This document shows positions 1-64,000 of a DNA stretch of 64,000 bases, piece by piece (within the stretch, counting starts at the first letter, position 1; each line of letters opens with the position of its first letter). The notes under the pieces were generated by a model. The model saw only the letters and a program-made list of their open reading frames with translations, was not told the DNA's origin and searched no databases. The position numbers and the translations under genes are program-made. Origin of the DNA: Siminovitchia fordii DSM 16014 = CIP 108821 (GTDB lineage Bacteria; Bacillota; Bacilli; Bacillales; Bacillaceae_C); assembly GCF_000374565.1 (NCBI RefSeq), contig NZ_KB894698.1:39708-103707 (forward strand), in the 5' to 3' direction.

Positions 1-194
1 CCGGTTATATTGATACGCCTTTGCTCAAAGATGTAGATTCTCAAACGAAAGAATATTTAGTTTCTCTTCATCCACAAGGAAGACTTGGAAAACCGGAAGA
101 AGTAGCAAAAGCAGTCCTATTCTTGGCAAGTGATGATGCCAGCTTTGTTAATGGCACAACACTTCTTGTGGATGGCGGTTATACCGCACACTGA
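1..194 (+). CDS. SDR-family oxidoreductase, C-terminal part
   Basis: Only the last 63 codons are present; the gene enters from the left edge in the frame that begins at base 3. The visible part has the usual end of a classical short-chain dehydrogenase/reductase: GYIDTPL after the active-site helix, then [23 protein letters not shown] and a final DGGYTAH. These residues place it in the FabG-like SDR family, which reduces or oxidises a carbonyl/alcohol with NAD(P). The substrate cannot be read because the cofactor and catalytic regions lie outside the window. A hairpin terminator follows. Confidence 0.85.
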
Positions 195-213
195 TTGGAA
201 TGTTCTAATTGCC

Positions 214-262
214 AAGGCGGTCCTAAACATAGATGTTTTGGACTGCTTTGTTTTTTATCTTT
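214..262 (+). terminator. Intrinsic terminator after the SDR gene
   Basis: An imperfect inverted repeat (gcggtcctaaacat / atgttttggactgc) is followed by a T-rich run. It lies 20 bases after the SDR stop and separates it from the convergent RraA-family gene. Confidence 0.65.
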
Positions 263-314
263 GAAAGCCGTTATTTATAAAAACAATCAACTCTTGAGGA
301 CCGAACCCTTGAAA

Positions 315-797
315 TTAAACAAGGGAATCCCTTGAGACAATCACCCCGTCCTCATCCGCATATACGTAATCACCGGGCTTCCAGGTCACGCCTCCGAAGT
401 TTAGAGTGCCATTCCGTTCGCCTTTGCCAGCCTTATTGCTTCTTAGCGGGCTTGTCCCTATGGCAAAAATCCCGATATCAATATGGGCAAGATCGGCTGA
501 ATCACGTACGCATCCATTAATGATGACTCCTGCCAAGCCCCTGGAAGCAGCAATCCCAGCTAGTCGATCCCCCATCAACGCGCAGTTCCTAGACCCTTCG
601 CCATCGACCACAACAATAGACCCTGGAGATACCGATTTCAGCGCCTCCAAAAAGAGAACATTATCTTCAAAAACTTTGACCGTCTCAATCTTTCCGGAAA
701 AGCGCGGTCTTTTACCATAAGAATAGAAAATGGTTTTGGAAATCTGTAGGCGTCCGTAGTGTTCATCACATAGATCAGCAGTTTTAAACTTTGTCAA
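315..797 (-). CDS. RraA family protein (aldolase/decarboxylase-like)
   Basis: This 160-residue protein matches the RraA / 4-hydroxy-4-methyl-2-oxoglutarate aldolase family in length and layout: an N-terminal TADLCDEHY segment, [25 protein letters not shown] in the middle, then [14 protein letters not shown] with the family's G-x-R-D catalytic pattern, and [13 protein letters not shown] near the end. Members are metal-dependent class II aldolases or oxaloacetate decarboxylases in catabolic loci; others inhibit RNase E in proteobacteria. With nitrilase and aminotransferase neighbours, a catabolic role is the better guess. The start is TTG, chosen because ggagga lies just upstream. The exact substrate is unknown. 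Confidence 0.75.
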
Positions 798-932
798 TAC
801 AATCTCCTCCTTGGGATGAAGTAAAGAGTCTACTTATTCGATTATACTGAATTTAAAGGAATTTTACTGTATTTCTATTAATTTATCGGATTATTGCCTG
901 TATAGTAAATTTGTAGACTATATTTTATAGGA

Positions 933-1883
933 GTGAGATCAATAGAAAATAAAGTTAATGTTGCGATCGTTCAAGTGAAACCAGTCTATTTGGATATAAA
1001 AGCTTCGCTGGAAAAAGCTGTTACAAATATTGAAGATGCTGCTAAACAAGGTGCTGATTTGATTGCCTTTGGTGAAACTTGGTTGACGGGCTATCCCACA
1101 TTTCTTGACTACGTACCAGCGGCTTGCCTCTGGAATCATAAGCCAACAAAAGAAGTGTATTCATTGCTTTTACAGAACAGTCCCACGATACAAGGCAAAG
1201 AAATTGATGTATTATCAGAGGCTGCTAAAACGCATAATGTTACTGTGGTCATGGGATTAAATGAAAAGGTCCAAGATGCTCCCGGGCATGGAACGATTTA
1301 TAACAGCCTCATAACGATCGGATCGGGAGGAAGGATATTAAACCATCATAGGAAACTGGTGCCTACCTTTACGGAGAGAATCATATGGGGGCAGGGAGAT
1401 GGAGATGGACTTCAGGCAGTGGACACAAAAGCAGGAAAAGTGGGTGGTTTGATTTGCTGGGAACATTGGATGCCATTAGCAAGGCAAACGCTTCATAACT
1501 CTGCCGAACAAATTCACATTGCTGTTTGGCCGACTGTAAATGAGATGCATCAAATGGCTAGCAGGCATTATGCTTTTGAGGGAAGGTGCTTTGTTCTCGC
1601 TACTGGGCTGATCAGCTCGGTTGATGATTTGCCGAGACAATTCAGTATCCCTAAAGAGCTGAGTGATCATCCAGACAAGCTGCTTCAAAGGGGAGGCAGT
1701 GCAATTATCGGTCCGGATGGTCAATATGTTGTGGAACCGGTTTATGATGAAGAAACTATTGTAATGGCGGAAATTGATTTAAACAAAATACATGAAGAAT
1801 CAATGACACTCGATGTTACTGGACACTATACTCGGAATGATGTATTTTCTTTGCAGGTAAATAAACATATGAGAAGGTTGTAA
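933..1883 (+). CDS. Nitrilase / carbon-nitrogen hydrolase
   Basis: A 316-residue member of the nitrilase superfamily, nitrilase branch. The catalytic triad is visible: Glu48 in FGETWLTGYP, Lys141 in HHRKLVPTFTER and Cys175 in LICWEHWMP. Branch-1 nitrilases turn organic nitriles (or cyanide) into acids and ammonia, usually as cytoplasmic oligomers. The start is awkward: the only canonical in-frame start near the N-terminus is GTG at 933, but the ribosome binding site ataggag overlaps it. The codon at normal spacing is ATA at 942, so translation may begin there. The neighbouring RraA and aminotransferase genes suggest a catabolic locus, but substrate is not readable. Confidence 0.85.
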   Translation: MRSIENKVNVAIVQVKPVYLDIKASLEKAVTNIEDAAKQGADLIAFGETWLTGYPTFLDYVPAACLWNHKPTKEVYSLLLQNSPTIQGKEIDVLSEAAKTHNVTVVMGLNEKVQDAPGHGTIYNSLITIGSGGRILNHHRKLVPTFTERIIWGQGDGDGLQAVDTKAGKVGGLICWEHWMPLARQTLHNSAEQIHIAVWPTVNEMHQMASRHYAFEGRCFVLATGLISSVDDLPRQFSIPKELSDHPDKLLQRGGSAIIGPDGQYVVEPVYDEETIVMAEIDLNKIHEESMTLDVTGHYTRNDVFSLQVNKHMRRL

Positions 1884-1903
1884 AATATAGGCAGGCAATT
1901 AAT

Positions 1904-1933
1904 AAAAGAGCGATCCGCCGGATCGCTCTTTAC
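1904..1933. terminator. Bidirectional terminator between nitrilase and aminotransferase
   Basis: A perfect 12-bp stem (aaagagcgatcc / ggatcgctcttt) with a 3-base loop has A-rich and T-rich flanks. It can stop transcription from both convergent genes. Confidence 0.8.
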
Positions 1934-1941
1934 AAATGATA

Positions 1942-3264
1942 TTAAAGTGATTTTTGAACTTCTAACACAGCTTCTTTGAAGATGCTTGCAAATTCATTTA
2001 CATCTTCTTCAGTCATGCAAAGCGGAGGCGCATAAACGATAGTATCTTTTTCCCAATAAACAACGTTACGTAGGATTAGGCCACGTTCTCTTGCTGCCGC
2101 TACAACTTTACCTGAGAGTTTTTCAGCAAAACGTTCGCCAGATTCTTGGTCTTTAACGATTTCAATTGCACCAAGTAAACCGAGGTGGCGAACTTCACCA
2201 ACGATGTCAGTTTCTTTTTGAAGCTCAGTTAATTTTTCTGCAAGCAGGTCACCCATCACTTTAGAATTCTCAACCATGTTTTCGTTTTCCATGATTTCGA
2301 TGTTCTTCAAGCCTACTGCACATGCAGTTGGATGGCCGCTGTAAGTAAATCCGTGCATTAATACGCCGCTAGAAAGTTCGATCAACTCTTTATGGAGTTT
2401 CTCACGCAATACGACTGCACCTAATTGAACGTATCCGCTGGAAATACCTTTTGCAAGAAGCAGTACGTCAGGAACGATGTCAAAGTGTTCGGAAGCGAAC
2501 ATTTTTCCAGTACGTCCAAATCCGTTGATTACTTCGTCAGCGATGAATAAGATGTCGTTTTCATCACAGATTTGGCGGATTTCTTTGAGGTAGCCTTCTT
2601 TAGGGAAGTTAACTCCACCTGCACCTTGAATTGGTTCAGTCAAGAATGCTGCAATTGTATCTGCGCCTTCTTCTTTAATTAGTTGTCTGAAAGCTTCTGG
2701 AGAATCAGGGTCAACGTGAAGGAATCCTGGTGCCAAAGAAGTTGTGAAATCATGGAATGATTCGATTCCTGTAGCACTTGTAGATCCGGAAGCTACTCCG
2801 TGATAAGCTCTTTTACGAGCAACAATTTTAGTTTTTTCTGGTTTGCCTTTTACTTTCCAGTAGTGGCGTACAAGCTTGTATGCTGAATCGTTTGACTCAG
2901 AACCACCGGAAGTGAAGAATACACCATTCAGGTCGCCAGGTGTCATTTCAGCAATTTTAGCAGCGAGACGAATAGCAGGTTCATTACTGAAACCAGAAAA
3001 ACTGTTAGAGTAAGCGCATTTTTCAAGTTGTTCTTTTGCAACTTCAGCAAGTTCTTTTCTTCCATATCCAATATTTACGTTCCATAAGGAAGACATACCT
3101 TCAAGGTACTTTTTACCATTAATGTCATAGCAATGAACGCCCTCAGCTCTATCAAAAATAATAGCTGGTCCGTTTGCCTGCTGGTCTTGTAATGAAGATG
3201 TTGGGTGGATGAAATACTTCTTGTCCAATTCAACCAATTCTTGTCTTAATGCTTCATTGCTCAT
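1942..3264 (-). CDS. Class III aminotransferase (omega-amino-acid type)
   Basis: A PLP enzyme of 440 residues, the usual length for class III aminotransferases. Recognisable parts are the N-terminal YLEGMSSLWNVNIGYG, FFTSGGSESNDSAYKL for phosphate binding, RAYHG, FIADEVINGFGRTGKM with the PLP-ring aspartate, the lysine in LLLAKGISSGY that forms the internal aldimine, and HGFTYSGHPTACAVG. Relatives move terminal amino groups from beta-alanine, GABA, 5-aminovalerate or amines to pyruvate or 2-oxoglutarate. It is transcribed alone, with aaaggag before the ATG. It could feed the glutarate pathway 20 kb away as a 5-aminovalerate transaminase, but that is inference only. Confidence 0.85.
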   Translation of the reverse strand: MSNEALRQELVELDKKYFIHPTSSLQDQQANGPAIIFDRAEGVHCYDINGKKYLEGMSSLWNVNIGYGRKELAEVAKEQLEKCAYSNSFSGFSNEPAIRLAAKIAEMTPGDLNGVFFTSGGSESNDSAYKLVRHYWKVKGKPEKTKIVARKRAYHGVASGSTSATGIESFHDFTTSLAPGFLHVDPDSPEAFRQLIKEEGADTIAAFLTEPIQGAGGVNFPKEGYLKEIRQICDENDILFIADEVINGFGRTGKMFASEHFDIVPDVLLLAKGISSGYVQLGAVVLREKLHKELIELSSGVLMHGFTYSGHPTACAVGLKNIEIMENENMVENSKVMGDLLAEKLTELQKETDIVGEVRHLGLLGAIEIVKDQESGERFAEKLSGKVVAAARERGLILRNVVYWEKDTIVYAPPLCMTEEDVNEFASIFKEAVLEVQKSL

Positions 3265-3431
3265 TAGAATCGCTCCTTTTCAATGTTGATACTATGAAAA
3301 AATTGCTCTGCACAATTATATATTATATCCCTTTGCTTTTATAAAAGAAAGGGGAGCAAACTCTTTTTTTGTAGAAATCCTGTAAATTCACTAAAAATTT
3401 CTTAAAAAACGATGTTTTGCTAATATCAGAG

Positions 3432-3484
3432 GCAGAATAATCCCGAAAGAGGCTGAAAACTTCCGCTTTCGTAAAATTTCAACC
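3432..3484 (-). terminator. Hairpin downstream of the APC permease
   Basis: Inverted repeat gaggctgaaa / tttcaacctc just after the permease stop. There is no long T tract, so efficiency as a terminator is uncertain. Confidence 0.4.
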
Positions 3485-3489
3485 TCTTC

Positions 3490-4845
3490 CTAAGCTGTTT
3501 CTTCGGATGGTGCAGCCCCTTCATCCAAACTCAGTTGCGGGGGACTCTGCTTAAATCCTTTCGTTAAAAAGAAAAGATAAACAATCCCAAGCGCAAACCA
3601 GATGCTTCCCAAAACCTTTGAATGGATGTCCAAATTAAGAAGCAGCCAAAAATCAAGTGCTGCGCCAAGCCCAGGCAGAATCAAATATAGGATGGTTCCT
3701 TTAACCGAACGCTCTTTCTTGCGAACGAAATAGTAAACAATGACTCCCACGTTGACGCTTATAAACGCAATAAATGCCCCGAAGTTAATAAATGAAGCAA
3801 CAAGTGTCAGGCTCAAAACGAGTGAAAGAAGAGACACCGCACTGATTAAAAGGATATTGTTTATCGGCGTTTGGTATTTGCGATGAAGCTTACCGAAGAA
3901 TTTCGGAAGCTGTCCGTCACGGCCCATTGCAAACAATACACGGGATGCACTGGCCTGGGATGACATCGCGGATCCGAAACAAGTGCAGAAGTAGACTGCC
4001 AGGAAAATGGATGCCAATGTTTTTCCGCCAACAAAAGTGATAATTTCATGGGCAGCGGAATCTGGATCAGTAAAAGTAGTGTAATCCGGCCAAACATTAT
4101 GGGCAAAATACGAAACGGACATGAATATGACTCCACCAACAAGGGTGATGATAATGACGGCCTTTGGAATCGTTTTCTTAGGGTTGATCGTTTCCTCCGC
4201 AAAAGCAGTGGCTGAATCAAATCCAAGAAAAGAGAAGCACAGTAAAGCCGCTCCAGCTACAATATAAGATAAAGACTGATCAGGGTTATAAAAAGGTTCG
4301 AAATTAAAAATAGTACCTGTACCTGTGCCCCCCAATATATCTTTGGCAGATAACCCAATAAAAATGAGTATGAACAATATAGAGGATACACTAATAAAGG
4401 CGTTTGCCATTGTCGCTAGTCTTATTCCTTTTACGTTAACAAATGTGACCAACAAAAGCATACCTAAAATCCAAACATAACTTGGGATGGCCGGAAAAGC
4501 TGCCGAGAAAAAGATTCCAAACAGCAGGTAGTTGACCATTGGAATAAAGAGATAATCCATGAGTATGGCCCAGCCTACCATAAAACCGACGCTCGGGTTG
4601 ATTGATTTTTGGGTATAAGCATAAGCGGAACCTGCAGACGGCACGACTTTAGCCATTTGTCCATAACTGTATGCAGTGAAGAGCATAACGACCAGTGCCA
4701 ATAAATAAGAGCCTGAAACCATTCCGTGTGATATTTCAGCAGCAACACCATAGGTACTGAACACGGTTGCAAGGGCCATAAAAGAAAACCCGAAAAGAAC
4801 AACCGGCAGAAGGGTGAGTGAGCGCTTCATTTTTTCTTGTTGCAT
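3490..4845 (-). CDS. APC-superfamily amino acid permease
   Basis: A 451-residue integral membrane protein with about 12 hydrophobic segments and the APC signature at the start (KRSLTLLPVVLFGFSFMALATVFSTYGVAAEISHGMV). It carries SAYAYTQKSINPSVGFMVGWAILMDYLF in TM2-3 and GFDSATAFAEETINPKKTIPKAV in the mid loop. It should import an amino acid or amine across the cytoplasmic membrane. The start is the ATG six codons into the longest frame, because the aggagg ribosome site lies inside that extension. It follows the amidohydrolase by 114 bases on the same strand and may share its sigma-54 promoter. The charged tail (DEGAAPSEETA) is poorly conserved in the family. Confidence 0.85.
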   Translation of the reverse strand: MQQEKMKRSLTLLPVVLFGFSFMALATVFSTYGVAAEISHGMVSGSYLLALVVMLFTAYSYGQMAKVVPSAGSAYAYTQKSINPSVGFMVGWAILMDYLFIPMVNYLLFGIFFSAAFPAIPSYVWILGMLLLVTFVNVKGIRLATMANAFISVSSILFILIFIGLSAKDILGGTGTGTIFNFEPFYNPDQSLSYIVAGAALLCFSFLGFDSATAFAEETINPKKTIPKAVIIITLVGGVIFMSVSYFAHNVWPDYTTFTDPDSAAHEIITFVGGKTLASIFLAVYFCTCFGSAMSSQASASRVLFAMGRDGQLPKFFGKLHRKYQTPINNILLISAVSLLSLVLSLTLVASFINFGAFIAFISVNVGVIVYYFVRKKERSVKGTILYLILPGLGAALDFWLLLNLDIHSKVLGSIWFALGIVYLFFLTKGFKQSPPQLSLDEGAAPSEETA

Positions 4846-4959
4846 GTAAATCCTCCTCATTAGCTGAAAAAATTATATGTCTATGCTGTAAACGATTTCT
4901 ATGTTGAAATAGCGCAGAAACCTTACCTCGACGGAGGCTTCTTCAATTGCTGTTTATGA

Positions 4960-6579
4960 TTAAACTGTTTTAGTCGCTTTTTCATAAACGATTTGGCCAT
5001 CAACAATTGTCAGTTCTACATTTGTGTCTAAAATTTCTTTTTCTGGTATGTCAAACAAGTTTCTATCAAGAATGACAATGTCTGCAAGCTTGCCTTTTTC
5101 CAGCGTTCCGATTTCGTTTTCGCGGAAGACGCTATAGGCTGAACCGTAAGTGTAGGCTTTCAGTGCCTGTGCAAGTGTGACTTTTTCCTGTTCATTCCAC
5201 GTATCTACCAATGTATAATCTTTCCGTGTGACTGCATGATAGATTCCAAGCATTGGATTCAAAGGAATGACTGGATAGTCACTGCTGTACGGCATGATAT
5301 TCCCTTCATTAAAGAAAGTAGCGTTCGGATAAAGATAAGGGAATTTATCTTCGTCCACTCTTTCCGTGTGGCTTTCTCTAGGCATCAACGCCATGTGATA
5401 AGGTTGGACGGAAGGCATGACACCAAGTTCCCTGAACCTTGGTATATCCTCGGGTGAAATGACTTCAATATGCTCAAGTGTATGGCGGGAATCACGTTTT
5501 CCGTTTTCTTTTTGGGCATGTTCATATAAATCCAGTCCAAGCCTTACCGCCCCGTCTCCGATTGTATGGAACTTGATTTGATAACCTTCCTTATCGGCAG
5601 CTGTTACCCATTCTTGAAGCTGCTCTTCGGAAAAACCAATTTCCCCACGTGTTTCCGGTTTATCTTTATATGGATCGAGCATATACGCCGTGTAGCCGGT
5701 TACAACACCGTCAATGAATTGCTTTAAACCGGCCATTTTCAAGTTCGGAGAATTGAATGTCTTCCTGAGTTCAGCTGCTTTTTCCAAGTCACCGTCCAAC
5801 GGTGGGTATAAATGGATTCGGACAGTCAATTGGTTTTTTTCATCAAACTCTTTGAAAACTGTGTAACCCTGCAATTGTTCGTGGGCACGGCTCATATAAA
5901 GGTCGTTCACAGAAGTCACACCAAGGCTTGCCGCATGATCCAGGAAAAGCTGAAGCATTTGTCTCTTTTGTTCCGCTGGAAAGTCATACGCATATTTTCC
6001 AACAAGGGCCATGGCTGATTCAATGAGGATGCCTGTTGGCTCGCCGTTTTCGTCCTTATAAATGTTGCCATAATCCGGATTGGCTGTATCCTTTGTAATG
6101 CCTGCAATTTCAATTGCCTTTGAGTTCACCCAACCGTAATGGGCTTCCGCATGAATGAGGAATACGGGCCGGTCGGGAATATACTGATCAAGTAAATACC
6201 TGTCAGGGAAATCGTTGTCTCCCCATGCTGTGTAGTCCCAGCCACTCCCGATAATCCATGCTGCATCAGGATGCTCATCTGCATACGCCTTCACTTTTTC
6301 GGCGGCATCTTCAGCCGAAACGGTATCGCTTAGTGGTACGGCATAATGATTAAACAGGCTTCCCATCATGAGGTGAATATGAGAATCGAAGAATCCAGGC
6401 ATGACCAATTTGTCTTCAGCATCAACTATGCGTGTTTCTTCGTCAATGTATTTTTTAACAGCAGCATGAGTATCGACATCAATAATCTTGTTATCTTTAA
6501 CTGCGATGGACAACTTTTCAGGATGATCCTTTATTCCGGTAAAAACCGCATTGCTTTGTATGATGATATCCGCTTTCAT
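4960..6579 (-). CDS. Amidohydrolase family 3 (YtcJ-like)
   Basis: A 539-residue metal-dependent hydrolase of the amidohydrolase superfamily. The metal-binding HxH is in FFDSHIHLMMGS, followed by GSGWDYTAWGDNDFPDRYLLDQ, the FIDGVVTGYTAY segment, FHTIGDGAVR, TLEHIE and the C-terminal GTLEKGKLADIVILDRN that closes the beta-sandwich. Relatives hydrolyse C-N bonds of amides, ureides or N-acyl compounds in the cytoplasm. The start is the ATG at 6579, preceded by aggggtg; an upstream extension of 22 codons lies across the promoter and is rejected. Its promoter is sigma-54 type. A second family-3 paralogue is encoded ~4 kb away in the same regulon. Confidence 0.85.
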   Translation of the reverse strand: MKADIIIQSNAVFTGIKDHPEKLSIAVKDNKIIDVDTHAAVKKYIDEETRIVDAEDKLVMPGFFDSHIHLMMGSLFNHYAVPLSDTVSAEDAAEKVKAYADEHPDAAWIIGSGWDYTAWGDNDFPDRYLLDQYIPDRPVFLIHAEAHYGWVNSKAIEIAGITKDTANPDYGNIYKDENGEPTGILIESAMALVGKYAYDFPAEQKRQMLQLFLDHAASLGVTSVNDLYMSRAHEQLQGYTVFKEFDEKNQLTVRIHLYPPLDGDLEKAAELRKTFNSPNLKMAGLKQFIDGVVTGYTAYMLDPYKDKPETRGEIGFSEEQLQEWVTAADKEGYQIKFHTIGDGAVRLGLDLYEHAQKENGKRDSRHTLEHIEVISPEDIPRFRELGVMPSVQPYHMALMPRESHTERVDEDKFPYLYPNATFFNEGNIMPYSSDYPVIPLNPMLGIYHAVTRKDYTLVDTWNEQEKVTLAQALKAYTYGSAYSVFRENEIGTLEKGKLADIVILDRNLFDIPEKEILDTNVELTIVDGQIVYEKATKTV

Positions 6580-6626
6580 TTTTGCACCCCTCACGTACTT
6601 AGATCCTTTTCTGTTTAAATCTATTA

Positions 6627-6643
6627 TGCAAAATATGTGCCAC
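6627..6643 (-). promoter_or_regulatory. Sigma-54 promoter of the first amidohydrolase unit
   Basis: Read on the minus strand this is TGGCAC-N5-TTGCAT, matching the -24/-12 consensus, with GG and GC at the required spacing (10 bases between). It lies about 50 bases upstream of the amidohydrolase start. Confidence 0.88.
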
Positions 6644-6784
6644 AATTTTAATTTAAGACATAATGAGGGAGGAGATAAAAATCCTCTGTATTCATAAGGA
6701 AAAGTAGATATTTTATTAGTATGAATTATATATTTAAATCATTTTTGCATAAGTCCATGCGGAAGTGAATCGGATAAAATTGAG

Positions 6785-6803
6785 TTTGAAAGGAAATCGA
6801 ATC
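6785..6803 (-). promoter_or_regulatory. Activator box 1 (copy 1)
   Basis: Sequence TTTGAANNGAAATCGAATC, found again at 11917-11935 in the same orientation relative to a second sigma-54 promoter. It lies ~150 bases upstream of the -24 element, typical for enhancer binding. Inferred target of the activator encoded at 12036. Confidence 0.6.
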
Positions 6804-6839
6804 AGTAAAACCCTTTAACAGCACAATTTTTCAAACTAC

Positions 6840-6857
6840 TGAATCATAATCGATTCA
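6840..6857 (-). promoter_or_regulatory. Activator dyad TGAATC-N6-GATTCA (copy 1)
   Basis: A perfect 6-bp inverted repeat with a 6-base spacer, extended on one side by a conserved nATTTCA. The same dyad recurs at 11970-11987. Its centre is ~54 bases from box 1 here and ~52 bases in the other copy, so the two-box module is conserved as a unit. Confidence 0.7.
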
Positions 6858-6931
6858 GATTTCAACCTGATTCAGCAAATGTTTATATTATATTAGTAGG
6901 TTTTAAGGGGGAAGGAGAGAGAAAAAATTTG

Positions 6932-7018
6932 ATGCTCTGCCAAGTTATACAATGGAGTATGGAAAATGACTTCATCTTAATAGGTTTCTGTGAATATGTG
7001 AAAGGGATAGAAAAATAA
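6932..7018 (+). CDS. Possible 28-residue small protein
   Basis: A short frame beginning MLCQVIQWSMENDFILIGFC and ending EYVKGIEK, preceded by the purine-rich ggggaaggagag about 12 bases upstream; an in-frame TTG immediately before the ATG gives better spacing. It is the only translatable frame with a ribosome-site-like sequence in this 700-base intergenic stretch. Not recognised; could be chance. Confidence 0.25.
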   Translation: MLCQVIQWSMENDFILIGFCEYVKGIEK

Positions 7019-7175
7019 GATGGGATTGCCAAAGACTGACAGCTTGATAAAGTGAACCTTTATCACTTGGGATGTACTTTTAATCTATTTTGTTCTTTGA
7101 ATCCCTCAAACAAAGGGAAAAATGGTTGCGACATCCGGCTATTTCCGATAAATAAAAGGCTCCAATGATACGTTA
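7019..7175. other. Intergenic stretch with no recognised gene
   Basis: Holds a short hairpin (TGATAAAG / CTTTATCA near 7052-7072) without a T tract. Nothing else was recognised between the small frame and the symporter terminator. Confidence 0.4.
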
Positions 7176-7232
7176 TAAAAAAATCGTCCATTCAAATGAA
7201 AGTGACGAAACTATCATTTGAGAAAGGACGAT
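7176..7232 (-). terminator. Terminator of the symporter-amidohydrolase-carbamoylase operon
   Basis: Long two-part inverted repeat (ATCGTCC..GGACGAT outside, TCAAATGA..TCATTTGA inside). On the minus strand it is followed by a run of seven T, so it ends the leftward operon about 140 bases after the symporter stop. Confidence 0.7.
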
Positions 7233-7367
7233 ATTATGACGATATTATATAGTTATTATGATCACTTTAGAGGAATATAGCATATTCAGGGGCCTTCCTC
7301 TACAATCAAAGGTGGCGTTTTCAAATTGAAGCTATGAATCTCCTCTTGAAAGCTTTTTAAGGGTAGT

Positions 7368-8810
7368 TTAGATGTGTTCTCCTTCTGGTGTCCGAACACT
7401 GTTCTTTTCACTTGTTAACAAGGAAATAACAAGTACCAACACAGTGGAAACAGGCAACCCTATAAATACTGGGTGAATCCCAAATGGATGTCCAGCCAAT
7501 TGCCAGCCAACTGCAATGATGAGACCGATCCACATCGCCCATGCACCGCCGGCTTTTGTAGCACCTTTCCAAAATAGCCCGAATATGACCGGGGCAAGTA
7601 GTGATGAAACTAGCATGGCTGTGCCCGTGACCCATAAATTAACGAGTTGGGGAATATAAAGTGCCAATAACAATGCAAAAACGGAAACGAATAGGACTGA
7701 CATCCGGCTGAAAAATAAAAGTTTTTTATCGTCCTGAACTTTAAGGCGCGGCCTGATCAGATCATTTACAATGGAGGAAGCCCCTGCCATAAAAAATGAA
7801 TCTGCTGTAGAAATAACTGTAGCCAACAAGGCTATGATCATAACGACAACCATGGGGAAATTAAAGACATTTGCAATTATTTCATAATAGCTTAGTGTTG
7901 GGTTGATTTCTCCCATCTGCAGACCATATTTGCCAGCCACTCCAATGACAATGACGAAAAATCCTGTTAAAAATGCCAGAGTGATTGAAATCCAATAACC
8001 ACGTGTTGCTGTTTTTAGGTTTTTTGCTGCCCAAAAGCGCTGCCATAGATCCTGTCTCACGAATTGATATGCACCAATGGTCAACAGGTACACGAACACT
8101 TCTTTGGGGGATATGGTAAAAATGCTTAAATGGGTGCCCTCATTTATGGCAGCGGCACTTTGTGAAATGTTTTCCCAGCCGCCAGACACTGCGATTACAA
8201 CTACAAATAAGATGAAAATCCCAATTGTTTGAATGGTTCCGTGAAAAGCATCCTGCCAAATGACAGATTTCATACCACCGAAATAGGTTTTAAGCGTCAG
8301 TAAAATCCAGCTAATGATGATTCCGGCAGTTATACTCAGTCCAATGGTTAAATTCAATATAGTGGCAATCGCGACAAATTGCATACCCGTGATGGCGCTA
8401 TACGCAATTAAAATACTGAGAACAGTAGGAAAGCGTGCCCCTTCGCCAAAGCGTAAAACAGTGAAGTCGGCAATGGTAACCATGTTATATTTTTCTCCAT
8501 ATCCTCTTATCTTCTTTACAAAGAAAAACAACATGATGATCCCGGCAAGGAGGAGGCCGAAATTCAGCCATTGTTGGCCCATGCCAAATTTGTAGCCGTT
8601 TTCCATGAAACCGAGTAAAGTAGAGCCGCCGACCGCCGTTCCAACAAATGTCAGAATTAGTGGAAAAATGGAAACTGATCTACCTGCTACATTGTAATCA
8701 TCGTACGTCTTAATGCTCTTATGGTTTATATAGAGTGAAACTCCAAACAAAAATAAGAAATAGATGATAACGAGTCCACCTAAGATTGTTTGTTCCTGTC
8801 CATTAAACAT
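7368..8810 (-). CDS. Sodium:solute symporter (SSS family)
   Basis: A 480-residue membrane protein with roughly 13 hydrophobic segments. Family marks include YDDYNVAGRSVSIFPLILTFVGTAVGGSTLLGF near the N-terminus, a GMKSVIWQDAFHG segment, RQDLWQRFWAAKN, and ATVISTADSFFMAGASSIVNDL that contributes to the Na+ site. It should import a polar organic solute with Na+. It is the last gene of a three-gene sigma-54 operon with two hydrolases, so the solute is probably their substrate. The start ATG has ggggg upstream. Confidence 0.87.
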   Translation of the reverse strand: MFNGQEQTILGGLVIIYFLFLFGVSLYINHKSIKTYDDYNVAGRSVSIFPLILTFVGTAVGGSTLLGFMENGYKFGMGQQWLNFGLLLAGIIMLFFFVKKIRGYGEKYNMVTIADFTVLRFGEGARFPTVLSILIAYSAITGMQFVAIATILNLTIGLSITAGIIISWILLTLKTYFGGMKSVIWQDAFHGTIQTIGIFILFVVVIAVSGGWENISQSAAAINEGTHLSIFTISPKEVFVYLLTIGAYQFVRQDLWQRFWAAKNLKTATRGYWISITLAFLTGFFVIVIGVAGKYGLQMGEINPTLSYYEIIANVFNFPMVVVMIIALLATVISTADSFFMAGASSIVNDLIRPRLKVQDDKKLLFFSRMSVLFVSVFALLLALYIPQLVNLWVTGTAMLVSSLLAPVIFGLFWKGATKAGGAWAMWIGLIIAVGWQLAGHPFGIHPVFIGLPVSTVLVLVISLLTSEKNSVRTPEGEHI

Positions 8811-8826
8811 TGTATAACCCCCTCAT

Positions 8827-10452
8827 TTACTTGGAATCCAATTTCTCAGCGCATTTAGCATAAACTGTCTGTCCCTCGACAATCGTTTGAATCACTTCAA
8901 TTTCCTTGAGGGACTCCGGATCGATCATAAATGGATCTTGACTTAAAACGATTAGATCAGCATATTTTCCGATTGAAAGGGATCCTACCTTGTCTTCATC
9001 AAATCCCGAGACAGCGGCATCTGTTGTGTATGCCTTAATGGCATCCTCGACGGAAATGGCTTCTTTTGTTCCTAATTGCTGGCCGCTGACCGTTTTACGG
9101 GTGACCGCTGAATAGATTCCAAAGAAAGGGTTTCCATCAGCTACTGGCAAGTCAGAATTTCCTGGAGCGGCAATACCGTATTTCTTAAAGGAAGCGTGTG
9201 GAAAGACCCACTCGGCTCGATCTTTTCCGAGATTTGCTAAGTAGCTATCTCCAATTGAATAAATAAAACCAATGGATGACCCTGCTATAATTCCGTGCTG
9301 TGACATCAAATGTAAGTGTTCTTCTGTGGGCAAAGCGCAGTGTTCAATTCTATTCCGCATTTTTTTGTTTTCTTCGGCTGAATTCGCATTCACTATCGCT
9401 TTAAGCGCCATATCAATTGCACGTTCTCCAATGCCGTGGATGGAGACACGCATCCTGTTTTGAATAGCCTGGGAAACAAGCTCGTCTAATTTCTCCTGCT
9501 GCATATAGAGAATCCCGCAGTTATCCTCCTCATTTTCATAAGGCTCATTAACAGCAGCTGTTCTCCCGCCGACACTTCCATCCAACATATATTTCAATCC
9601 TTGTATATTCAAACGGTCATTTCCGAAGAGACTTTCCACCCCAAGAGCCAAGGTCTCATCCTGAACCCCAATCCAATTCATTGAATCTACGGCCCATAGC
9701 CACATACGGACTTTCATACGAAATTCTTTCTCCGTCTGCAGTCGTTGGTAAACGGTCATTTCTTCCTTAGCGACCGCCATGTCGTGAATGGTTGTAATTC
9801 CCCATTTGAAAAATTTTTGTTGGGCCTGCAGCATTGATTCAATTAACTGTTCGGTGTTTAATGTAGGAACTGTAAATTCCATCATGGCATTCTCTTGAAT
9901 AAGGCCGCTCGGTTTTCCTGTTGTTGGATCGATATGAAAATGTCCGCCTTCAGGATCTTTTGGGCTTTCCGGGAGACCGCTTTTTATAAAGGCCATTCGG
10001 TTAGCCACTGCATTGTGTACACATGTCCTTGTTAAAAATACTGGATGCTCAGGGGCAGCTTCACTAAGTTCATCTATTGTAGGGAATCGTTTTTCTTTTA
10101 ATTTGCTGTCATCCCAACCCATTCCTGTAATCCACTGTCCTTTTGGTGTTACTCTTGCCTTCTCTTTTACTGCTTCGAGTATGCTTTCGATATCCGGAGT
10201 GACTTCAGCTCTTAAGTCAAGGTGAAATAAATTTGAAGCAAAAGTCAAAGGATGAGCATGACTCTCGATGAGCCCTGGCAAAATTGTTTTTCCGTCCATA
10301 TCGATACACTTCGTTGAAGGACCTTTGACCTCATCCGCCTTTTCGTCAAAAGCAATGATTTTTCCATGTTTAACCGCCACTTTGGTCGCTTTTGGATTTA
10401 TCTCATCCATTGTATAAATGTTAGCATTTGTAATAATAAGATCCGCGAACAT
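8827..10452 (-). CDS. Amidohydrolase family 3 (YtcJ-like), second paralogue
   Basis: A 541-residue amidohydrolase with the metal-binding HxH in GLIESHAHPLTFA, then GMGWDDSKLKEKRFPTIDELSEAAPEHPVFLTR, MLDGSVGGRTAAV, SIHGIGERAIDMAL and NRIEHCALP, and the closing GSLSIGKYADLIVLSQD. It resembles the paralogue at 4960-6579 in length and motif order but is clearly diverged. It likely cleaves an amide or ureide bond in the cytoplasm. The start is five codons into the longest frame, placed by the aggagg site. It lies 16 bases before the symporter gene and 39 bases after the N-carbamoylase gene. Confidence 0.85.
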   Translation of the reverse strand: MFADLIITNANIYTMDEINPKATKVAVKHGKIIAFDEKADEVKGPSTKCIDMDGKTILPGLIESHAHPLTFASNLFHLDLRAEVTPDIESILEAVKEKARVTPKGQWITGMGWDDSKLKEKRFPTIDELSEAAPEHPVFLTRTCVHNAVANRMAFIKSGLPESPKDPEGGHFHIDPTTGKPSGLIQENAMMEFTVPTLNTEQLIESMLQAQQKFFKWGITTIHDMAVAKEEMTVYQRLQTEKEFRMKVRMWLWAVDSMNWIGVQDETLALGVESLFGNDRLNIQGLKYMLDGSVGGRTAAVNEPYENEEDNCGILYMQQEKLDELVSQAIQNRMRVSIHGIGERAIDMALKAIVNANSAEENKKMRNRIEHCALPTEEHLHLMSQHGIIAGSSIGFIYSIGDSYLANLGKDRAEWVFPHASFKKYGIAAPGNSDLPVADGNPFFGIYSAVTRKTVSGQQLGTKEAISVEDAIKAYTTDAAVSGFDEDKVGSLSIGKYADLIVLSQDPFMIDPESLKEIEVIQTIVEGQTVYAKCAEKLDSK

Positions 10453-10491
10453 ATTGAACCTCCTCATAGTTGCCGATTTAGCAGATTTTCC

Positions 10492-11730
10492 CTAAGCATT
10501 GGCCAATTTGCAAACAGTATGCAGCAACAGATTTGCGCCTTTTTCAATGGCTTCTTGGCTTGTAAATTCCTCTTGGCAATGACTTTTTCCATCGACGCAT
10601 GGAATAAAAATCATGGCAGTAGGTGTTATTTCATTCATGTATTTAGAGTCATGCCCAGCTCCACTTATCATTTTCTGGCTGGTGTACCCTAACTCTTCGG
10701 TTGTTTTGGAAATGACTTGGATCAATTCTTCGGAAAAGTGGCTCGAAGACGTTTCCCAGATCTTGTTGATTTCTATTGAAACGTTTTCAGTTGCTGCTGC
10801 AATGCTCAACTTTTCAATAATTACTTGGCTTAGATATTCTTTAACTGTATCATCTGAATGTCTGACATCAACCGAAAAAATAACCTCTCCGGGAACACAG
10901 TTTATCGAGTTAGGCTTAATTGCCATCCGGCCTACGGTAGCCGTTGCTTCCTCATTGTAGTTAATGATGGTATCTCTGATGAGCTGAATAAGTTTGGATG
11001 CAACATATAATGCATCTTTTCTCATGTTCATCGGGGTCGGGCCAGCGTGGTCGGATTGTCCGGTTATTTTGACCTCCAGCCAGTCCATTCCCTGGATGCC
11101 GGTAACAACCCCGATATCTAAGTTCTTATGTTCCAAGACGGGACCTTGCTCAATATGAAGTTCAAGATAGCAGTAACTGTTTTGAATCCGGTTTCTTTTC
11201 TCTCCGTGGTAACCAATCCGTTGTAACTCTTCGAGAAATGCTTTTCCTTCCCGGTCTGTTCGTGTATAAACAAAATCTTGATTAAAGTGGCCTGAAAGTC
11301 CGCCAGCACCTAATATAGGGGGCTCAAACCTTGATCCTTCTTCATTCGTAAAATTAATAATTTCAATCGGTCTTTCTGTCTGAATAGCGCTTTCATTCAA
11401 TACAGTTAATACTTCGAGACCTGCCAGTACGCCAAGAATTCCATCGTAGCGCCCACCCTCAGGTTGAGTGTCAAGATGGGATCCGATAAGAACCGGGGGA
11501 GCATCAGGATTTTTACCTTCTTTCCTTCCGTAAATATTACCGAAATCATCGATTCTAACTTGCAGTCCGATCTTTTTTAACCACTTAACATATAAATCAC
11601 GCATCTCTTTATCCTCATCCGTAAGCGCAAGGCGGCAAATTCCTCCACGGGAAAGCCTCCCTATTTCGGCACTCTCGTTAATTGTTTTCATAAGCCGTTT
11701 AATATCAATCTTGAGATCCTTTTCAATCAC
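10492..11730 (-). CDS. M20 N-carbamoyl-L-amino-acid hydrolase / allantoate amidohydrolase-like
   Basis: A 412-residue M20-family metallo-hydrolase of the hydantoinase/carbamoylase type. Metal ligands and substrate residues can be seen in LIGSHLDTQPEGGRYDGILGVLAGLE, the glutamate pair of NFTNEEGSRF, LELHIEQGPVLE, GQSDHAGPTPMNMRKDAL in the dimerisation domain, and SGAGHDSKYM near the C-terminus. Such enzymes remove the carbamoyl group from N-carbamoyl amino acids or split allantoate, releasing ammonia and CO2. It is the first gene of the operon, just downstream of a sigma-54 promoter. GTG start with ggagg upstream. The family cannot be resolved further by eye. Confidence 0.85.
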   Translation of the reverse strand: MIEKDLKIDIKRLMKTINESAEIGRLSRGGICRLALTDEDKEMRDLYVKWLKKIGLQVRIDDFGNIYGRKEGKNPDAPPVLIGSHLDTQPEGGRYDGILGVLAGLEVLTVLNESAIQTERPIEIINFTNEEGSRFEPPILGAGGLSGHFNQDFVYTRTDREGKAFLEELQRIGYHGEKRNRIQNSYCYLELHIEQGPVLEHKNLDIGVVTGIQGMDWLEVKITGQSDHAGPTPMNMRKDALYVASKLIQLIRDTIINYNEEATATVGRMAIKPNSINCVPGEVIFSVDVRHSDDTVKEYLSQVIIEKLSIAAATENVSIEINKIWETSSSHFSEELIQVISKTTEELGYTSQKMISGAGHDSKYMNEITPTAMIFIPCVDGKSHCQEEFTSQEAIEKGANLLLHTVCKLANA

Positions 11731-11802
11731 CAGTGATCCTCCTTTTTTAATATCTAATAGATTCGCATCAGACCTAAGTTTTGTTCTTGCATTTTTTTAT
11801 AA

Positions 11803-11820
11803 AGCAATATATGTGCCAAG
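11803..11820 (-). promoter_or_regulatory. Sigma-54 promoter of the carbamoylase operon
   Basis: Minus-strand TTGGCAC-N5-TTGCTTT, an almost perfect -24/-12 element. It lies ~75 bases before the carbamoylase start. Confidence 0.9.
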
Positions 11821-11916
11821 TTCTTGTGTTGTTTTCGTAGATAAAAGCAAATTTTGGCTACATTTGTCGACCATTTTATAAACAACATGTAACAAAAACG
11901 ACTCAATTTGAGATAA

Positions 11917-11935
11917 TTTGAATTGAAATCGAATC
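11917..11935 (-). promoter_or_regulatory. Activator box 1 (copy 2)
   Basis: TTTGAANNGAAATCGAATC, identical outside the two variable positions to the copy at 6785-6803. About 110 bases upstream of the -24 element. Confidence 0.6.
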
Positions 11936-11969
11936 GATATTACTCTAAATATAAAGAAAAATTTAAGTT

Positions 11970-11987
11970 TGAATCGTAATTGATTCA
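11970..11987. promoter_or_regulatory. Activator dyad TGAATC-N6-GATTCA (copy 2)
   Basis: Same perfect dyad as 6840-6857. It lies between the two divergent units, ~150 bases from the sigma-54 promoter and ~50 bases before the activator's own start, so it may also serve autoregulation. Confidence 0.7.
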
Positions 11988-12035
11988 TATTTCATGGTAT
12001 TCTAATCATATAGATAAAATGAAAGGGTGATTTAA

Positions 12036-13463
12036 TTGGAAAAAATTCAAGAAATTTTGGAACACCCGTATTTTACAAAAATTCTTAATGCCCTTTCTGA
12101 CGGAGTTTTGATTTCTGATGGAGAAGGAAGAGTCATATGGTTAAATAAAGCTTGTGCAAACTTTTCGAACAGGCCGAAGTCATTTTTTATCGGAAAGGAT
12201 GTTTACTTGCTTGAAGAGTTAGGTGTCTTTAAGCCATCTGTGACAAAAATGGTGATTGAAAAGCAAGCATCAGTGAGTACAGTGCAAACAACAACTGGTA
12301 AAGACAGCAGATTTATTGTGACTGGATATCCAATCAAGGATGATGAGGGAAAAATAATCTTTATTATTGCCCAGACCAAGGACATTACGGAAATAGTGCA
12401 AACAACGAATGAATTGGAAGAAACTCAATCATTATTGAAGAGATACAGCCAAGAGATTATGCGCATTAACTATGAAAAACAAATAGATTCGTATTATTTT
12501 ACTGGTCAGAGCCCTGCCTATCTATCATTGATGCAAACAATTGATAAGATAGCTCTTACGGAGTCGACTGTTCTGCTAAGTGGGGAAACAGGGGTCGGTA
12601 AAAACGTTGTTGCCCAGCGGATTCATAAGTTGAGTGAACGGGAGAATGGACCGTTTGTTGAGATAAATTGCGGAGCGATACCGGAATCCTTAATCGAATC
12701 AGAATTGTTTGGCTATGCCAAAGGGGCGTTCACCGGTGCCAACAAAGCGGGGAAAGCCGGCTTGATCAAGATGGCTGATGGCGGTACTTTATTCCTTGAT
12801 GAAATTGGGGAGCTCCCTGTTCATTTGCAGGCTAAATTACTTCAGTTTTTACAACGGAAGCAATTTCTTCCTATAGGATCGACAGAATATCAAACAGCAA
12901 ATGTAAGGATTATCGCTGCAACAAATTTGGATTTGTTGGAAGAAGTGAAGAAAGGGAACTTTCGTTCAGATCTTTACTACAGACTGAATGTCCTTCCGAT
13001 TCACGTTCCGTCCCTCCGGGAAAGAAAAGATGATATCGTCGGCTTGCTTCAATTCAATATGGAAAAATATAATCGAAAGCATAAAAGGCAATGCCGACTT
13101 TCTGCTGATGTGATGGAATGTCTGCAAAATTATGATTGGCCGGGGAATATTCGAGAGCTTGAGAACCTCATTGAACGTCTTGTAATTATTGCACCGGAAG
13201 ATGAGATTCAAATGAGAGACTTACCGGCTAATATGAGAAATCATGATGACATAGACTTTGACCTTGCCGGTCTCAATAAGGGAGATTCATTGACGGAGGT
13301 TTTGGAATCCGTTGAAAAAACCATCATATCCAAGGCGTATGCCCAGTTTAAAACTACAAGGAAAACAGCAGAGGAACTTGGTATCACGCAATCCTTGCTG
13401 ATGAGGCGTTTGAAGAAATACAATTTGACAAAAAATGAGGAAAGTTCTTTTGAGGGTCAATGA
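12036..13463 (+). CDS. Sigma-54-dependent transcriptional activator (PAS-AAA+-HTH)
   Basis: A 475-residue enhancer-binding protein. An N-terminal PAS domain (about residues 12-120) probably senses a small molecule. The AAA+ domain follows, with Walker A GETGVGKN at 183-190, an intact GAFTGA loop at 230-235 that contacts sigma-54, and Walker B FLDE at 253-256. The C-terminus has a Fis-type HTH (KTAEELGITQSLLMRRLKKYNL). The layout is that of RocR/PrdR-like activators. It is divergent from the carbamoylase operon and adjacent to both operator boxes, so it is the likely regulator of both amidohydrolase units. TTG start with gaaagggtga upstream. Confidence 0.92.
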   Translation: MEKIQEILEHPYFTKILNALSDGVLISDGEGRVIWLNKACANFSNRPKSFFIGKDVYLLEELGVFKPSVTKMVIEKQASVSTVQTTTGKDSRFIVTGYPIKDDEGKIIFIIAQTKDITEIVQTTNELEETQSLLKRYSQEIMRINYEKQIDSYYFTGQSPAYLSLMQTIDKIALTESTVLLSGETGVGKNVVAQRIHKLSERENGPFVEINCGAIPESLIESELFGYAKGAFTGANKAGKAGLIKMADGGTLFLDEIGELPVHLQAKLLQFLQRKQFLPIGSTEYQTANVRIIAATNLDLLEEVKKGNFRSDLYYRLNVLPIHVPSLRERKDDIVGLLQFNMEKYNRKHKRQCRLSADVMECLQNYDWPGNIRELENLIERLVIIAPEDEIQMRDLPANMRNHDDIDFDLAGLNKGDSLTEVLESVEKTIISKAYAQFKTTRKTAEELGITQSLLMRRLKKYNLTKNEESSFEGQ

Positions 13464-13524
13464 TTGTATTAAATTTACTAATGTTTTTATCAGAAAATAA
13501 AACGTTTATCAATTATTTTTAGTA

Positions 13525-13553
13525 TTGACAGAAATTTAGCCAGCCGGTAATAT
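13525..13553 (+). promoter_or_regulatory. Sigma-A promoter of leader RNA A
   Basis: TTGACA, 17 bases, TAATAT. Predicted transcription start near 13560, giving ~95 bases before the conserved part of the leader. Confidence 0.75.
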
Positions 13554-13559
13554 TGTATT

Positions 13560-13763
13560 TAAGACGTACAAAATTTGCTTTCCGGATTAATTACCTTTTT
13601 TCGGTTCAGGTAAAATAGTGCGCAACCTTATCACATAACATCGTTCAATAAGAAGACTGCCGAATCTGTCAACCAGCGGGTTTAACCGCGGGACAAACGC
13701 AGAACAAACCAGTCGCTCATCCAACCCTTTTTTGTAAAGGGCTGATGGCGACTGGTTTTTTTA
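13560..13763 (+). promoter_or_regulatory. Leader RNA A: candidate riboswitch or attenuator
   Basis: A structured 5' leader. The segment GACTG at 13655-13659 can pair with CAGTC at 13710-13714, enclosing a stem (TCTG/CAGA) with a conserved internal loop and an inner hairpin (GCGG/CCGC). The CAGTC is also part of the 5' arm of a terminator (accagtcgc..gcgactggt plus seven T), so the two folds exclude each other. Around the first strand the sequence matches leader B at 21.3 kb: TAAGAA(A)GACTG[C/T]CGAATCT, then AACC. It fits no riboswitch class I can name. It precedes the 26-residue Cys-rich peptide by about 50 bases. Confidence 0.6.
13708..13763 (+). terminator. Leader A terminator
   Basis: Stem accagtcgc / gcgactggt, with an inner TCATC..GATG extension and a CCCTT..AAGGG apical part, followed by seven T. 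Its 5' arm competes with the enclosing aptamer-like helix. Confidence 0.85.
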
Positions 13764-13812
13764 CGCCGGTTTTCTGATTCAACGGACAAATGATTCTTAG
13801 GAGGAAAAGAAC

Positions 13813-13893
13813 ATGTGTCTCGCTAAATCAGGCTGTAAATTATGCGGCAACTGCAAAGGCTCTAAAGCGGCAAAAAACGATAAGAAAAAATAA
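13813..13893 (+). CDS. 26-residue Cys-rich small protein
   Basis: A complete tiny gene: aggagga ribosome site 9 bases before ATG, 26 codons, TAA, then a perfect 17-bp terminator. Cysteines are at 2, 8, 11 and 14 (C-x5-C-x2-C-x2-C), and the C-terminal half is lysine-rich and charged (ends KNDKKK). There is no signal peptide or membrane segment, so it is probably cytoplasmic. The Cys spacing suggests metal or redox binding. Its own promoter, regulated leader and terminator mark it as a dedicated transcription unit. Not recognised as a known family. Confidence 0.7.
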   Translation: MCLAKSGCKLCGNCKGSKAAKNDKKK

Positions 13894-13902
13894 GGGGCCA
13901 AA

Positions 13903-13944
13903 CGCAAAAAGAACAGGGATGATATCCCTGTTCTTTTTGCGTTC
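13903..13944 (+). terminator. Terminator of the Cys-rich peptide gene
   Basis: Perfect 17-bp stem (13903-13919 with 13925-13941) and a 5-base loop; the 3' arm contains a run of five T. Starts 10 bases after the stop codon. Confidence 0.85.
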
Positions 13945-14126
13945 AAGGGAAGTGATACGACAGACGAAGCCGGCACCAATAGAACGGGAACCTTTACGAT
14001 CATCTCGCGGATAAGGCTTGTAAACCGGGAAACGGAAACAATTACACAACCAACTATTAAAAATATGTATAAGTGTTAAAAAGTATCACTGGATTGAGTA
14101 TTCAATCGGTAATGGAGTGATCACCA

Positions 14127-14189
14127 ATGATCCCGAAAAAATGGTCTTTATCCCCACTACCTTTTCCATTTTTATCTAAACTATGTTGA
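14127..14189 (+). CDS. Possible 20-residue peptide
   Basis: ATG preceded by ggagtgatcacc; the frame encodes MIPKKWSLSPLPFPFLSKLC and stops four bases before a strong hairpin. Basic N-terminus and Pro/Phe-rich core. May be a small secreted or membrane-active peptide or simply chance; not recognised. Confidence 0.25.
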   Translation: MIPKKWSLSPLPFPFLSKLC

Positions 14190-14193
14190 AAAA

Positions 14194-14222
14194 CCAGGTT
14201 CGTAAACTTGAACCTGGCTTTT
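14194..14222. terminator. Terminator of the acyl-CoA dehydrogenase gene
   Basis: CCAGGTTC / GAACCTGG stem with T-rich sequence on both strands. It can end the leftward flavoprotein gene and any rightward small transcript. Confidence 0.75.
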
Positions 14223-14249
14223 CATCAGGAATTACTGCTCCTTCTAATC

Positions 14250-15425
14250 TTATCCTAGGCTTTCCGATTTTTTCTTTCCTTGTTCAATGGCGGCCAGTGC
14301 CAGTTTTTGAATTGTCATATCGTCCATCGGCGGGTTATGCAGGCCTGCCCGAACGTCCCGGTAATACCGCTGCAACGGATTGGAGCGCTGAAGGCTTTTT
14401 GCTCCAGCCACTCGCATTGCCTTATCGACAATGGAAATCGCTGAGTTGGTAACTGTATGCTTAACCGCTCCGAGTTCATTAGCAATCAACGGTCTCCGCT
14501 CCTCATCATCGTACGCTTCGGCCACGTTGTATATGAAATGTCTTGCTCTCATCAGGTCAAGCTCGATCTCGCCTAACAAGCGCTGGACATTCGGAAGCTC
14601 GCTGATTGTTCCTTTTATACTGTTGGGCGAATGTTCGTTAGCAAATTGGATGGCGTAATCCCTAGCGGCTTGCGCGATTCCTAGATAGCAGGCTGGAATA
14701 TGTAATACCCAACCGTTGATTTTGTTCCCGCGCGGGCCGTCATTGATCTCGACAAGCATAGAATCATCCGCATTGACATTATCCAAGAGTAAGTCATGGC
14801 TTTCTGTCCCTCTCATGGAGATGACGTCCCATGTTTCTTCAATGGAGAGTCCTTCAGTATCTTTATGCAATAGGAAAAATCCGATTGCTTCTTTTTCTTC
14901 AATCCAAGCGGAAGTGAGGAAATAGGTTAACGCCGGAGACATTGTAGTAAAGTTTTTCCGTCCATTGATGATCCAACGGCCATTTTCCCTTACAGCTGTA
15001 GTACCTGGACGTCCACCCCTTGTCGGGCTGCCCGTTTGAGCTTCGCTCACAGCACGGTTCACAAGTGCTCCGTCCAGTACTTTCTTTGCGAAAAAATTTA
15101 ATCGGTCGCCTGACCATAGTCTTTTCTCGTAAAGTTCGCCAACAGTACCGAGGTGCCAGCCGATGGAAAGTCCTGTAGCTGCATCAAAGCTGGCGATTGT
15201 CTCCTGCAAAAGCACCATATCATATACCCTTAATCCTTCACCGCCAAATTCTTTAGTCAAGGTCAAGCTCGTATACCCCATATTGACCAGTTCCTGAATA
15301 TTCTCTTTAGGAAACTTTGCCTGTTCATCCGTTTTGGCTGATCTGCTTTTAAATTCCGCTTCTTTTTTATATAAATTGTTCAGCCATTGCTTTTGAATGT
15401 CGTTTTTTATAAATAAGTTTCTCAT
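14250..15425 (-). CDS. Acyl-CoA dehydrogenase family flavoprotein (YdbM/SfnB-like)
   Basis: A 391-residue member of the acyl-CoA dehydrogenase fold. Seen are the N-terminal helical domain (LVNMGYTSLTLTKEFGGEGL), the FAD-contacting RAVSEAQTGSPTRGGRPGTTA and WIINGRKNFTTMSPA, and the C-terminal helical domain ending in RDVRAGLHNPPMDDMTIQKLAL. The R-D-x-R-x3-H-NPP C-terminus resembles the SfnB/DszC-like branch linked to sulfur compounds, and B. subtilis YdbM. Its divergent neighbour is an amino acid ABC transporter, which fits organosulfur uptake. The start follows gaggtgaagag; the longer frame has no ribosome site. Confidence 0.72.
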   Translation of the reverse strand: MRNLFIKNDIQKQWLNNLYKKEAEFKSRSAKTDEQAKFPKENIQELVNMGYTSLTLTKEFGGEGLRVYDMVLLQETIASFDAATGLSIGWHLGTVGELYEKRLWSGDRLNFFAKKVLDGALVNRAVSEAQTGSPTRGGRPGTTAVRENGRWIINGRKNFTTMSPALTYFLTSAWIEEKEAIGFFLLHKDTEGLSIEETWDVISMRGTESHDLLLDNVNADDSMLVEINDGPRGNKINGWVLHIPACYLGIAQAARDYAIQFANEHSPNSIKGTISELPNVQRLLGEIELDLMRARHFIYNVAEAYDDEERRPLIANELGAVKHTVTNSAISIVDKAMRVAGAKSLQRSNPLQRYYRDVRAGLHNPPMDDMTIQKLALAAIEQGKKKSESLG

Positions 15426-15471
15426 CTCTTCACCTCTAATATTGTATATGCATAAGATGCTTAAAATCAAC

Positions 15472-15496
15472 AAATCCTATTAGTTTGATTGGTTTT
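15472..15496. promoter_or_regulatory. Possible operator between flavoprotein and ABC genes
   Basis: An imperfect dyad (AAATCCTATT and GATTGGTTTT halves) in the divergent intergenic region. It may bind a sulfur regulator such as CymR, but the match is from memory and weak. Confidence 0.25.
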
Positions 15497-15630
15497 AATC
15501 TTATCGAACTTGATTTTAAGCGTCAAGCTTTACTCGATAGTGAAGAAAGAGATTTAAAACCCACTTTACAACTAAGAATAGTTGTGTTAATCTTTGGGAT
15601 AAATTTAAGAATAATAAAGCAGGGATCAAT

Positions 15631-16383
15631 ATGATTAAATTAAAAAAAATAAAAAAACAATTTCAAAAGAATCTTGTGTTAAACGGAATTGATCTCGATG
15701 TGGAAAAGGGGGATGTATTAGTTATTGTCGGTCCGAGTGGATCAGGAAAAACTACTTTGCTCAGATGTATCAACTATTTGGAGCGCCCTGATGAAGGTTC
15801 CATTACAATCGATGGGTTTACTGTCCAAGGAAAGCATGCATCAAAGCGTGATGTGCTTGCTTTAAGAAGAAAGACAGCCATGGTTTTCCAGCATTACAAT
15901 TTATTCAAAAACAAGACTGTTGTGGAAAACGTAATGGAGGGGCTCATCGTGGCAAAAAAGATCCCCAAAAAAGAAGCGAAGGAAATCAGTGCCTCTTTAT
16001 TGGAGAAGGTCGGACTGGCGGAAAAAATGGATGAGTATCCTTCTCAGCTTTCAGGGGGACAGCAACAGCGTGTGGGCATTGCCCGGGCATTGGCATTAAA
16101 TCCGTCTGTTATTTTATTTGATGAACCGACCTCTGCATTGGATCCTGAGATGGTTGGCGAAGTGCTTTCCATCATCAAACAGATTGCCAAAGAAGGGATA
16201 ACGATGGTTGTCGTCACACACGAGATTGATTTTGCCAGAGAAGTGGCAAACCGTGTCGTTTTCATGGACGGAGGAAGTATCATCGAGCAAGGATCTCCTG
16301 AAGAAGTATTGATACATCCACAGCATGAACGAACGAAAAGATTTTTAAAGAGACTGGTCAAAGAACCGGATTATGCGATTTAG
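15631..16383 (+). CDS. Polar amino acid ABC transporter, ATPase
   Basis: A 250-residue ATP-binding subunit of the polar-amino-acid (PAAT) family: Walker [13 protein letters not shown]-loop MVFQHYNLF, signature LSGGQQQR, Walker [16 protein letters not shown] and H-loop VVTHEIDFA. It energises the two permeases encoded downstream. First gene of a four-gene operon (ATPase, binding protein, two permeases), divergent from the YdbM-like flavoprotein. The substrate is probably a cystine- or S-containing amino acid by context, in the manner of TcyJKLMN. Confidence 0.9.
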
Positions 16384-16398
16384 GGGAGGAACATGGGG

Positions 16399-17247
16399 AT
16401 GAAGAAATTATGGGCAGGAGCAGTGGCGTTATTAGGTTTTATATTTATTATTTCTGGCTGCTCCCAAAGTACAGCAAAGGAATCGGATGATGGAAAAAAA
16501 GTGGTCAAAATCGCGATCAGCGACGAAGTCAATCCTCCATTTTTATATGCCGATGAAAATAACGAACCAATCGGATATGATATCGACTATTTGAAGGAAG
16601 TAGAAAAAAAGCTGCCGGATTATAAATTCGAATACATTTGGGGAGAGGAAGAGTCCAATCTCGTCGGTGTGGACACGGGAAAATATGATTTTGCCATAAA
16701 CTGGTTCTTCAAAAATCCGGAAAGACAGGAAAAATTCCTTTACCCAGAGCACGAATTTGGCTACTCTTTGACTTCTCTGGTAACCAAGAAAGACAGAGAT
16801 GATATTAAAACATTGGATGATATGGTTGGGAAAAAATTTCCACCAGTTTCTCCAAGCGGCGGGTTAAGAGCAATCTTGAATTCCTATAATGACCAGCATC
16901 CAGATGATCCTCTAACATTGGAAAGTATGGATTCTCCGTCAAATGCAGAAAATTTGAAAATGGTGGATAAAGGAAAAGCGGACGCCATGTTCATCAATGT
17001 AACGACATTCAATGAAATTCAAAAGGAATTAAATCTCAATCTTAAGGTCGCTGGCATCATATCCAAAGAACCGATTTTTACAGTTTACAGCAAAGAAAAT
17101 GCGGAACTTGCAAAAGAGATTGACCAGGCAACTGTTGAACTAACAGAAGACGGCACATTATCCAAACTGGCTGAAAAATGGTTTGGGGTAGACTTCTTCC
17201 AGGATCTTGAGTATATCAATGAAGAAGGATTTAATTTTGAAAAGTAA
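16399..17247 (+). CDS. ABC transporter substrate-binding lipoprotein
   Basis: A 282-residue extracytoplasmic solute-binding protein of family 3. A lipoprotein signal (MKKLWAGAVALLGFIFIISGC) ends in a lipobox with Cys21. Mature-domain marks are ISDEVNPPFLYADENNEPIGYDIDYLKEVEKKLP, the NWFFKNPERQEKFLYPEHEFGYS hinge region and the LSKLAEKWFGVDFF tail. Two ATGs lie two codons apart; the second has better spacing from ggggagg. It captures the substrate outside the membrane for the permease pair. Confidence 0.88.
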   Translation: MKKLWAGAVALLGFIFIISGCSQSTAKESDDGKKVVKIAISDEVNPPFLYADENNEPIGYDIDYLKEVEKKLPDYKFEYIWGEEESNLVGVDTGKYDFAINWFFKNPERQEKFLYPEHEFGYSLTSLVTKKDRDDIKTLDDMVGKKFPPVSPSGGLRAILNSYNDQHPDDPLTLESMDSPSNAENLKMVDKGKADAMFINVTTFNEIQKELNLNLKVAGIISKEPIFTVYSKENAELAKEIDQATVELTEDGTLSKLAEKWFGVDFFQDLEYINEEGFNFEK

Positions 17248-17257
17248 ATCCGACTTT

Positions 17258-17293
17258 CCGTATTGGGTTGCTTAACAGCTCAATACGGATTTT
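17258..17293 (+). terminator. Intra-operon hairpin between binding protein and permeases
   Basis: CCGTATTG / CAATACGG with an ATTTTC tail, placed 10 bases after the binding-protein stop. A weak terminator or 3'-end stabiliser here would give more binding protein than permease. Confidence 0.6.
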
Positions 17294-17312
17294 CATTAGG
17301 TGGTGAATTTTA

Positions 17313-18014
17313 ATGACTTCCGGGCTAGCGGGCTGGATTGATTTATTTATAAAAGTACTTGAAAAGCTTCCGCTCACTTTACTTATGCTGGGGCTATCTT
17401 TATTCTTTTCTATTATTCTCGGTGTAGCGGTTGCCGTTATCCGGATTCAGAAACAACCCGTTCTCTATCAATTGGCGACCTTTTATTTATCTTTTACACG
17501 TTGTACACCGTTGCTTGTCCAGTTGTTTCTAGTTTACTTCGGACTTCCGCAACTCCTTTTGGCCTTTAACATTGATATCAATGGATGGGACCGTCTTGTC
17601 TTCCTTATCATTGCTTTTTCGTTTCATACAGCTGCTTATTTATCAGAGGTGTTCAGATCTGCATATCTTGCTGTCGGGCAGGATCAACTGGAAGCGGCAT
17701 ACAGTGTCGGAATGAGTTACCCGCAGGCACTATTCAGGATCATATTGCCGCAGGCTTTTGTCATTTCACTGCCTAATCTGGGAAACAACATTATTGAACT
17801 GTTAAAAGATACATCGTTGGCTTTTACGATCGGAATTATCGATATCATGGGTCAGGTCAGAATTATCCTCGGCAACAACCACGGCATGGGAATGTTCCAG
17901 ATCTATGTCGTGATTTCCTTGGTATATTGGGGAACGTGTATTTTGATAGAAAGTGTCATCGGCTATTTGGAAAAAGTATTTAAAAAAGGCCGGGTGAGTT
18001 TATCAAGGCAATAA
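17313..18014 (+). CDS. ABC transporter permease (first)
   Basis: A 233-residue PAAT-type inner-membrane permease with about five hydrophobic segments. The EAA loop that contacts the ATPase is clear: DQLEAAYSVGMSYPQALFRIILPQA. N-terminal LTLLMLGLSLFFSIILGVAVAVIR and FTRCTPLLVQLFLVYFGLPQLL are also typical. It should pair with the permease encoded 21 bases downstream as a heterodimer. Confidence 0.9.
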   Translation: MTSGLAGWIDLFIKVLEKLPLTLLMLGLSLFFSIILGVAVAVIRIQKQPVLYQLATFYLSFTRCTPLLVQLFLVYFGLPQLLLAFNIDINGWDRLVFLIIAFSFHTAAYLSEVFRSAYLAVGQDQLEAAYSVGMSYPQALFRIILPQAFVISLPNLGNNIIELLKDTSLAFTIGIIDIMGQVRIILGNNHGMGMFQIYVVISLVYWGTCILIESVIGYLEKVFKKGRVSLSRQ

Positions 18015-18035
18015 TATAAGAAGGGAGGGTCAACG

Positions 18036-18764
18036 TTGCTTTTCTCAATCATTAATCTGGAATTTGCGCTTGAACAATTTCCGGAGGTATTAAAAGGAGT
18101 GCCTGCAACACTGGCCATTGCGGTTGTTGCAATGATTTTCGGGCTGGTTTTCGGCCTTTTGATTGCTTTGTGCAGAATTTATCAAGTCCCAGTATTGAAT
18201 CGTTTTTTTATCGTCTATATTTCCTTTATCAGAGGAACACCGTTACTAGTCCAGTTGTATGTGTTTTTTTATGGTGTGCCAGTCCTTCTTGAGTTTCTGA
18301 ACGAACAAACGGGAACAAGTTTTGATGCTTCGGAAATATCTCCATTGATTTATGCCTTCATCGCTTTTACATTGAATACTTCGGCGTATCAGGCGGAGAT
18401 TTTTCGTTCGTCTATCAATGCGGTTAGCGCCGGACAGATGGAAGCTGCACAATCAGTGGGAATGACAACAGCGCAAGGGCTCTGGAGAATTATTTTACCG
18501 CAGGCATTTGTTGTGGCCCTTCCCAACTTGGGAAACACCTTTATCGGTCTCATTAAAGCTACATCACTTGCATTTGCTGTAAAAGTGGTTGAGATTTTGG
18601 CAATAGCCAGAATCATTGCCAATGACGGTTACAGGTTCCTGGAAATGTATCTGGTTGCCTCACTTATCTATTGGGTCATCTCCTGGGTTTTTGAAGTGCT
18701 GTTTGCGGTGGCCGAAAAGAAAATGAGGCGTTATGAAGACCGGGCTGCAGGAGAGGCTGCGTAA
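18036..18764 (+). CDS. ABC transporter permease (second)
   Basis: A 242-residue PAAT permease with the ATPase-contact loop GQMEAAQSVGMTTAQGLWRIILPQAFVVALPNLGNTF and the FIRGTPLLVQLYVFFYGVPVLLEF segment. TTG start with agggagg upstream. Last gene of the operon; a terminator hairpin follows 28 bases later. Confidence 0.9.
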   Translation: MLFSIINLEFALEQFPEVLKGVPATLAIAVVAMIFGLVFGLLIALCRIYQVPVLNRFFIVYISFIRGTPLLVQLYVFFYGVPVLLEFLNEQTGTSFDASEISPLIYAFIAFTLNTSAYQAEIFRSSINAVSAGQMEAAQSVGMTTAQGLWRIILPQAFVVALPNLGNTFIGLIKATSLAFAVKVVEILAIARIIANDGYRFLEMYLVASLIYWVISWVFEVLFAVAEKKMRRYEDRAAGEAA

Positions 18765-18791
18765 TGTAAAAAGAAGATCGGTGAATAAACT

Positions 18792-18840
18792 GCACCCGGA
18801 TTTTTTGGAAACCATCTAAAATTTCGGAGTGCTTTTTTTA
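18792..18840 (+). terminator. Terminator of the ABC operon
   Basis: Bulged stem gcacccggatttt / aaaatttcggagtgc followed by seven T. Confidence 0.75.
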
Positions 18841-19419
18841 TGGCTAGGTATTACGTTTGAATTAGAATAACCGATATTTAAGGAGGAATGAAGGCTACAA
18901 TACAACCCCGAATAAAACAGGAGATACTACAGTGTCTTGGTAATAGATTGGAAAAAATATATAGATAAAGCTGTCTTACATTGTTATACAAATCATCCAA
19001 TATAAATTGGAGGTAAATGGAACGTCTATCAATTGAAATTGCTAAACTATTAAATCAAGGATACTTTTTGGCAATGGCAACAATAAAGGGAATAGACGCC
19101 CTGATACAAAAGAAAAGGACATCTATTCATGAAAAAAGAGCAAGGTATTATGAAGGCAGTTATTAAAAATTAGCTGGTACTCCAAGCTGCACATGCTATG
19201 ACTGGATAAAAAATTGATACCTCTGATAAAGATGTGCCTTTAAAGAAACTCAATCGGCAGTGTATAGTGGGGCAAGGTCGTACGGCTAACGCACCATTTT
19301 GTAATGAACTCGATACCTTATACAACTTATTCATCACATGATGCAGGATGATATATAAGTTTTAGAATGGCATGTTTCTTTCATAATTGCCCATAAGGTA
19401 CATACCTGTGCTTCAATTA
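18841..19419. other. Gene-poor stretch with one small frame
   Basis: Apart from the 49-codon frame listed separately, all frames here are broken by stops. The 3' half (from about 19170) is compositionally mixed and looks decayed, but no parent gene could be named. Confidence 0.4.
19017..19166 (+). CDS. Possible 49-residue hypothetical protein
   Basis: A continuous 49-codon frame starting MERLSIEIAKLLNQGYFLAM and ending in a basic tail (KRARYYEGSY). An almost ideal ttggagg lies only 3 bases before the ATG, which is closer than normal. Helical and amphipathic in appearance; no known family recognised. Confidence 0.35.
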   Translation: MERLSIEIAKLLNQGYFLAMATIKGIDALIQKKRTSIHEKRARYYEGSY

Positions 19420-20574
19420 TCAAGTCGTGTATTCTCCATTGATCCTTACATAATCGTAAGATAAATCACAACCCCAGCCGGTCGCTTTACCTGGACCGCT
19501 TCCAAGAGAGATGGAAATGACAATCTCATTGCTTTCCAAGTAATTTGTGAGTTCCTTCAGATTCGAGTCTGCCGGTTCTCCATTCCTAAACACAGTAAGG
19601 TCACCAAATGCCACGGAAACCTTCTCCCGTTCAATAGGATACTTTGCATTTCCAATGGTTGAAATAATCCTTCCCCAGTTGGGGTCCGATCCGAAGATCG
19701 CCGTTTTGACTAACGGCGAGTTGATGATCGACTTCATCATCACTTTAGCTTCATCATCGTTTTTGGCACCTTCCACTCGTACCTCGACAAGCTTGGTGGC
19801 ACCTTCCCCATCCTTTGCCAAGTCTTTGGCCAGGCTGATCAACATATCGGTCAGTGCTTTCTCGAATTTTTCAAGGTCAACCGGGCCTGCGAGCCCGTTT
19901 GCCATTGCTGCGACAGTATCGCTTGTGCTCGTGTCTCCGTCGACAGAAACCATATTGAAAGAGACATCCACCGCCCGTTTCAACATTGTTTTAAGCACTT
20001 CTTGTTCAATTTTAGCATCAGTCATAATATAGCTGAGCATTGTCGCCATGTTCGGCTCAATCATGCCAGAACCTTTTGCAATGGCACATAAAGTGGTGCC
20101 ATCGATTTTTTTGGAGCGGAATTTTGCAAAGGTATCCGTAGTCATAATGGCTTCAGCAGAGTCCTTCAGACCATCTTTTTTCAACTCGCTTTTCAAGCCT
20201 GGAATTCCATCAACAATTCTTTGGACCGGTAGCGGGACGCCGATGACCCCTGTCGAGGAAGGGAGAATGTCTTCAGGATTAATCGTTAATTCTTCCGCAA
20301 CTGCTGAAATGATTGTATGAACATCCTTAATTCCTTGTTTTCCTGTCGCGACATTCGCATTTTTGCTATTGATGACGAATGCTTGGAGAAAGCCATCTTT
20401 AATATGTTCTTTTCCGACAGTTACTGGTGCACCGCAAAATTGGTTTTTTGTAAACATGGCAGCCGCTGCTGCGCGAGTTTCGGAGTAAATGACAGTAAAA
20501 TCAGGTGTGTTGTCTTTTATCCCAAGTTTTTTCGCGCATGAATAAAAGCCCTTTGGAAGCAGTGTATTATCCAT
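19420..20574 (-). CDS. argJ: Glutamate N-acetyltransferase / ornithine acetyltransferase
   Basis: A 384-residue ArgJ. The autoproteolytic site is at GSGMIEPNMATMLSY, where Thr178 becomes the N-terminal nucleophile of the beta chain. Also typical are SETRAAAAAMFTKNQFCGAPV at the start, the SSTGVIGVPL motif, SVDGDTSTSDTV, and the C-terminal LGSGPGKATGWGCDLSYDYVRINGEYTT. It transfers acetyl from N-acetylornithine to glutamate in arginine biosynthesis. It stands alone here rather than in an argCJBD operon. The start is the second ATG, placed by ataggag. Divergent from an ArgA-like acetyltransferase with candidate ARG boxes between. Confidence 0.95.
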   Translation of the reverse strand: MDNTLLPKGFYSCAKKLGIKDNTPDFTVIYSETRAAAAAMFTKNQFCGAPVTVGKEHIKDGFLQAFVINSKNANVATGKQGIKDVHTIISAVAEELTINPEDILPSSTGVIGVPLPVQRIVDGIPGLKSELKKDGLKDSAEAIMTTDTFAKFRSKKIDGTTLCAIAKGSGMIEPNMATMLSYIMTDAKIEQEVLKTMLKRAVDVSFNMVSVDGDTSTSDTVAAMANGLAGPVDLEKFEKALTDMLISLAKDLAKDGEGATKLVEVRVEGAKNDDEAKVMMKSIINSPLVKTAIFGSDPNWGRIISTIGNAKYPIEREKVSVAFGDLTVFRNGEPADSNLKELTNYLESNEIVISISLGSGPGKATGWGCDLSYDYVRINGEYTT

Positions 20575-20647
20575 TGTAAGTTCTCCTATCTTCATTATTT
20601 TCCATTTAAGAATATTATACAGGGGTCTTCATAAAAAGAAAGGTATA

Positions 20648-20685
20648 ATTGAATAATTATTAGATAAAATGAATATTTATTTAAA
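20648..20685. promoter_or_regulatory. Two candidate ARG boxes
   Basis: Tandem TGAATAATTATTA and TGAATATTTATTT sequences resemble ArgR/AhrC operators (TNTGAATWWWWATTCANA). They sit between argJ and the ArgA-like gene and just upstream of the latter's -35. Confidence 0.5.
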
Positions 20686-20691
20686 AATCTA

Positions 20692-20719
20692 TTGACTTTC
20701 CTTCTCCAATCGGTAAGAT
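20692..20719 (+). promoter_or_regulatory. Sigma-A promoter of the ArgA-like gene
   Basis: TTGACT, 16 bases, TAAGAT, directly downstream of the candidate ARG boxes. Confidence 0.65.
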
Positions 20720-20752
20720 TAACATTATATATTGAATCAAAAGGTGATGAAA

Positions 20753-21208
20753 ATGATCGCAGTCCGTAAGGCTGTTCTCAAGGATATTGATAAAGTCTAT
20801 GCGCTTGTCAACCAGTATGCCAACGAGGAGCTGCTGCTTCCCAGAACACGTGAATCTCTCATCATAAATATACAATCCATATTCGTAGCGGAAGAAAAGG
20901 GTGAAGTTCTTGGGGTTGCCTGCCTTGCTGTCCTTGGGCAGGACATGGCGGAAATTCGTTCTCTCGCAGTTGACGAAAAGGCGCAGGGGCGTGGTGTTGG
21001 AAAAATATTGGTGTCTAAAATTATTGAAGAAACAAAAAAAATAGGGATTTCCAAGTTGATTTCGTTAACTTATCAAGTTACGTTTTTTAAGAAATGCGGG
21101 TTTGAAATTATACAAAAGGAAGAGATGCCCCAAAAGGTCTGGACAGATTGCATCCATTGTCCAAAATTTCCAGCATGTGATGAAGTGGCAATGGCAATCA
21201 CCTTTTAA
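20753..21208 (+). CDS. GNAT acetyltransferase, short ArgA-like (N-acetylglutamate synthase)
   Basis: A 151-residue single-domain GNAT protein. The acetyl-CoA motif A is EIRSLAVDEKAQGRGVGKILV, and the C-terminus carries KKCGFEIIQKEEMPQKVWTDCIHCPKFPACDEVAM. The MPQKVW-DC-x2-CPKFPxCDE pattern is the mark of the short amino-acid N-acetyltransferases annotated as ArgA in Clostridia, Thermus and Geobacter relatives. These make N-acetylglutamate from glutamate and acetyl-CoA. The start is placed by aaaggtg. The divergent argJ supports an arginine role. The Cys pair spacing may bind a metal. Confidence 0.75.
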   Translation: MIAVRKAVLKDIDKVYALVNQYANEELLLPRTRESLIINIQSIFVAEEKGEVLGVACLAVLGQDMAEIRSLAVDEKAQGRGVGKILVSKIIEETKKIGISKLISLTYQVTFFKKCGFEIIQKEEMPQKVWTDCIHCPKFPACDEVAMAITF

Positions 21209-21249
21209 AAAGATAGGGAAAAAATATGTCTTATTCCTGAAAAATTAGA

Positions 21250-21279
21250 TTGACAGTTTCTTTATATAGTTGCTATATT
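21250..21279 (+). promoter_or_regulatory. Sigma-A promoter of leader RNA B
   Basis: TTGACA, 18 bases, TATATT. Predicted start near 21287, ~40 bases before the conserved leader element. Confidence 0.75.
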
Positions 21280-21286
21280 TATATCG

Positions 21287-21443
21287 TCATAGATATTCAT
21301 GACTGAATAACACTATTTAAGAAAGACTGTCGAATCTAACCGGACTTTGTTGGAGAAGCAAAGCCTAACGTAGATTAGAGCCAGTTTACTTAGTAAATGA
21401 CCGTTACTGAAAAAGGGGCATTTAAGGTAAAACTGGCTTTTTT
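21287..21443 (+). promoter_or_regulatory. Leader RNA B: candidate riboswitch or attenuator
   Basis: Same architecture as leader A. GACTG (21325-21329) can pair with CAGTT (21382-21386) around an inner helix AATCTA/TAGATT and an apical helix CTTTG/CAAAG, with internal-loop bases ACCGGA and CCTAACG. CAGTT is also the 5' arm of a terminator, so closing the outer helix should favour read-through. The 5' strand shares TAAGAA(A)GACTG[C/T]CGAATCT and AACC with leader A. The next recognisable gene is the aldehyde dehydrogenase ~860 bases downstream. Confidence 0.58.
21380..21443 (+). terminator. Leader B terminator
   Basis: GCCAGTTTAC / GGTAAAACTGGC stem followed by six or more T. Confidence 0.75.
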
Positions 21444-22304
21444 ATTGCTTAGGAAAGCGTAAAGCAGTAGGGACATTCTGTTCGGCTACTGTGCCCAATC
21501 CTTAAAGGGGATAAGCGGACTCCTGTTGACTTATGAACTGTTTTCAATTTCTCGGGAATCTTCTTGATAGCCCATGCTAAGGCAGGGGGGCTTAAGCTTT
21601 TCTTTTATGCTTTGCATTTTTATCTAAAAAGGCTTGTCGTTGTTTATTCATCGGGAATAGGTCAAAAGCTGTGGAAGAACTATCCCCAAAGGATTGAACA
21701 GCATAAAAGGAAATTATATCAATTCTGCAAGCGGTTCACTTTCTAAGAATGCTAGGTGAATGTGCACATTCATTTCGTGAGATGCACCGTGTCAAATATA
21801 CAGTTTTAATCATCACCTACGATCAGTGCCATTCAGGACCGACTGTCAAAGTTTGTCTTATTCGTGTTTTCGCATGGTGCCGCATCAGGTATATCCAGTC
21901 TAGGCACAATAACTTTGTGACCGGAGGTTTTTCCAAGCTGGTATTTATAAACAGCGTTACAAAAGAAATGAAAACGCCATTAAAATGGCCAGAAAGACAC
22001 GGGCAAACCGGGGAATCGCAGTTTTCAGCCGTACCTTTACGGATGACCTTACGGGGAAGTCATGGTTTATCATTCGGTCCCATTCCAAGCAAGATCTACA
22101 GGCTTCCACATCTATACTATGTAAAAAAACAATTGTAGGAAGCAAATGAGCTGATGTCAAATAGACTTGTAGAACATATTTCAGTGAAGCCGATGAAGAT
22201 TCCAGCAGTCTTGATAGAGTTCGTCCAGGTGCAAAGTTATTTGTTGTCTCGAGTTTTAAAAGATGAATCAGGAATATTATGGAGATTCAGGGAGAGTGAA
22301 CATT
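21444..22304. other. 860-base stretch between leader B and the aldehyde dehydrogenase
   Basis: Frames of up to 129 codons are open here, but none has a ribosome site and the translated sequences look random (Cys/His/Arg-rich, no hydrophobic or family pattern). It may be a decayed gene or an inserted remnant separating the leader from its gene. No RNA gene recognised. Confidence 0.45.
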
Positions 22305-23753
22305 GTGGAGAATTATTTGAATTTTATCGGCGGAGAATGGGTAAGTGCTTCTTCGGGAGAAAAGCATGAACATTTTAATCCGGCAAAACCTTCCGAAACT
22401 ATTGGATTTACTGAAATTTCTACAGTAGAAGATGTAGAAAAAGCGATTGAAGCTGCAAATGCTGCGGCAGCGGGTTGGAAAGCGATGTCTTCAGTTAACC
22501 GTGGTGAAATCCTTCGAAAAGCAGCTGATATTTTGGAAGAACGTGCAGACGATATTGCCAAAACTGCTACGCAGGAGATGGGTAAAAGATTTGTCGAAAC
22601 AAAAGGTGAAGCACTTAGAGGGGCGTCGATCCTAAGATACTACGCTCAAGAAGGCTATCGCAAAAAAGGAGAAGTTCTTCCTTCGGCAGCGGACGGAACC
22701 ACTTTGCTTTCGGTCCGTGTACCTGTAGGTGTTGTAGCAGCCATTACTCCTTGGAACTTCCCAATTGCCATTCCAATTTGGAAAATAGCTCCTGCGCTCG
22801 TATTCGGTAATCCGGTTGTGTGGAAGCCAGGACAGGAAACAGGAATTACAGCGGCAAAAGTGGCAAAAGTATTTGAAGATGCAGGACTTCCTTCCGGTGT
22901 TCTTAACCTTGTATTGGGCAGGGGCTCTGTAATCGGCGATGTTCTTACAACAAACAAACATGTAGCGGCTGTTACATTCACTGGCTCCAATGCAGTAGGC
23001 CAAAACATTGCAAAACTAGCAACTGAAAGTGGAAAGAAATTCCAATTGGAACTTGGCGGTAAAAACCCGGCTGTTGTACTAGCGGATGCAAACCTAGACC
23101 TTGCTGCACGCCTCGTTGTGGAAGGTGCTATGAAACAGACAGGCCAGCGTTGTACTGCAACAAGCCGTGCTTATGTAGAAGCAAGCATATACGAAGAGTT
23201 TGTTGAAAAAGTGATTGAAAATGCCAAACAAATCACAATCGGTAATGGGCTTGAAGATGGGATCACAATGGGTCCTGTTGCATCCAAAAAGCAATTTGAA
23301 ACAGTTACAGGCTATATCCAAAAAGGGAAAGACGAAGGGGCTGACCTTCTGTATGGAGGAAGCACGTTGGATATCGATGGAGGATACTACATTGAGCCGA
23401 CGATTTTTGGAAATGCTAACCACGAAATGACGATTATGAAGGAAGAAATATTCGGCCCGGTCGTAGCGCTGATGAAAGTGGCTGATTATGACGAAGCCCT
23501 TGAAAAAGCCAATGATACAATTTACGGATTAAGCGCTGCCGTATTTACAAATAGTCTTGAAAAAGCGTTCCATTTCATGGAAAACAGTGAAGTGGGAATG
23601 GTACAGATCAATGGTGAGACTGGGGGTGCTGAACCGCAGGCTCCGTTTGGAGGAACAAAAGCATCTGGTCAAGGTCCGAAAGAACAAGGGCAGTCAGCTG
23701 TTGAGTTCTTTACAACAAACAAGACTGTTACGATTAATCCATTCGCCAAATAA
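22305..23753 (+). CDS. Aldehyde dehydrogenase (glutarate- or 2-oxoglutarate-semialdehyde type)
   Basis: A 482-residue NAD(P)-dependent aldehyde dehydrogenase. Seen are the N-terminal YLNFIGGEWV, ITPWNFPIAIPIWKIAPALVFGN, VTFTGSNAVGQNIA of the Rossmann fold, the catalytic Glu in LELGGKNPAVV, the nucleophile in KQTGQRCTATSR, and EEIFGPVVAL. It resembles B. subtilis YcbD and other 2-oxoglutarate-semialdehyde dehydrogenases. Upstream of glutarate genes, oxidation of glutarate semialdehyde to glutarate (a GabD/DavD role) is likely. GTG start chosen because ggagag precedes it; an ATG 14 codons earlier lacks a site. Confidence 0.85.
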   Translation: MENYLNFIGGEWVSASSGEKHEHFNPAKPSETIGFTEISTVEDVEKAIEAANAAAAGWKAMSSVNRGEILRKAADILEERADDIAKTATQEMGKRFVETKGEALRGASILRYYAQEGYRKKGEVLPSAADGTTLLSVRVPVGVVAAITPWNFPIAIPIWKIAPALVFGNPVVWKPGQETGITAAKVAKVFEDAGLPSGVLNLVLGRGSVIGDVLTTNKHVAAVTFTGSNAVGQNIAKLATESGKKFQLELGGKNPAVVLADANLDLAARLVVEGAMKQTGQRCTATSRAYVEASIYEEFVEKVIENAKQITIGNGLEDGITMGPVASKKQFETVTGYIQKGKDEGADLLYGGSTLDIDGGYYIEPTIFGNANHEMTIMKEEIFGPVVALMKVADYDEALEKANDTIYGLSAAVFTNSLEKAFHFMENSEVGMVQINGETGGAEPQAPFGGTKASGQGPKEQGQSAVEFFTTNKTVTINPFAK

Positions 23754-23765
23754 TAAAGTGTTTCA

Positions 23766-23800
23766 CCTGCCGAAAGTGAAAGTCTTTCGGCAGGATTCTT
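23766..23800 (+). terminator. Terminator of the aldehyde dehydrogenase gene
   Basis: Perfect 11-bp stem CCTGCCGAAAG / CTTTCGGCAGG, 7-base loop, short ATTCTT tail. Confidence 0.65.
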
Positions 23801-23803
23801 AAT

Positions 23804-23968
23804 AGAAAAGCGAAAGCGTCTGATCATCAACGTACAGACTGGAGCGACTCTGACGAGATAAAGGAAACACGGCGAAGTGCGGACCTCCTGTCCACCGTAG
23901 CCGATGTTGACTTATCGTAGGAAGAGAAGTGAAGTCTGCTAGTCGATAGACGCTGAAGCTAGCCAATA
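23804..23968. repeat. Dispersed Bacillus-type repeat, copy 1
   Basis: About 165 bases beginning agaaaagcgaaagcgtctg and ending gacgctgaagctagccaat. It is followed directly by a second copy. The ends (AAAGCGNAAGCGTC..., ...GACGCTGAAGCT) are inverted-repeat-like, as in the short non-coding mobile repeats common in Bacillaceae intergenic DNA. Confidence 0.8.
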
Positions 23969-24190
23969 AGAAAAGCGAAAGCGTCTGATCATCAACGTAC
24001 AGACTGGAGCGACTCTGAGGAGATAAAGGAAACACGGCGAAGTGCGGACCTCCTGTCCGTCGGCAGGCTTAATACGCGACATCCTGTCGCTTCGCTTGCA
24101 CTAGGACCTCCTGTCCGTCGAAGCCGATGTTGACTTATCGTAGGAAGAGAAGTGAAGTCTGCTAGTCGATAGACGCTGAAGCTAGCCAAT
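23969..24190. repeat. Dispersed Bacillus-type repeat, copy 2 with internal insertion
   Basis: Nearly identical to copy 1 but with an extra ~58 bases (about 24059-24116), which is bounded by a repeat of gacctcctgtcc. The fragment aaaaaaagcgaaagag after it may be the start of a third, truncated copy. Confidence 0.8.
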
Positions 24191-24311
24191 AAAAAAAGCG
24201 AAAGAGTTTTTCAATAACGGACGATAGTCAAAGCGCTTGCTCGACCACCAAGTCCGCTTTGAGGAATTAGTGTTTTTGGGAAAAGGAAGAATATACCAAA
24301 GGAGTAAAAGA

Positions 24312-25700
24312 ATGCAAAACGAACATGATGTTAAAAAGGTATTATCACGTTGGGATGTCCTGTTTTTGGCTTTCGGCGCCATGATCGGATGGGGCTGGGT
24401 TGTAATGTCAGGAGAGTGGATCCTTGGGGCTGGTACAGTAGGTGCGATGATCGCATTTGTCGCCGGTGGAATTCTCGTAATATTTGTCGGTTTGACATAT
24501 GCAGAACTTGCATCGTCTATGCCTACGACAGGTGGAGCTCTTATTTATGTTTTTAGGGGCGTCGGGCCTAAATCAGCTTTTACGGCATCATGGATGCTCG
24601 CGCTCGGATACATTTCTGTTGTAGCATTTGAAGCAGTTGCCCTTCCAACCGTTATTGAATATATCTTCCCGAACTATAAGGTTGGGTATATGTATACAAT
24701 TAATGATTATGATGTATACGCTTCATGGGTATTGGTAGGTGTTGGAGCCTCTATTTTCGTAACAATCGTAAACTATATGGGGGTAAAATCCGCGGCCTTT
24801 TTACAAATGGTTTTAACCATTATCATTGGACTTATCGGTTTATTATTAATTTTTGGCGGAGTTTTCAATGGGGAAGCGTCAAATGCTCAGCCGCTATTCG
24901 AAGGCGGACTCGGTGGTATCATGGTGGTCGCTATTATGACTCCTTTCATGTTTGTTGGGTTTGACGTCATCCCACAAACGGCGGAAGAAATGAATGTACC
25001 GGCAAAAGCAATCGGTAAAATCCTTATTTTATCTGTTGTTTTAGCGGTAGTATGGTATGTGGCAATCATTTTGGCAGTTGGTCTTGGTTTGGATAAAGAC
25101 TCGTTGGCTGCTTCAACATTGCCAACTGCTGACGCTATGGCTACAGTGTTTGGAAGCGACATCTTCGGTATTATCTTAATTCTTGGCGGGGTTGCCGGGA
25201 TCATCACAAGCTGGAACGCATTCATCATTGGTGGAAGCCGGATTCTGTATGCCATGGCTGATAAAAAGATGATACCTGCATGGTTCGGTAAAGTCGATCA
25301 GAAACACGGTACACCTACAAATGCTGTTTTATTTATTGGTGTTTTGGCTACTATAGCTCCATTGCTTGGACGTCCTATGCTTGTTTGGCTCGTTGATGCA
25401 GGTGGACTTGCTATCGTTATTGCTTACCTTTTGGCTGCTGTTGCATTTGTCCAATTGCGTAAAAATGAACCGAACATGGTTCGTCCTTTCCAAGCTGGAA
25501 AATCCAGCATCATCGGATGGATTGCCATCATCATGAGTATTTTCTTTGTCATCCTTTACATGCCAGGTATGCCTGCGGCTCTTGTTTGGCCATACGAATG
25601 GGCTATTTTCGCAGGATGGGCTTTACTAGGTATTCTTCTCATGGTTGTGATGAGGAAAAACTTTCCTAAAGAAAAATTGACGTATAACGATAAAAAGTAA
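24312..25700 (+). CDS. APC-superfamily amino acid permease (glutarate cluster)
   Basis: A 462-residue, roughly 12-segment membrane permease. APC marks include RWDVLFLAFGAMIGWGWVVMSGEWILGAG, FVGLTYAELASSMPTTGGALIYVFRGVGPKSAF, MTPFMFVGFDVIPQTAEEMNVPAKAIG and GGSRILYAMADKKMIPAWFGKV. It should import an amino or carboxylic acid substrate for the cluster, in the position GabP holds in E. coli. The start is set by aaaggagtaaaag; 25 upstream codons without a ribosome site are excluded. Confidence 0.85.
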   Translation: MQNEHDVKKVLSRWDVLFLAFGAMIGWGWVVMSGEWILGAGTVGAMIAFVAGGILVIFVGLTYAELASSMPTTGGALIYVFRGVGPKSAFTASWMLALGYISVVAFEAVALPTVIEYIFPNYKVGYMYTINDYDVYASWVLVGVGASIFVTIVNYMGVKSAAFLQMVLTIIIGLIGLLLIFGGVFNGEASNAQPLFEGGLGGIMVVAIMTPFMFVGFDVIPQTAEEMNVPAKAIGKILILSVVLAVVWYVAIILAVGLGLDKDSLAASTLPTADAMATVFGSDIFGIILILGGVAGIITSWNAFIIGGSRILYAMADKKMIPAWFGKVDQKHGTPTNAVLFIGVLATIAPLLGRPMLVWLVDAGGLAIVIAYLLAAVAFVQLRKNEPNMVRPFQAGKSSIIGWIAIIMSIFFVILYMPGMPAALVWPYEWAIFAGWALLGILLMVVMRKNFPKEKLTYNDKK

Positions 25701-25715
25701 ATGCAGACATGGAAT

Positions 25716-25752
25716 TGAATCCAATCTAACATAGATTGGATTCATTTTTTTT
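25716..25752 (+). terminator. Terminator of the permease gene
   Basis: Perfect 13-bp stem TGAATCCAATCTA / TAGATTGGATTCA with a 3-base loop and eight T. Confidence 0.9.
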
Positions 25753-25827
25753 ATTTTACTCCCTTGAAAGCTAATTTTAGGTATGATAAACTCTAAATTG
25801 TATCCAAAGTGAATTGGGGTGGATATT

Positions 25828-26490
25828 TTGTCGGAGAAATTGGCTCAGCAAAAGTCGACAGTTGTTAACAATGTCACGAAACGTCTTAGAGAAGTCATTT
25901 TGGACGGTACTTTGAAAAAGGGTGACCGGTTGATTCAGGAAGAATGGGCAGAAAAGCTGAAGGTCAGCAGAATGCCGATTCGAGAAGCACTTACACAACT
26001 GCAAATGGAAGGGCTCGTGGAAATCGTCCCACACAAGGGCGCAGTTGTAACCCCAATTACAAAGGAGAATATAGAGGAAATCTACTATATTCGGTCCATG
26101 CTGGAAGGCTTGGCAGTAGAAAAGTCACTCCCATTTCTGACGGATGAGGACAAACGGCATTTGCACGATATTGTGGTCCAGATGGAAACACTGGATTTGA
26201 CGGATGAGACAAATGGAGAGTATATCCGTTTGAATGCATCTTTTCATCAGATCCTAAGGAGTGGTTGTCCGTGGCCGAGACTTCGAAAGATGGTTGAGAC
26301 TCTTGGTATTTCACCTATCGCTCCCAACCTGTTGATTGATTATTATCAGGAGACACAGCGGGAACACAGGCTTATTTATGAGGCTGCGTTAAGAGGAGAT
26401 CCGGCTGAACTGCGGGCTGCAGTGGAATATCATATATTGCGCACAAAAAATAATTTAATAGATTGTATGGAAAGTATAAGAAAAGCGTAA
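25828..26490 (+). CDS. GntR-family regulator, FCD subfamily (CsiR-like)
   Basis: A 220-residue regulator. The N-terminal winged helix (VTKRLREVILDGTLKKGDRLIQEEWAEKLKVSRMPIREALTQLQMEGLVEIVPHKGAVV) is classical GntR. The C-terminal FCD domain has the metal/ligand residues in YYIRSMLEGLA, LNASFHQIL and EHRLIYEAALRGD. FCD regulators usually sense small organic acids; in E. coli CsiR senses glutarate at the same kind of locus. The TTG start has ggggtgg 5 bases upstream. The last codons and stop lie inside a dispersed repeat, so the C-terminus may have been replaced by it. Confidence 0.85.
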   Translation: MSEKLAQQKSTVVNNVTKRLREVILDGTLKKGDRLIQEEWAEKLKVSRMPIREALTQLQMEGLVEIVPHKGAVVTPITKENIEEIYYIRSMLEGLAVEKSLPFLTDEDKRHLHDIVVQMETLDLTDETNGEYIRLNASFHQILRSGCPWPRLRKMVETLGISPIAPNLLIDYYQETQREHRLIYEAALRGDPAELRAAVEYHILRTKNNLIDCMESIRKA

Positions 26491-26702
26491 GCGTCCGTTT
26501 AGCGACCTGCAAATTGGAGCATTTTTCAATGTGAAGGATAAGGAAGTGTGAGTGTGTCTGCTTTAAGCATAAGACGAGGACTAAAGAGGGGGCAGTTGGC
26601 CTTCGATAATAATTGTCTTTTAACTTCGAGGCGATGCTGACTTTCCTGAAATCCATGCGTTGAGTGGAGTGCGAAGCTTGCTGTACGAGGGCGCTGCAAC
26701 TG
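26479..26702. repeat. Dispersed Bacillus-type repeat, diverged copy 3
   Basis: Begins agaaaagcgtaagcgtc, contains GGAGC and GATGCTGACTT, and ends GGGCGCTGCAAC, matching the ends and internal landmarks of the 23.8-kb repeats. It fills the gap between the GntR gene and lhgO and supplies the last four codons and stop of the former. Confidence 0.6.
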
Positions 26703-26747
26703 AACAATACAAAATAAACAGGCTTGAACAAATGGAGGCATAAAACT

Positions 26748-27965
26748 ATGTATGATTTCGCGATTGTAGGCGGCGGTATTGTAGGTTTATCGACAGGAAT
26801 GGCCATTTATGAAAGGTTCCCAAATGCAAAAGTTGTTGTTATCGAAAAAGAAGCATCTGTGGCAGAGCACCAAACCGGCCATAACAGTGGTGTTATCCAT
26901 TCCGGAATTTACTATAAACCGGGCAGCTTTAAAGCACGATTTGCGAGACAGGGCAGCCAATCAATGAGAGAGTTTGCAGAAAAATATGGCATCGAACACG
27001 ATATTTGCGGTAAAGTCATTGTTGCGACAAAGCAGGAGGAGCTTCCGCTTCTTGATAATCTCTATGAAAGAGGTTTGCAAAACGAACTTGCCATTACAAA
27101 AATCGGCAAAGAAGAATTGAATGAGATTGAGCCGCATGTTGCAGGGCTTGGAGCTATTCGTGTTCCAATGGCCGGAATTATCAACTACAAGCAGGTAAGT
27201 GAAAAGTTCGCTGAAATCATTCAGGAAAACGGCGGGGACATCCTTTTAAATACGAAGGTTGAAAAAATCAACGAAAGCTCCGACTCAGTTGTTATTGAAA
27301 CAACAAAGGGAACAGTCAAGGCCAGCATGGTCATCAACTGTGCAGGTCTTCATAGTGACCGTGTAGCTGCTGCAGCAGGGTATAAAACAGATATGAAAAT
27401 TTTGCCTTTCCGAGGGGAATATTATAAATTAGTACCTGAAAAGCGTCATTTGGTCAAACACTTGATTTATCCGGTTCCTAACCCGAAATTCCCATTCCTT
27501 GGTGTCCACTTTACGCGCATGATCAGCGGGGAAGTTGATGCAGGTCCAAATGCTGTATTAGCATTTAAACGCGAGGGGTACAAAAAGCTTGATTTCAGTG
27601 CAAGAGATTTAGCAGAAAGCCTTGCATTCCCAGGCTTATGGAAAATGGCTGGAAAGTTCGCAAAAGAAGGATTGGATGAATACGTCCGTTCATTCAGCAA
27701 AGCTCAATTTACAAAAAGCCTTCAAGCTCTAATTCCTGAAATTCAGGAAGACGACTTGATTCCGGCTCCTGCGGGTGTTCGCGCCCAAGCGCTTAAAGAT
27801 GACGGATCTATGGTCGATGATTTCAACATTATCATGGGAGACAGATCAATTCACATATGTAATGCACCATCACCAGCTGCCACTGCATCCATCGAAATAG
27901 GAAAAGAAGTGGTTAGACGAATTCCTGAACAAACACATCTGAAAGAAGCAGCTGTAACATTATAA
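26748..27965 (+). CDS. lhgO: L-2-hydroxyglutarate oxidase
   Basis: A 405-residue FAD enzyme of the DAO superfamily. The N-terminal dinucleotide fold YDFAIVGGGIVGLSTGMAIYERFP and EKEASVAEHQTGHNSGVIHSGIYYKPGSFKARF are diagnostic of LhgO, as are PVPNPKFPFLGVHFTRMISGEVDAGPNAVLAFKREGY and the C-terminal ICNAPSPAATASIEIGKEV. It oxidises L-2-hydroxyglutarate to 2-oxoglutarate and passes electrons to the quinone pool at the membrane. Ribosome site ggagg fixes the ATG. Followed after 23 bases by a DUF3870 gene and, further on, the GlaH gene that makes its substrate. Confidence 0.93.
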   Translation: MYDFAIVGGGIVGLSTGMAIYERFPNAKVVVIEKEASVAEHQTGHNSGVIHSGIYYKPGSFKARFARQGSQSMREFAEKYGIEHDICGKVIVATKQEELPLLDNLYERGLQNELAITKIGKEELNEIEPHVAGLGAIRVPMAGIINYKQVSEKFAEIIQENGGDILLNTKVEKINESSDSVVIETTKGTVKASMVINCAGLHSDRVAAAAGYKTDMKILPFRGEYYKLVPEKRHLVKHLIYPVPNPKFPFLGVHFTRMISGEVDAGPNAVLAFKREGYKKLDFSARDLAESLAFPGLWKMAGKFAKEGLDEYVRSFSKAQFTKSLQALIPEIQEDDLIPAPAGVRAQALKDDGSMVDDFNIIMGDRSIHICNAPSPAATASIEIGKEVVRRIPEQTHLKEAAVTL

Positions 27966-27988
27966 TTTTTGAAAGAGGAGATTGATCC

Positions 27989-28318
27989 ATGGAGTTCAAT
28001 GCCAAGACAATGTTTATTGCCGGACATGCTCGCCTGCCACAAGGAATGGCTGCAAAGAGTGTGTATGAAACCTTGACGATTACAGCTGAAGTAGATGTGA
28101 AATACGGAGTAATTCTTAAAGCTTCTGCCACACTTGCAACGGAACACGGCAGTGATTTTATTGGGCGTCTTTTACGGGGGACCAGCTTACAGGACGGAAT
28201 TGATGAACAGATTGAAGCTATCCAAACGTACTATAGAGGAAAAGCGACCAATGCACTTATTGCCGCTATGAAGGACCTTGATCTCCATTACAAACAAATC
28301 AAGGCGGCTGAGAAATAA
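27989..28318 (+). CDS. DUF3870 domain protein
   Basis: A 109-residue protein matching DUF3870: FIAGHARLPQGMAAKSVYETLTITAEVDVKYGVILKASATLATEHGSDFIGRLLRGTSL followed by a helical tail with YYRGKATNALIAAM. Function unknown. It is co-transcribed with lhgO (23-base gap, ribosome site gaaagaggag). The LATE and GxL patterns suggest a compact cytoplasmic fold. Its place between lhgO and glaH hints at an accessory role in glutarate use or its control. Confidence 0.8.
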   Translation: MEFNAKTMFIAGHARLPQGMAAKSVYETLTITAEVDVKYGVILKASATLATEHGSDFIGRLLRGTSLQDGIDEQIEAIQTYYRGKATNALIAAMKDLDLHYKQIKAAEK

Positions 28319-28343
28319 TATTTGTTTGGTAAATATTGAAATA

Positions 28344-28386
28344 AAAAAGTTCCTTTTCGGTGTATTTCACCGAAAAGGAACTTTTT
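28344..28386 (+). terminator. Terminator of the lhgO-DUF3870 unit
   Basis: A 19-bp perfect stem (AAAAAGTTCCTTTTCGGTG with its complement), 5-base loop and T run. Confidence 0.9.
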
Positions 28387-28429
28387 ATTTTATAGACTTT
28401 CAAATAAATCGATGTATCTACGACTTTAT

Positions 28430-28757
28430 CAACTTCTTCATATACTGGAAGGTTCGATCCCCAGATCAAGAAGAAAGCGAAAATGTAGCAAGAAAAGCGA
28501 TCAATTCAGTTATATCTGAAGAAATCCAAGATGGAACATGGGGGTATAAGTTGCGTGATTAATTGGACAAGGATTTGCGCTTTTATATCATACCCAAGAT
28601 GAAGGGTGAGTCCCGGACACGATCGTGGAAAAACGACGGGGACCTCAGTGAAGCGGAAATTAGGATTTTCGACGAAGGAAGAGTGTATGTCAAAGTTTCA
28701 AATAATGTAGAATCAACTTATTACATAACATTTTTAAAAGGGACAGAAAAGTACTGA
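28430..28757 (+). pseudogene. Gene remnant interrupted by an in-frame stop
   Basis: One frame reads SPDQEESENVARKAINSV..DGTWGYKLRD, stop, then LDKDLRFYIIPKMKGESRTR..YVKVSNNVESTYYITFLKGTEKY. The two halves are in the same frame and look like one protein split by a TAA at 28560. The start is missing. Family not recognised. An alternative is that the 64 codons after the stop form a small gene with a TTG start. Confidence 0.45.
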
Positions 28758-28935
28758 TTTCTGCATATAACGTGAAACTTCTCTGACTTGGCCGAAGAAG
28801 ACCTCCTCTAGCTATCGCGCGGAGCATGCGCTTTTTCTGGGACTGCTGCCTTGCATTAGGGATTATCCACTAGACGGCATACGATATAAATATGTAGGGT
28901 GTTTTCTGGCAGAAGAAAAATTTATGACAATTTTG

Positions 28936-28964
28936 TTGACATATTTTACCCAAGGTGCTATTCT
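28936..28964 (+). promoter_or_regulatory. Sigma-A promoter of leader RNA C / glaH
   Basis: TTGACA, 17 bases, TATTCT. Predicted start near 28971, leaving a ~265-base leader before glaH. Confidence 0.78.
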
Positions 28965-28970
28965 TGAATT

Positions 28971-29180
28971 AAGCAATCATTATAACATATTCACCTTTTG
29001 AAAAATGCCTTTTCAAAATCCGTGAATAGTATAGATTTTTTTGGAGACAGGAAAATAAAATATGCTGACTGCAATATTCACTGTGACTCTACAACCATAG
29101 AGCGGTGAAGTGAATATAAGCCAGTTGCCGATATGAAACCTATTTTAATCAGAATAGGTGTATCGACAGCTGGCTTTTTA
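28971..29180 (+). promoter_or_regulatory. Leader RNA C: candidate regulatory leader of glaH
   Basis: GACTG (29067-29071) can pair with CAGTT (29122-29126) around a helix ATATTCAC/GTGAATAT and an apical CTCTA/TAGAG hairpin with loop CAACCA. CAGTT is also within the 5' arm of a strong terminator. This is the arrangement of leaders A and B, but outside GACTG and GCCAGTT the primary sequence differs, so homology is less sure. It sits 58 bases before the glaH start and should set read-through into that gene. Confidence 0.5.
29120..29180 (+). terminator. Leader C terminator
   Basis: 14-bp stem GCCAGTTGCCGATA / TATCGACAGCTGGC (two G-T pairs), inner AACCTATT..AATAGGT hairpin, then five T. Confidence 0.85.
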
Positions 29181-29237
29181 TGTTTCTGTTTCTCCATAGT
29201 TAAAATTATACTTTTCATTAAACAGGAGGAATATCTA

Positions 29238-30170
29238 ATGGGCGTTACAAAAGAAAAAAAGTTTCTTAAAACAGGAAAAGCATATGAAGTGAAGTCTCAT
29301 CCGCAGTCCGATCGTCTGTATCATATTGAAATCAACAAAGAAGCCATTGCTAAATTCTTGGCAGCTGTTGAAGAAAAAGGCATCACTGTCCAAACATTGG
29401 AATACACACCATATAAGCGTCAAATCATCGCTTCTCTTCTTCAAGATTTTGTCGGCGAAGATCTTGGTGAAATTCTAAGAGGCATTGTTCATGACCGTGA
29501 GTCCGGTGGTTTCACAGTTGGTTTGGAAGGTGTAACAGAAGACACTGATGAGTTTGTCATCTTCGGAACAGCAATCTCTCACTTGGTTGGTATGCCAAAC
29601 TTTGATGCAATGACTGGTAAATATTATGCACGCTTCACAGTTAAGCACACTGACAACAGTGACTCTTTCCTTCGTCAAGCATACCGTCTATTCACAATGC
29701 ACACTGACGGAACATTCGTTGACGAGCCAACTGACTGGTTGCTTATGATGAAAATGGTTGAAGAAAATGCAGTCGGCGGTGAATCAAGACTTCTTCACTT
29801 GGATGACTGGAAAGAGCTTGATAAATTTGCGAACAATCCGCTTGGAAAACATAAGTTCACATACATTGCACCTCCAAGCAAAAACGTAACCCAAACAGTA
29901 GACCGTGCTACATTCTTTAATGTGAATGACAAGCCATGCATCTGTTTCATCGATCAGTTCGTATATCCAGAAACAATTGAACAGGCAAAATACCTGGAAG
30001 ACCTTTCTGCATCATTGGAATCTGACGACAGTGTCATTGAATTGGAACTTCCAGTTGGAGATCTTGTCGTACTGAACAACTTGTTCTGGATGCACGGACG
30101 TGCAGCGTTCGAAGTGAACCCTGACTTGAACCGTGAATTGATGCGCCAACGTGGACGATTTGTTGAATAA
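29238..30170 (+). CDS. glaH: Glutarate 2-hydroxylase (CsiD/GlaH)
   Basis: A 310-residue Fe(II)/2-oxoglutarate dioxygenase of the CsiD family. The iron ligands are visible as His155-Thr-Asp157 in FTMHTDGTFVDEP and His286 in NLFWMHGRAAF; Arg304 in LMRQRGRF should hold 2-oxoglutarate. It hydroxylates glutarate to L-2-hydroxyglutarate, consuming O2 and 2-oxoglutarate; LhgO then regenerates 2-oxoglutarate. The ATG is fixed by caggagga; the 35 upstream codons overlap the leader terminator and are rejected. It forms its own unit behind leader C, with a strong terminator after it. Confidence 0.92.
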   Translation: MGVTKEKKFLKTGKAYEVKSHPQSDRLYHIEINKEAIAKFLAAVEEKGITVQTLEYTPYKRQIIASLLQDFVGEDLGEILRGIVHDRESGGFTVGLEGVTEDTDEFVIFGTAISHLVGMPNFDAMTGKYYARFTVKHTDNSDSFLRQAYRLFTMHTDGTFVDEPTDWLLMMKMVEENAVGGESRLLHLDDWKELDKFANNPLGKHKFTYIAPPSKNVTQTVDRATFFNVNDKPCICFIDQFVYPETIEQAKYLEDLSASLESDDSVIELELPVGDLVVLNNLFWMHGRAAFEVNPDLNRELMRQRGRFVE

Positions 30171-30225
30171 GCTCAATTAAGTCATTTGTTACTCAATTGT
30201 TAATAACCTCTACCTTCATATTTTG

Positions 30226-30260
30226 CGCACCCGACATCGGGTGCGTTTTTTTTTTTTTTT
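30226..30260 (+). terminator. Terminator of glaH
   Basis: CGCACCCG / CGGGTGCG stem, 4-base loop, run of 15 T. Confidence 0.92.
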
Positions 30261-30283
30261 GAAATCAATGAAGCCGTGTTGGA

Positions 30284-32029
30284 CTATTTAAGGTTATATT
30301 TCTTTATTTTATAGTTGAGGTTTTGTCTTGAGATACCTAATACTTTGCCAGCCTTCGTTACATTTCCTTTTTCCTCTTCTAAAGCAAGTTGTATAAGAGT
30401 GCGTTCTAATTTTTCTTTTTGCTCTTCCAAACTTCCTCCTGAAAGCAATGAAAGCTTTGGAATCTCGCGGTCTGTGTTATTCTGGGTATATTCATTAACC
30501 CTTGACTGGAAGGTTGGAGACAAATGGTGATAAGCAATAGTACTTTCTCCATCCAGCATATTGATACAGCCTTCAATTGTATGTTCTAATTCCCTTATAT
30601 TTCCGGGCCATTCGTAATTCAGAAAAATATCCATGACCTCTGATTCCACTTTATCCACCCTTATCTGTAATCTTTCACTGTGTTTTTGAAGGAAGTGGTC
30701 GATTAATACAGGGATATCCTCTTTCCGGTTTTTCAAAGGTTGGATGATTATATTGACCACACTTAAACGGTAAAATAAATCTTCTCTTAATCTTCCATTT
30801 TCCATGGCTGTGTAAGGGTCTTCATTGATTGTGGCAATTACCCTGACATCAACGTCAATGGATCTTTTTGCTCCAAGACGCTGTATTGTCTTCTCTTGTA
30901 AAAAACGCAAAAGTTTGGCCTGCAGATTAATTCCCATGGAATTGATTTCATCTAAGAGCAAAGTGCCGTTATGTGCTTGTTCTATCAATCCTTCCCTATC
31001 GATAGCTCCGGTGAAACTGCCTACAGAAGTTCCGAATAACAACCCCTCCAATAAATGTTCAGGAAGGGCAGCGCAATTTTGGGCGATAAAAGGGTAGTTT
31101 TTTCTGGGGCTGTGGTTATGTATGCTTTGAGCAAATAACTCCTTGCCCGTTCCGGTATCCCCGATAATCAGGGTAGAAGATGATGTCCGAGCAGCTCTTC
31201 TGGCTTGATCTACTGTTTGGCGCATTACTCTGCTTTTAAAAACGATGTCCCTGAAATTAAACCGAGTGTTATTATTTTTGCCTTTTGGTTTTTTAGTAAT
31301 TTCCGTGACCGAATCATTTTTTATGTTACGGATAGTTTCTTCCAATTGCTTCTGTTCCGTAATATCTTTCAAAATTTCAACAGCTCCGACCTGTCTTGAA
31401 CCTATATTGAGAGTTAGTGATTTAGAGAGTGTGGTTACAGCTTTCCCGCTGTTAGTGAAATGGGTTTCCCGATAGTTTAATGATTTTGATAGCCTTGATG
31501 TTTTTAAAAGGATGCTGGAGTGCTCATCCCGATCAGGAAAGGCTTCCCGGAACAGCTTGTGTTTCACCGATTCTGGTTCTCGCAGGTCGATCTCTCCCAT
31601 CTTTTTATTATAGAAAAGGATTTTTCCTTCCATATTAATAGCGCATATGCCTTCTTCGAGCATATCGAGAATGGAGTCATAGAGGAATTTTTGTTCAGTT
31701 GCCTGTCGGAGTTCATATTTTAAAAGCTGTTGCTGGGTAATGTCCTTAATGATCAAAAGGGAATGATCTTTAAAAGGAACAACATTCATCATTAACTCCT
31801 TGGTTCCAAATGACAGTGATATGCCGGTCGTTTCCTTATTGGTCTTCAAGAATTTTTGATAATCGAGTGGTATTAATTCAAAAATAGATGTTTCTCCCAA
31901 ATTTTTGGAGCTGAGTTCAAATAGTCGAAGGGCAGACCTGTTTGCCCTTTTAATCTGGCCTTCATGATTAACAATCAACATGCTCTCGAAGCAAACATTC
32001 CATACTTTTTCAAGTACTACATGTTTCAA
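30284..32029 (-). CDS. Sigma-54-dependent activator with two PAS domains
   Basis: A 581-residue enhancer-binding protein. Two PAS domains (about 1-105 and 112-230, the second closing GAVEILKDITEQKQLEE) precede a coiled linker. The AAA+ module has Walker A GDTGTGKE at 290-297, the sigma-54 loop as GSFTGA at 337-342 (Ala replaced by Ser), and Walker B LLLDEI at 357-362. A Fis-type HTH (VTKAGKVLGISRQNLNYKIKKYNL) ends the protein. It is divergent from the gamma-glutamylation operon, whose sigma-54 promoter lies in the shared gap. Resembles RocR/BkdR activators. TTG start with aggagtga. Confidence 0.9.
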   Translation of the reverse strand: MKHVVLEKVWNVCFESMLIVNHEGQIKRANRSALRLFELSSKNLGETSIFELIPLDYQKFLKTNKETTGISLSFGTKELMMNVVPFKDHSLLIIKDITQQQLLKYELRQATEQKFLYDSILDMLEEGICAINMEGKILFYNKKMGEIDLREPESVKHKLFREAFPDRDEHSSILLKTSRLSKSLNYRETHFTNSGKAVTTLSKSLTLNIGSRQVGAVEILKDITEQKQLEETIRNIKNDSVTEITKKPKGKNNNTRFNFRDIVFKSRVMRQTVDQARRAARTSSSTLIIGDTGTGKELFAQSIHNHSPRKNYPFIAQNCAALPEHLLEGLLFGTSVGSFTGAIDREGLIEQAHNGTLLLDEINSMGINLQAKLLRFLQEKTIQRLGAKRSIDVDVRVIATINEDPYTAMENGRLREDLFYRLSVVNIIIQPLKNRKEDIPVLIDHFLQKHSERLQIRVDKVESEVMDIFLNYEWPGNIRELEHTIEGCINMLDGESTIAYHHLSPTFQSRVNEYTQNNTDREIPKLSLLSGGSLEEQKEKLERTLIQLALEEEKGNVTKAGKVLGISRQNLNYKIKKYNLK

Positions 32030-32103
32030 ATTGATAAATCACTCCTATCTATAAAAGTTATAAAACTATTTATTCTTATTGTTTTATTATAAATAATTTG
32101 ATA

Positions 32104-32137
32104 AGAAAGACAAATATTTTTCGAAAAATATCTTTCT
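32104..32137. promoter_or_regulatory. Palindromic activator site before the permease operon
   Basis: A perfect 18-bp palindrome ATATTTTTCGAAAAATAT (32114-32131) flanked by agaaaga and tctttct, giving an even longer dyad. It lies ~90 bases upstream of the -24 element, a good position for the divergent activator to bind. Confidence 0.65.
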
Positions 32138-32205
32138 ATGAAAAAATTTTTTCTGTGATACATCTATTTTTTCTAGTAATACCGTTAATTACAGGAGAAA
32201 AATAT

Positions 32206-32222
32206 TTGGCATGAGTTTTGCA
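32206..32222 (+). promoter_or_regulatory. Sigma-54 promoter of the gamma-glutamylation operon
   Basis: TTGGCAT-N5-TTGCAT with GG (32208-32209) and GC (32220-32221) at correct spacing. It lies ~115 bases before the APC permease start. Confidence 0.88.
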
Positions 32223-32338
32223 TTATAACTTTCATAGCAAATTGGAAAAAGGGGATGGTTAACCAATAAAAGTGTTGATAGGGCCGACTGCAAATGTTTT
32301 TTTGTTAGCGTTTTCAAAAAAGAGAAAGGAGTGTAAAG

Positions 32339-33700
32339 ATGGCGAAAGTACAATTATTGGAAATTGAACCGATAAGGAATCTAAAATTCCGGCATCTTTG
32401 GGCATTGGGTGTCGGTGCAGTAGTTGGTGATGGAATTTTTCTCTTGATTGGAGAAGGAATTGCTACGGCTGGGCCGAGTGCTATTTTAGCTTATTTTATT
32501 GCTGGGCTATTTCAATTCTTTTTAATGATTGCATTGGCAGAAATAGCGATTGGCATGCCGTTTGCCGGAGGAATGTCAGTATGGGTTGAACGGTTTTTAG
32601 GAAAGTGGTGGGGATTCTTATCGGGATTTGCTTTTGCAGCAGGCTGGGTCCTTGCGGGTGGTGGTGTCAGTATGGCCCTCGGGACAATTACTTCGTGGTT
32701 TTTCCCTCAATTGACCGGAAAAGTGTGGACAACTATATTTGCGATTATATTTGTAAGCATTTTTGCAATATTAAACATCTATGGAACATCAATCGCTGCA
32801 AGAACTCAATTATATCTTGTGCTGCTGTTAACAGCAGGAATGCTGTTGTTTGCTTTAATTGGGATAAAAGATATTAATGTGGACAACTTCAAAGAATGGA
32901 TGCCTTATGGCACATCCGGATTCTTAAGTGCGATTCCTCTTGGTACGTATGCGTATCTAGGGGCTGTGTCAATAGTGACCGCGGGGTCGGAAGTAGTCAA
33001 TCCAAAAGATTTGCCGAGGGCCTTAATATGGTCCAGTGTTACGTTCCTTATCATATACACAGTTGCTCAAATTGTACTCCAAGGGATTATCCCATGGGAT
33101 CAAGTAACGATGGACAGTTCTCCGTTTACTGAAGCCGCTAACATCGTCTTTGGATATGCAGGTGCTTTCATTATTAATTTAGTTGCATGGATTGCTGCAG
33201 CAACATGTATTTTAATGGGAACATTCTACACAGCATCCCGGATATTCTTCTCTCAGGCAAGAAGAGGTTATTTACCGAAGTTTTTTGGTTATTTGCATCC
33301 CAAAACACGTACACCTGTTTATGGAATTGTCTTCATTTGGATATGTTCGGTTGCCTTTATTTTGATTGGCAGTGTCAACCCGGATCTGATTTATGTCGAG
33401 TTTTCATTGCAGTTGACATTCGCATGGATTGTTTCTTGGGCGCTGGCAGTAGTAGCGGCCATCCTTTATAGAAAAAAATGTAAAGATGAAGTGGATAAAC
33501 TGGCTTGGAAACAACCTCTATTTCCATTATTTCCAATCTTAGGGCTTATCGGAATTTGCATCGTTTTTTACGGCACTTTTCTGGGAACCCCCATGACGCT
33601 GGTCAGAGGATGCATCTGGATAGCTGTGCTCTTCATATTCTATAAGGTCTATTATAAACCCAACCAGAATCAAAGCAACGATCAAGAGAAGGTTATTTAG
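32339..33700 (+). CDS. APC-superfamily permease (gamma-glutamylation operon)
   Basis: A 453-residue membrane permease with about 12 hydrophobic segments. Typical APC parts are NLKFRHLWALGVGAVVGDGIFLLIGEGIATAGPSAILAYFIAG, LAEIAIGMPFAGGMSVWVERFLGKWWGFLSG and GAVSIVTAGSEVVNPKDLPRALIWSS. As the first gene of the sigma-54 operon it probably imports the amine or amino compound broken down by the downstream enzymes. Clear aaaggagtg before the ATG. Confidence 0.87.
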   Translation: MAKVQLLEIEPIRNLKFRHLWALGVGAVVGDGIFLLIGEGIATAGPSAILAYFIAGLFQFFLMIALAEIAIGMPFAGGMSVWVERFLGKWWGFLSGFAFAAGWVLAGGGVSMALGTITSWFFPQLTGKVWTTIFAIIFVSIFAILNIYGTSIAARTQLYLVLLLTAGMLLFALIGIKDINVDNFKEWMPYGTSGFLSAIPLGTYAYLGAVSIVTAGSEVVNPKDLPRALIWSSVTFLIIYTVAQIVLQGIIPWDQVTMDSSPFTEAANIVFGYAGAFIINLVAWIAAATCILMGTFYTASRIFFSQARRGYLPKFFGYLHPKTRTPVYGIVFIWICSVAFILIGSVNPDLIYVEFSLQLTFAWIVSWALAVVAAILYRKKCKDEVDKLAWKQPLFPLFPILGLIGICIVFYGTFLGTPMTLVRGCIWIAVLFIFYKVYYKPNQNQSNDQEKVI

Positions 33701-33803
33701 TCAATCCGCCGGGATATAAACTGTTCCCTTGACTTTACTATAGTTACAAGGGGATACAGATTAACTATCACACAAACATACTAATAGCCTGGAGGTCCGT
33801 ATC

Positions 33804-35144
33804 TTGATTACAAAAGAAAAAGTTAAACAATTGATTGAAGTGAATAATATTGAGTTTCTTGATATTGGATATATGGATTACGCAGCACTTTCAAGAATTC
33901 GTACCGTCCGCGTGGATCAGCTGGACAGTTTATTTGCCCAGGGTCTGAATTTTTTTTCAGGAATGATGAGCTTTAATGCTTTTGATGAATATATTCCAAA
34001 TCCGATGTATGGAATTGGGGACGGGGATTTCTTTGCTATCCCTGATCCTTCTACGTTTGCCATTTTACCTCATAGGCAAAATACCGCTCGAATGTTTTGT
34101 GATCTTGTGGATGAAAATGGTGAGCCATGGGACGGGTGTCCAAGATATGCTCTTAAGAAAGTATTGAGGAATGCGCAAGCCGAGCTTGGCGGTCATATCA
34201 GTATGGCATTCGAGCAAGAGGCTTATTTGTTGAACGAAGTGGAGGGAAAGCTTGTTTCAGCAGACAATAGCCATTGTTTTTCCATAGAGGGCATCCAAAT
34301 GCAGGAAAAGTTTTTGCATGAATTTGTAAAGGCCATGGAAGAAGCCGGTGTAAAAATTGAAAAAATATCGAGCGAGTATGGGCCTGGCCAATTTGAAATT
34401 AACTTAAAATATGCTCACGCTGTCAGAGCAGCCGACGAACAGGTGCTTTTTATGCAGCTTTTTAAACATATTGCACTTGAAAATGGTTTGATTGGAACGC
34501 TCATACCAAAACCTTTTCAACATTTGTCGGGGAGCGGCCTGCATGTCCATATAAGTATGTCTGACAATGATGGCAAAAATGTGTTTGAAGATCTTGGCGA
34601 CCCTCTTGGACTTACAGAACAGGCAAGGTTCTTTGTTGGAGGCTTATTGAAACATGCACGATCACTGGTTGCAATAGGAGCTCCAAGCATCAATTCGTAT
34701 AAGCGTATGTATCCAGGTTCTTTCGCTCCTGCACAGGTATGTTATGGAATCGGTAACCGCTCCACTTTAATCCGTGTTACGGAAAAACGCCGGGGAAGCC
34801 GCTTTGAGTTTCGCGGGGCAGATGGTACTTGTAATCCTTATTTGTTGGCTGCTGCATTAGTTTCAGCCGGACTGGATGGAGTGAGGGAGAAACTTGATCC
34901 GGGTGAGCCGCTTAGCTCGGATGCAGGAATCCTGACTGATGAGGAGATGAAGCGCCAAGGCATTGAGTGGATTCCAAGCACTTTGGATGAAGCTATTACG
35001 GAACTTGCCGGAAATGAAAAATTAGGAGAAATGATTGGCAGGAAAATTTGGGAAGAGTTTATCAAAGTTAAAAGGACTGAAGTAGAAAAAGCAGCGCGCT
35101 ATGTGACTGATTGGGAAAGGGCGGAGCTAAGCCGCCGATTCTAA
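33804..35144 (+). CDS. Glutamine-synthetase-like gamma-glutamyl ligase (first copy)
   Basis: A 446-residue protein of the GS superfamily, in the group of gamma-glutamylpolyamine/gamma-glutamylamide synthetases (PuuA, IpuC, GlnA3-like). The N-terminal beta-grasp is EFLDIGYMDYAALSRIRTV. Catalytic-barrel marks are FEQEAYLL, SSEYGPGQFEINL, LSGSGLHVHIS, APSINSYKRMYPGSFAPAQVCYG and RFEFRGADGTCNPYLLAAAL. It should couple an amine to glutamate with ATP. It is not housekeeping GlnA: the context is a catabolic operon and a paralogue lies five genes on. TTG start with ggaggt. Confidence 0.82.
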   Translation: MITKEKVKQLIEVNNIEFLDIGYMDYAALSRIRTVRVDQLDSLFAQGLNFFSGMMSFNAFDEYIPNPMYGIGDGDFFAIPDPSTFAILPHRQNTARMFCDLVDENGEPWDGCPRYALKKVLRNAQAELGGHISMAFEQEAYLLNEVEGKLVSADNSHCFSIEGIQMQEKFLHEFVKAMEEAGVKIEKISSEYGPGQFEINLKYAHAVRAADEQVLFMQLFKHIALENGLIGTLIPKPFQHLSGSGLHVHISMSDNDGKNVFEDLGDPLGLTEQARFFVGGLLKHARSLVAIGAPSINSYKRMYPGSFAPAQVCYGIGNRSTLIRVTEKRRGSRFEFRGADGTCNPYLLAAALVSAGLDGVREKLDPGEPLSSDAGILTDEEMKRQGIEWIPSTLDEAITELAGNEKLGEMIGRKIWEEFIKVKRTEVEKAARYVTDWERAELSRRF

Positions 35145-35184
35145 TATAAAGATTGCCTATCTCATGGAGGGAAGGAGGATCGTG

Positions 35185-36519
35185 ATGAGCCAAACAGAAA
35201 TGTGGTTGGAAAAGGATCGCCAATATGTAAGTGAAGCTTTAAAAATCCGCTTTTACCCACTTGCAGTAAAAAGTGGGAAAGGAGTGCTGCTGCGTGATTT
35301 TGAAGACAAGGAATATCTCGATATTTCCGCCGGCTGGGCCGTTGCGAATATAGGATATGGCAATGAGAAAATGGCATCTGCGCTTAAAGAGCAATATGAG
35401 ACTCTCTCATTTTCTTCAAACATTACAATCCCGGATCATCAAATGATCCAACTGTCGGAAAAGCTGACAGGGATGCTTCCGGGGGAGTTTGAAAAAAAAG
35501 TTTGGTATGGTCTTACAGGTTCAGATGCAAATGACTGCATAGCTAAATTAATCCCGCTAAGTGCAGAACGTCCCCGGATGATTTCGTTCATGGGCTCTTA
35601 TCATGGACAGACAATGGGTTCTTTGGGGTTATCGGGACATACGGCCCAAGCACGGTTTCTCAGCGGGACAAACGTTGTTAAGGTTCCGTATCCCAATCCA
35701 TATCGCCCTCCTTTCGGCAAAACGGAAAATCTGACTCAACAGGTGATTGATTACATTGAAAATGAGATGTTTACTACGATTTGTCCGCCGGAGAATACCG
35801 CCGGCATCATTATTGAGGCAATTCAGAGTGACGGCGGCGTAATTGTTCCGCCGGAGGATTTCCTACCTGAACTTAGAAGGTTGTGTGACCGGCACGGTAT
35901 TTATTTAATAGTTGACGAAGTGAAAGTGGGAATCGGCAGAACGGGCAAGTGGTTTGCCTTTGAGCATAGCGGGATCGAAGTGGATGCGGTTTCCTTGGGG
36001 AAACCGCTCGGGGGCGGAGTTCCGATTAGTGCTGTTATCGCTAGAAAAGAAATTTTGGACTGTGGACATGCTCTTCATTTATTTACATCGAGCGGTAATC
36101 CGGTCAGTACAAAAGCCGCATTGACGAATCTAGCAATCATTGAGGAAGAGAAGTTGATTCAGAATGTAATAGAACAAGGTAAGTATTTTAAGAAGCAACT
36201 TCTGGATTTGCAAGCTAAACATGAGATGATCGGTGATGTTCGAGGGAAAGGTCTTGCCTTAGGAATAGAGCTAGTTGAGGATAGGATTACGAAAAAAACT
36301 GCATCTGAAAAAACTGCCGCTGTGTGCTATCGGGCTTTTGAGCTTGGATTACTTGTGTTTTATGTAGGTGTACATAGCAATGTTATTGAAATTACACCTC
36401 CCCTTATCATCAATCGTAAAGAAATTGACATAGCTGTCGCCATTCTTGATCAAGCAATGGCAGATGTTGAACGAGGGAATGTCAATATGGATAAAGTCCG
36501 CCAATATGCCGGCTGGTAG
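35185..36519 (+). CDS. Class III aminotransferase (gamma-glutamylation operon)
   Basis: A 444-residue class III PLP aminotransferase. Seen are YLDISAGWAVANIGYG, VWYGLTGSDANDCIAKL, SYHGQTMGSLGLSGH, LIVDEVKVGIGRTGKWFAFEH with the ring aspartate, SLGKPLGGGVPISAV with the PLP lysine, and SGNPVSTKAALTNL. It is diverged from the copy at 1942-3264. It could transaminate an amine or omega-amino acid released in the pathway. The start is the ATG at 35185, just after aaggagg; a longer frame starts inside the preceding leader. Confidence 0.85.
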   Translation: MSQTEMWLEKDRQYVSEALKIRFYPLAVKSGKGVLLRDFEDKEYLDISAGWAVANIGYGNEKMASALKEQYETLSFSSNITIPDHQMIQLSEKLTGMLPGEFEKKVWYGLTGSDANDCIAKLIPLSAERPRMISFMGSYHGQTMGSLGLSGHTAQARFLSGTNVVKVPYPNPYRPPFGKTENLTQQVIDYIENEMFTTICPPENTAGIIIEAIQSDGGVIVPPEDFLPELRRLCDRHGIYLIVDEVKVGIGRTGKWFAFEHSGIEVDAVSLGKPLGGGVPISAVIARKEILDCGHALHLFTSSGNPVSTKAALTNLAIIEEEKLIQNVIEQGKYFKKQLLDLQAKHEMIGDVRGKGLALGIELVEDRITKKTASEKTAAVCYRAFELGLLVFYVGVHSNVIEITPPLIINRKEIDIAVAILDQAMADVERGNVNMDKVRQYAGW

Positions 36520-36552
36520 GAAGTGAAAAAAATGATTCCAATGAGGAGGAAT

Positions 36553-37713
36553 ATGATGACAAAAATTGATTTGGCTTCTATAAAAGCAGTTGATGTGCAT
36601 TGCCACCCCTATGTTGCGAATGAGGAACCATATTCACCTGAAGAGTATTTGCGGAAACTGTCGTTATCCGTATTGCCGAATATGTTTAAAAAAGCCGAAA
36701 AAGGCTCATCCGAAAAAATTTTTCCGGGCATGAACATGTATATGCAAATTACAATACAGCGGCTCGCAAAGTACTTTGAATGCTCCCCTATACTTGAGGA
36801 GGTGGTTGCCAAAAGAAACGAGGAGGCAAAAGACTTTACAGCTTTTACACAAAATCTATTCAAGAATGTAAAGCTTGAAGGAATGGTCGTTGATTTTGGA
36901 TATCCCACCCCTCCGTTATCAAAGGATGATTATCAACACTTAACGGGAGTTCCTATATGGGAAGTATATCGAATTGAGCCGGCCATGGTCAGACTCCGTG
37001 AAAACCACGAAACCTTTGGCGCCTTTATCGAGGCTTATCGTGAAGATCTTAAGGAAGCTTTAAAACAAAAGCATATTGTTGGGCTAAAAACCATTATTGC
37101 TTACCGGAGCGGTTTAGAAATTGGAGATAAAAATGAACAGATGGCAAAAGATCAGTATGAAGAATTCCGTTTAAATGACCGCGCCAGAGTGAAAGGGTTG
37201 AGAGATTATTGCCTCCATGTGGCAATGGAGGAGTGTACGAATTTCAATAAAGTTCTACATATCCACACGGGCTTCGGTGACGGGGAAGTTGTACTTCCAA
37301 AAGCAAGTCCATCTTTTTTGATCGATTTGCTTCGTCAGGAAAAATATGCTGATACCAAAGTACATCTTGTTCACGGAGGATACCCATGGATGGAGGAGGC
37401 AGCTTTCATTACGAGTATTTTACCAAATGTATATTTGGATATTTCATTGCAGAATCCATTTGTCGGGCATGGAGTGGAACGAATCATATCACAAGTGTAT
37501 GAATTGTCCCCATTCGACAAAGTCATGTATGGGTCAGACGCATTCACCGTACCGGAAATGAACTGGCTTGGTGTCCAATTATTCAAGGAATGCTTCGAAC
37601 GGGTGCTTACAGACTGGGTAGAAAAAGGATATATGGATCATGCCATGGCTATCGAAGTTGCAGAACACATGATGTATAAAAACTTTGAACGGGTATATAG
37701 TGACTATATTTAA
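36553..37713 (+). CDS. Amidohydrolase family 2, FluG N-terminal-like
   Basis: A 386-residue metal-dependent hydrolase. The HxH metal site is in AVDVHCHPYVANEEPYSP, with VLHIHTGFGDGE, VHLVHGGYPWMEEAAF and the final metal aspartate in VMYGSDAFTVPE. This domain type is fused to a GS-like domain in fungal FluG and is often encoded beside GS-like ligases in bacteria. Here the two are separate genes in one operon. It may cleave the gamma-glutamyl amide or another C-N bond. The ATG pair at 36553/36556 follows gaggagga. Confidence 0.8.
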   Translation: MMTKIDLASIKAVDVHCHPYVANEEPYSPEEYLRKLSLSVLPNMFKKAEKGSSEKIFPGMNMYMQITIQRLAKYFECSPILEEVVAKRNEEAKDFTAFTQNLFKNVKLEGMVVDFGYPTPPLSKDDYQHLTGVPIWEVYRIEPAMVRLRENHETFGAFIEAYREDLKEALKQKHIVGLKTIIAYRSGLEIGDKNEQMAKDQYEEFRLNDRARVKGLRDYCLHVAMEECTNFNKVLHIHTGFGDGEVVLPKASPSFLIDLLRQEKYADTKVHLVHGGYPWMEEAAFITSILPNVYLDISLQNPFVGHGVERIISQVYELSPFDKVMYGSDAFTVPEMNWLGVQLFKECFERVLTDWVEKGYMDHAMAIEVAEHMMYKNFERVYSDYI

Positions 37714-37744
37714 AATATAGGCATTTGCAGGGAGGATGAATGAC

Positions 37745-38917
37745 GTGGAAGAACATACATCATGGAAATGGGATCATACACTTGATGAACAGTTATTTGA
37801 GATCCGAAGGCATCTTCATCAATATCCGGAATTATCATTCCAAGAATATGAAACCAGCAAATATATCCAATCGTGCCTTGAGAACTGGGGCATACCGTTT
37901 AAAGTGATGGCAGATACCGGGGTTGTTGTTGACATATTAGGGGAAGCTGGAGATGGTCCAAATATTGCACTTAGGGCTGATATCGATGCACTGCCGATAC
38001 ATGAGGAAAGCGGACTTGCTTTTTCCTCAAAACGAGAAGGTGTCATGCATGCGTGCGGACACGACGGCCATACAACGATCTTGTTGGGAACAGTCTACCA
38101 TATATGGAAATACAGGCACAATTTAAAGGGAATGGTCAGGTGTATTTTTCAGCCGGGAGAAGAGGCGGATGGAGCGGCACAAATCATGATAGACGAAGGG
38201 GTACTTCAGCAGCCTGAAATTGAAGAGGTTGTGGCCCTCCACCTTTGGCCAAAGCTGCCAATTGGATCAATAGGAATAAAAACAGGACCGGTTACAGCAG
38301 CATGTGATGATTTTGACATTACGATCAAAGGAAAAAGCGGACATGCAGCCAGACCTCACGAAGGAATAGATGCTATTTCAATCGGAGCCGAAATTATACG
38401 CTCCCTTCAATATTTTACGGCAAAATGGAAGGATCCGGCTGATCCACTAGTTATTCATGTGGGAAAACTTGAAGGCGGAAACGCTAGGAATGTAATAGCA
38501 GATGAAATCAGAATGGAAGGTACAATACGTTCTGTACTCCCAGAGACAAGACTGCGAATAAAAAGAAAGTTCATCTCCTTTGTAACCGAAATGGCAAAAC
38601 AGTATGGAGGAGAAGCGGATATTAAATACGATGATGGCATTCCTTCAATCATGAATGACACAGTTGTCGTTGAGAAAGTCAGGAAGGCGGCCGAAAAAAT
38701 CATCGGCATCGGGAATATCAATGAACTGAATAACGTCTCTATGGGAGCTGACGATTTTGGCTTTTTTGCAGATAAAGTTTCAAGTTGTTATTTTCGTTTA
38801 GGTGTTCGGGAAAGGCATAAGGAAGCTTTCGATTTACATCATCCGAAGTTTCAATTTAATGAAAGAGTAATCCCTATTGGTGCAAAGATACTCACCGAAT
38901 ATACATTTAACAGATAA
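37745..38917 (+). CDS. M20D amidohydrolase (aminoacylase/hippuricase-like)
   Basis: A 390-residue M20 peptidase-family hydrolase of the IAA-amino-acid/hippurate hydrolase branch. Metal and catalytic residues occur in LRADIDALPIHEESGL, MHACGHDGHTTILLG, FQPGEEADGAAQIMI and VVALHLWPKLPIGSIG; the dimerisation part has GKSGHAARPHEGIDAI. Such enzymes split N-acyl amino acids. The GTG at 37745 has normal spacing from gggagg; the ATG three codons earlier is too close. Fifteen bases separate it from the second ligase gene. Confidence 0.85.
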   Translation: MEEHTSWKWDHTLDEQLFEIRRHLHQYPELSFQEYETSKYIQSCLENWGIPFKVMADTGVVVDILGEAGDGPNIALRADIDALPIHEESGLAFSSKREGVMHACGHDGHTTILLGTVYHIWKYRHNLKGMVRCIFQPGEEADGAAQIMIDEGVLQQPEIEEVVALHLWPKLPIGSIGIKTGPVTAACDDFDITIKGKSGHAARPHEGIDAISIGAEIIRSLQYFTAKWKDPADPLVIHVGKLEGGNARNVIADEIRMEGTIRSVLPETRLRIKRKFISFVTEMAKQYGGEADIKYDDGIPSIMNDTVVVEKVRKAAEKIIGIGNINELNNVSMGADDFGFFADKVSSCYFRLGVRERHKEAFDLHHPKFQFNERVIPIGAKILTEYTFNR

Positions 38918-38931
38918 AAAGGAGAGCACAA

Positions 38932-40299
38932 ATGAACTTTACAGCAAACAAGAATCCACAAATAGAAAATGTATTAAAGCAAGTAGAGGAAAATAATATT
39001 GAGTTTATTAGAATTGAATTTTTAGACTATGCAGGTGTTACAAGGGGAAGAACGATACGGAAAAATAGACTCAGGGCTGCAATGGAAAAAGGAGTAAATT
39101 TTAGCACAGCTATTATGAGCTTTGATGTATTTGATGAGTATATACCCAATCCAATGTACGGGGCGAATGACGGTGACTTTTTTGCGGTCCCGGATCCTGA
39201 AACATTTGCTATCCTGCCCTATCGAAAAAATACAGCCAGAATGTTGTGTGACCTGGTAGATGTAGATGGTTCGCCTTGGCCAGGGTGTCCGAGAGGCGCT
39301 TTAAAAAGACTTTTAAAAGAATTGGAAACCACTTTAGGCGGAAAGCTTTATATGGCTTATGAGCAGGAAGCTTATTTATTAAAAGAAGAGAATGGAAAAA
39401 GAGTTCCTGCCGATAACAGTCATTGTTTTTCTTCTGATGGTATTGATATACAAGAGGAATTTATACAGTCATTTGTTCACTCAATGGAAGCAATGGGAGT
39501 GGAGACAGAACAAATTTCTAGCGAGTATGGCCCTGGACAAGTTGAGATAAATCTAAAATATGCTCCGTCACTGAAGGCAACGGATGATCAGGTAACGTTC
39601 ATGCATGTCTTTAAGCAAGTAGCACGAAGTCAAGATTTGATCGGGACATTAATGCCCAAGCCGTTTTCCAACCTGGCAGGAAGTGGACTCCATGTTCATA
39701 TAAGTCTTTACAATGAGGAGGGTGACAATTTATTTAAGGATATTACAGACCAAAAAGGATTTGATCTTTCTGAAGAAGCGTATTATTTTATTGGCGGTTT
39801 ATTAAAACACGCTCGTTCACTGATCGCTGTTGGCGCTCCCAGCGCCAACTCCTATAAGCGTATGCAACCTGGTTCTTGGGCTCCTGCTCATATTTGCTAC
39901 GGATCTGCCAACCGTTCAGTTTTAGTTCGGATTCCGGAAAAGCGAAGAGAGAGACGTTTTGAATTTAGAGGAGCCGATGGAACCTGTAACCCCTATCTAT
40001 TAACCACATGCTTATTGGCATCTGGATTGGACGGGATTAAAAATAAAATAGAACCTGGAGAGCCAATGGATGTGGATGTAAGTAACCTTAATGAGGCTGA
40101 GTTGTTGGAAAAAGGAGTGAATTGGGTTCCCCGTACTCTTGATGAAGCGATGGATGCTTTGGAGGAAGATACGATTCTGGCGGAATCTATCGGAAGAGAA
40201 ATTTGGGAGGAGTTTATTAAAGTGAAAAGAACCGAGTCGATAAAATTCTCACAATATATTAGTGATTGGGAACTACAAGTATTTTCGGACAGGTTTTAA
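38932..40299 (+). CDS. Glutamine-synthetase-like gamma-glutamyl ligase (second copy)
   Basis: A 455-residue paralogue of the 33804 ligase. It shares MSFDVFDEYIPNPMYG, YEQEAYLL, ADNSHCFS, SSEYGPGQVEINLKYA, LAGSGLHVHIS, NSYKRMQPGSWAPAHICYG and RFEFRGADGTCNPYLL, but differs in the N-terminal beta-grasp (IRIEFLDYAGVTRGRTIRKNRL). Two such ligases in one operon suggest two amine substrates or two steps. Codons look more A/T-rich from here to the NCS1 permease gene than in the first half of the operon. Clear aaaaggagag before ATG. Confidence 0.82.
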   Translation: MNFTANKNPQIENVLKQVEENNIEFIRIEFLDYAGVTRGRTIRKNRLRAAMEKGVNFSTAIMSFDVFDEYIPNPMYGANDGDFFAVPDPETFAILPYRKNTARMLCDLVDVDGSPWPGCPRGALKRLLKELETTLGGKLYMAYEQEAYLLKEENGKRVPADNSHCFSSDGIDIQEEFIQSFVHSMEAMGVETEQISSEYGPGQVEINLKYAPSLKATDDQVTFMHVFKQVARSQDLIGTLMPKPFSNLAGSGLHVHISLYNEEGDNLFKDITDQKGFDLSEEAYYFIGGLLKHARSLIAVGAPSANSYKRMQPGSWAPAHICYGSANRSVLVRIPEKRRERRFEFRGADGTCNPYLLTTCLLASGLDGIKNKIEPGEPMDVDVSNLNEAELLEKGVNWVPRTLDEAMDALEEDTILAESIGREIWEEFIKVKRTESIKFSQYISDWELQVFSDRF

Positions 40300-40365
40300 G
40301 TTTTTCTAATTATGATTATATTGAATTTTCATATTTTATGAAACAAATAATGGAGATGATTTTAA

Positions 40366-41661
40366 GTGAAAACAATCATTGAGCAATGGTTAGAGAGTCA
40401 AAGGGAAACGTGTATAGGGATATTAGAAGATTTGGTTCGTTTTCGGACAGTAAATCCGAAATTTTCAAAGTCAGCTGACAGAAAAGAAACTATTAAATTA
40501 CAAAAATATGTTCAAGATTTTATGATTAAACATGGAATGGCAGTGGATTACTGGGAAGTTGAAGATGATTTGCCGAATGTGGTTGGCATACTAAAAGGTG
40601 AAAGTCCCAGCAATAGTTTAATATTAAATGGTCATATTGATGTTGTCCCACCAGGAGATTTAAATAAATGGAGTACGAATCCATGGGATCCGGTGATCCA
40701 CGGCGGAAAGCTATACGGCCGTGGATCTGGAGATATGAAAGCTGGAGTCGCAGCGAATTTACTTGTCGCAAAGTTTTTACATGATCATCAAATTTATCTA
40801 GAGAATGATTTACAAATCCATGTTGTTGTAGATGAGGAAGGAGGAGGTGGTGGATCAAGGGCGGTCCTAGAAAAATATTCAAATGGGGGTGGTGTAATTG
40901 TAACCGAACCAACTGACAATATCATTAATCCTACGGAAGGAGGATTAGAATGGGTTCGGATTCATATTGAAGGTGTCTCATCCCATGCGGGCTGGAGGTA
41001 TAGTGATATTTATCCAGGGTACAACGGAGAAGGAGTTAATGCGATTGAAAAAGCAGCGAAGATTATAGCAGCTGTTCAAGATCTCGAAAGAACTTGGGCT
41101 CGAAAAAAATCGCATCCTCTATTACCTTATGGAATTACCACTATAAATCCAGGTGTTATGATTGGAGGGGCTAGCAAAGGCCAAGAAGGTCCGGAAATTA
41201 CTACTAATCCAGCTATCACTCCCGATAGTTGTATCATTGAGTTTGATCTTAAATTTTTGCCTAATGAAAACGTAAAAGAGGTAAAAGAAGAATTTGAAAA
41301 TTTCATTAAAAAAGTTTCTCTGACAGATGATTGGTTGAGGGATCATGTTCCTACGATTGAATGGGGAATTAGAGGTATTTCCTTTCCACCAGTAGATACA
41401 TCTCTAGATCACCCACTAGTTGAAGCATGCAGCAGTTCTCATAGAGAATTTAATATTGTACCTGAATTCCAAGGGTTTGTTGCTGTTTCAGATGCAGCTT
41501 TTTATGCCGGAAAGGGAATTCCTGCCATTATTTATGGTCCGAAATCTGAAAGAATTCACGGGGTCAATGAATGTGTGGATATTGAATCATATTTTCAAAC
41601 AATAAAAGTTTTAATTGCTTCAACATTAAAGTGGAATAATAAATGGGGTACAACTAATTGA
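40366..41661 (+). CDS. M20A hydrolase (ArgE/DapE/acetylornithine-deacetylase-like)
   Basis: A 431-residue M20-family metallohydrolase. The metal sites are in LILNGHIDVVPPGD, GRGSGDMKAGVAANLLVA and VDEEGGGGGSRAVLEKY; the dimerisation domain has EGVSSHAGWRYSDIYPGYNGEGVNAIEKAAKI, and GKGIPAIIYGPKSERIHGVNECVDI ends the catalytic domain. It likely removes an acyl or glutamyl group from an amine or amino acid. GTG start after atggagatg. The gene is A/T-rich compared with the 5' half of the operon. Confidence 0.85.
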   Translation: MKTIIEQWLESQRETCIGILEDLVRFRTVNPKFSKSADRKETIKLQKYVQDFMIKHGMAVDYWEVEDDLPNVVGILKGESPSNSLILNGHIDVVPPGDLNKWSTNPWDPVIHGGKLYGRGSGDMKAGVAANLLVAKFLHDHQIYLENDLQIHVVVDEEGGGGGSRAVLEKYSNGGGVIVTEPTDNIINPTEGGLEWVRIHIEGVSSHAGWRYSDIYPGYNGEGVNAIEKAAKIIAAVQDLERTWARKKSHPLLPYGITTINPGVMIGGASKGQEGPEITTNPAITPDSCIIEFDLKFLPNENVKEVKEEFENFIKKVSLTDDWLRDHVPTIEWGIRGISFPPVDTSLDHPLVEACSSSHREFNIVPEFQGFVAVSDAAFYAGKGIPAIIYGPKSERIHGVNECVDIESYFQTIKVLIASTLKWNNKWGTTN

Positions 41662-41776
41662 TCTCAAGAGATTGTTCCATTTCATAATCACCTCTGCTTT
41701 AACGGAAAAAACAATATCAACTGTAAAACTATAATTGGAACATATATACAAAATATTATATTTTAGGGGAGATTAA

Positions 41777-43171
41777 ATGGAACAGTCTTTTAGACAGCCG
41801 AAAAATACTGAGCAGTATGGCATAGAACAAGTTCCATTGGAAGAGCGAAATGTTAAGTGGCACGATTTATTTACAATGATCTTCAACTTTTTAGTAAACC
41901 CGGGAATGATTTTAATTGCTGGAACGGCTGTAGCTTCAGGACTTTCTTTTTGGGCATCTATTACCTCAGTAGTGCTTGGAATCTTTTTTGCTTTTGTGGG
42001 GTATGTTATTATGGCAACGATTGGAGTAGATTACGGTGTTCCAGGTGCAGTTGCTACTAGAATGGTCTTTGGTATACAGGGTTCCAAGTATGTCATTTCG
42101 GCCTTCAGAACGGTTTATGCTATTTTTTGGTTTGCTGTTCAAACTCTTGCGGGCGCAGCTGCATTGGTGGTAATTATTAAAGAAATATCTGGAATAGAAT
42201 TAAGCATAGTAATTGTTAGTTTAATATTTGCAGTCTTGCAAGTAGTTGTTTCGTTATTTGGGTATAACTGGATGAAACACCTCTCTCGAATTGGTTTACC
42301 GATTAAAGTTTTTGCCCTGTTTTATGTTGTATATCTTTTTATGACACACAACGACCCAAACTTTTCTCCAGCTAAAGTTTTTAGTTATCAAGGAACTGTT
42401 GGTTGGGAGTGGGGAATTTTTATCTTTACGTTAAGTACGGTGGCTGCAACTTGGCTTTCTATGGTAACCGATTCAGCGGATATTTGTCGCTATTCAACCT
42501 CTAGAGTAAGTATGTGGGTAGCTAGTATATTGGCTGCATGCACAGGGACATTTCTATCCGCTTTTATCGGTGCGTATTCCGCTGCAGCAACATTTGGTAC
42601 TGTACCAAATGGACTTGAAGGAGCTGCGAATATAGCAGATGGTACTTTTGCTTTAATTGTTATCTTCCTTTTAATAATATTTGATAATTGGACGATAAAT
42701 GTATTAAATCTGTACACAGGTTCCCTTTCTTTAGTAAATATAGCCCCTCGGTTAGGACGTTTTTGGTCTGCATTTATAGTTTCAGTGTTGGGGATTGCTT
42801 TCTCGCTAGTTCCTACGTTATTAGACTCGCTTCTCGGTACAATGAACTATCTGGGATCTGTTTATCCAAGTGTAGCTGCAGTGTTAATTACTGATTATAT
42901 ATTCATTAAGAAAGGAAATTTAATAGTTGATGAATTATATAATCATAACGGTATTTACCGTTATACGAAGGGATGGAATGTATCTGCCTGTCTTTGGGTT
43001 ATCGCTGGTTTAATAATATATAATTTGATTCCAACCAATTACTTTCAAACAGCCGTCTGTATTACCGTTGTAAGTATTGGGTATTATTATACGCAACTTT
43101 ATAGTGGGCAAATTAAAAATGAAAGAAATCAGTTACTAAAGCTAGAAAAACAAGATAAATCAGCAATTTAA
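41777..43171 (+). CDS. NCS1 family permease (nucleobase/allantoin/hydantoin type)
   Basis: A 464-residue, roughly 12-segment transporter of the nucleobase:cation symporter-1 family. Marks are VPLEERNVKWHDLFTMIFNFLVNPGMILIAG, GVPGAVATRMVFGIQGSKYVISAFRTVYAIFWFAVQT and WLSMVTDSADICRYSTS, with YTGSLSLVNIAPRLGRF. Family substrates include cytosine, uracil, allantoin, thiamine and hydantoins. In this operon it is the second importer, suggesting that a heterocycle or amide also enters the pathway. ATG after aggggagatt. Confidence 0.85.
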   Translation: MEQSFRQPKNTEQYGIEQVPLEERNVKWHDLFTMIFNFLVNPGMILIAGTAVASGLSFWASITSVVLGIFFAFVGYVIMATIGVDYGVPGAVATRMVFGIQGSKYVISAFRTVYAIFWFAVQTLAGAAALVVIIKEISGIELSIVIVSLIFAVLQVVVSLFGYNWMKHLSRIGLPIKVFALFYVVYLFMTHNDPNFSPAKVFSYQGTVGWEWGIFIFTLSTVAATWLSMVTDSADICRYSTSRVSMWVASILAACTGTFLSAFIGAYSAAATFGTVPNGLEGAANIADGTFALIVIFLLIIFDNWTINVLNLYTGSLSLVNIAPRLGRFWSAFIVSVLGIAFSLVPTLLDSLLGTMNYLGSVYPSVAAVLITDYIFIKKGNLIVDELYNHNGIYRYTKGWNVSACLWVIAGLIIYNLIPTNYFQTAVCITVVSIGYYYTQLYSGQIKNERNQLLKLEKQDKSAI

Positions 43172-43254
43172 TAAATTACAACATTATGTTAGTCATTATG
43201 TTTTTTAAAAAATAAAGAATATTCTTTGTACTTTAATAACAAGGGGGGAGTATA

Positions 43255-43998
43255 GTGAGTATTTTAATTATCCAACCAGTCAATCTTGCTCCGCCTGGAG
43301 AAATTGTTACAGCATTAGATTCGGCGGAGGAAACTTATGAGATTTTCCGGATCGAGGAAGGCGATAGGCTTCCGAAAGATTTTAGCAAATACAATGGTTT
43401 GATCATACTTGGCGGAACGATGGGCGCCAATGATGATACGAAATTTCCGTTTTTAACCGAAGTGAAAAAAGCCATTCAGTTTTTTTACAGAAGCAACAGG
43501 CCGGTTTTGGGTGTTTGCCTTGGCGCCCAACTGATTGCAAGCTCTTTCAATCAAAAGGTTGGAAAGATGTCAACTCCGGAATTTGGGATTACGGAGTTGA
43601 AAAAGACGGATGGAGGCAGGAATGACCCGTTATTTAAAAATCTTCCGGACACTTTTTCATTTATGGAGTGGCATGAAGATTATTTTGAATTGCCCGAAGA
43701 AGCAACCCTATTGGCATCAGGTGCCCATTGCGTAAATCAAGCGTTCCGTATCAAGGATAATATTTATGGGTTTCAATTTCACCCGGAAGTCAATGAATCT
43801 ATTTTGCAGAGCTGGTTGAATGAGGAAAAAGGATGGATTTTAAAGCAAGATCCCGACTTTTTGGAGAAAATTGATTCCACCGTTAAGCCTTCTCTATTAC
43901 ATTCAACGCAGTTATGCAGGGAGATGGTTACTAAATGGGCTAAGCTGTTACGGAAGACAGGGCTGGGGGAAGAAAATGATTTTAATGTTGTGAAGTGA
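43255..43998 (+). CDS. Class I glutamine amidotransferase-like hydrolase
   Basis: A 247-residue stand-alone GATase. The nucleophile is in GVCLGAQLIASSF and the His-Glu pair in FQFHPEVNESIL; LIILGGTMGANDD forms the oxyanion region and FMEWHEDYF the substrate loop. It resembles the free GMP-synthase-like amidotransferases (YfeJ type) more than PuuD. Last gene of the operon, where a gamma-glutamyl hydrolase function would fit the two ligases. GTG start with ggggggag. A hairpin follows the stop. Confidence 0.8.
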   Translation: MSILIIQPVNLAPPGEIVTALDSAEETYEIFRIEEGDRLPKDFSKYNGLIILGGTMGANDDTKFPFLTEVKKAIQFFYRSNRPVLGVCLGAQLIASSFNQKVGKMSTPEFGITELKKTDGGRNDPLFKNLPDTFSFMEWHEDYFELPEEATLLASGAHCVNQAFRIKDNIYGFQFHPEVNESILQSWLNEEKGWILKQDPDFLEKIDSTVKPSLLHSTQLCREMVTKWAKLLRKTGLGEENDFNVVK

Positions 43999-44006
43999 AA
44001 AAAGAA

Positions 44007-44039
44007 AGAGAGCGCAGATCATCACTGAATGCGCTCTCT
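44007..44039. terminator. Hairpin after the amidotransferase gene
   Basis: Perfect 10-bp stem AGAGAGCGCA / TGCGCTCTCT with a 13-base loop. The T-rich tail is on the minus strand, so it would work best against leftward transcripts. Confidence 0.55.
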
Positions 44040-44869
44040 AAAGTTGATGATCGTTTTTACGAAAAAAAGACCGACAGGTAAAATAAGTAAAATCTGAAAC
44101 ACGGCAGGAAAAGTGGAACAGAGCTTTTCGAAGAAAGACCAGCCCAATCAGGATAACCGATCAACAATCCACAGTGATACCTAATCGGCAAAAATTTCAT
44201 TTAAAAAGTGTTCATTGATTCATTTTTCAGCCTGTCCCTAACCCGACTAGCTATTTCGCATTAAAGAAAGTGCGGGCATGGAATAATGATCAGTGACAGA
44301 CCCATAACTACAAGGAAGTATTAACGTTGAAAGTGAAAGTGGATAAGGAAAACTGTTATCATTTTTCCTTCATCAAGTTTGTAAGAAAACGAATCAGTTT
44401 AACTGCTTTTCCACATATCGATCATGCATCAGTTTTCCTCTCTAACTTATACTCCTATATCTCATCTAACCCGGTTTTAACATTTAAAACTCCAGTAGGC
44501 TGAATTTGAGGACTGTCCTCTCTCCTGCATCTTTTAATTCAAAGTGGGGGTCTCCGGAATTTGCAGCTGCTTTTCTTGTGATTCTTCTTTACGACGGGCT
44601 TTTTCTTTGTAAGAAGAAAAGAGTTATCTATACATTTTGTATGTGTCAATCTAGTGCCGGATACCATCAGTCCAAAGAAAAAAATTGCTGGTCGCTTTCG
44701 AAATGCGTTATCGGGAACCAGCATATTGGCCCGTACTAAAAAGGAGATATACCAACAGCCCCTCCAAGTCAGCATTTTCTCTCCATTTTACATATTGTGC
44801 ATAACATAACAAAGCCGTGTCTTCTGTGATAATATAATAATTGGGAGTAAATAATGAAAGGGGAAGAAA
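44040..44869. other. 830-base gap with no supported gene
   Basis: Frames are short and lack ribosome sites. Present are an imperfect hairpin (CTGGT..ACCAG, about 44688-44725) and a sequence TCTAGTGCCGGATACCATCA near 44650 that faintly recalls the 5' part of the guanidine-I riboswitch, but the rest of that aptamer is not found. A TATAAT-like element lies just before the SMR genes. Confidence 0.4.
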
Positions 44870-45223
44870 ATGGCCTGGACGTATGTGCTGTTTGCCGCAA
44901 TTGTAGAGGTGTTCTGGGTGATTGGTCTGCGATATTCCGAAACATTACCGGAGTGGCTCGGAACCACCGTTGCAATCATACTTAGTTTCTTTTTTATTAT
45001 CAAGGCATGTGAAAAATTACCTTCTGGGACCGTTTACGCTGTATTTACGGGTTCCGGGGCAGCAGTGATTGTCCTCATTGATTTTTTGTTTTTCGGAGCT
45101 GACTTTTCTTTATCTAAAGTGTTTTTTATTGCTCTTATTATCGTTGGTGTAGTGGGAATTAAAATAACAACGGACGGTCAGGTAGAATCAAAGACCAATA
45201 CTCCATCAGCGGAGGGAAAATAA
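44870..45223 (+). CDS. SMR-family exporter subunit (YkkC/YvdR-like)
   Basis: A 117-residue, four-helix small multidrug resistance protein with the conserved membrane glutamate in AAIVEVFWVIGLRYSETLP and the packing motif SGTVYAVFTGSGAAVIVLID. The C-terminal hydrophilic tail (VESKTNTPSAEGK) is typical of the larger subunit of paired SMR pumps. It should work as a heterodimer with the next gene, exporting guanidinium (Gdx subtype) or quaternary cations. One base separates the two genes. Confidence 0.85.
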   Translation: MAWTYVLFAAIVEVFWVIGLRYSETLPEWLGTTVAIILSFFFIIKACEKLPSGTVYAVFTGSGAAVIVLIDFLFFGADFSLSKVFFIALIIVGVVGIKITTDGQVESKTNTPSAEGK

Positions 45224-45224
45224 A

Positions 45225-45539
45225 ATGGCTTGGCTATTTCTTGTCATTGCAAGTTTCGGAGAAATATTTGGCGTCATGGCCATTAATATTTACAATGAAA
45301 GAAAGTCGTTTTTCTGGCTTCTCATCATGATATTGACCTTCGGCTTCGGCTTTTATTTTTTATCATTGGCAATGAAGGAGATACAGCTTGGAACCGCGTA
45401 TGCCATTTGGACTGGGCTTGGCGCTGCGGGTGCTGTTTTGATGGGCATTTTGTTTTTTAAGGAGCCTGCGAGTTGGAAGCGTATGCTGTTTCTCTCCTTT
45501 ATTATAGCAGGAGCGGTAGGCTTGAAAGTCCTGGAATAA
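45225..45539 (+). CDS. SMR-family exporter subunit (YkkD/YvdS-like)
   Basis: A 104-residue four-helix SMR subunit with the membrane glutamate in IASFGEIFGVMAINIY and LGTAYAIWTGLGAAGAVLMGILFFKEPASWKRM. It ends shortly after the fourth helix (AGAVGLKVLE), like the short partner in paired SMRs. Translationally coupled to the preceding subunit; the start ATG follows ggagggaaaata at the end of that gene. Confidence 0.87.
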   Translation: MAWLFLVIASFGEIFGVMAINIYNERKSFFWLLIMILTFGFGFYFLSLAMKEIQLGTAYAIWTGLGAAGAVLMGILFFKEPASWKRMLFLSFIIAGAVGLKVLE

Positions 45540-45572
45540 CAATCAGGGAGACAAAATGATGGGTGATAAAAA

Positions 45573-46238
45573 ATGTTCTCTTCATTTTTGAGGCAAATGG
45601 AAGAATGCCGTAATCCGGAAAATGCTGCAGCTATGAAAAAATATATGAAAAATCTTTTTCCGTTTATTGGAATAAAGGCGCCGGAGCGCAAAAAGCTGTC
45701 GAAGTCTTTCATCCAAGAGCTTTGTGCGGTTGAAGACTTTGAACCGTATGTTTTAAACTTGTGGGAGATGCCTGAAAGAGAGTATCAATACGTTGCGGTT
45801 GATTTTCTTGTGAAAATGAAAAAGCACCTGGATGAAAGTCATGTTGATTTGCTTGAAAATTTAATCCTTACAAAATCATGGTGGGATACAGTGGATCCGA
45901 TTGCCTCGCAATTAGTCGGAGCGGTATTTTCGAAAAGTCCGGAATTGGTTCAAAGTAGAGGAACAGATTGGGGAAACTCTGAAAATATCTGGCTCCAAAG
46001 GTCGATGATCCTCTTTCAACTGAAATATAAGGAAAAGACCGACAAGGAATTATTATTTTCTATTATCGAACGGACAAAGCATACTGAAGAATTTTTCATT
46101 CAAAAAGCAATTGGCTGGGCTTTGAGGGAATATTCGAAGACAAATCCGGCTGAAGTTGTCCGGTTCATTGAATCCCGAAGTTTATCGAACTTGGCGAGAA
46201 AAGAAGGCTTAAAGCATTTACAAAAAGTCGGCCTGTGA
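45573..46238 (+). CDS. DNA alkylation repair enzyme (AlkD-like)
   Basis: A 221-residue all-helical HEAT-like protein. The AlkD core LILTKSWWDTVDPIASQLVG contains the aromatic and aspartate residues that cradle the damaged nucleotide; IQKAIGWALREYSKTNPAEVVRFI is also diagnostic. AlkD removes 3- and 7-alkylpurines from DNA without base flipping. It lies 33 bases after the SMR pair and may be co-transcribed with it. Confidence 0.87.
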   Translation: MFSSFLRQMEECRNPENAAAMKKYMKNLFPFIGIKAPERKKLSKSFIQELCAVEDFEPYVLNLWEMPEREYQYVAVDFLVKMKKHLDESHVDLLENLILTKSWWDTVDPIASQLVGAVFSKSPELVQSRGTDWGNSENIWLQRSMILFQLKYKEKTDKELLFSIIERTKHTEEFFIQKAIGWALREYSKTNPAEVVRFIESRSLSNLARKEGLKHLQKVGL

Positions 46239-46265
46239 AAAAATCTGAATATGGAGGTTTCAATC

Positions 46266-46814
46266 ATGAAAAAAGCTTTGGTGAATGTCGACTATACTTA
46301 TGATTTTGTGGCGGAAGATGGAAAGCTCACATGCGGGAAGCCAGGACAGGATATTGAGCAGGCGATTGTCGGGCTGTCGAAACAATTTTTGGAAGCTGGC
46401 GACTTTGTCGTATTTGCTGTTGATAAACACATTGAGGGTGACAAGCTGCACCCGGAAACAAAACTCTTCCCTCCACATAACATAGCAGGCACATCAGGGC
46501 GCGATTTTTACGGGTCCCTGAAAGATTTATATGAGCGACATAAAGATGACTCGAATGTACATTATATGGATAAAACGAGGTACAGCGCTTTTGCAGGAAC
46601 AGATCTTGAAATTAAATTGCGTGAACGAGGGGTAGAAGAGGTGCATATTTGCGGCGTCTGCACAGATATTTGTGTGCTGCACACGGCCGTGGATGCCTAT
46701 AATAAGGGCTTTAAAATCGTCATTCATCAAGATGCTGTGGCAAGCTTCAATGAAGCGGGCCATGAATGGGCATTGTCCCATTTTACCCACACGCTTGGTG
46801 CGGAGGTCGTTTAG
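46266..46814 (+). CDS. pncA: Nicotinamidase (isochorismatase-fold hydrolase)
   Basis: A 182-residue cysteine hydrolase. The catalytic Asp is in VNVDYTYDFVAEDGKL, the Cys in VHICGVCTDICVLHTAVDAYNKGF, and metal-binding His residues in AVDKHIEGDKLHPET. It resembles B. subtilis YueJ/PncA, which deamidates nicotinamide to nicotinate. The ATG is fixed by tatggagg; five upstream codons are excluded. It begins the run pncA-pncB-nadE, a complete nicotinamide salvage route to NAD. Confidence 0.87.
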   Translation: MKKALVNVDYTYDFVAEDGKLTCGKPGQDIEQAIVGLSKQFLEAGDFVVFAVDKHIEGDKLHPETKLFPPHNIAGTSGRDFYGSLKDLYERHKDDSNVHYMDKTRYSAFAGTDLEIKLRERGVEEVHICGVCTDICVLHTAVDAYNKGFKIVIHQDAVASFNEAGHEWALSHFTHTLGAEVV

Positions 46815-46832
46815 TAGAGGAGTGGACAACAA

Positions 46833-48299
46833 ATGAAATATCATCATCCGGATGACAGCTTAATGCTTCATACCGATTTATATCAAATTAACATGGCCAA
46901 AACATACTGGCAGGACGGGGTGCATGACCGTAAAACGGTGTTCGACTTGTATTTCAGGAAGCTTCCCTTCAAAAACGGGTATGCTATATTTGCGGGGCTT
47001 GAAAAAGCCATCCATTATTTAAGCGAGTTTCGATTTACGGACAGTGATCTCAAATATTTGCGTGAAGAATTGGAATATGACAACGGATTTATAGACTATC
47101 TTGCAGACATGCGATTTACCGGAACGGTCCGTTCAATGCGTGAAGGTGAAATTGTTTTTGGCAATGAACCGATCATGCAGATAGAAGCGCCGCTTGCTGA
47201 AGCCCAGCTTATTGAAACAGCGCTTTTAAACATAGTCAATTATCAGACTTTGATAGCGACAAAAGCATCTCGAATCAGAGAGGTTGTCGGTGACGGAGCC
47301 GCCCTTGAATTCGGAACAAGGCGTGCCCAGGAGATGGACGCTGCATTGTGGGGAACCAGGGCTGCCTATATCGGTGGCTTCGATGCAACGAGCAATGTCA
47401 GGGCAGGAAAACTGTTCGGGATGCCTGTCGCTGGTACACACGCCCATTCTCTTGTACAGGCTTATAAAGATGATTACACTTCATTCAAAAAGTATGCGGA
47501 GAGCCACTATGATTGCGTTTTTCTAGTTGATACATACGACACATTGAGGTCAGGCGTACCGGCTGCCATCAAAGTGGCTAAAGAAATGGGAGATCGGATC
47601 AATTTTGCTGGTATCAGGATCGACAGCGGAGACATGGCATTTTTGTCAAAAGAAGCGAGAAAGATGTTGGATGAGGCAGGTTACCATGACACGAAAATTG
47701 TAGCGTCAAGTGATTTGGATGAGTACACCATCTTTCACCTGAAAGCGCAGGGAGCAAAGATCGACTCCTGGGGCGTCGGGACAAAGCTGATTACCGCCTA
47801 TGACCAGCCTGCTCTTGGTGCCGTATATAAAATCGTTGCGATTCAGGATGAACATGGTGAGTGGCAGGATACAATCAAGATTTCCGGAAATGCAGAAAAA
47901 GTTACAACACCGGGCCGTAAAAAGGTTTACAGGATCATTAATAGGTTAAATCATAAATCAGAGGGTGACTATATCACTTTATGGGATGAAAATCCCCAGG
48001 AAGAAAAAAGGCTAAAAATGTTTCACCCAGTCCATACATTCATCAGCAAGTTTGTTACAAATTTCGAAGCGAAAAATCTGCTTCATGATATATTTGTGGA
48101 CGGCGAACTGGTTTACGAACTTCCTGAACTTGAGCAGATCAAATCGTATGCCGTTAAGAGTCTCAATGTGTTGTGGGATGAATATCGGCGTATGCTTAAT
48201 CCGGAAGAATATCCGGTCGATCTAAGCCAAAAGTGCTGGGACAATAAAATGAAGAATATTGAAGCGGTCAAAGAAAAGACTGATGAGTTGAAAAAGTAG
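46833..48299 (+). CDS. pncB: Nicotinate phosphoribosyltransferase
   Basis: A 488-residue type II phosphoribosyltransferase like B. subtilis YueK. Marks: [37 protein letters not shown] at the N-terminus, [30 protein letters not shown] with the catalytic histidine region in [13 protein letters not shown], and [19 protein letters not shown] plus [22 protein letters not shown] for phosphate binding. It makes nicotinate mononucleotide from nicotinate and PRPP with ATP. Between pncA (18-base gap) and nadE (29-base gap). Confidence 0.93.
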
Positions 48300-48328
48300 A
48301 TTGGGCTCTTGAAGGAGGAAATCCCATC

Positions 48329-49153
48329 ATGGATTTACAGCAGAAAATCATTGGCGAGCTGAAAGTGAAGCCGTCAATCGATCCTAAGGAGGAAATCCGC
48401 ATAAGTGTGGATTTTCTCAAGGAATACATGGAGGCACATGATTTTTTTAACGGATTTGTACTTGGCATCTCAGGCGGGCAAGACTCCACTCTGGTTGGGA
48501 AGCTTGCTCAAATAGCAGTAGATGAATTGAACAAATCACATGGTACGAATAAGTATACATTCATCGCTGTCAGGCTTCCCTACGGCAAGCAAAGGGACTC
48601 GAAAGATGTGGATGATGCCCTGAAGTTCATCCAGCCTTCCCTCACGTACGAAGTGAATATTAAACCAGCGGTTGATGCAAGTGTTGCTTCTCTTGAAAAA
48701 GCAGGAGTGAAGATTTCTGATTTTACAAAAGGGAACGAAAAGGCCCGCGAACGAATGAAAGCCCAATACAGCATTGCTGCTATGAACGGGTGTGTCGTAT
48801 TGGGGACAGATCATGCAGCTGAGGCTTTAACAGGCTTTTTCACAAAATACGGCGACGGTGCATCTGATGTAGTTCCGATTTTCAGATTGAATAAAAGGCA
48901 AGGGCGAAAGCTGCTTCAGGAACTGGGATGCCCCGAGCATTTATATAAGAAAGTACCTACAGCAGATTTGGAGGACGACCGCCCGATGCTGGCAGATGAA
49001 GTGGCTCTAGGAGTCACTTATGAGGATATTGATGACTATCTAGAAGGAAAGCAGGTTTCAGAAACAGCAAAAAATACAATTGAAGCTTTATACCGGAAAT
49101 CGGAACATAAGCGGCACTTGCCTGTCAGTGTGTTCGATGATTTCTGGAAGTGA
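48329..49153 (+). CDS. nadE: Ammonia-dependent NAD+ synthetase
   Basis: A 274-residue NadE with the PP-loop [22 protein letters not shown], the substrate helix [22 protein letters not shown], the [35 protein letters not shown] core and the C-terminal [17 protein letters not shown]. It amidates deamido-NAD to NAD using ATP and ammonia. There is no glutaminase domain. Last gene of the NAD salvage operon; a hairpin terminator follows. Confidence 0.95.
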
Positions 49154-49160
49154 AATGTTA

Positions 49161-49206
49161 AGTGAACGGGAATTTGCTTTGAGCGTTATTCTTGTTCACT
49201 TTCTCT
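49161..49206 (+). terminator. Terminator of the NAD salvage operon
   Basis: AGTGAACGGGAAT / ATTCTTGTTCACT stem (with two G-T pairs) followed by a short TTCTCT tail. Confidence 0.6.
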
Positions 49207-49285
49207 GGGCTATCTTGAATTGAAAAATAATTTTGAGAGTTTCAAAGAATGTTTGCAGGAAAAAATTGAGCGGCAGGTGAATAAT

Positions 49286-50242
49286 GTGACGGTCGAGATC
49301 ACTCAGCAGCAAATCAAAAAGATTATCCAAAATATCGAAAAGGTCATGATCGGAAAGAACGAAGTGGCAAGGCTCTGCATTGTCGCCTTATTGGCAGAAG
49401 GCCATGTGCTTCTGGAAGATGTACCGGGCGTGGGTAAGACGATGATGGTCAAAGCTTTGTCAAAATCTGTGAATGCTGAGTTCAAGCGGATTCAATTTAC
49501 TCCGGATCTTTTGCCATCAGACGTAGTCGGGGTTTCCATCTATAATCCAAAAGAAATGGAATTCACATTCCGCCCCGGGCCTATCATGGGGAATATTATT
49601 TTAGCGGATGAAATCAATAGGACATCGCCAAAGACCCAGTCAGCTCTGTTGGAAGCAATGGAAGAGCATAGTGTAACGATTGATGGGGTCACCTTGGACA
49701 TGGAGAAGCCTTTTTTTGTGATGGCTACTCAAAATCCGATTGAGTATGAAGGAACTTATCCTCTTCCCGAAGCGCAGTTGGACCGTTTTTTATTAAAGCT
49801 TGAAATGGGTTATCCTACCGTGGAAGAAGAAGTCGAAATGTTGACACTAAGCCAAAAGGCATCTCCAATTGATGAACTTCAGCCGATGATTTCCCTGGAT
49901 GACTTAAGGAGCCTCCAGGATCATGTAAAAGATGTTTTTGTCGAGGAAGCGATGAAGCAGTATATTGTCGAGCTGGCGAATAAAACAAGAATGCATCAGC
50001 AGGTTCAGCTTGGTGCAAGTCCGCGGGCAGCCATTGCTTTGCTGAAAGCCTCCAAGGCATTGGCGTTCATATCAGGCCGCGATTTCGTTCTCCCAGACGA
50101 TGTTCAATACTTGGCACCTTTTGTTTTTTGTCATCGCCTTATCTTAAAATCAGAATCGAAATATCAGGGAATCACTGCGGATGAAATAATGGAGAACATA
50201 CTTTCAAGTGTTCATGTTCCAGTGAAAAGGGCAGTGAAATAA
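49286..50242 (+). CDS. yeaC: MoxR-family AAA+ ATPase (YeaC-like)
   Basis: A 318-residue MoxR ATPase: Walker A LEDVPGVGKTMMVKAL, RIQFTPDLLPSDVVG, Walker B ILADEINRTSPKTQSALLEAMEE, sensor-1 MATQNPIEYEGTYPLPEAQLDRFL and the C-terminal lid with LGASPRAAIALLKASKA. MoxR proteins act as chaperones, working with the DUF58 (vWA-like) protein encoded next. GTG start with aggtga six bases upstream gives a length equal to B. subtilis YeaC; a TTG 22 codons earlier has no ribosome site. Same gene order as at B. subtilis guaA. Confidence 0.88.
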   Translation: MTVEITQQQIKKIIQNIEKVMIGKNEVARLCIVALLAEGHVLLEDVPGVGKTMMVKALSKSVNAEFKRIQFTPDLLPSDVVGVSIYNPKEMEFTFRPGPIMGNIILADEINRTSPKTQSALLEAMEEHSVTIDGVTLDMEKPFFVMATQNPIEYEGTYPLPEAQLDRFLLKLEMGYPTVEEEVEMLTLSQKASPIDELQPMISLDDLRSLQDHVKDVFVEEAMKQYIVELANKTRMHQQVQLGASPRAAIALLKASKALAFISGRDFVLPDDVQYLAPFVFCHRLILKSESKYQGITADEIMENILSSVHVPVKRAVK

Positions 50243-50244
50243 AA

Positions 50245-51453
50245 ATGCTGGCGGTTCTGTCCAAATTAAAAAAGGTAAAAGCCATTCTCTCTTTTGTAAC
50301 TGTCTTCATCTTGCTTGCCTCAGCTTTCGCCTACGCTATGTTTCAAGGCGGTTTCGTCAGTTGGTTCTTATTTTACAGTTTTTTGCCATTTGCATTGTAT
50401 TCCATACTCCTCTTCTTTTACCCGATGAATTTCCAGGTGGAAAGATCCATCTCCCCGCGAATGTACAATGCCGGAGATGACATTGAAGTAAATTTAACTT
50501 TAATAAGGAAGTTTCCATTCCCTCTTCTATTTCTTTTAATAGAAGATGTTATGTTGGATTCTCTAAATCAAAAAGAAATAAAGCGGGTGTTTTTCCCAGG
50601 ATTTAAAAAGCATTTCAAGGTGACGTATACAATCAGAAATGCTGCTCGTGGAGAGCACAATTTCCAATATATCAGGCTAAAAACGGGTGATGCACTCGGA
50701 CTTCTTTCGAAAGGAAAGAGAATACCCTGCAAACAAGCCATACTTGTCTATCCCCCATATGAAGATATTACCTACAAATCATTTCGCAATTTGCTAGATC
50801 ATGGAGAGGGAGTATCGGTTTCAGCATCGCGCAATAGCACCTCCTTGGTTGGTGGGATTCGGGAATATGAACCGGGTGACCGATTTTCTTGGATAGATTG
50901 GAAAGCGTCCGCAAGATCGAATCAAATAATGACAAAGGAATTTGAAGCGAGTGAGTCTAATGATTTTTTTATCGTATTAGATACGATTCCTGCAAAAAAC
51001 TTTGAGGGGCTCGTTAGTTTTGCTGCATCCGCTACAAGGAATATCGTCAGGAACGGAGGTAAAATAGGAATTTTGATAGGTGGAAAAGAGCGGGTGCTGA
51101 TCCCGCCCCGCAGCGGTGTAGGCCAGGAAGAGGCCATATTTTATCAGTTGGCAAAAGTGAGGGAAGATGACTCGGTTGGATTGGAAGATCACTTAGAGGA
51201 CCAGATATTGGCCGGGCAATACACTGTTTTTGTTGTTACTTCCAAACTGTCCAAAGAATTGGTTGATGGTGCGGCAAAAATGTTCAATAAGAAAAGACGG
51301 GTGATTATTTGTCTTATTAAGGCAAGAGGACAAAAATTGACTTCGGAGGAAACAGCTCTAAAGGCGATAGCGGCAGGGAATGGACCAATTGTCCACTCTT
51401 TTGATGAGCAAAATTTCCGTATGGCCTTTGCGGGGGTGAAAAAGGCACGTTGA
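50245..51453 (+). CDS. yeaD: DUF58 protein (YeaD-like)
   Basis: A 402-residue protein with two N-terminal membrane helices (about residues 10-55), a beta-rich extracytoplasmic or juxtamembrane section, and the DUF58 core LVGGIREYEPGDRFSWIDWKASARSNQIMTKEFEASESNDFFIVLDT. DUF58 is related to vWA domains and pairs with MoxR ATPases. Two bases separate it from the MoxR gene; its stop overlaps the next start. Likely a membrane maturation or envelope function. Confidence 0.87.
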   Translation: MLAVLSKLKKVKAILSFVTVFILLASAFAYAMFQGGFVSWFLFYSFLPFALYSILLFFYPMNFQVERSISPRMYNAGDDIEVNLTLIRKFPFPLLFLLIEDVMLDSLNQKEIKRVFFPGFKKHFKVTYTIRNAARGEHNFQYIRLKTGDALGLLSKGKRIPCKQAILVYPPYEDITYKSFRNLLDHGEGVSVSASRNSTSLVGGIREYEPGDRFSWIDWKASARSNQIMTKEFEASESNDFFIVLDTIPAKNFEGLVSFAASATRNIVRNGGKIGILIGGKERVLIPPRSGVGQEEAIFYQLAKVREDDSVGLEDHLEDQILAGQYTVFVVTSKLSKELVDGAAKMFNKKRRVIICLIKARGQKLTSEETALKAIAAGNGPIVHSFDEQNFRMAFAGVKKAR

Positions 51454-53636
51454 ATAGAAGTAAATTATTCTCATTTGTCCTTTATTCTCTCGGTTTTATG
51501 TTGCTTTGGGAATGGCTTTTACCACTTGAGCAAATTACAAAGACAACTGAAGTCCAATATTTTATATTTTTTGTTATTTTTTCATTGCTCCTTAATTTCT
51601 TTCATTGCCCTTGGTATATCACATGGCCGGTAAAAGGAATTTTTATCTTTTATTCCCTTTTTGCCATTTTTTCTGACGGTCTCGGATTGTTTCCCTGGGT
51701 TTTCCAGATGTTTGAGTCGGTTAAGGTTAATACTGTAAAGGTTTTGTCAAGGGACTGGCTTAATCTATCTTCATCATACAGAAGCCTGCTTTTTTTTCTG
51801 TTGCTTTGGCAAATTACCTATTTGCTGAGGTATTGGTTGACGGTCAAAAGGAAAATATTTGCATTTTATCTTATGACCGTTTTTTATATTACCTTACTGG
51901 ATACCTTTACAGAATATAATGGGGAGCGAGCTATTGTCCGTACTGTCATTACCGGGTTCATTCTTTTAAGCTTGCTGTCTTTCAAAAGAATGCTTGAGAA
52001 GGAACAAATAGATGGACAGGGGTTTCTGCTGAAACGCTGGATGGTCCCATTGGTTTTCATGATCTCCTTTGGGGTGGCAATCGGTTACTTGTCGCCGAAA
52101 GCTGCATCAATCTGGCCAGATCCCGTCCCGTTTATTGAGTCGAAGGCTGAAAATGTGGGCAGGGGCGGGATTTCAAAAATCGGCTATGGGATGGACGATA
52201 CTCACTTAGGCGGACCTTTTATTAATGATGACCGAGTCGTTTTTACTGTGTCAACCCCGACAAGACAATACTGGAAGATTGAAACGAAAGATGTATATAC
52301 CGGAAAAGGGTGGGTTGCTTCCAATCAGGCGGGAGTGGAACCGGAAGTAATCCAGTATGGCGAGGAACGGAAGATTGATGAGAGCTCATCGAGCAATGAT
52401 CCTGTACGGGAAGCAATGTTTAACTTTGACATCGTATATCCGCATGTTGTCAGGCCCTATGGGTTTTTATTTATGGAAAACGAAGGTACAGGCTTTCTTC
52501 GCTATGATATGCGATTAGATAAACTTACCTCTTACACTGGCGATTACACTGGCGATTTTAAAGAGGTGCGGTTATCCAAGTATACAATTAAATACCGGCT
52601 TGCATCTTATAGTTTGAAGGATTTACGGGGAACAAAAGGCATGATGGATGAATCGGATTTTTCAACCCTTCAAAAACAGTATACCCAATTGCCGGAGACT
52701 CTTCCGGAGCGTGTCCGGAATCTTGCTGTCGAACTGACTGCCGAATACGATAACTGGTATGATAAGGCCAAAGCGATTGAAAAGTATTTTCAGACAGGTG
52801 GATTTTCGTACGACCAAACTCGGGTGGCAGTTCCAGCGGGAGATGAAGATTATGTTGATCAATTCCTTTTTGATACAAAAAGAGGGTATTGCGATAACTT
52901 TTCCACGTCGATGGTTGTCATGCTGCGGTCATTGGATATCCCTGCAAGATGGGCGAAAGGATATGCTCCAGGCCAGTACAAAGGAAGGGGCGAAAATGAA
53001 AATCGAATTTATGAAATAACAAACAATGAGGCGCACTCATGGGTCGAAGTATTTTTTCCTTCATTGGGATGGGTGCCATTTGAACCGACAAAAGGATTTA
53101 ACAATCCTGTAAATGTAATCAATGATGAAGAGAAAAGTTCATTTACCGCACCAGTTGCCCGTCAGGATTCCGAGGAAACTTCTGAAAATCAGCCAGTAGA
53201 GAAGGAAGAGAAAAAAATAACGTCCGTGAACATGAAGGATAAAAAAGCAAAGGCAGCCAAACTCAATGAATATTGGGTGGCAATTGGTCTTGGAATCATT
53301 TTTATCAGTATAATTGTTGTTGGATTACTGATAAGCAGGAATCGCTGGATTCCCCGACTATTAATATGGAAATATAACAAAAGACCAGCAGATGAAACAT
53401 TTGCCTCAGCATACGAAGCATTACTTAAACGGCTGGACAGATTAGGGTTAAAAAGAGAACCCGGACAGACGCTGCGAAGTTATGCAACTTATATTGACAG
53501 CCATTTTGATACGACTGACATGAGCCTTTTGACAGAGCGGTACGAAAAATTTGTCTACGGCGGTGATGAAGATGCTGTCAATTGGGAATATAGCAGAGAG
53601 GTATGGGGAAATTTAATCAAGAAAACAAAAATTTAA
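51450..53636 (+). CDS. yebA: Transglutaminase-like membrane protein (YebA/TgpA-like)
   Basis: A 728-residue protein: six or so N-terminal membrane helices (to about residue 215), a large extracellular transglutaminase-like domain and a final TM helix (about 610-630) with a cytoplasmic DUF4129-type tail. The catalytic Cys is in KRGYCDNFSTSMVVMLRSLDIPARWAKGYAPG and the His in NNEAHSWVEVFFPSLGWVPFEPT, where the usual Asp of F-D-P-T is Glu. Probably a cell-envelope cysteine protease or cross-linker. TTG start overlapping yeaD by four bases, so the genes are translationally coupled. Confidence 0.87.
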   Translation: MNRSKLFSFVLYSLGFMLLWEWLLPLEQITKTTEVQYFIFFVIFSLLLNFFHCPWYITWPVKGIFIFYSLFAIFSDGLGLFPWVFQMFESVKVNTVKVLSRDWLNLSSSYRSLLFFLLLWQITYLLRYWLTVKRKIFAFYLMTVFYITLLDTFTEYNGERAIVRTVITGFILLSLLSFKRMLEKEQIDGQGFLLKRWMVPLVFMISFGVAIGYLSPKAASIWPDPVPFIESKAENVGRGGISKIGYGMDDTHLGGPFINDDRVVFTVSTPTRQYWKIETKDVYTGKGWVASNQAGVEPEVIQYGEERKIDESSSSNDPVREAMFNFDIVYPHVVRPYGFLFMENEGTGFLRYDMRLDKLTSYTGDYTGDFKEVRLSKYTIKYRLASYSLKDLRGTKGMMDESDFSTLQKQYTQLPETLPERVRNLAVELTAEYDNWYDKAKAIEKYFQTGGFSYDQTRVAVPAGDEDYVDQFLFDTKRGYCDNFSTSMVVMLRSLDIPARWAKGYAPGQYKGRGENENRIYEITNNEAHSWVEVFFPSLGWVPFEPTKGFNNPVNVINDEEKSSFTAPVARQDSEETSENQPVEKEEKKITSVNMKDKKAKAAKLNEYWVAIGLGIIFISIIVVGLLISRNRWIPRLLIWKYNKRPADETFASAYEALLKRLDRLGLKREPGQTLRSYATYIDSHFDTTDMSLLTERYEKFVYGGDEDAVNWEYSREVWGNLIKKTKI

Positions 53637-53713
53637 CATGAAATCAATACTTCCTTCCAGAGCGTTTTTGAACACATATGTTTGATAAAAATATTATTGA
53701 CGGAGGTTCTGGA

Positions 53714-54328
53714 ATGACTGAAAACAATGAAATCAGACAAGAGATGATCGTTGTTCTCGATTTCGGCGATCCATTCGATCAGCTCATCGTTCGGAGAATT
53801 CGCGAGTTGGGGGTCAATAGCAAGCTTCTGCACCCGAGAACGGCGAGTACAGATGAAATCAAAAAGTTAAATCCGAAAGGGATTATTTTATCCGGAGGCC
53901 CGAGGCATGTCCATTCAGACAATGCTATTTCGCTTAATAAGGAAATATTTAACCTTAGGATTCCTATTTTGGGCATCTGTTATGGCATGCAGCTGATAGC
54001 AGCCCAATTCGATGGAAAGGTCGAAAGAAGAGAAAAGCGCACGTATGGCCAAGACACTATTCAAATCAAGGACGGAGGCCCCGAACTATTCAAAGGAATC
54101 CCTGAAAAATTAGACGTCTGGATGAGCTTTGGTGATAGTTTGAAGGGAATTCCTGCAGGTTTTGTCATTGATGCGGAAAGCGAAAAGGTTCCGGTTGCAG
54201 CGATCAGTAATACGGCCAGCAAGTTTTATGGCATCCAGTTTCATCCGGAAGCAGAACAATCGGAGTATGGGACTGAAATACTTAAAAACTTTGTCTTTGG
54301 TTTGTGCCATTGTAATGAACAATCATAA
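53714..54328 (+). CDS. Stand-alone GuaA-type glutamine amidotransferase domain
   Basis: A 204-residue protein equal to the first ~200 residues of GMP synthase and lacking the ATP-pyrophosphatase half. The nucleophile is in [13 protein letters not shown] and the His-Glu in FYGIQFHPEAEQSEYG. Differences from full-length GuaA encoded 2 kb on: DFGDPFDQL for DFGSQYNQL, and MSFGDSLK for the MSHGDLVK loop. It may be a duplicated amidotransferase acquiring a new partner or a regulator. The ATG is set by gacggagg; the preceding 12 codons are rejected. Sits between yebA and the guanine riboswitch. Confidence 0.82.
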   Translation: MTENNEIRQEMIVVLDFGDPFDQLIVRRIRELGVNSKLLHPRTASTDEIKKLNPKGIILSGGPRHVHSDNAISLNKEIFNLRIPILGICYGMQLIAAQFDGKVERREKRTYGQDTIQIKDGGPELFKGIPEKLDVWMSFGDSLKGIPAGFVIDAESEKVPVAAISNTASKFYGIQFHPEAEQSEYGTEILKNFVFGLCHCNEQS

Positions 54329-54430
54329 AGTATTTTATGGTTACAGTCGGGGTGAAAAGTACTATGCGCATTATGAGGCGGAAGCTTTGCTCTAAAGAGT
54401 ATTCACACTCCATTGAATAGGAACAAAGTA

Positions 54431-54459
54431 TTGACCGGTTGTAACAATGCTGATAAAGT
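54431..54459 (+). promoter_or_regulatory. Sigma-A promoter of pbuG
   Basis: TTGACC, 17 bases, TAAAGT, ~25 bases before the riboswitch aptamer. Confidence 0.65.
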
Positions 54460-54483
54460 AGAATAAAACAGAAATTTGTCGTT

Positions 54484-54556
54484 TTATATCGTATAATCGT
54501 GGGGATATGGCCCACAAGTTTCTACCAGGCTGCCGTAAATAGCTTGACTACGAGAT
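54484..54556 (+). promoter_or_regulatory. Purine (guanine-type) riboswitch aptamer
   Basis: The conserved purine aptamer core is present: TATAATC, GGATATGG in J1-2/P2, AAGTTTCTACC, CCGTAAAT and TTGACTACGAG. The key J3-1 pyrimidine in GACTAC is C, which pairs with guanine or hypoxanthine rather than adenine. The 3' strand of P1 (GACTACG) is complementary to CGTAGTC inside the loop arm of the terminator at 54620-54655, giving an antiterminator. Guanine binding therefore favours termination (OFF switch). Confidence 0.95.
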
Positions 54557-54619
54557 AAAAAACGGGGATTATTTTATTTTTGTGTAATCCCTTATTTTAT
54601 AAGTTATCTATCTCAGTCA

Positions 54620-54655
54620 ACGCCTTGAGCCGTAGTCGCTTAAGGCGTTTTTCTG
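54620..54655 (+). terminator. Riboswitch terminator before pbuG
   Basis: CGCCTTGAG / CTTAAGGCG-type stem followed by five T; the loop side contains CGTAGTC, complementary to P1 of the riboswitch. Confidence 0.85.
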
Positions 54656-54806
54656 TTTTCTGAAAGGGGGGCGAGAGGATATATTGACCGGGCTGGTACA
54701 ACATAACTTTGAAGGTTTTCAAAGGGATGATGAAAAAAGCTCATTTAATGATAATGATTATATTATGCAGGTTTGACGATCAGACCTCATCTTGGAGGAA
54801 AAACTA

Positions 54807-56141
54807 TTGAGGAATTATTTTAGGTTTGATGAATTAGGCACAAACTATCGCAGAGAGACCATCGGCGGAATCACAACGTTTTTATCCATGGCTTATATTC
54901 TTATTTTGAATCCAATTACCTTATCCCTTGAAACCGTAAAAGATCTTCCTGATGCTTTGAGGATGGACCACGGATCAGTTTTTGTTGCAACAGCTTTGGC
55001 TGCTGCTCTTGGTACACTTCTGATGGGGCTTATTGCAAAATATCCGATTGCTCTTGCTCCGGGAATGGGATTAAATGCATTTTTTGCCTATACCGTCATT
55101 TTAACAATGGGGATTCCATGGCAAACGGCTTTAACCGGCGTACTATTTTCAGGAATTATATTTATATGCTTAACACTAACTGGTATCCGGGAAAAACTGA
55201 TCAATTCGATCCCACCTGAATTAAAAATAGCAGTCGGATCAGGAATCGGGCTATTCATCACATTTGTTGGATTGCAAAATGCAGGCCTGATTGTGAATGA
55301 TGATGCCGTTCTTGTTGGTCTCGGAAACTTAAGAGACGGAAATGTCATCTTGGCGGTTGTTGGAATTGCTATTACGGTGATTTTAATGACGAGAGGCGTC
55401 AAAGGCGGTATTTTCTTCGGGATTTTAATTACCGGCATCATTGGTATGGTTGCAGGGGTTGTACCTAAACCTGATGCGATTGTTGGTTCCGTACCAAGTA
55501 TTGCTCCTACTTTCGGGGTTGCATTGGAACCGATTTTTAGTACGCCGGCTGAGGTATTTACACTTCAAATGCTAGTTGTTGTATTGACATTCTTATTTGT
55601 TGATTTCTTTGATACAGCAGGTACGCTTGTAGCCGTTGCGCAGCAGGCCGGATTAATGAAAGGCAATACGCTTCCACGTGCCGGCAAAGCATTGTTGGCT
55701 GACTCTACAGCAACAGTGGCGGGCGCCATTTTGGGAACTTCAACTACAACTTCTTATGTTGAATCAACTGCAGGGGTGGCTGCAGGTGCAAGAACAGGTT
55801 TTGCTAATATCGTTACAGCGATTTTATTCTTGCTTTCCCTGTTTTTCTATCCATTGTTAGGTGTCATCACCGCATCTGTCACTGCACCAGCGCTGATCAT
55901 CGTCGGGGTATTGATGGTGTCTGGGATTGGTGGAATTAACTGGAAGAGATTTGAAATTGCTGTTCCGGCATTTTTTACAATTGTTTCCATGCCATTGACT
56001 TATTCCATTGCTACCGGTATCGGAATTGGCTTTATCTTTTATCCAATTACAATGATCGTTAAAGGAAAAGCGAAAGAAATTCACCCAATAATGTATTTCT
56101 TTTTCGTGATCTTCGTTCTTTACTTCATATTTATAAAATAA
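54807..56141 (+). CDS. pbuG: Guanine/hypoxanthine permease (NCS2 family)
   Basis: A 444-residue purine permease with ~14 hydrophobic segments. Marks of the AzgA/PbuG branch: FRFDELGTNYRRETIGGITTFLSMAYILILNPITLS, ALAPGMGLNAFFAYTVI, the VDFFDTAGTLVAVAQQAG and TSTTTSYVESTAGVAAGARTGFANIVTAILF substrate region. It imports hypoxanthine and guanine for salvage. TTG start chosen at 54807, eight bases after ggagg; the longer reading starts upstream of that site. Controlled by the guanine riboswitch. Confidence 0.93.
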   Translation: MRNYFRFDELGTNYRRETIGGITTFLSMAYILILNPITLSLETVKDLPDALRMDHGSVFVATALAAALGTLLMGLIAKYPIALAPGMGLNAFFAYTVILTMGIPWQTALTGVLFSGIIFICLTLTGIREKLINSIPPELKIAVGSGIGLFITFVGLQNAGLIVNDDAVLVGLGNLRDGNVILAVVGIAITVILMTRGVKGGIFFGILITGIIGMVAGVVPKPDAIVGSVPSIAPTFGVALEPIFSTPAEVFTLQMLVVVLTFLFVDFFDTAGTLVAVAQQAGLMKGNTLPRAGKALLADSTATVAGAILGTSTTTSYVESTAGVAAGARTGFANIVTAILFLLSLFFYPLLGVITASVTAPALIIVGVLMVSGIGGINWKRFEIAVPAFFTIVSMPLTYSIATGIGIGFIFYPITMIVKGKAKEIHPIMYFFFVIFVLYFIFIK

Positions 56142-56151
56142 TATCGCTGCA

Positions 56152-56190
56152 GCTTGCAGAGTAAGGCCTCTTTACTCTGCAAGCTTTTTT
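56152..56190 (+). terminator. Terminator of pbuG
   Basis: Perfect 13-bp stem GCTTGCAGAGTAA / TTACTCTGCAAGC, 6-base loop, T run. Confidence 0.9.
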
Positions 56191-56392
56191 GAATGAAGTA
56201 ATTTAATGGAAAATTAAATCATAATGACAACAGGTTGACCATGAAGAAAAACGAGTATAAAATGAAAAAAATTGACTATCATAGGAACCAATCTTGATAA
56301 TAACCTTTTAAGACAAGAAATCATGATATGATATTTGTAGAAGTGCTCCGCTTATGTTCATGGTGGAGTTTTGAGATATGGAGGGTACCTAC

Positions 56393-57946
56393 ATGCCAGG
56401 AAAAACAGAACTGCAAAATCAAGAAATGATTATGGTATTAGACTTCGGAAGTCAATATAATCAGTTGATAACTCGAAGAATCCGGGAATTCGGTGTTTAC
56501 AGTGAGCTTCATCCGCACACTGTTACCATTGAAGAGATTGAAGCCATTAAACCAGCGGGAATTATTTTATCCGGTGGACCAAATAGTGTGTATGGAGAAA
56601 ATGCTTTTCGTGCTGACGAGAAAATCTTTGAATTGGGAATTCCTATTCTTGGGATCTGCTACGGAATGCAACTAATGACGATGCATTTTGGAGGCATTGT
56701 CGAAAGAGCGAAGGGAAGGGAATACGGAAAAGCTTCCATTGAAGTAAGAGAAGGCGCTGACCTTTTTAAAGGCCTTCCTGCAGAGCAAGTGGCATGGATG
56801 AGCCATGGTGATTTGGTCAAACAAGCACCTGAAGGTTTTGTTGTGGATGCTGTTAGTGCTTCCTGCCCGATTGCTGCGATCAGTAATGAAGAGAAAAAGT
56901 TATTCGGAGTTCAATTCCATCCGGAAGTCCAACACTCTCAATATGGCAATGACCTGTTGAAAAATTTTGTTTTTGATGCGTGCGGCTGTAAAGGCGAGTG
57001 GACAATGGGCAGTTTCATTGATGTTGAAATGGAAAAAATCCGACAAGAGGTCGGAGATAAGAAAGTTTTATGTGCACTAAGCGGCGGTGTGGATTCCTCC
57101 GTTGTAGCGGTTCTTATTCACAAAGCAATCGGTGACCAGTTAACCTGTATTTTTGTCGATCACGGTTTACTTAGAAAAGGCGAAGCCGACAGCGTCATGA
57201 AAACGTTCCGTGAAGGCTTCCACATGAATGTCATCAAAGTGGATGCGAAAGACCGCTTTTTATCTAAATTAAAAGGTGTGTCTGATCCAGAGCAAAAAAG
57301 AAAAATTATCGGAAACGAATTTATCTACGTCTTTGACGATGAAGCGGCAAAACTGGAAGGCATTGAATTCCTTGCTCAAGGAACCCTTTATACGGATATT
57401 ATTGAAAGTGGAACAGCGACTGCACAAACTATTAAGTCTCACCATAATGTCGGCGGATTGCCGGAAGATATGGAATTTAAATTAATTGAGCCTTTAAACA
57501 CATTATTTAAGGATGAAGTAAGAGCACTTGGTACAGAACTGGGAATCCCTGATGAAATCGTATGGCGCCAGCCATTTCCTGGGCCTGGTCTTGGAATCAG
57601 AGTTCTTGGAGAAATTACAGACGACAAGCTCGAAATCGTTCGAGAATCCGATTATATTTTACGTGAAGAAATTAAAAAAGCTGGTCTCGATAGAGAAATT
57701 TGGCAATATTTTACAGTGCTTCCTGATATTCGAAGCGTCGGTGTAATGGGTGATGCTCGCACATATGATCATACCATTGGAATCAGAGCTGTTACTTCCA
57801 TTGATGGAATGACTTCCGATTGGGCGCGTATACCATGGGAAGTTCTTGAAAAGATCTCCACCCGGATCGTTAATGAAGTGGAGCATGTCAACAGAGTGGT
57901 ATACGATATTACAAGTAAGCCGCCTGCGACGATTGAGTGGGAATAG
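56393..57946 (+). CDS. guaA: GMP synthase (glutamine-hydrolysing)
   Basis: A 517-residue complete GuaA. N-terminal GATase: [28 protein letters not shown], nucleophile in GICYGMQLM, His-Glu in [11 protein letters not shown]. Central ATP-PPase: [23 protein letters not shown] and [12 protein letters not shown]-terminal dimerisation domain: [18 protein letters not shown] to the final [13 protein letters not shown]. It converts XMP to GMP. The ATG follows tatggaggg; five upstream codons are excluded. In B. subtilis guaA precedes pbuG; here pbuG comes first. Its 3' end is followed by an integrase remnant. Confidence 0.97.
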
Positions 57947-57960
57947 GTAGAAGGAGAGTC

Positions 57961-57995
57961 GGAAACCCTTTGTTCATAAGGGTTTCGGCTCTTTT
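57961..57995 (+). terminator. Terminator of guaA
   Basis: GAAACCCTT / AAGGGTTTC stem with a 7-base loop and T-rich downstream sequence. Confidence 0.8.
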
Positions 57996-58019
57996 CTTTA
58001 TTTTCATTGCATTAATTTT

Positions 58020-58390
58020 TTAAAAATCTTTACGTAGGTAATGAGCAGTGAATTGATTCTTAGGAGAAGTATCTTTATTTTCAGTAGATGTTTGATACGA
58101 GAGAATACCTTCTAGTTTTTGAACTACTTCAAAGTTACTATTAGGATACAGTTGCCCATAGATGACGAGTGTCGTTTCAATAATTTCATGTTCTAAAAGA
58201 TCTTCGATGATCAACGGATTTTACCCATACTAATAAGCAGAGAAGCGTGAGAATGTCTTAAAGCATGCAATCTGATTTGATGAACTACAGCCTTTTTGAA
58301 TAGCTTGTAATGGCACGCATCTATATTCCTTTTTTTCAATTGAGCACATAAATATTCCTTTATACGAACCTAAGTGAAACAGGGAATGTA
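58020..58390 (-). pseudogene. Decayed tyrosine recombinase (integrase) C-terminus
   Basis: On the minus strand one frame gives KEYLCAQLKKRNIDACHYKL..HALRHSHASLLISMG, the H-x-LRH box of phage/ICE tyrosine recombinases. After a one-base frameshift near 58215 the next frame continues IIEDLLEHEIIETTLVIYGQLYPNSNFEVVQKLE, with the catalytic tyrosine region, then ends. The N-terminal domains are missing. It marks a former mobile element integrated next to the 3' end of guaA. Confidence 0.8.
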
Positions 58391-58690
58391 TGAAGTTCGA
58401 ATTCTCCGTTTTAAGTGAATGTCCCCCTAGAAAGTTTATATGTACCTATCCTAACGGGCCTCAATAGACGGTAAAGGGAAAAGATATCCCAAATAATGCT
58501 AATATGCTGCAGCTAAAATCAAGGATTTTTTAACAGGTGTAGCATCAGGAAAATGCTTTTCCTGACGCTATCCCACCTATAAAACTTTTAACAACTTTGC
58601 TCATTTCTTTATGACAGGTTCAATATAACCTCATATGAGCAACGCATATCCAAAAACGCTTCAATCTTCCAGCTTCTTGTTAAAAACTAA
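58391..58690. other. Intergenic remnant region
   Basis: Stops in all frames and no ribosome sites. A perfect-looking hairpin (AGCATCAGGAAAA / TTTTCCTGACGCT, 58541-58569) may end the leftward beta-lactamase transcript, though it lacks a clear T tract. Confidence 0.4.
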
Positions 58691-59638
58691 TCAGTCTCTC
58701 ATTCCCTTTATTGCGTTCAGTGCGATCTCAGCAGCCTGCGAGATCAGCGTATCGTCATACTCAGCATCCTCCGTATTATGTCTAGACAGAATCGCAATGA
58801 CAATTGGTTCTCTGTTTGGCGGCCAAACAATGGCAACGTCATTCCTTGTTCCATAACCTCCGGCACCGCTCTTATCACCAACCTCCCAGCCTTCAGGTGC
58901 GCCTGCACGAATTAGTGTATCTCCTGTAGCATTGCCTTTTAGCCAATCCGTGAACAATTCTTGTTTATCGTCGGTAAGTAAGTCGCTGACTGCGAAAGCC
59001 TGAAGACTGGTGGCAAGAGCTCTCGGTGTGCTGGTGTCACGAGTATCTTCCGGGGTGAAATTATTTAAATCTGGTTCAAAGCGATCCGCCTTGGTAACAT
59101 TATCACCTATTTCTCTTAAGGCTTGTTCAAATCCTTTAGGACCTCCCAATGCTTCATATAATAGGTTTCCTGCGGTGTTATCACTGAAACGGACCGCCGC
59201 CTCACTTAATTCCAAAAGGGTCATCCCGGTATCCACATGTTTCTCTGTAATTGGAGAATAGGTAACCAAGTCATCCTCGGTGTAAGTAATAACTTCCTGG
59301 AGCTCTTCCAAAGAGTTTTGCTGAAGCAAGATGGCTGCGGCTAAAGCTTTGTAAGTAGATGCAAAAGCGAAGCGCTCTTCAGGTCTATATTCAATGGTCT
59401 GATTCGAGCCCGTATCAATTGCATAGACACCAATTCGAGCGTCAAACTCATTCTCGAGTTGGGTAAACTTTTCATCTATATTTGCTGTTTGTCCTACTTC
59501 ATTTTCCTCTTTAGACAGAGCATTAGTCGGATTGTCTTTATCCATGCAAGCAGTAAGTGTCATCACTGCGACCAACAACATAAGCAATGTAAAATGGTGC
59601 ATGCAAGATTTGCATTTATATGTTTTTGTCAAATTCAT
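58691..59638 (-). CDS. Class A beta-lactamase, lipoprotein form
   Basis: A 315-residue serine beta-lactamase. The signal sequence ends in a lipobox (LTAC, Cys31), so the enzyme is anchored to the outer face of the membrane. Active-site motifs are complete: STYK at 94-97, SDN at 152-154, Glu188 in FEPDLN (the deacylating Glu166 equivalent) and KSG at 256-258. It hydrolyses penicillins and possibly cephalosporins. Its promoter carries BlaI/MecI-type dyads, implying inducible expression, but no blaI or blaR gene is in the window. It lies in the accessory stretch after the integrase remnant. Confidence 0.95.
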   Translation of the reverse strand: MNLTKTYKCKSCMHHFTLLMLLVAVMTLTACMDKDNPTNALSKEENEVGQTANIDEKFTQLENEFDARIGVYAIDTGSNQTIEYRPEERFAFASTYKALAAAILLQQNSLEELQEVITYTEDDLVTYSPITEKHVDTGMTLLELSEAAVRFSDNTAGNLLYEALGGPKGFEQALREIGDNVTKADRFEPDLNNFTPEDTRDTSTPRALATSLQAFAVSDLLTDDKQELFTDWLKGNATGDTLIRAGAPEGWEVGDKSGAGGYGTRNDVAIVWPPNREPIVIAILSRHNTEDAEYDDTLISQAAEIALNAIKGMRD

Positions 59639-59835
59639 AACCTCTTTCTAGTTTTTATCTATCCAAAATATAACTGGTTTCTTTTACCTAGCAATGATAA
59701 ATGTGCACTGTTTTCACTAATTGCTAATAAAAAATATGAATTTGTTAGCTGGTTGCTGTGTCATTACTTACAGCAACCATCCAAAATTACTGATGTAGCC
59801 ACATAATACCTAATATTTCCCTCCTTTAATCATCA

Positions 59836-59851
59836 GACTACAACTATAGTC
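59836..59851. promoter_or_regulatory. Second BlaI-type operator half
   Basis: Dyad GACTA-N6-TAGTC adjacent to the main operator, just inside the predicted transcribed region of the beta-lactamase gene. Confidence 0.6.
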
Positions 59852-59852
59852 A

Positions 59853-59882
59853 AATACTACAATTGTAGTATTTTAATGTCAA
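59853..59882 (-). promoter_or_regulatory. Beta-lactamase promoter with overlapping BlaI-type operator
   Basis: Minus strand: TTGACA (59877-59882), 17-base spacer, TAGTAT (59854-59859). A 20-bp perfect palindrome AATACTACAATTGTAGTATT (59853-59872) covers the spacer and -10, and has the TACA/TGTA core of BlaI/MecI sites. Repressor binding would block the promoter. Confidence 0.8.
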
Positions 59883-60069
59883 TCCCTTAAACTAAAATAA
59901 TTCCACACTCTTTCTGTCAGAAAAAGATCATAAAGTCCATCATGCTCTAAGGCTATTAGTTTCAATCCTTTATACCAAAAATTGATAAACTAGTAATGAA
60001 GTGTTAAACTTCGAGTACTATAAAGAGTTATAAAACTACAAAAGGATAGGGAAAATAGAAAACAAATTA

Positions 60070-60282
60070 GTGATCACTTATAAGGAAGTAAAGAACTTAA
60101 AAGATATTTGCATTAATATATTTAATGAGCTATTGAACAGTGCTTTCAGCAATACCTTAAAGCTTTTTATTGAATCTCAAAGCATTATTGCAGGGAACAA
60201 TTTATACCAAATCGACCTAAACAAATCAAAATGCTTCATTAATATAGGATGTAAATTATTAAGAAACCCAGCCACATTGTGA
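60070..60282 (+). CDS. Possible 70-residue hypothetical protein
   Basis: GTG-initiated frame reading MITYKEVKNLKDICINIFNE and onward, ending at a TGA inside the terminator hairpin. Upstream purines (agggaaaatag) are a weak ribosome site. Lys/Asn/Ile-rich, A/T-rich accessory DNA; no family recognised. It could be a remnant of a larger gene. Confidence 0.35.
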   Translation: MITYKEVKNLKDICINIFNELLNSAFSNTLKLFIESQSIIAGNNLYQIDLNKSKCFINIGCKLLRNPATL

Positions 60283-60295
60283 TGGCTGGGTTTTT
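60264..60295 (+). terminator. Terminator before the padR unit
   Basis: Perfect 11-bp stem AAACCCAGCCA / TGGCTGGGTTT, 8-base loop and five T. Confidence 0.88.
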
Positions 60296-60434
60296 AACGT
60301 TGGGTGTGCAAATTATCTAATTACCTCTCAAAGTAACAGGAATAACTGGAATTTATTTGCCGAATCTTGCCTAGCGTATATTGCTGCCAAATATTTATTA
60401 GTAACGCCCATTTTTGGAAAAACGCTTGATTTTA

Positions 60435-60495
60435 CTTTATACAATAGTGTATTATGCACAGTATAAACAATAATGTACATCATACAGTATAAAGG
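60435..60495 (+). promoter_or_regulatory. padR promoter with candidate PadR operators
   Basis: Dyad-rich sequence: ATACAATAGTGTAT and two AGTATAAA-type arms around TGTACATCATACAGTAT. PadR-family genes are usually autorepressed from such ATGTA/TACAT dyads over the promoter. Confidence 0.5.
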
Positions 60496-60508
60496 AGAAG
60501 GGAATTGA

Positions 60509-60859
60509 ATGGAGCAAATAATCGATTCACTTTCAACTGAATTAAGAAGGGGAAATTTAACGCTTGCAGTTTTAAGTCAACTGCGAACGCCGCAATATGG
60601 ATATTCACTTGTGCAATTGCTCGCAGAACTTGGTGTGGTAATCGAGCAAAGCACACTTTATCCTCTGCTAAGGAGGTTAGAAAAACAAAAGCTAGTGACA
60701 AGTTATTGGGATACGTCCAGTACAAGGCCACGCAAATATTACGAATTAAGTCGTGATGGCGAAGTCGTTTTTCAGCAAATAAAAGCGGAATGGATGAAAA
60801 ACACAAGAAAACTTTATGAAGTCCTAAAAGAGGAGAATGATGAACATGAATTTAATTAA
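60509..60859 (+). CDS. PadR-family transcriptional regulator
   Basis: A 116-residue winged-helix repressor with the PadR pattern LRRGNLTLAVLSQLRTPQYGYSLVQLLAE..STLYPLLRRLEKQKLVTSYWDTSSTRPRKYYELSRDG, followed by a C-terminal dimerisation helix. The overlapping downstream gene encodes a HAAS-domain membrane protein, the usual partner of such PadR proteins. ATG after aggagaaggg. Confidence 0.9.
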   Translation: MEQIIDSLSTELRRGNLTLAVLSQLRTPQYGYSLVQLLAELGVVIEQSTLYPLLRRLEKQKLVTSYWDTSSTRPRKYYELSRDGEVVFQQIKAEWMKNTRKLYEVLKEENDEHEFN

Positions 60860-61859
60860 GCTCTACATTCAGGAGGTCACCCGGAGGCTGCCGGATAAAA
60901 CCCGAAATGATATTGCGTTGGAATTAGAGTCAACGATTTATGATATGTTGCCTGAGGATTATTCGGAAGAGGACGTTCACCGGGTGCTTGAAACATTAGG
61001 CAATCCTGCTGTCCTAGCTAGTAAATATAATGATAAACCGATGCATTTGATCGGTCCGAAGTACTATGATGCGTATATTACATTACTGAAATTAGTCCTG
61101 CCCATAGCGGCCATTATTTCGTTTATTGCAATTGTAGCTGTGAAAGTTTTTAGCCCAGTTGATGATGGCGCCGTTTTAGAAACCATGCTTTCTATTATGG
61201 GGCAAGGGATTGGGAATACCTTCAATGTGTTGATTCATACATTTTTTTGGTTTACTGTCACCTTTGTCATTGCTGAACGTGTAGATGGGATCAAGGATAA
61301 TTCCCCTGTATCCTCAGGTTTCAAACCATGGTCACCTGAGGATTTAAAGCATAGTATCTACGTTCCCAAGTATAAGAAGATCAAAAGCTTTGAATTGTCT
61401 TGTGGTTTAGTATGGACGGCAATGTGGGGAACGACTTATTTTTATGCCAATCATTTACTGGGGATTTATGAGAATGGCGAAAATGGTCTGCGAATGGTAA
61501 CGCCAGCGTTTAATCAAGATGTACTTCTATCCTTTTGGCCATTAATCGTTTTGTTGATTGGAGCAGAAATTGCCTTGGCTATTTACAAACTAATTAATAA
61601 ACAATGGACATATAAATTAGCGACATTTTTTTCGATTCATCAAATTGCATCGCTTGTCATCTTGGTCATCATTTTAACGCACGCCAATCTTTTTACTCCA
61701 GAATTTCTTAATCAAATGGGCGATATTTTTACAGCGACTCCAACAAGGATTGAGAACAGCCTCATTTGGGGGACGATCACGATTTTTGTAGCGTTTGCAG
61801 GTTGGGGAATTTTTGATGTGTATAAAAGGGCAACTATAAAAACAGGCATAAATAAATAG
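60840..61859 (+). CDS. HAAS-domain membrane protein
   Basis: A 339-residue protein with an N-terminal HAAS-type helical domain (YIQEVTRRLPDKTRNDIALELESTIYDMLPEDYSEEDVHRVLETLGNPAVLASKYND) followed by six or so membrane helices. HAAS proteins are PadR-linked, and are thought to modulate signalling or membrane stress responses. The gene overlaps the end of padR. Three ATGs lie within ten bases after aggag; the second is chosen on spacing. Confidence 0.8.
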   Translation: MNMNLIKLYIQEVTRRLPDKTRNDIALELESTIYDMLPEDYSEEDVHRVLETLGNPAVLASKYNDKPMHLIGPKYYDAYITLLKLVLPIAAIISFIAIVAVKVFSPVDDGAVLETMLSIMGQGIGNTFNVLIHTFFWFTVTFVIAERVDGIKDNSPVSSGFKPWSPEDLKHSIYVPKYKKIKSFELSCGLVWTAMWGTTYFYANHLLGIYENGENGLRMVTPAFNQDVLLSFWPLIVLLIGAEIALAIYKLINKQWTYKLATFFSIHQIASLVILVIILTHANLFTPEFLNQMGDIFTATPTRIENSLIWGTITIFVAFAGWGIFDVYKRATIKTGINK

Positions 61860-62049
61860 AAACTGAACTATTTATTCCGTCAAATGTTTTTTAGCATTCC
61901 ATTTACCTGTTTAAAGTGTTTGAAATGTTCTTTAAATTTGGTTGATAGTATTAAAGGAAGATTGATTAGTGTGATGAACTATAATTTAAAAGTAAGATTG
62001 ATTCGCTTGAGGTTAAGCCATGTTAGATTATAATTTTTAGAGAGTGTTT

Positions 62050-62381
62050 TTTGTTTATCGGGATATTCTTGGATTCGAAGCTATTTGGGGAAATGAAGAA
62101 TCCCGATATGCTGAATTTAAGGCAGGAGAAGCAGGTATAGGTTTATTCGACTGAACAGCTATGGCTAAAACAATCGATACAGAACCATTATCTCCAGACA
62201 TTAATTCTAGGATCCATATTAGTTGAAAGTGTAATATAATACTTTTCATTCTCTTAAAAAACAGGGAATAAATTTTATTAATGAAGCACATAACCAAGTT
62301 GAATGGAGAATTAAAGTGGTTCATTTCAGAGATCCAGATAACAACTTAGTTGAAATTTATGAGCCAATCGAAAGCGACTAA
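62050..62381 (+). pseudogene. Decayed VOC (glyoxalase/bleomycin-resistance fold) gene
   Basis: The frame at the start reads RDILGFEAIWGNEESRYAEFKAGEAGIGLFD then a stop; the end, in another part of the stretch, reads INEAHNQVEWRIKVVHFRDPDNNLVEIYEPIESD and stop. Both are typical VOC-domain segments, separated by disrupted sequence, with no start. Confidence 0.75.
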
Positions 62382-62820
62382 GGGAAATTGAGATTGCAAA
62401 GAATTAGACTTAACTAGTGGATGTGTAAAGTTTCATAAAATATAAGCCTTACAGTTATTCCATAAAACCAGCTAATAGTTTGTCAACATTTTTCAATAAT
62501 GTTATTTATTTTTTTATCGTCTACCTAAGTGGGACATATATCACTTATTTTTCAATATGGATTCTTCTTATTTATCGTAAAATAAGGGGGTAAAAGGGAT
62601 TTTTGTCCAAACTTTATTTCAAATTTACAACTTGAAGAAGTGAAATAAGGATGATTTTTATTAATTGGACTGAAGCAATTCTTTATATTGAAAAACAAGG
62701 TTGACAAATAAATCCTCTTATTTCTCAACTATCCTAATTTTAAATCATTCATATTGGCTGTCACAAAATCCTTTCCTCAATCGTTTTGATTACAGAACAA
62801 TATCTAGGAGGGATTTTTTT
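62382..62820. other. A/T-rich intergenic stretch
   Basis: No open frame with a ribosome site before the oxidoreductase ATG; a longer reading of that gene through this DNA has no start signal. No hairpin terminator or RNA seen. Confidence 0.4.
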
Positions 62821-63759
62821 ATGTTTAAATATGATGTTGCGATCGTTGGTGGAGGATTGGCTGGGCTGACAGCAGCTAATTTTCTGGTAAAGGAAGGAAA
62901 AAAGGTCGTTGTTTTGGAAAAGTCGAATCGTCTCGGTGGCAGGGCAATGACGAATGATAAAAATGGAATCCTTATGAATTTGGGAACGCATGGACTGTAT
63001 CTTTCAGGAGAAACCATGACGATTTTAACTGAACTTGGATTATCCATTCCGGGTGGAAATGCTTCAAAGTCTGTTCAAATTCATGGCATTCTTAATAAGT
63101 CAGTTCAAGTCATTCCAACGGATTTTTCATCAATTATGTCATCTTCTCTCTTATCATGGAAATCTAAGTTTGTGTTCGGAAAATTAATGTTAAATTTAAT
63201 GAAATTAAATGTTGATTCTATTCCAGAGGTTAGCCTTACGGAGTGGGCTGATGCGGAAATAAGCGATCCGATGGTAAGGCATATTTTTTATTCAATCTGC
63301 AGATTGACGACATATACTAATGCACCGACCTTACAGCTTGCAAAGCCAGTATTGAAGCAAGTGCAACGTTCTTTGAAGGGTGGAGTTTTGTATGTTGATG
63401 GAGGTTGGGGAACGATAGTAGAGAAACTTAGGCAGCAGGCAATTGCCGCAGGAGTTGAAATATTTCCGAGTAAAAATGTCGTAAAGATTGAGCATTATGG
63501 GGACTATCAAAGTATACTCTGTTCAGATGGAACAGTCTTTAATGTAACTGATTGTATCGTTGCGGCTCCTCCTAAAGAAGCCGTGAAAATGATTAAAGAT
63601 GCAGAACACACTTCATTAGGTCTATGGAATAAACAGGCGATTCCTATCACGGCAAGCTGTATTGATTTAGGGTTGAAAAAATTACCTACTTCACGACACC
63701 AATTTGCAATCGGTCTTGATCAATCGTTATTTTTTGTTTATGGCACACTAGAAATGTAG
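62821..63759 (+). pseudogene. FAD-dependent oxidoreductase truncated by an IS element
   Basis: The frame begins MFKYDVAIVGGGLAGLTAANFLVKEGKKVVVLEKSNRLGGRAMT, a Rossmann FAD fold of the phytoene-desaturase/amine-oxidase type, and continues 312 codons. Relatives are usually over 400 residues and end with a second FAD-contact segment, which is absent. The last codon and stop are supplied by the left end of the IS21-family element at 63755. ATG fixed by ggaggga. Likely inactive. Confidence 0.8.
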
Positions 63760-64000
63760 GAAACGGCAGCTAATTTATGTACATAAAAAAGGCCACTTGC
63801 CAACATCCGAAAAAATACATACACTCCTGTTTGGGCATATCTTTACAGGAGGTAGTATAGGAGATGTTAGCAATGGCTGAAGTTAATTATATCAGATACG
63901 AAACGAATACAAAAGGTCGCAGCTATGCAGAAGTAGCACGGCAGATGGGGGTAGATCGGCGGACGGTGAAAAAGTATTCCGACATGGAAGATTTCAATCC
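63755..64000 (+). mobile_element. IS21-family insertion sequence, left end (runs off window)
   Basis: The element starts at about tgtaggaaacggcagcta and carries the 5' part of an IstA-like transposase. It interrupts the FAD oxidoreductase gene. The right end, istB and target duplication lie outside the window. Confidence 0.8.
63864..64000 (+). CDS. istA: IS21-family transposase IstA, N-terminal part
   Basis: The first 45 codons are visible: MLAMAEVNYIRYETNTKGRSYAEVARQMGVDRRTVKKYSD, the IstA helix-turn-helix (EVARQMGVDRRTVKKY). It binds the IS ends; the DDE catalytic domain is past the window edge. A ggagg and a taggag precede it; an ATG three codons on is an alternative start. Confidence 0.88.
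   Translation, partial: MLAMAEVNYIRYETNTKGRSYAEVARQMGVDRRTVKKYSDMEDFN

Follow-up and report, generated by a model that had tools for sequence, protein, structure and literature searches.

The window, i.e., the whole 64,000-nucleotide stretch of DNA analysed, carries three related RNA leaders, the first of which precedes a tiny cysteine-rich peptide gene. The elements of this peptide leader lie on the + strand. A sigma-A-type promoter, TTGACA-17-TAATAT, was located at 13525–13553 by the promoter scan (10 of 12 consensus matches), as the original prediction had proposed, and the −35 element kept its place across all ten aligned leaders (TTGACA in eight, TAGACA in two). Given this promoter, the RNA should start at approximately 13562. 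The original prediction began the element at 13640, about 80 nt too late, and overlooked a second conserved domain at 13564–13622. According to the alignment and predicted folds, this 5′ domain consists of P1 (CGUAC 13565–13569/GUGCG 13618–13622), P2 (UUUGC 13574–13578/GUAAA 13610–13614) and P3 (13582–13590/13596–13604, with the loop UUACC at 13591–13595). A variable linker joins it to a 3′ core of P4–P6 (13655–13714), which was delineated in the same way. P4 (GACUG 13655–13659/CAGUC 13710–13714) surrounds P5 (UCUGU 13665–13669/GCAGA 13699–13703) and P6 (13673–13679/13686–13692, including GCGG 13676–13679/CCGC 13686–13689); the closing helix around a two-helix core was thus present in the sequence as previously described. 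The intrinsic terminator (13703–13762) reuses the P4 3′ strand CAGUC in its 5′ arm, which had also been anticipated; its arms (13703–13716 and 13748–13761) are 93% complementary, and T7 occupies 13756–13762. The simple terminator scan did not report this terminator, its sole listed site being a different one (13750–13771). The 141 nt segment 13630–13770 folded with a z of −4.18, and none of 200 shuffles was equally stable. The aptamer stretch minus the terminator had a modest stability (z = −1.84; 8 of 200 shuffles equally good).

The stretch between the terminator and the open reading frame (ORF), 13763–13812 (CCGGTTTTCTGATTCAACGGACA), was strongly conserved within the genus and may form a small hairpin ahead of the ribosome site. 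The peptide ORF (13813–13893, +; MCLAKSGCKLCGNCKGSKAAKNDKKK) encodes the predicted 26 residues with four Cys and has the Shine–Dalgarno sequence AGGAGG. The promoter scan gave no promoter-like site on the + strand of the terminator-to-ORF interval, and hence expression of the ORF probably requires read-through. Within 13564–13763, there was no ATG-initiated ORF of 15 codons or more that had a Shine–Dalgarno sequence; ribosome-mediated attenuation is therefore unlikely, and an attenuator of this type was rejected. A hairpin with a T run (13902–13942, +), read by eye and absent from the simple scan, is likely the peptide gene's own terminator, so that the gene is probably monocistronic. On the 5′ side of the leader lie an allantoate/N-carbamoyl amidohydrolase family enzyme (10492–11730) and a sigma-54 activator (12036–13463), the nearest model of which, PrdR, was matched below its cut-off.

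The original prediction named a leader B without defining it; the two further leaders identified here belong to an island with the order leader, aminotransferase remnant, aldehyde dehydrogenase, permease, GntR, LhgO, leader and GlaH. The second leader (21250–21443, +; TTGACA 21250–21255 assigned by eye, core 21325–21386, U run 21438–21443) is upstream of a remnant of a GABA-type aminotransferase (21676–22249, two tblastn fragments with 30–32% identity) and of an aldehyde dehydrogenase (22263–23753, +). For the latter, the nearest NCBIfam model was alpha-ketoglutaric semialdehyde dehydrogenase, at 674 bits and below the cut-off of 770. These genes are followed by an amino acid permease (24237–25700, +; nearest models below cut-off), a GntR-type regulator (25819–26490, +) and the L-2-hydroxyglutarate oxidase LhgO (26724–27965, +; NCBIfam 596 bits, cut-off 299). 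The regulator had no NCBIfam match at 1e-40 and was 61–64% identical to GntR-model-matching proteins of genome G577 and Sporosarcina. The third leader (28936–29179, +; TTGACA 28936–28941 assigned by eye, core 29067–29126, U run 29175–29179) precedes the glutarate dioxygenase GlaH/CsiD (29238–30170, +; NCBIfam 434.9 bits, cut-off 333). A further model match at 28339–28418 (E 0.04–0.15) was rejected, as it resembled a simple terminator hairpin located downstream of LhgO. The island also contains ArgJ and an acetyltransferase gene (19420–21208), in Siminovitchia as well as in Bacillus ectoiniformans. Elsewhere in the window, a purine riboswitch was located at 54469–54570 (Rfam RF00167, 84 bits).

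Relatives of the leader and the genes behind them

A blastn search with the leader gave matches in 6 of 60 genomes, namely the window's own and all five other genomes of the genus Siminovitchia (Siminovitchia fortis, S. thermophila, S. terrae, Bacillus norwichensis and Bacillus sp. HF117), and none of the 54 others. It also revealed copy B, a second, stand-alone copy of the RNA in the genome from which the window comes. Covariance model R1 was built on six peptide leaders and copy B, and model R2 on nine peptide leaders and copy B. Within the order, R1 matched 2 of 397 genomes, including the window's own (G000), the new one being B. ectoiniformans (G141); over the class it matched 3 of 398, adding G577. 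The R1 matches coincided with those of the peptide profile (E below 1e-8), which were likewise restricted to G000, G141 and G577 among the 398 class genomes. A pattern scan of genome contigs gave 29 matches (7 strong model matches and 22 others) and added an uncultured Sporosarcina, identical over 550 nt to G994, a genome of the same genus as G577. Over the phylum, R2 matched 2 of 259 genomes including the window's own and added G073, with leader and peptide; the class-level R1 and peptide-profile searches and one other scan had covered this genome without a match. A match in G264 lay inside a coding gene when read by eye, and a match at L092 6602–6722 (E 0.26) was unlike a leader; both were discarded. 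Phage or plasmid carriage was also rejected, with no blastn match and no peptide match in viral contigs; the one RNA-pattern match in viral contigs was unsupported by the model. The homologues that the original prediction had proposed to seek with a covariance model were thus found, and their helices covaried.

The strong full-length model matches comprised 11 distinct leaders, 10 of which had a small Cys peptide behind them, copy B being the exception. R2 then matched diverged copies ahead of glutarate genes in the same chromosomal islands. Through model searches, pattern reading and the stretches around known loci, 29 leaders were gathered in 10 genomes (Siminovitchia, B. ectoiniformans, Sporosarcina, G577 and G073). 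Ten precede the Cys peptide, one is solitary (copy B), and 18 precede likely glutarate or 5-aminovalerate genes; the leader is accordingly not specific to the Cys peptide, and the original prediction was incomplete in this respect. These 18 comprise eight GlaH leaders (six Siminovitchia, G577 and Sporosarcina), eight leaders of an aminotransferase or aldehyde dehydrogenase (six Siminovitchia, B. ectoiniformans and G577), and one CoA-transferase and one permease leader, both in G577. A fit to the pathway is seen for 18 of 29 leaders and not for copy B or the G073 location; since the regions were chosen near known leaders, the association applies to these islands, and no genome-wide frequency follows from it.

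The model support for the enzyme-type leaders was moderate. Under R2, nine of the 18 were matched at E 0.01 or better and three at E 0.1–0.5, a range that also holds false matches; the remaining six were unlisted by R2 and were detected by the core pattern alone. The second leader of the window was weak by the model (R2 E 0.1), and the 5′ domain of R2 is meaningless for it because the start of the match falls on the promoter. The third was matched by R2 at 28980–29126. A core descriptor, which was devised with the leaders already known and is not an independent test, gave 28 matches in the 233,863 bases of the selected loci (including one duplicate, thus 27 of the 29 leaders), compared with 3 in 2,338,630 bases of shuffled sequence and none in 23 unrelated loci.

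The aldehyde dehydrogenase, permease, GntR, LhgO and GlaH were matched in all six Siminovitchia stretches, and GlaH and LhgO were also above curated cut-offs in G577. The aminotransferase was intact in S. fortis (L087:1120–2466), fragmentary in S. terrae as in the window, and without a match at 1e-5 in the stretches of B. norwichensis, HF117 and S. thermophila. In five Siminovitchia genomes, 0.8–1 kb separate the second leader from the aldehyde dehydrogenase, and this interval lacks an intact aminotransferase. The intact transaminases of S. fortis and B. ectoiniformans were of the 4-aminobutyrate type and above the TIGR00700 cut-off. The B. ectoiniformans stretches contained the aminotransferase, aldehyde dehydrogenase and permease and gave no match for GlaH or LhgO. 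In G577, the CoA-transferase was nearest to a succinate–glutarate model but below its cut-off (445 vs. 750), and the permease, the acyl-CoA dehydrogenase and an aminotransferase of unassigned substrate behind one leader were also below curated cut-offs. The G577 island holds a Bacillaceae-1 RNA (L064:7881–7946, −; Rfam RF01690, 47 bits) between a 317-aa ORF and GntR. No island or glutarate gene was matched within the 26 kb read around the G073 peptide leader.

Copy B (L007:1502–1646, −, on G000:C1) is a solitary RNA with a promoter, the structure and a terminator. It lies upstream of a siderophore ABC transporter operon, which has its own promoter and Fur box as read by eye, and a heavy-metal P-type ATPase gene is nearby. 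The first permease gene of the operon was present in six of six Siminovitchia genomes and the copy B RNA core in one of six. The link between copy B and the operon is therefore incidental or new, iron control inferred from copy B was rejected on these counts, and copy B may have been recruited recently. At the siderophore loci, the exact Fur-box pattern was found in four of six, and a blastn match of the upstream region in six of six.

All ten peptides keep four Cys invariantly. The spacing in MCLAKSGCKLCGNCKGSKAAKNDKKK is C-x5-C-x2-C-x2-C, and the consensus of nine peptides is M-C-x5-C-K-x-C-G-x-C-K; the G073 version (MCKKTGCGKCSNCPLANTKKEK, leader at L086:1501–1633) has 22 aa and the spacing C-x4-C-x2-C-x2-C. 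With the peptide profile, matches were obtained in 6 of 34 genomes in the family of Siminovitchia, 2 of 261 in that of G577 and, at E below 1e-8, 3 of 398 in the class. Such rarity counts, for the peptide and the leader alike, are lower bounds, G073 being absent from the class-level profile matches. Weak peptide matches in 18 of 21 genomes were judged by reading to be chance frames. Four peptides had no relative in Pfam or NCBIfam at E up to 10, and membership of a known Cys-rich, metallothionein or ferredoxin family was rejected within these collections. The PDB search gave one match, ribosomal protein L37a (E 0.81), which was taken as chance. The best reading is that the peptide is a co-regulated product, one regulon member of the leader class; its four Cys suggest a small metal- or Fe–S-binding helper peptide.

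Conserved structure and alternative pairing

The ten longer leaders (nine with the peptide and copy B) were aligned as complete sequences fitted to the R1 structure. In this alignment, 93.4% of 348 cells were paired, whereas slid versions of the structure paired in 34–40%, and both-sided changes occurred in 8 of 35 pairs against a mean of 1.9 after shuffling (reached by 0 of 500). P3 of B. ectoiniformans has a wholly different sequence with perfect pairing, and that of Sporosarcina is also perfectly paired; in the six closest Siminovitchia copies (6 of the 10 leaders), P3 contains two mismatches among its nine pairs. P4 and P5 were near-invariant in this set. The element is conserved in all six genomes of the genus, in B. 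ectoiniformans, Sporosarcina and G073, and a structured receptor with covariation was thus found in the 5′ leader. The 5′ domain was clear in the peptide leaders and in the Siminovitchia GlaH leader, where P2 is UUCAC/GUGAA and P3 has nine pairs and the loop AUGCC (by eye); elsewhere it was reduced or different. A P3–P6 kissing loop fitted some leaders and not others by eye.

Each of the 29 cores contains ACUG, a five- or six-base internal loop, the helices P5 and P6, and a short segment with CCAG at its end; this segment doubles as the terminator foot. P5 (UCUGU/GCAGA, UCUAA/UUAGA, UUUAC/GUAAA, UUCAC/GUGAA) and P6 (GCGG/CCGC, UCUG/CAGA, CCUU/AAGG, AUAC/GUAU) differ by subtype with pairing kept. 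Manual alignment of the cores, with visual choice of P5 and P6, biases the following values towards pairing. In a reduced set of 16 leaders, 95.1% of the core cells were paired vs. 77.7% after shuffling (0 of 2000), and both-sided changes were present in 10 of 14 pairs vs. 6.2 (1 of 2000). With the full set of 29, the paired fraction was 96.1% vs. 79.6% (0 of 2000), and both-sided changes in 9 of 14 pairs vs. 6.8 were not extreme (reached by 104 of 2000 shuffles). Covariation had been expected in the closing helix and the helix inside it. In P4, the outermost pair varied and was non-standard in 7 of 29 leaders, but the inner three pairs (CTG/CAG) were invariant; the support for P4 is hence its conservation and dual use. 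P5 varied across the class as expected, but was invariant within the ten-leader set.

The antiterminator/terminator geometry of the original prediction was recovered in the predicted folds. The P4 3′ strand paired with the terminator 3′ arm in all ten longer leaders and in 26 of the 29 cores; two of the other three paired once extended past an internal T5, and copy B required 100 nt of upstream context. Folding of the core alone gave P4 in 29 of 29, a count favoured by cutting at P4, and de novo folding of the aptamer with the 5′ domain gave it in 8 of 10 (missing in B. ectoiniformans and Sporosarcina). Thus, CAGT is predicted to pair either upstream (P4) or downstream (terminator) in nearly every leader, and the structure predictions contain an expression platform that shares a strand with the receptor.

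Ligand and alternative explanations

A conserved, terminator-linked RNA class absent from Rfam is real, and the architecture of the leaders is well supported. As a new riboswitch the class is a credible candidate, with the ligand guessed from the pathway. Catabolic genes are usually required when their substrate is present. Since the genes behind the leaders would serve under this condition and P4 spares transcription, an ON switch is the natural reading. The chances are about even that the leader class is a riboswitch that binds a glutarate-pathway metabolite, most likely glutarate, and holds P4 so that transcription continues. Binding of this metabolite to the RNA would stabilise the antiterminator helix P4 and keep CAGUC from the terminator; the terminator would be undone, and read-through would switch on the glutarate-breakdown genes and the Cys peptide. 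We infer that a small molecule is sensed rather than a protein, that binding turns the genes on, and that glutarate is preferred over 5-aminovalerate or L-2-hydroxyglutarate. Counted against this explanation is the GntR gene in several islands, which could already supply glutarate control. A more specific form is doubtful; in it the class would be the first natural glutarate riboswitch, with a core of approximately 60 nt (P4–P6), and would, in some Bacillales, drive the entire 5-aminovalerate–glutarate–L-2-hydroxyglutarate route together with a ferredoxin-like peptide of 22–28 residues serving its iron or electron-transfer steps.

The gene set resembles the route of the E. coli csiD-lhgO-gabD-gabT-gabP operon, which leads from 5-aminovalerate through glutarate and L-2-hydroxyglutarate to 2-oxoglutarate and in which glutarate relieves repression by CsiR (PMC6265302). 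Glutarate was taken as the first choice of ligand because the protein regulators of the route sense glutarate, or glutarate and L-2-hydroxyglutarate, and not 5-aminovalerate (PMC6667623). A riboswitch whose ligand is 5-aminovalerate or a different amino compound from the start of the pathway is unlikely. In its favour, leaders precede the GABA-type aminotransferases of S. fortis and B. ectoiniformans and the permease of G577, and the B. ectoiniformans stretches keep the aminotransferase, aldehyde dehydrogenase and permease with neither GlaH nor LhgO matched. Against such a ligand, the aminotransferase of the window is a remnant while the leader of GlaH, which acts on glutarate, was kept.

An attenuator that responds to an RNA-binding protein, or to feedback from the Cys/Lys-rich peptide, instead of to a small molecule is rather unlikely. 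In favour of it, the basic peptide, with its possible metal knuckle, lies behind the most elaborate leaders (10 of the 11 distinct strong full-length matches), but 18 leaders do not precede it, none of the regulator genes tested is in every island, and no T-box or other Rfam leader was matched. A metal- or redox-sensing riboswitch with the peptide as its metal-handling product, the signal originally considered plausible, is improbable. The four invariant Cys and the surroundings of copy B (P-type ATPase gene and siderophore operon) would suit it, as would the Fe2+ dependence of CsiD (PMC5974017); however, carbon-catabolism genes stand behind most leaders, and the operon's permease gene (6/6) is far more widespread than copy B (1/6). 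A pathway metabolite is the better guess because 18 of 29 leaders precede likely glutarate or 5-aminovalerate genes. That the transcript is chiefly a small RNA acting in trans, with the terminated form as its product, is very improbable: copy B has a promoter, RNA and terminator with no gene of its own close behind, but 28 of 29 leaders have a fitting downstream gene (in five at 0.8–1 kb), and the strand shared by P4 and the terminator is kept.

If the leader class is a glutarate-pathway riboswitch and the ligand is glutarate or a neighbour, the metabolite would be new to RNA sensing, and the RNA would serve as a genetically encoded sensor for a dicarboxylate used in industry. Moreover, an unannotated tiny Cys-rich peptide would be tied to a defined pathway, and the roles of riboswitch and peptide would be directly testable.

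Comparison with known systems

The adenine riboswitch exemplifies ON riboswitches of the terminator type, in which one strand of the receptor's closing helix is also part of the terminator. The same sharing of a strand characterises the leader class, the sequence and structure of which are otherwise unrelated to the adenine riboswitch. The glutamine riboswitch of the Downstream-peptide type is a structured RNA that senses a metabolite of the five-carbon glutamate family. It is similar to the present leaders in that a structured RNA controls a very short protein gene and in the five-carbon, glutamate-family nature of the predicted metabolite; however, the hosts, structure and peptide differ, and no match to this class (Downstream-peptide or glnA RNA) was obtained at the Rfam gathering score. 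The T-box model was not matched either. In general, none of the riboswitch or cis-regulatory families of Rfam 15 reached its gathering threshold at the leader, the permissive matches being at chance level and far below, which agrees with the original view that no known class is matched.

Neither a glutarate or aminovalerate riboswitch nor such a Siminovitchia RNA was found among the listed titles and abstract starts of openly licensed PMC articles. A term search of an orphan riboswitch review gave none of the peptide terms (PMC7266159). The passages of a structured-RNA survey on short-ORF motifs describe others, among them a uORF of 11 residues and an attenuator based on cysteine codons, and nothing that resembles the peptide leader (PMC8632094). 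Regarding the peptide, the ferredoxin maquette FdM1 (KLCEGGCIACGACGGW), a designed peptide, is likewise short and contains C-x2-C-x2-C plus one upstream Cys (PMC10946529). The upstream spacing is x3 in FdM1 and x5 here (x4 in G073), and the likeness concerns the Cys motif of a peptide known from its sequence.

Functional counterparts are the regulators CsiR (GntR) and GcdR (LysR), which control similar enzymes (GlaH/CsiD, LhgO, GabT/GabD-like and the glutaryl-CoA route) and probably respond to the same signal (PMC6265302, PMC6667623). Both are DNA-binding proteins, whereas control here would be exerted by a terminator-bearing RNA leader, with a GntR gene nearby in some islands.
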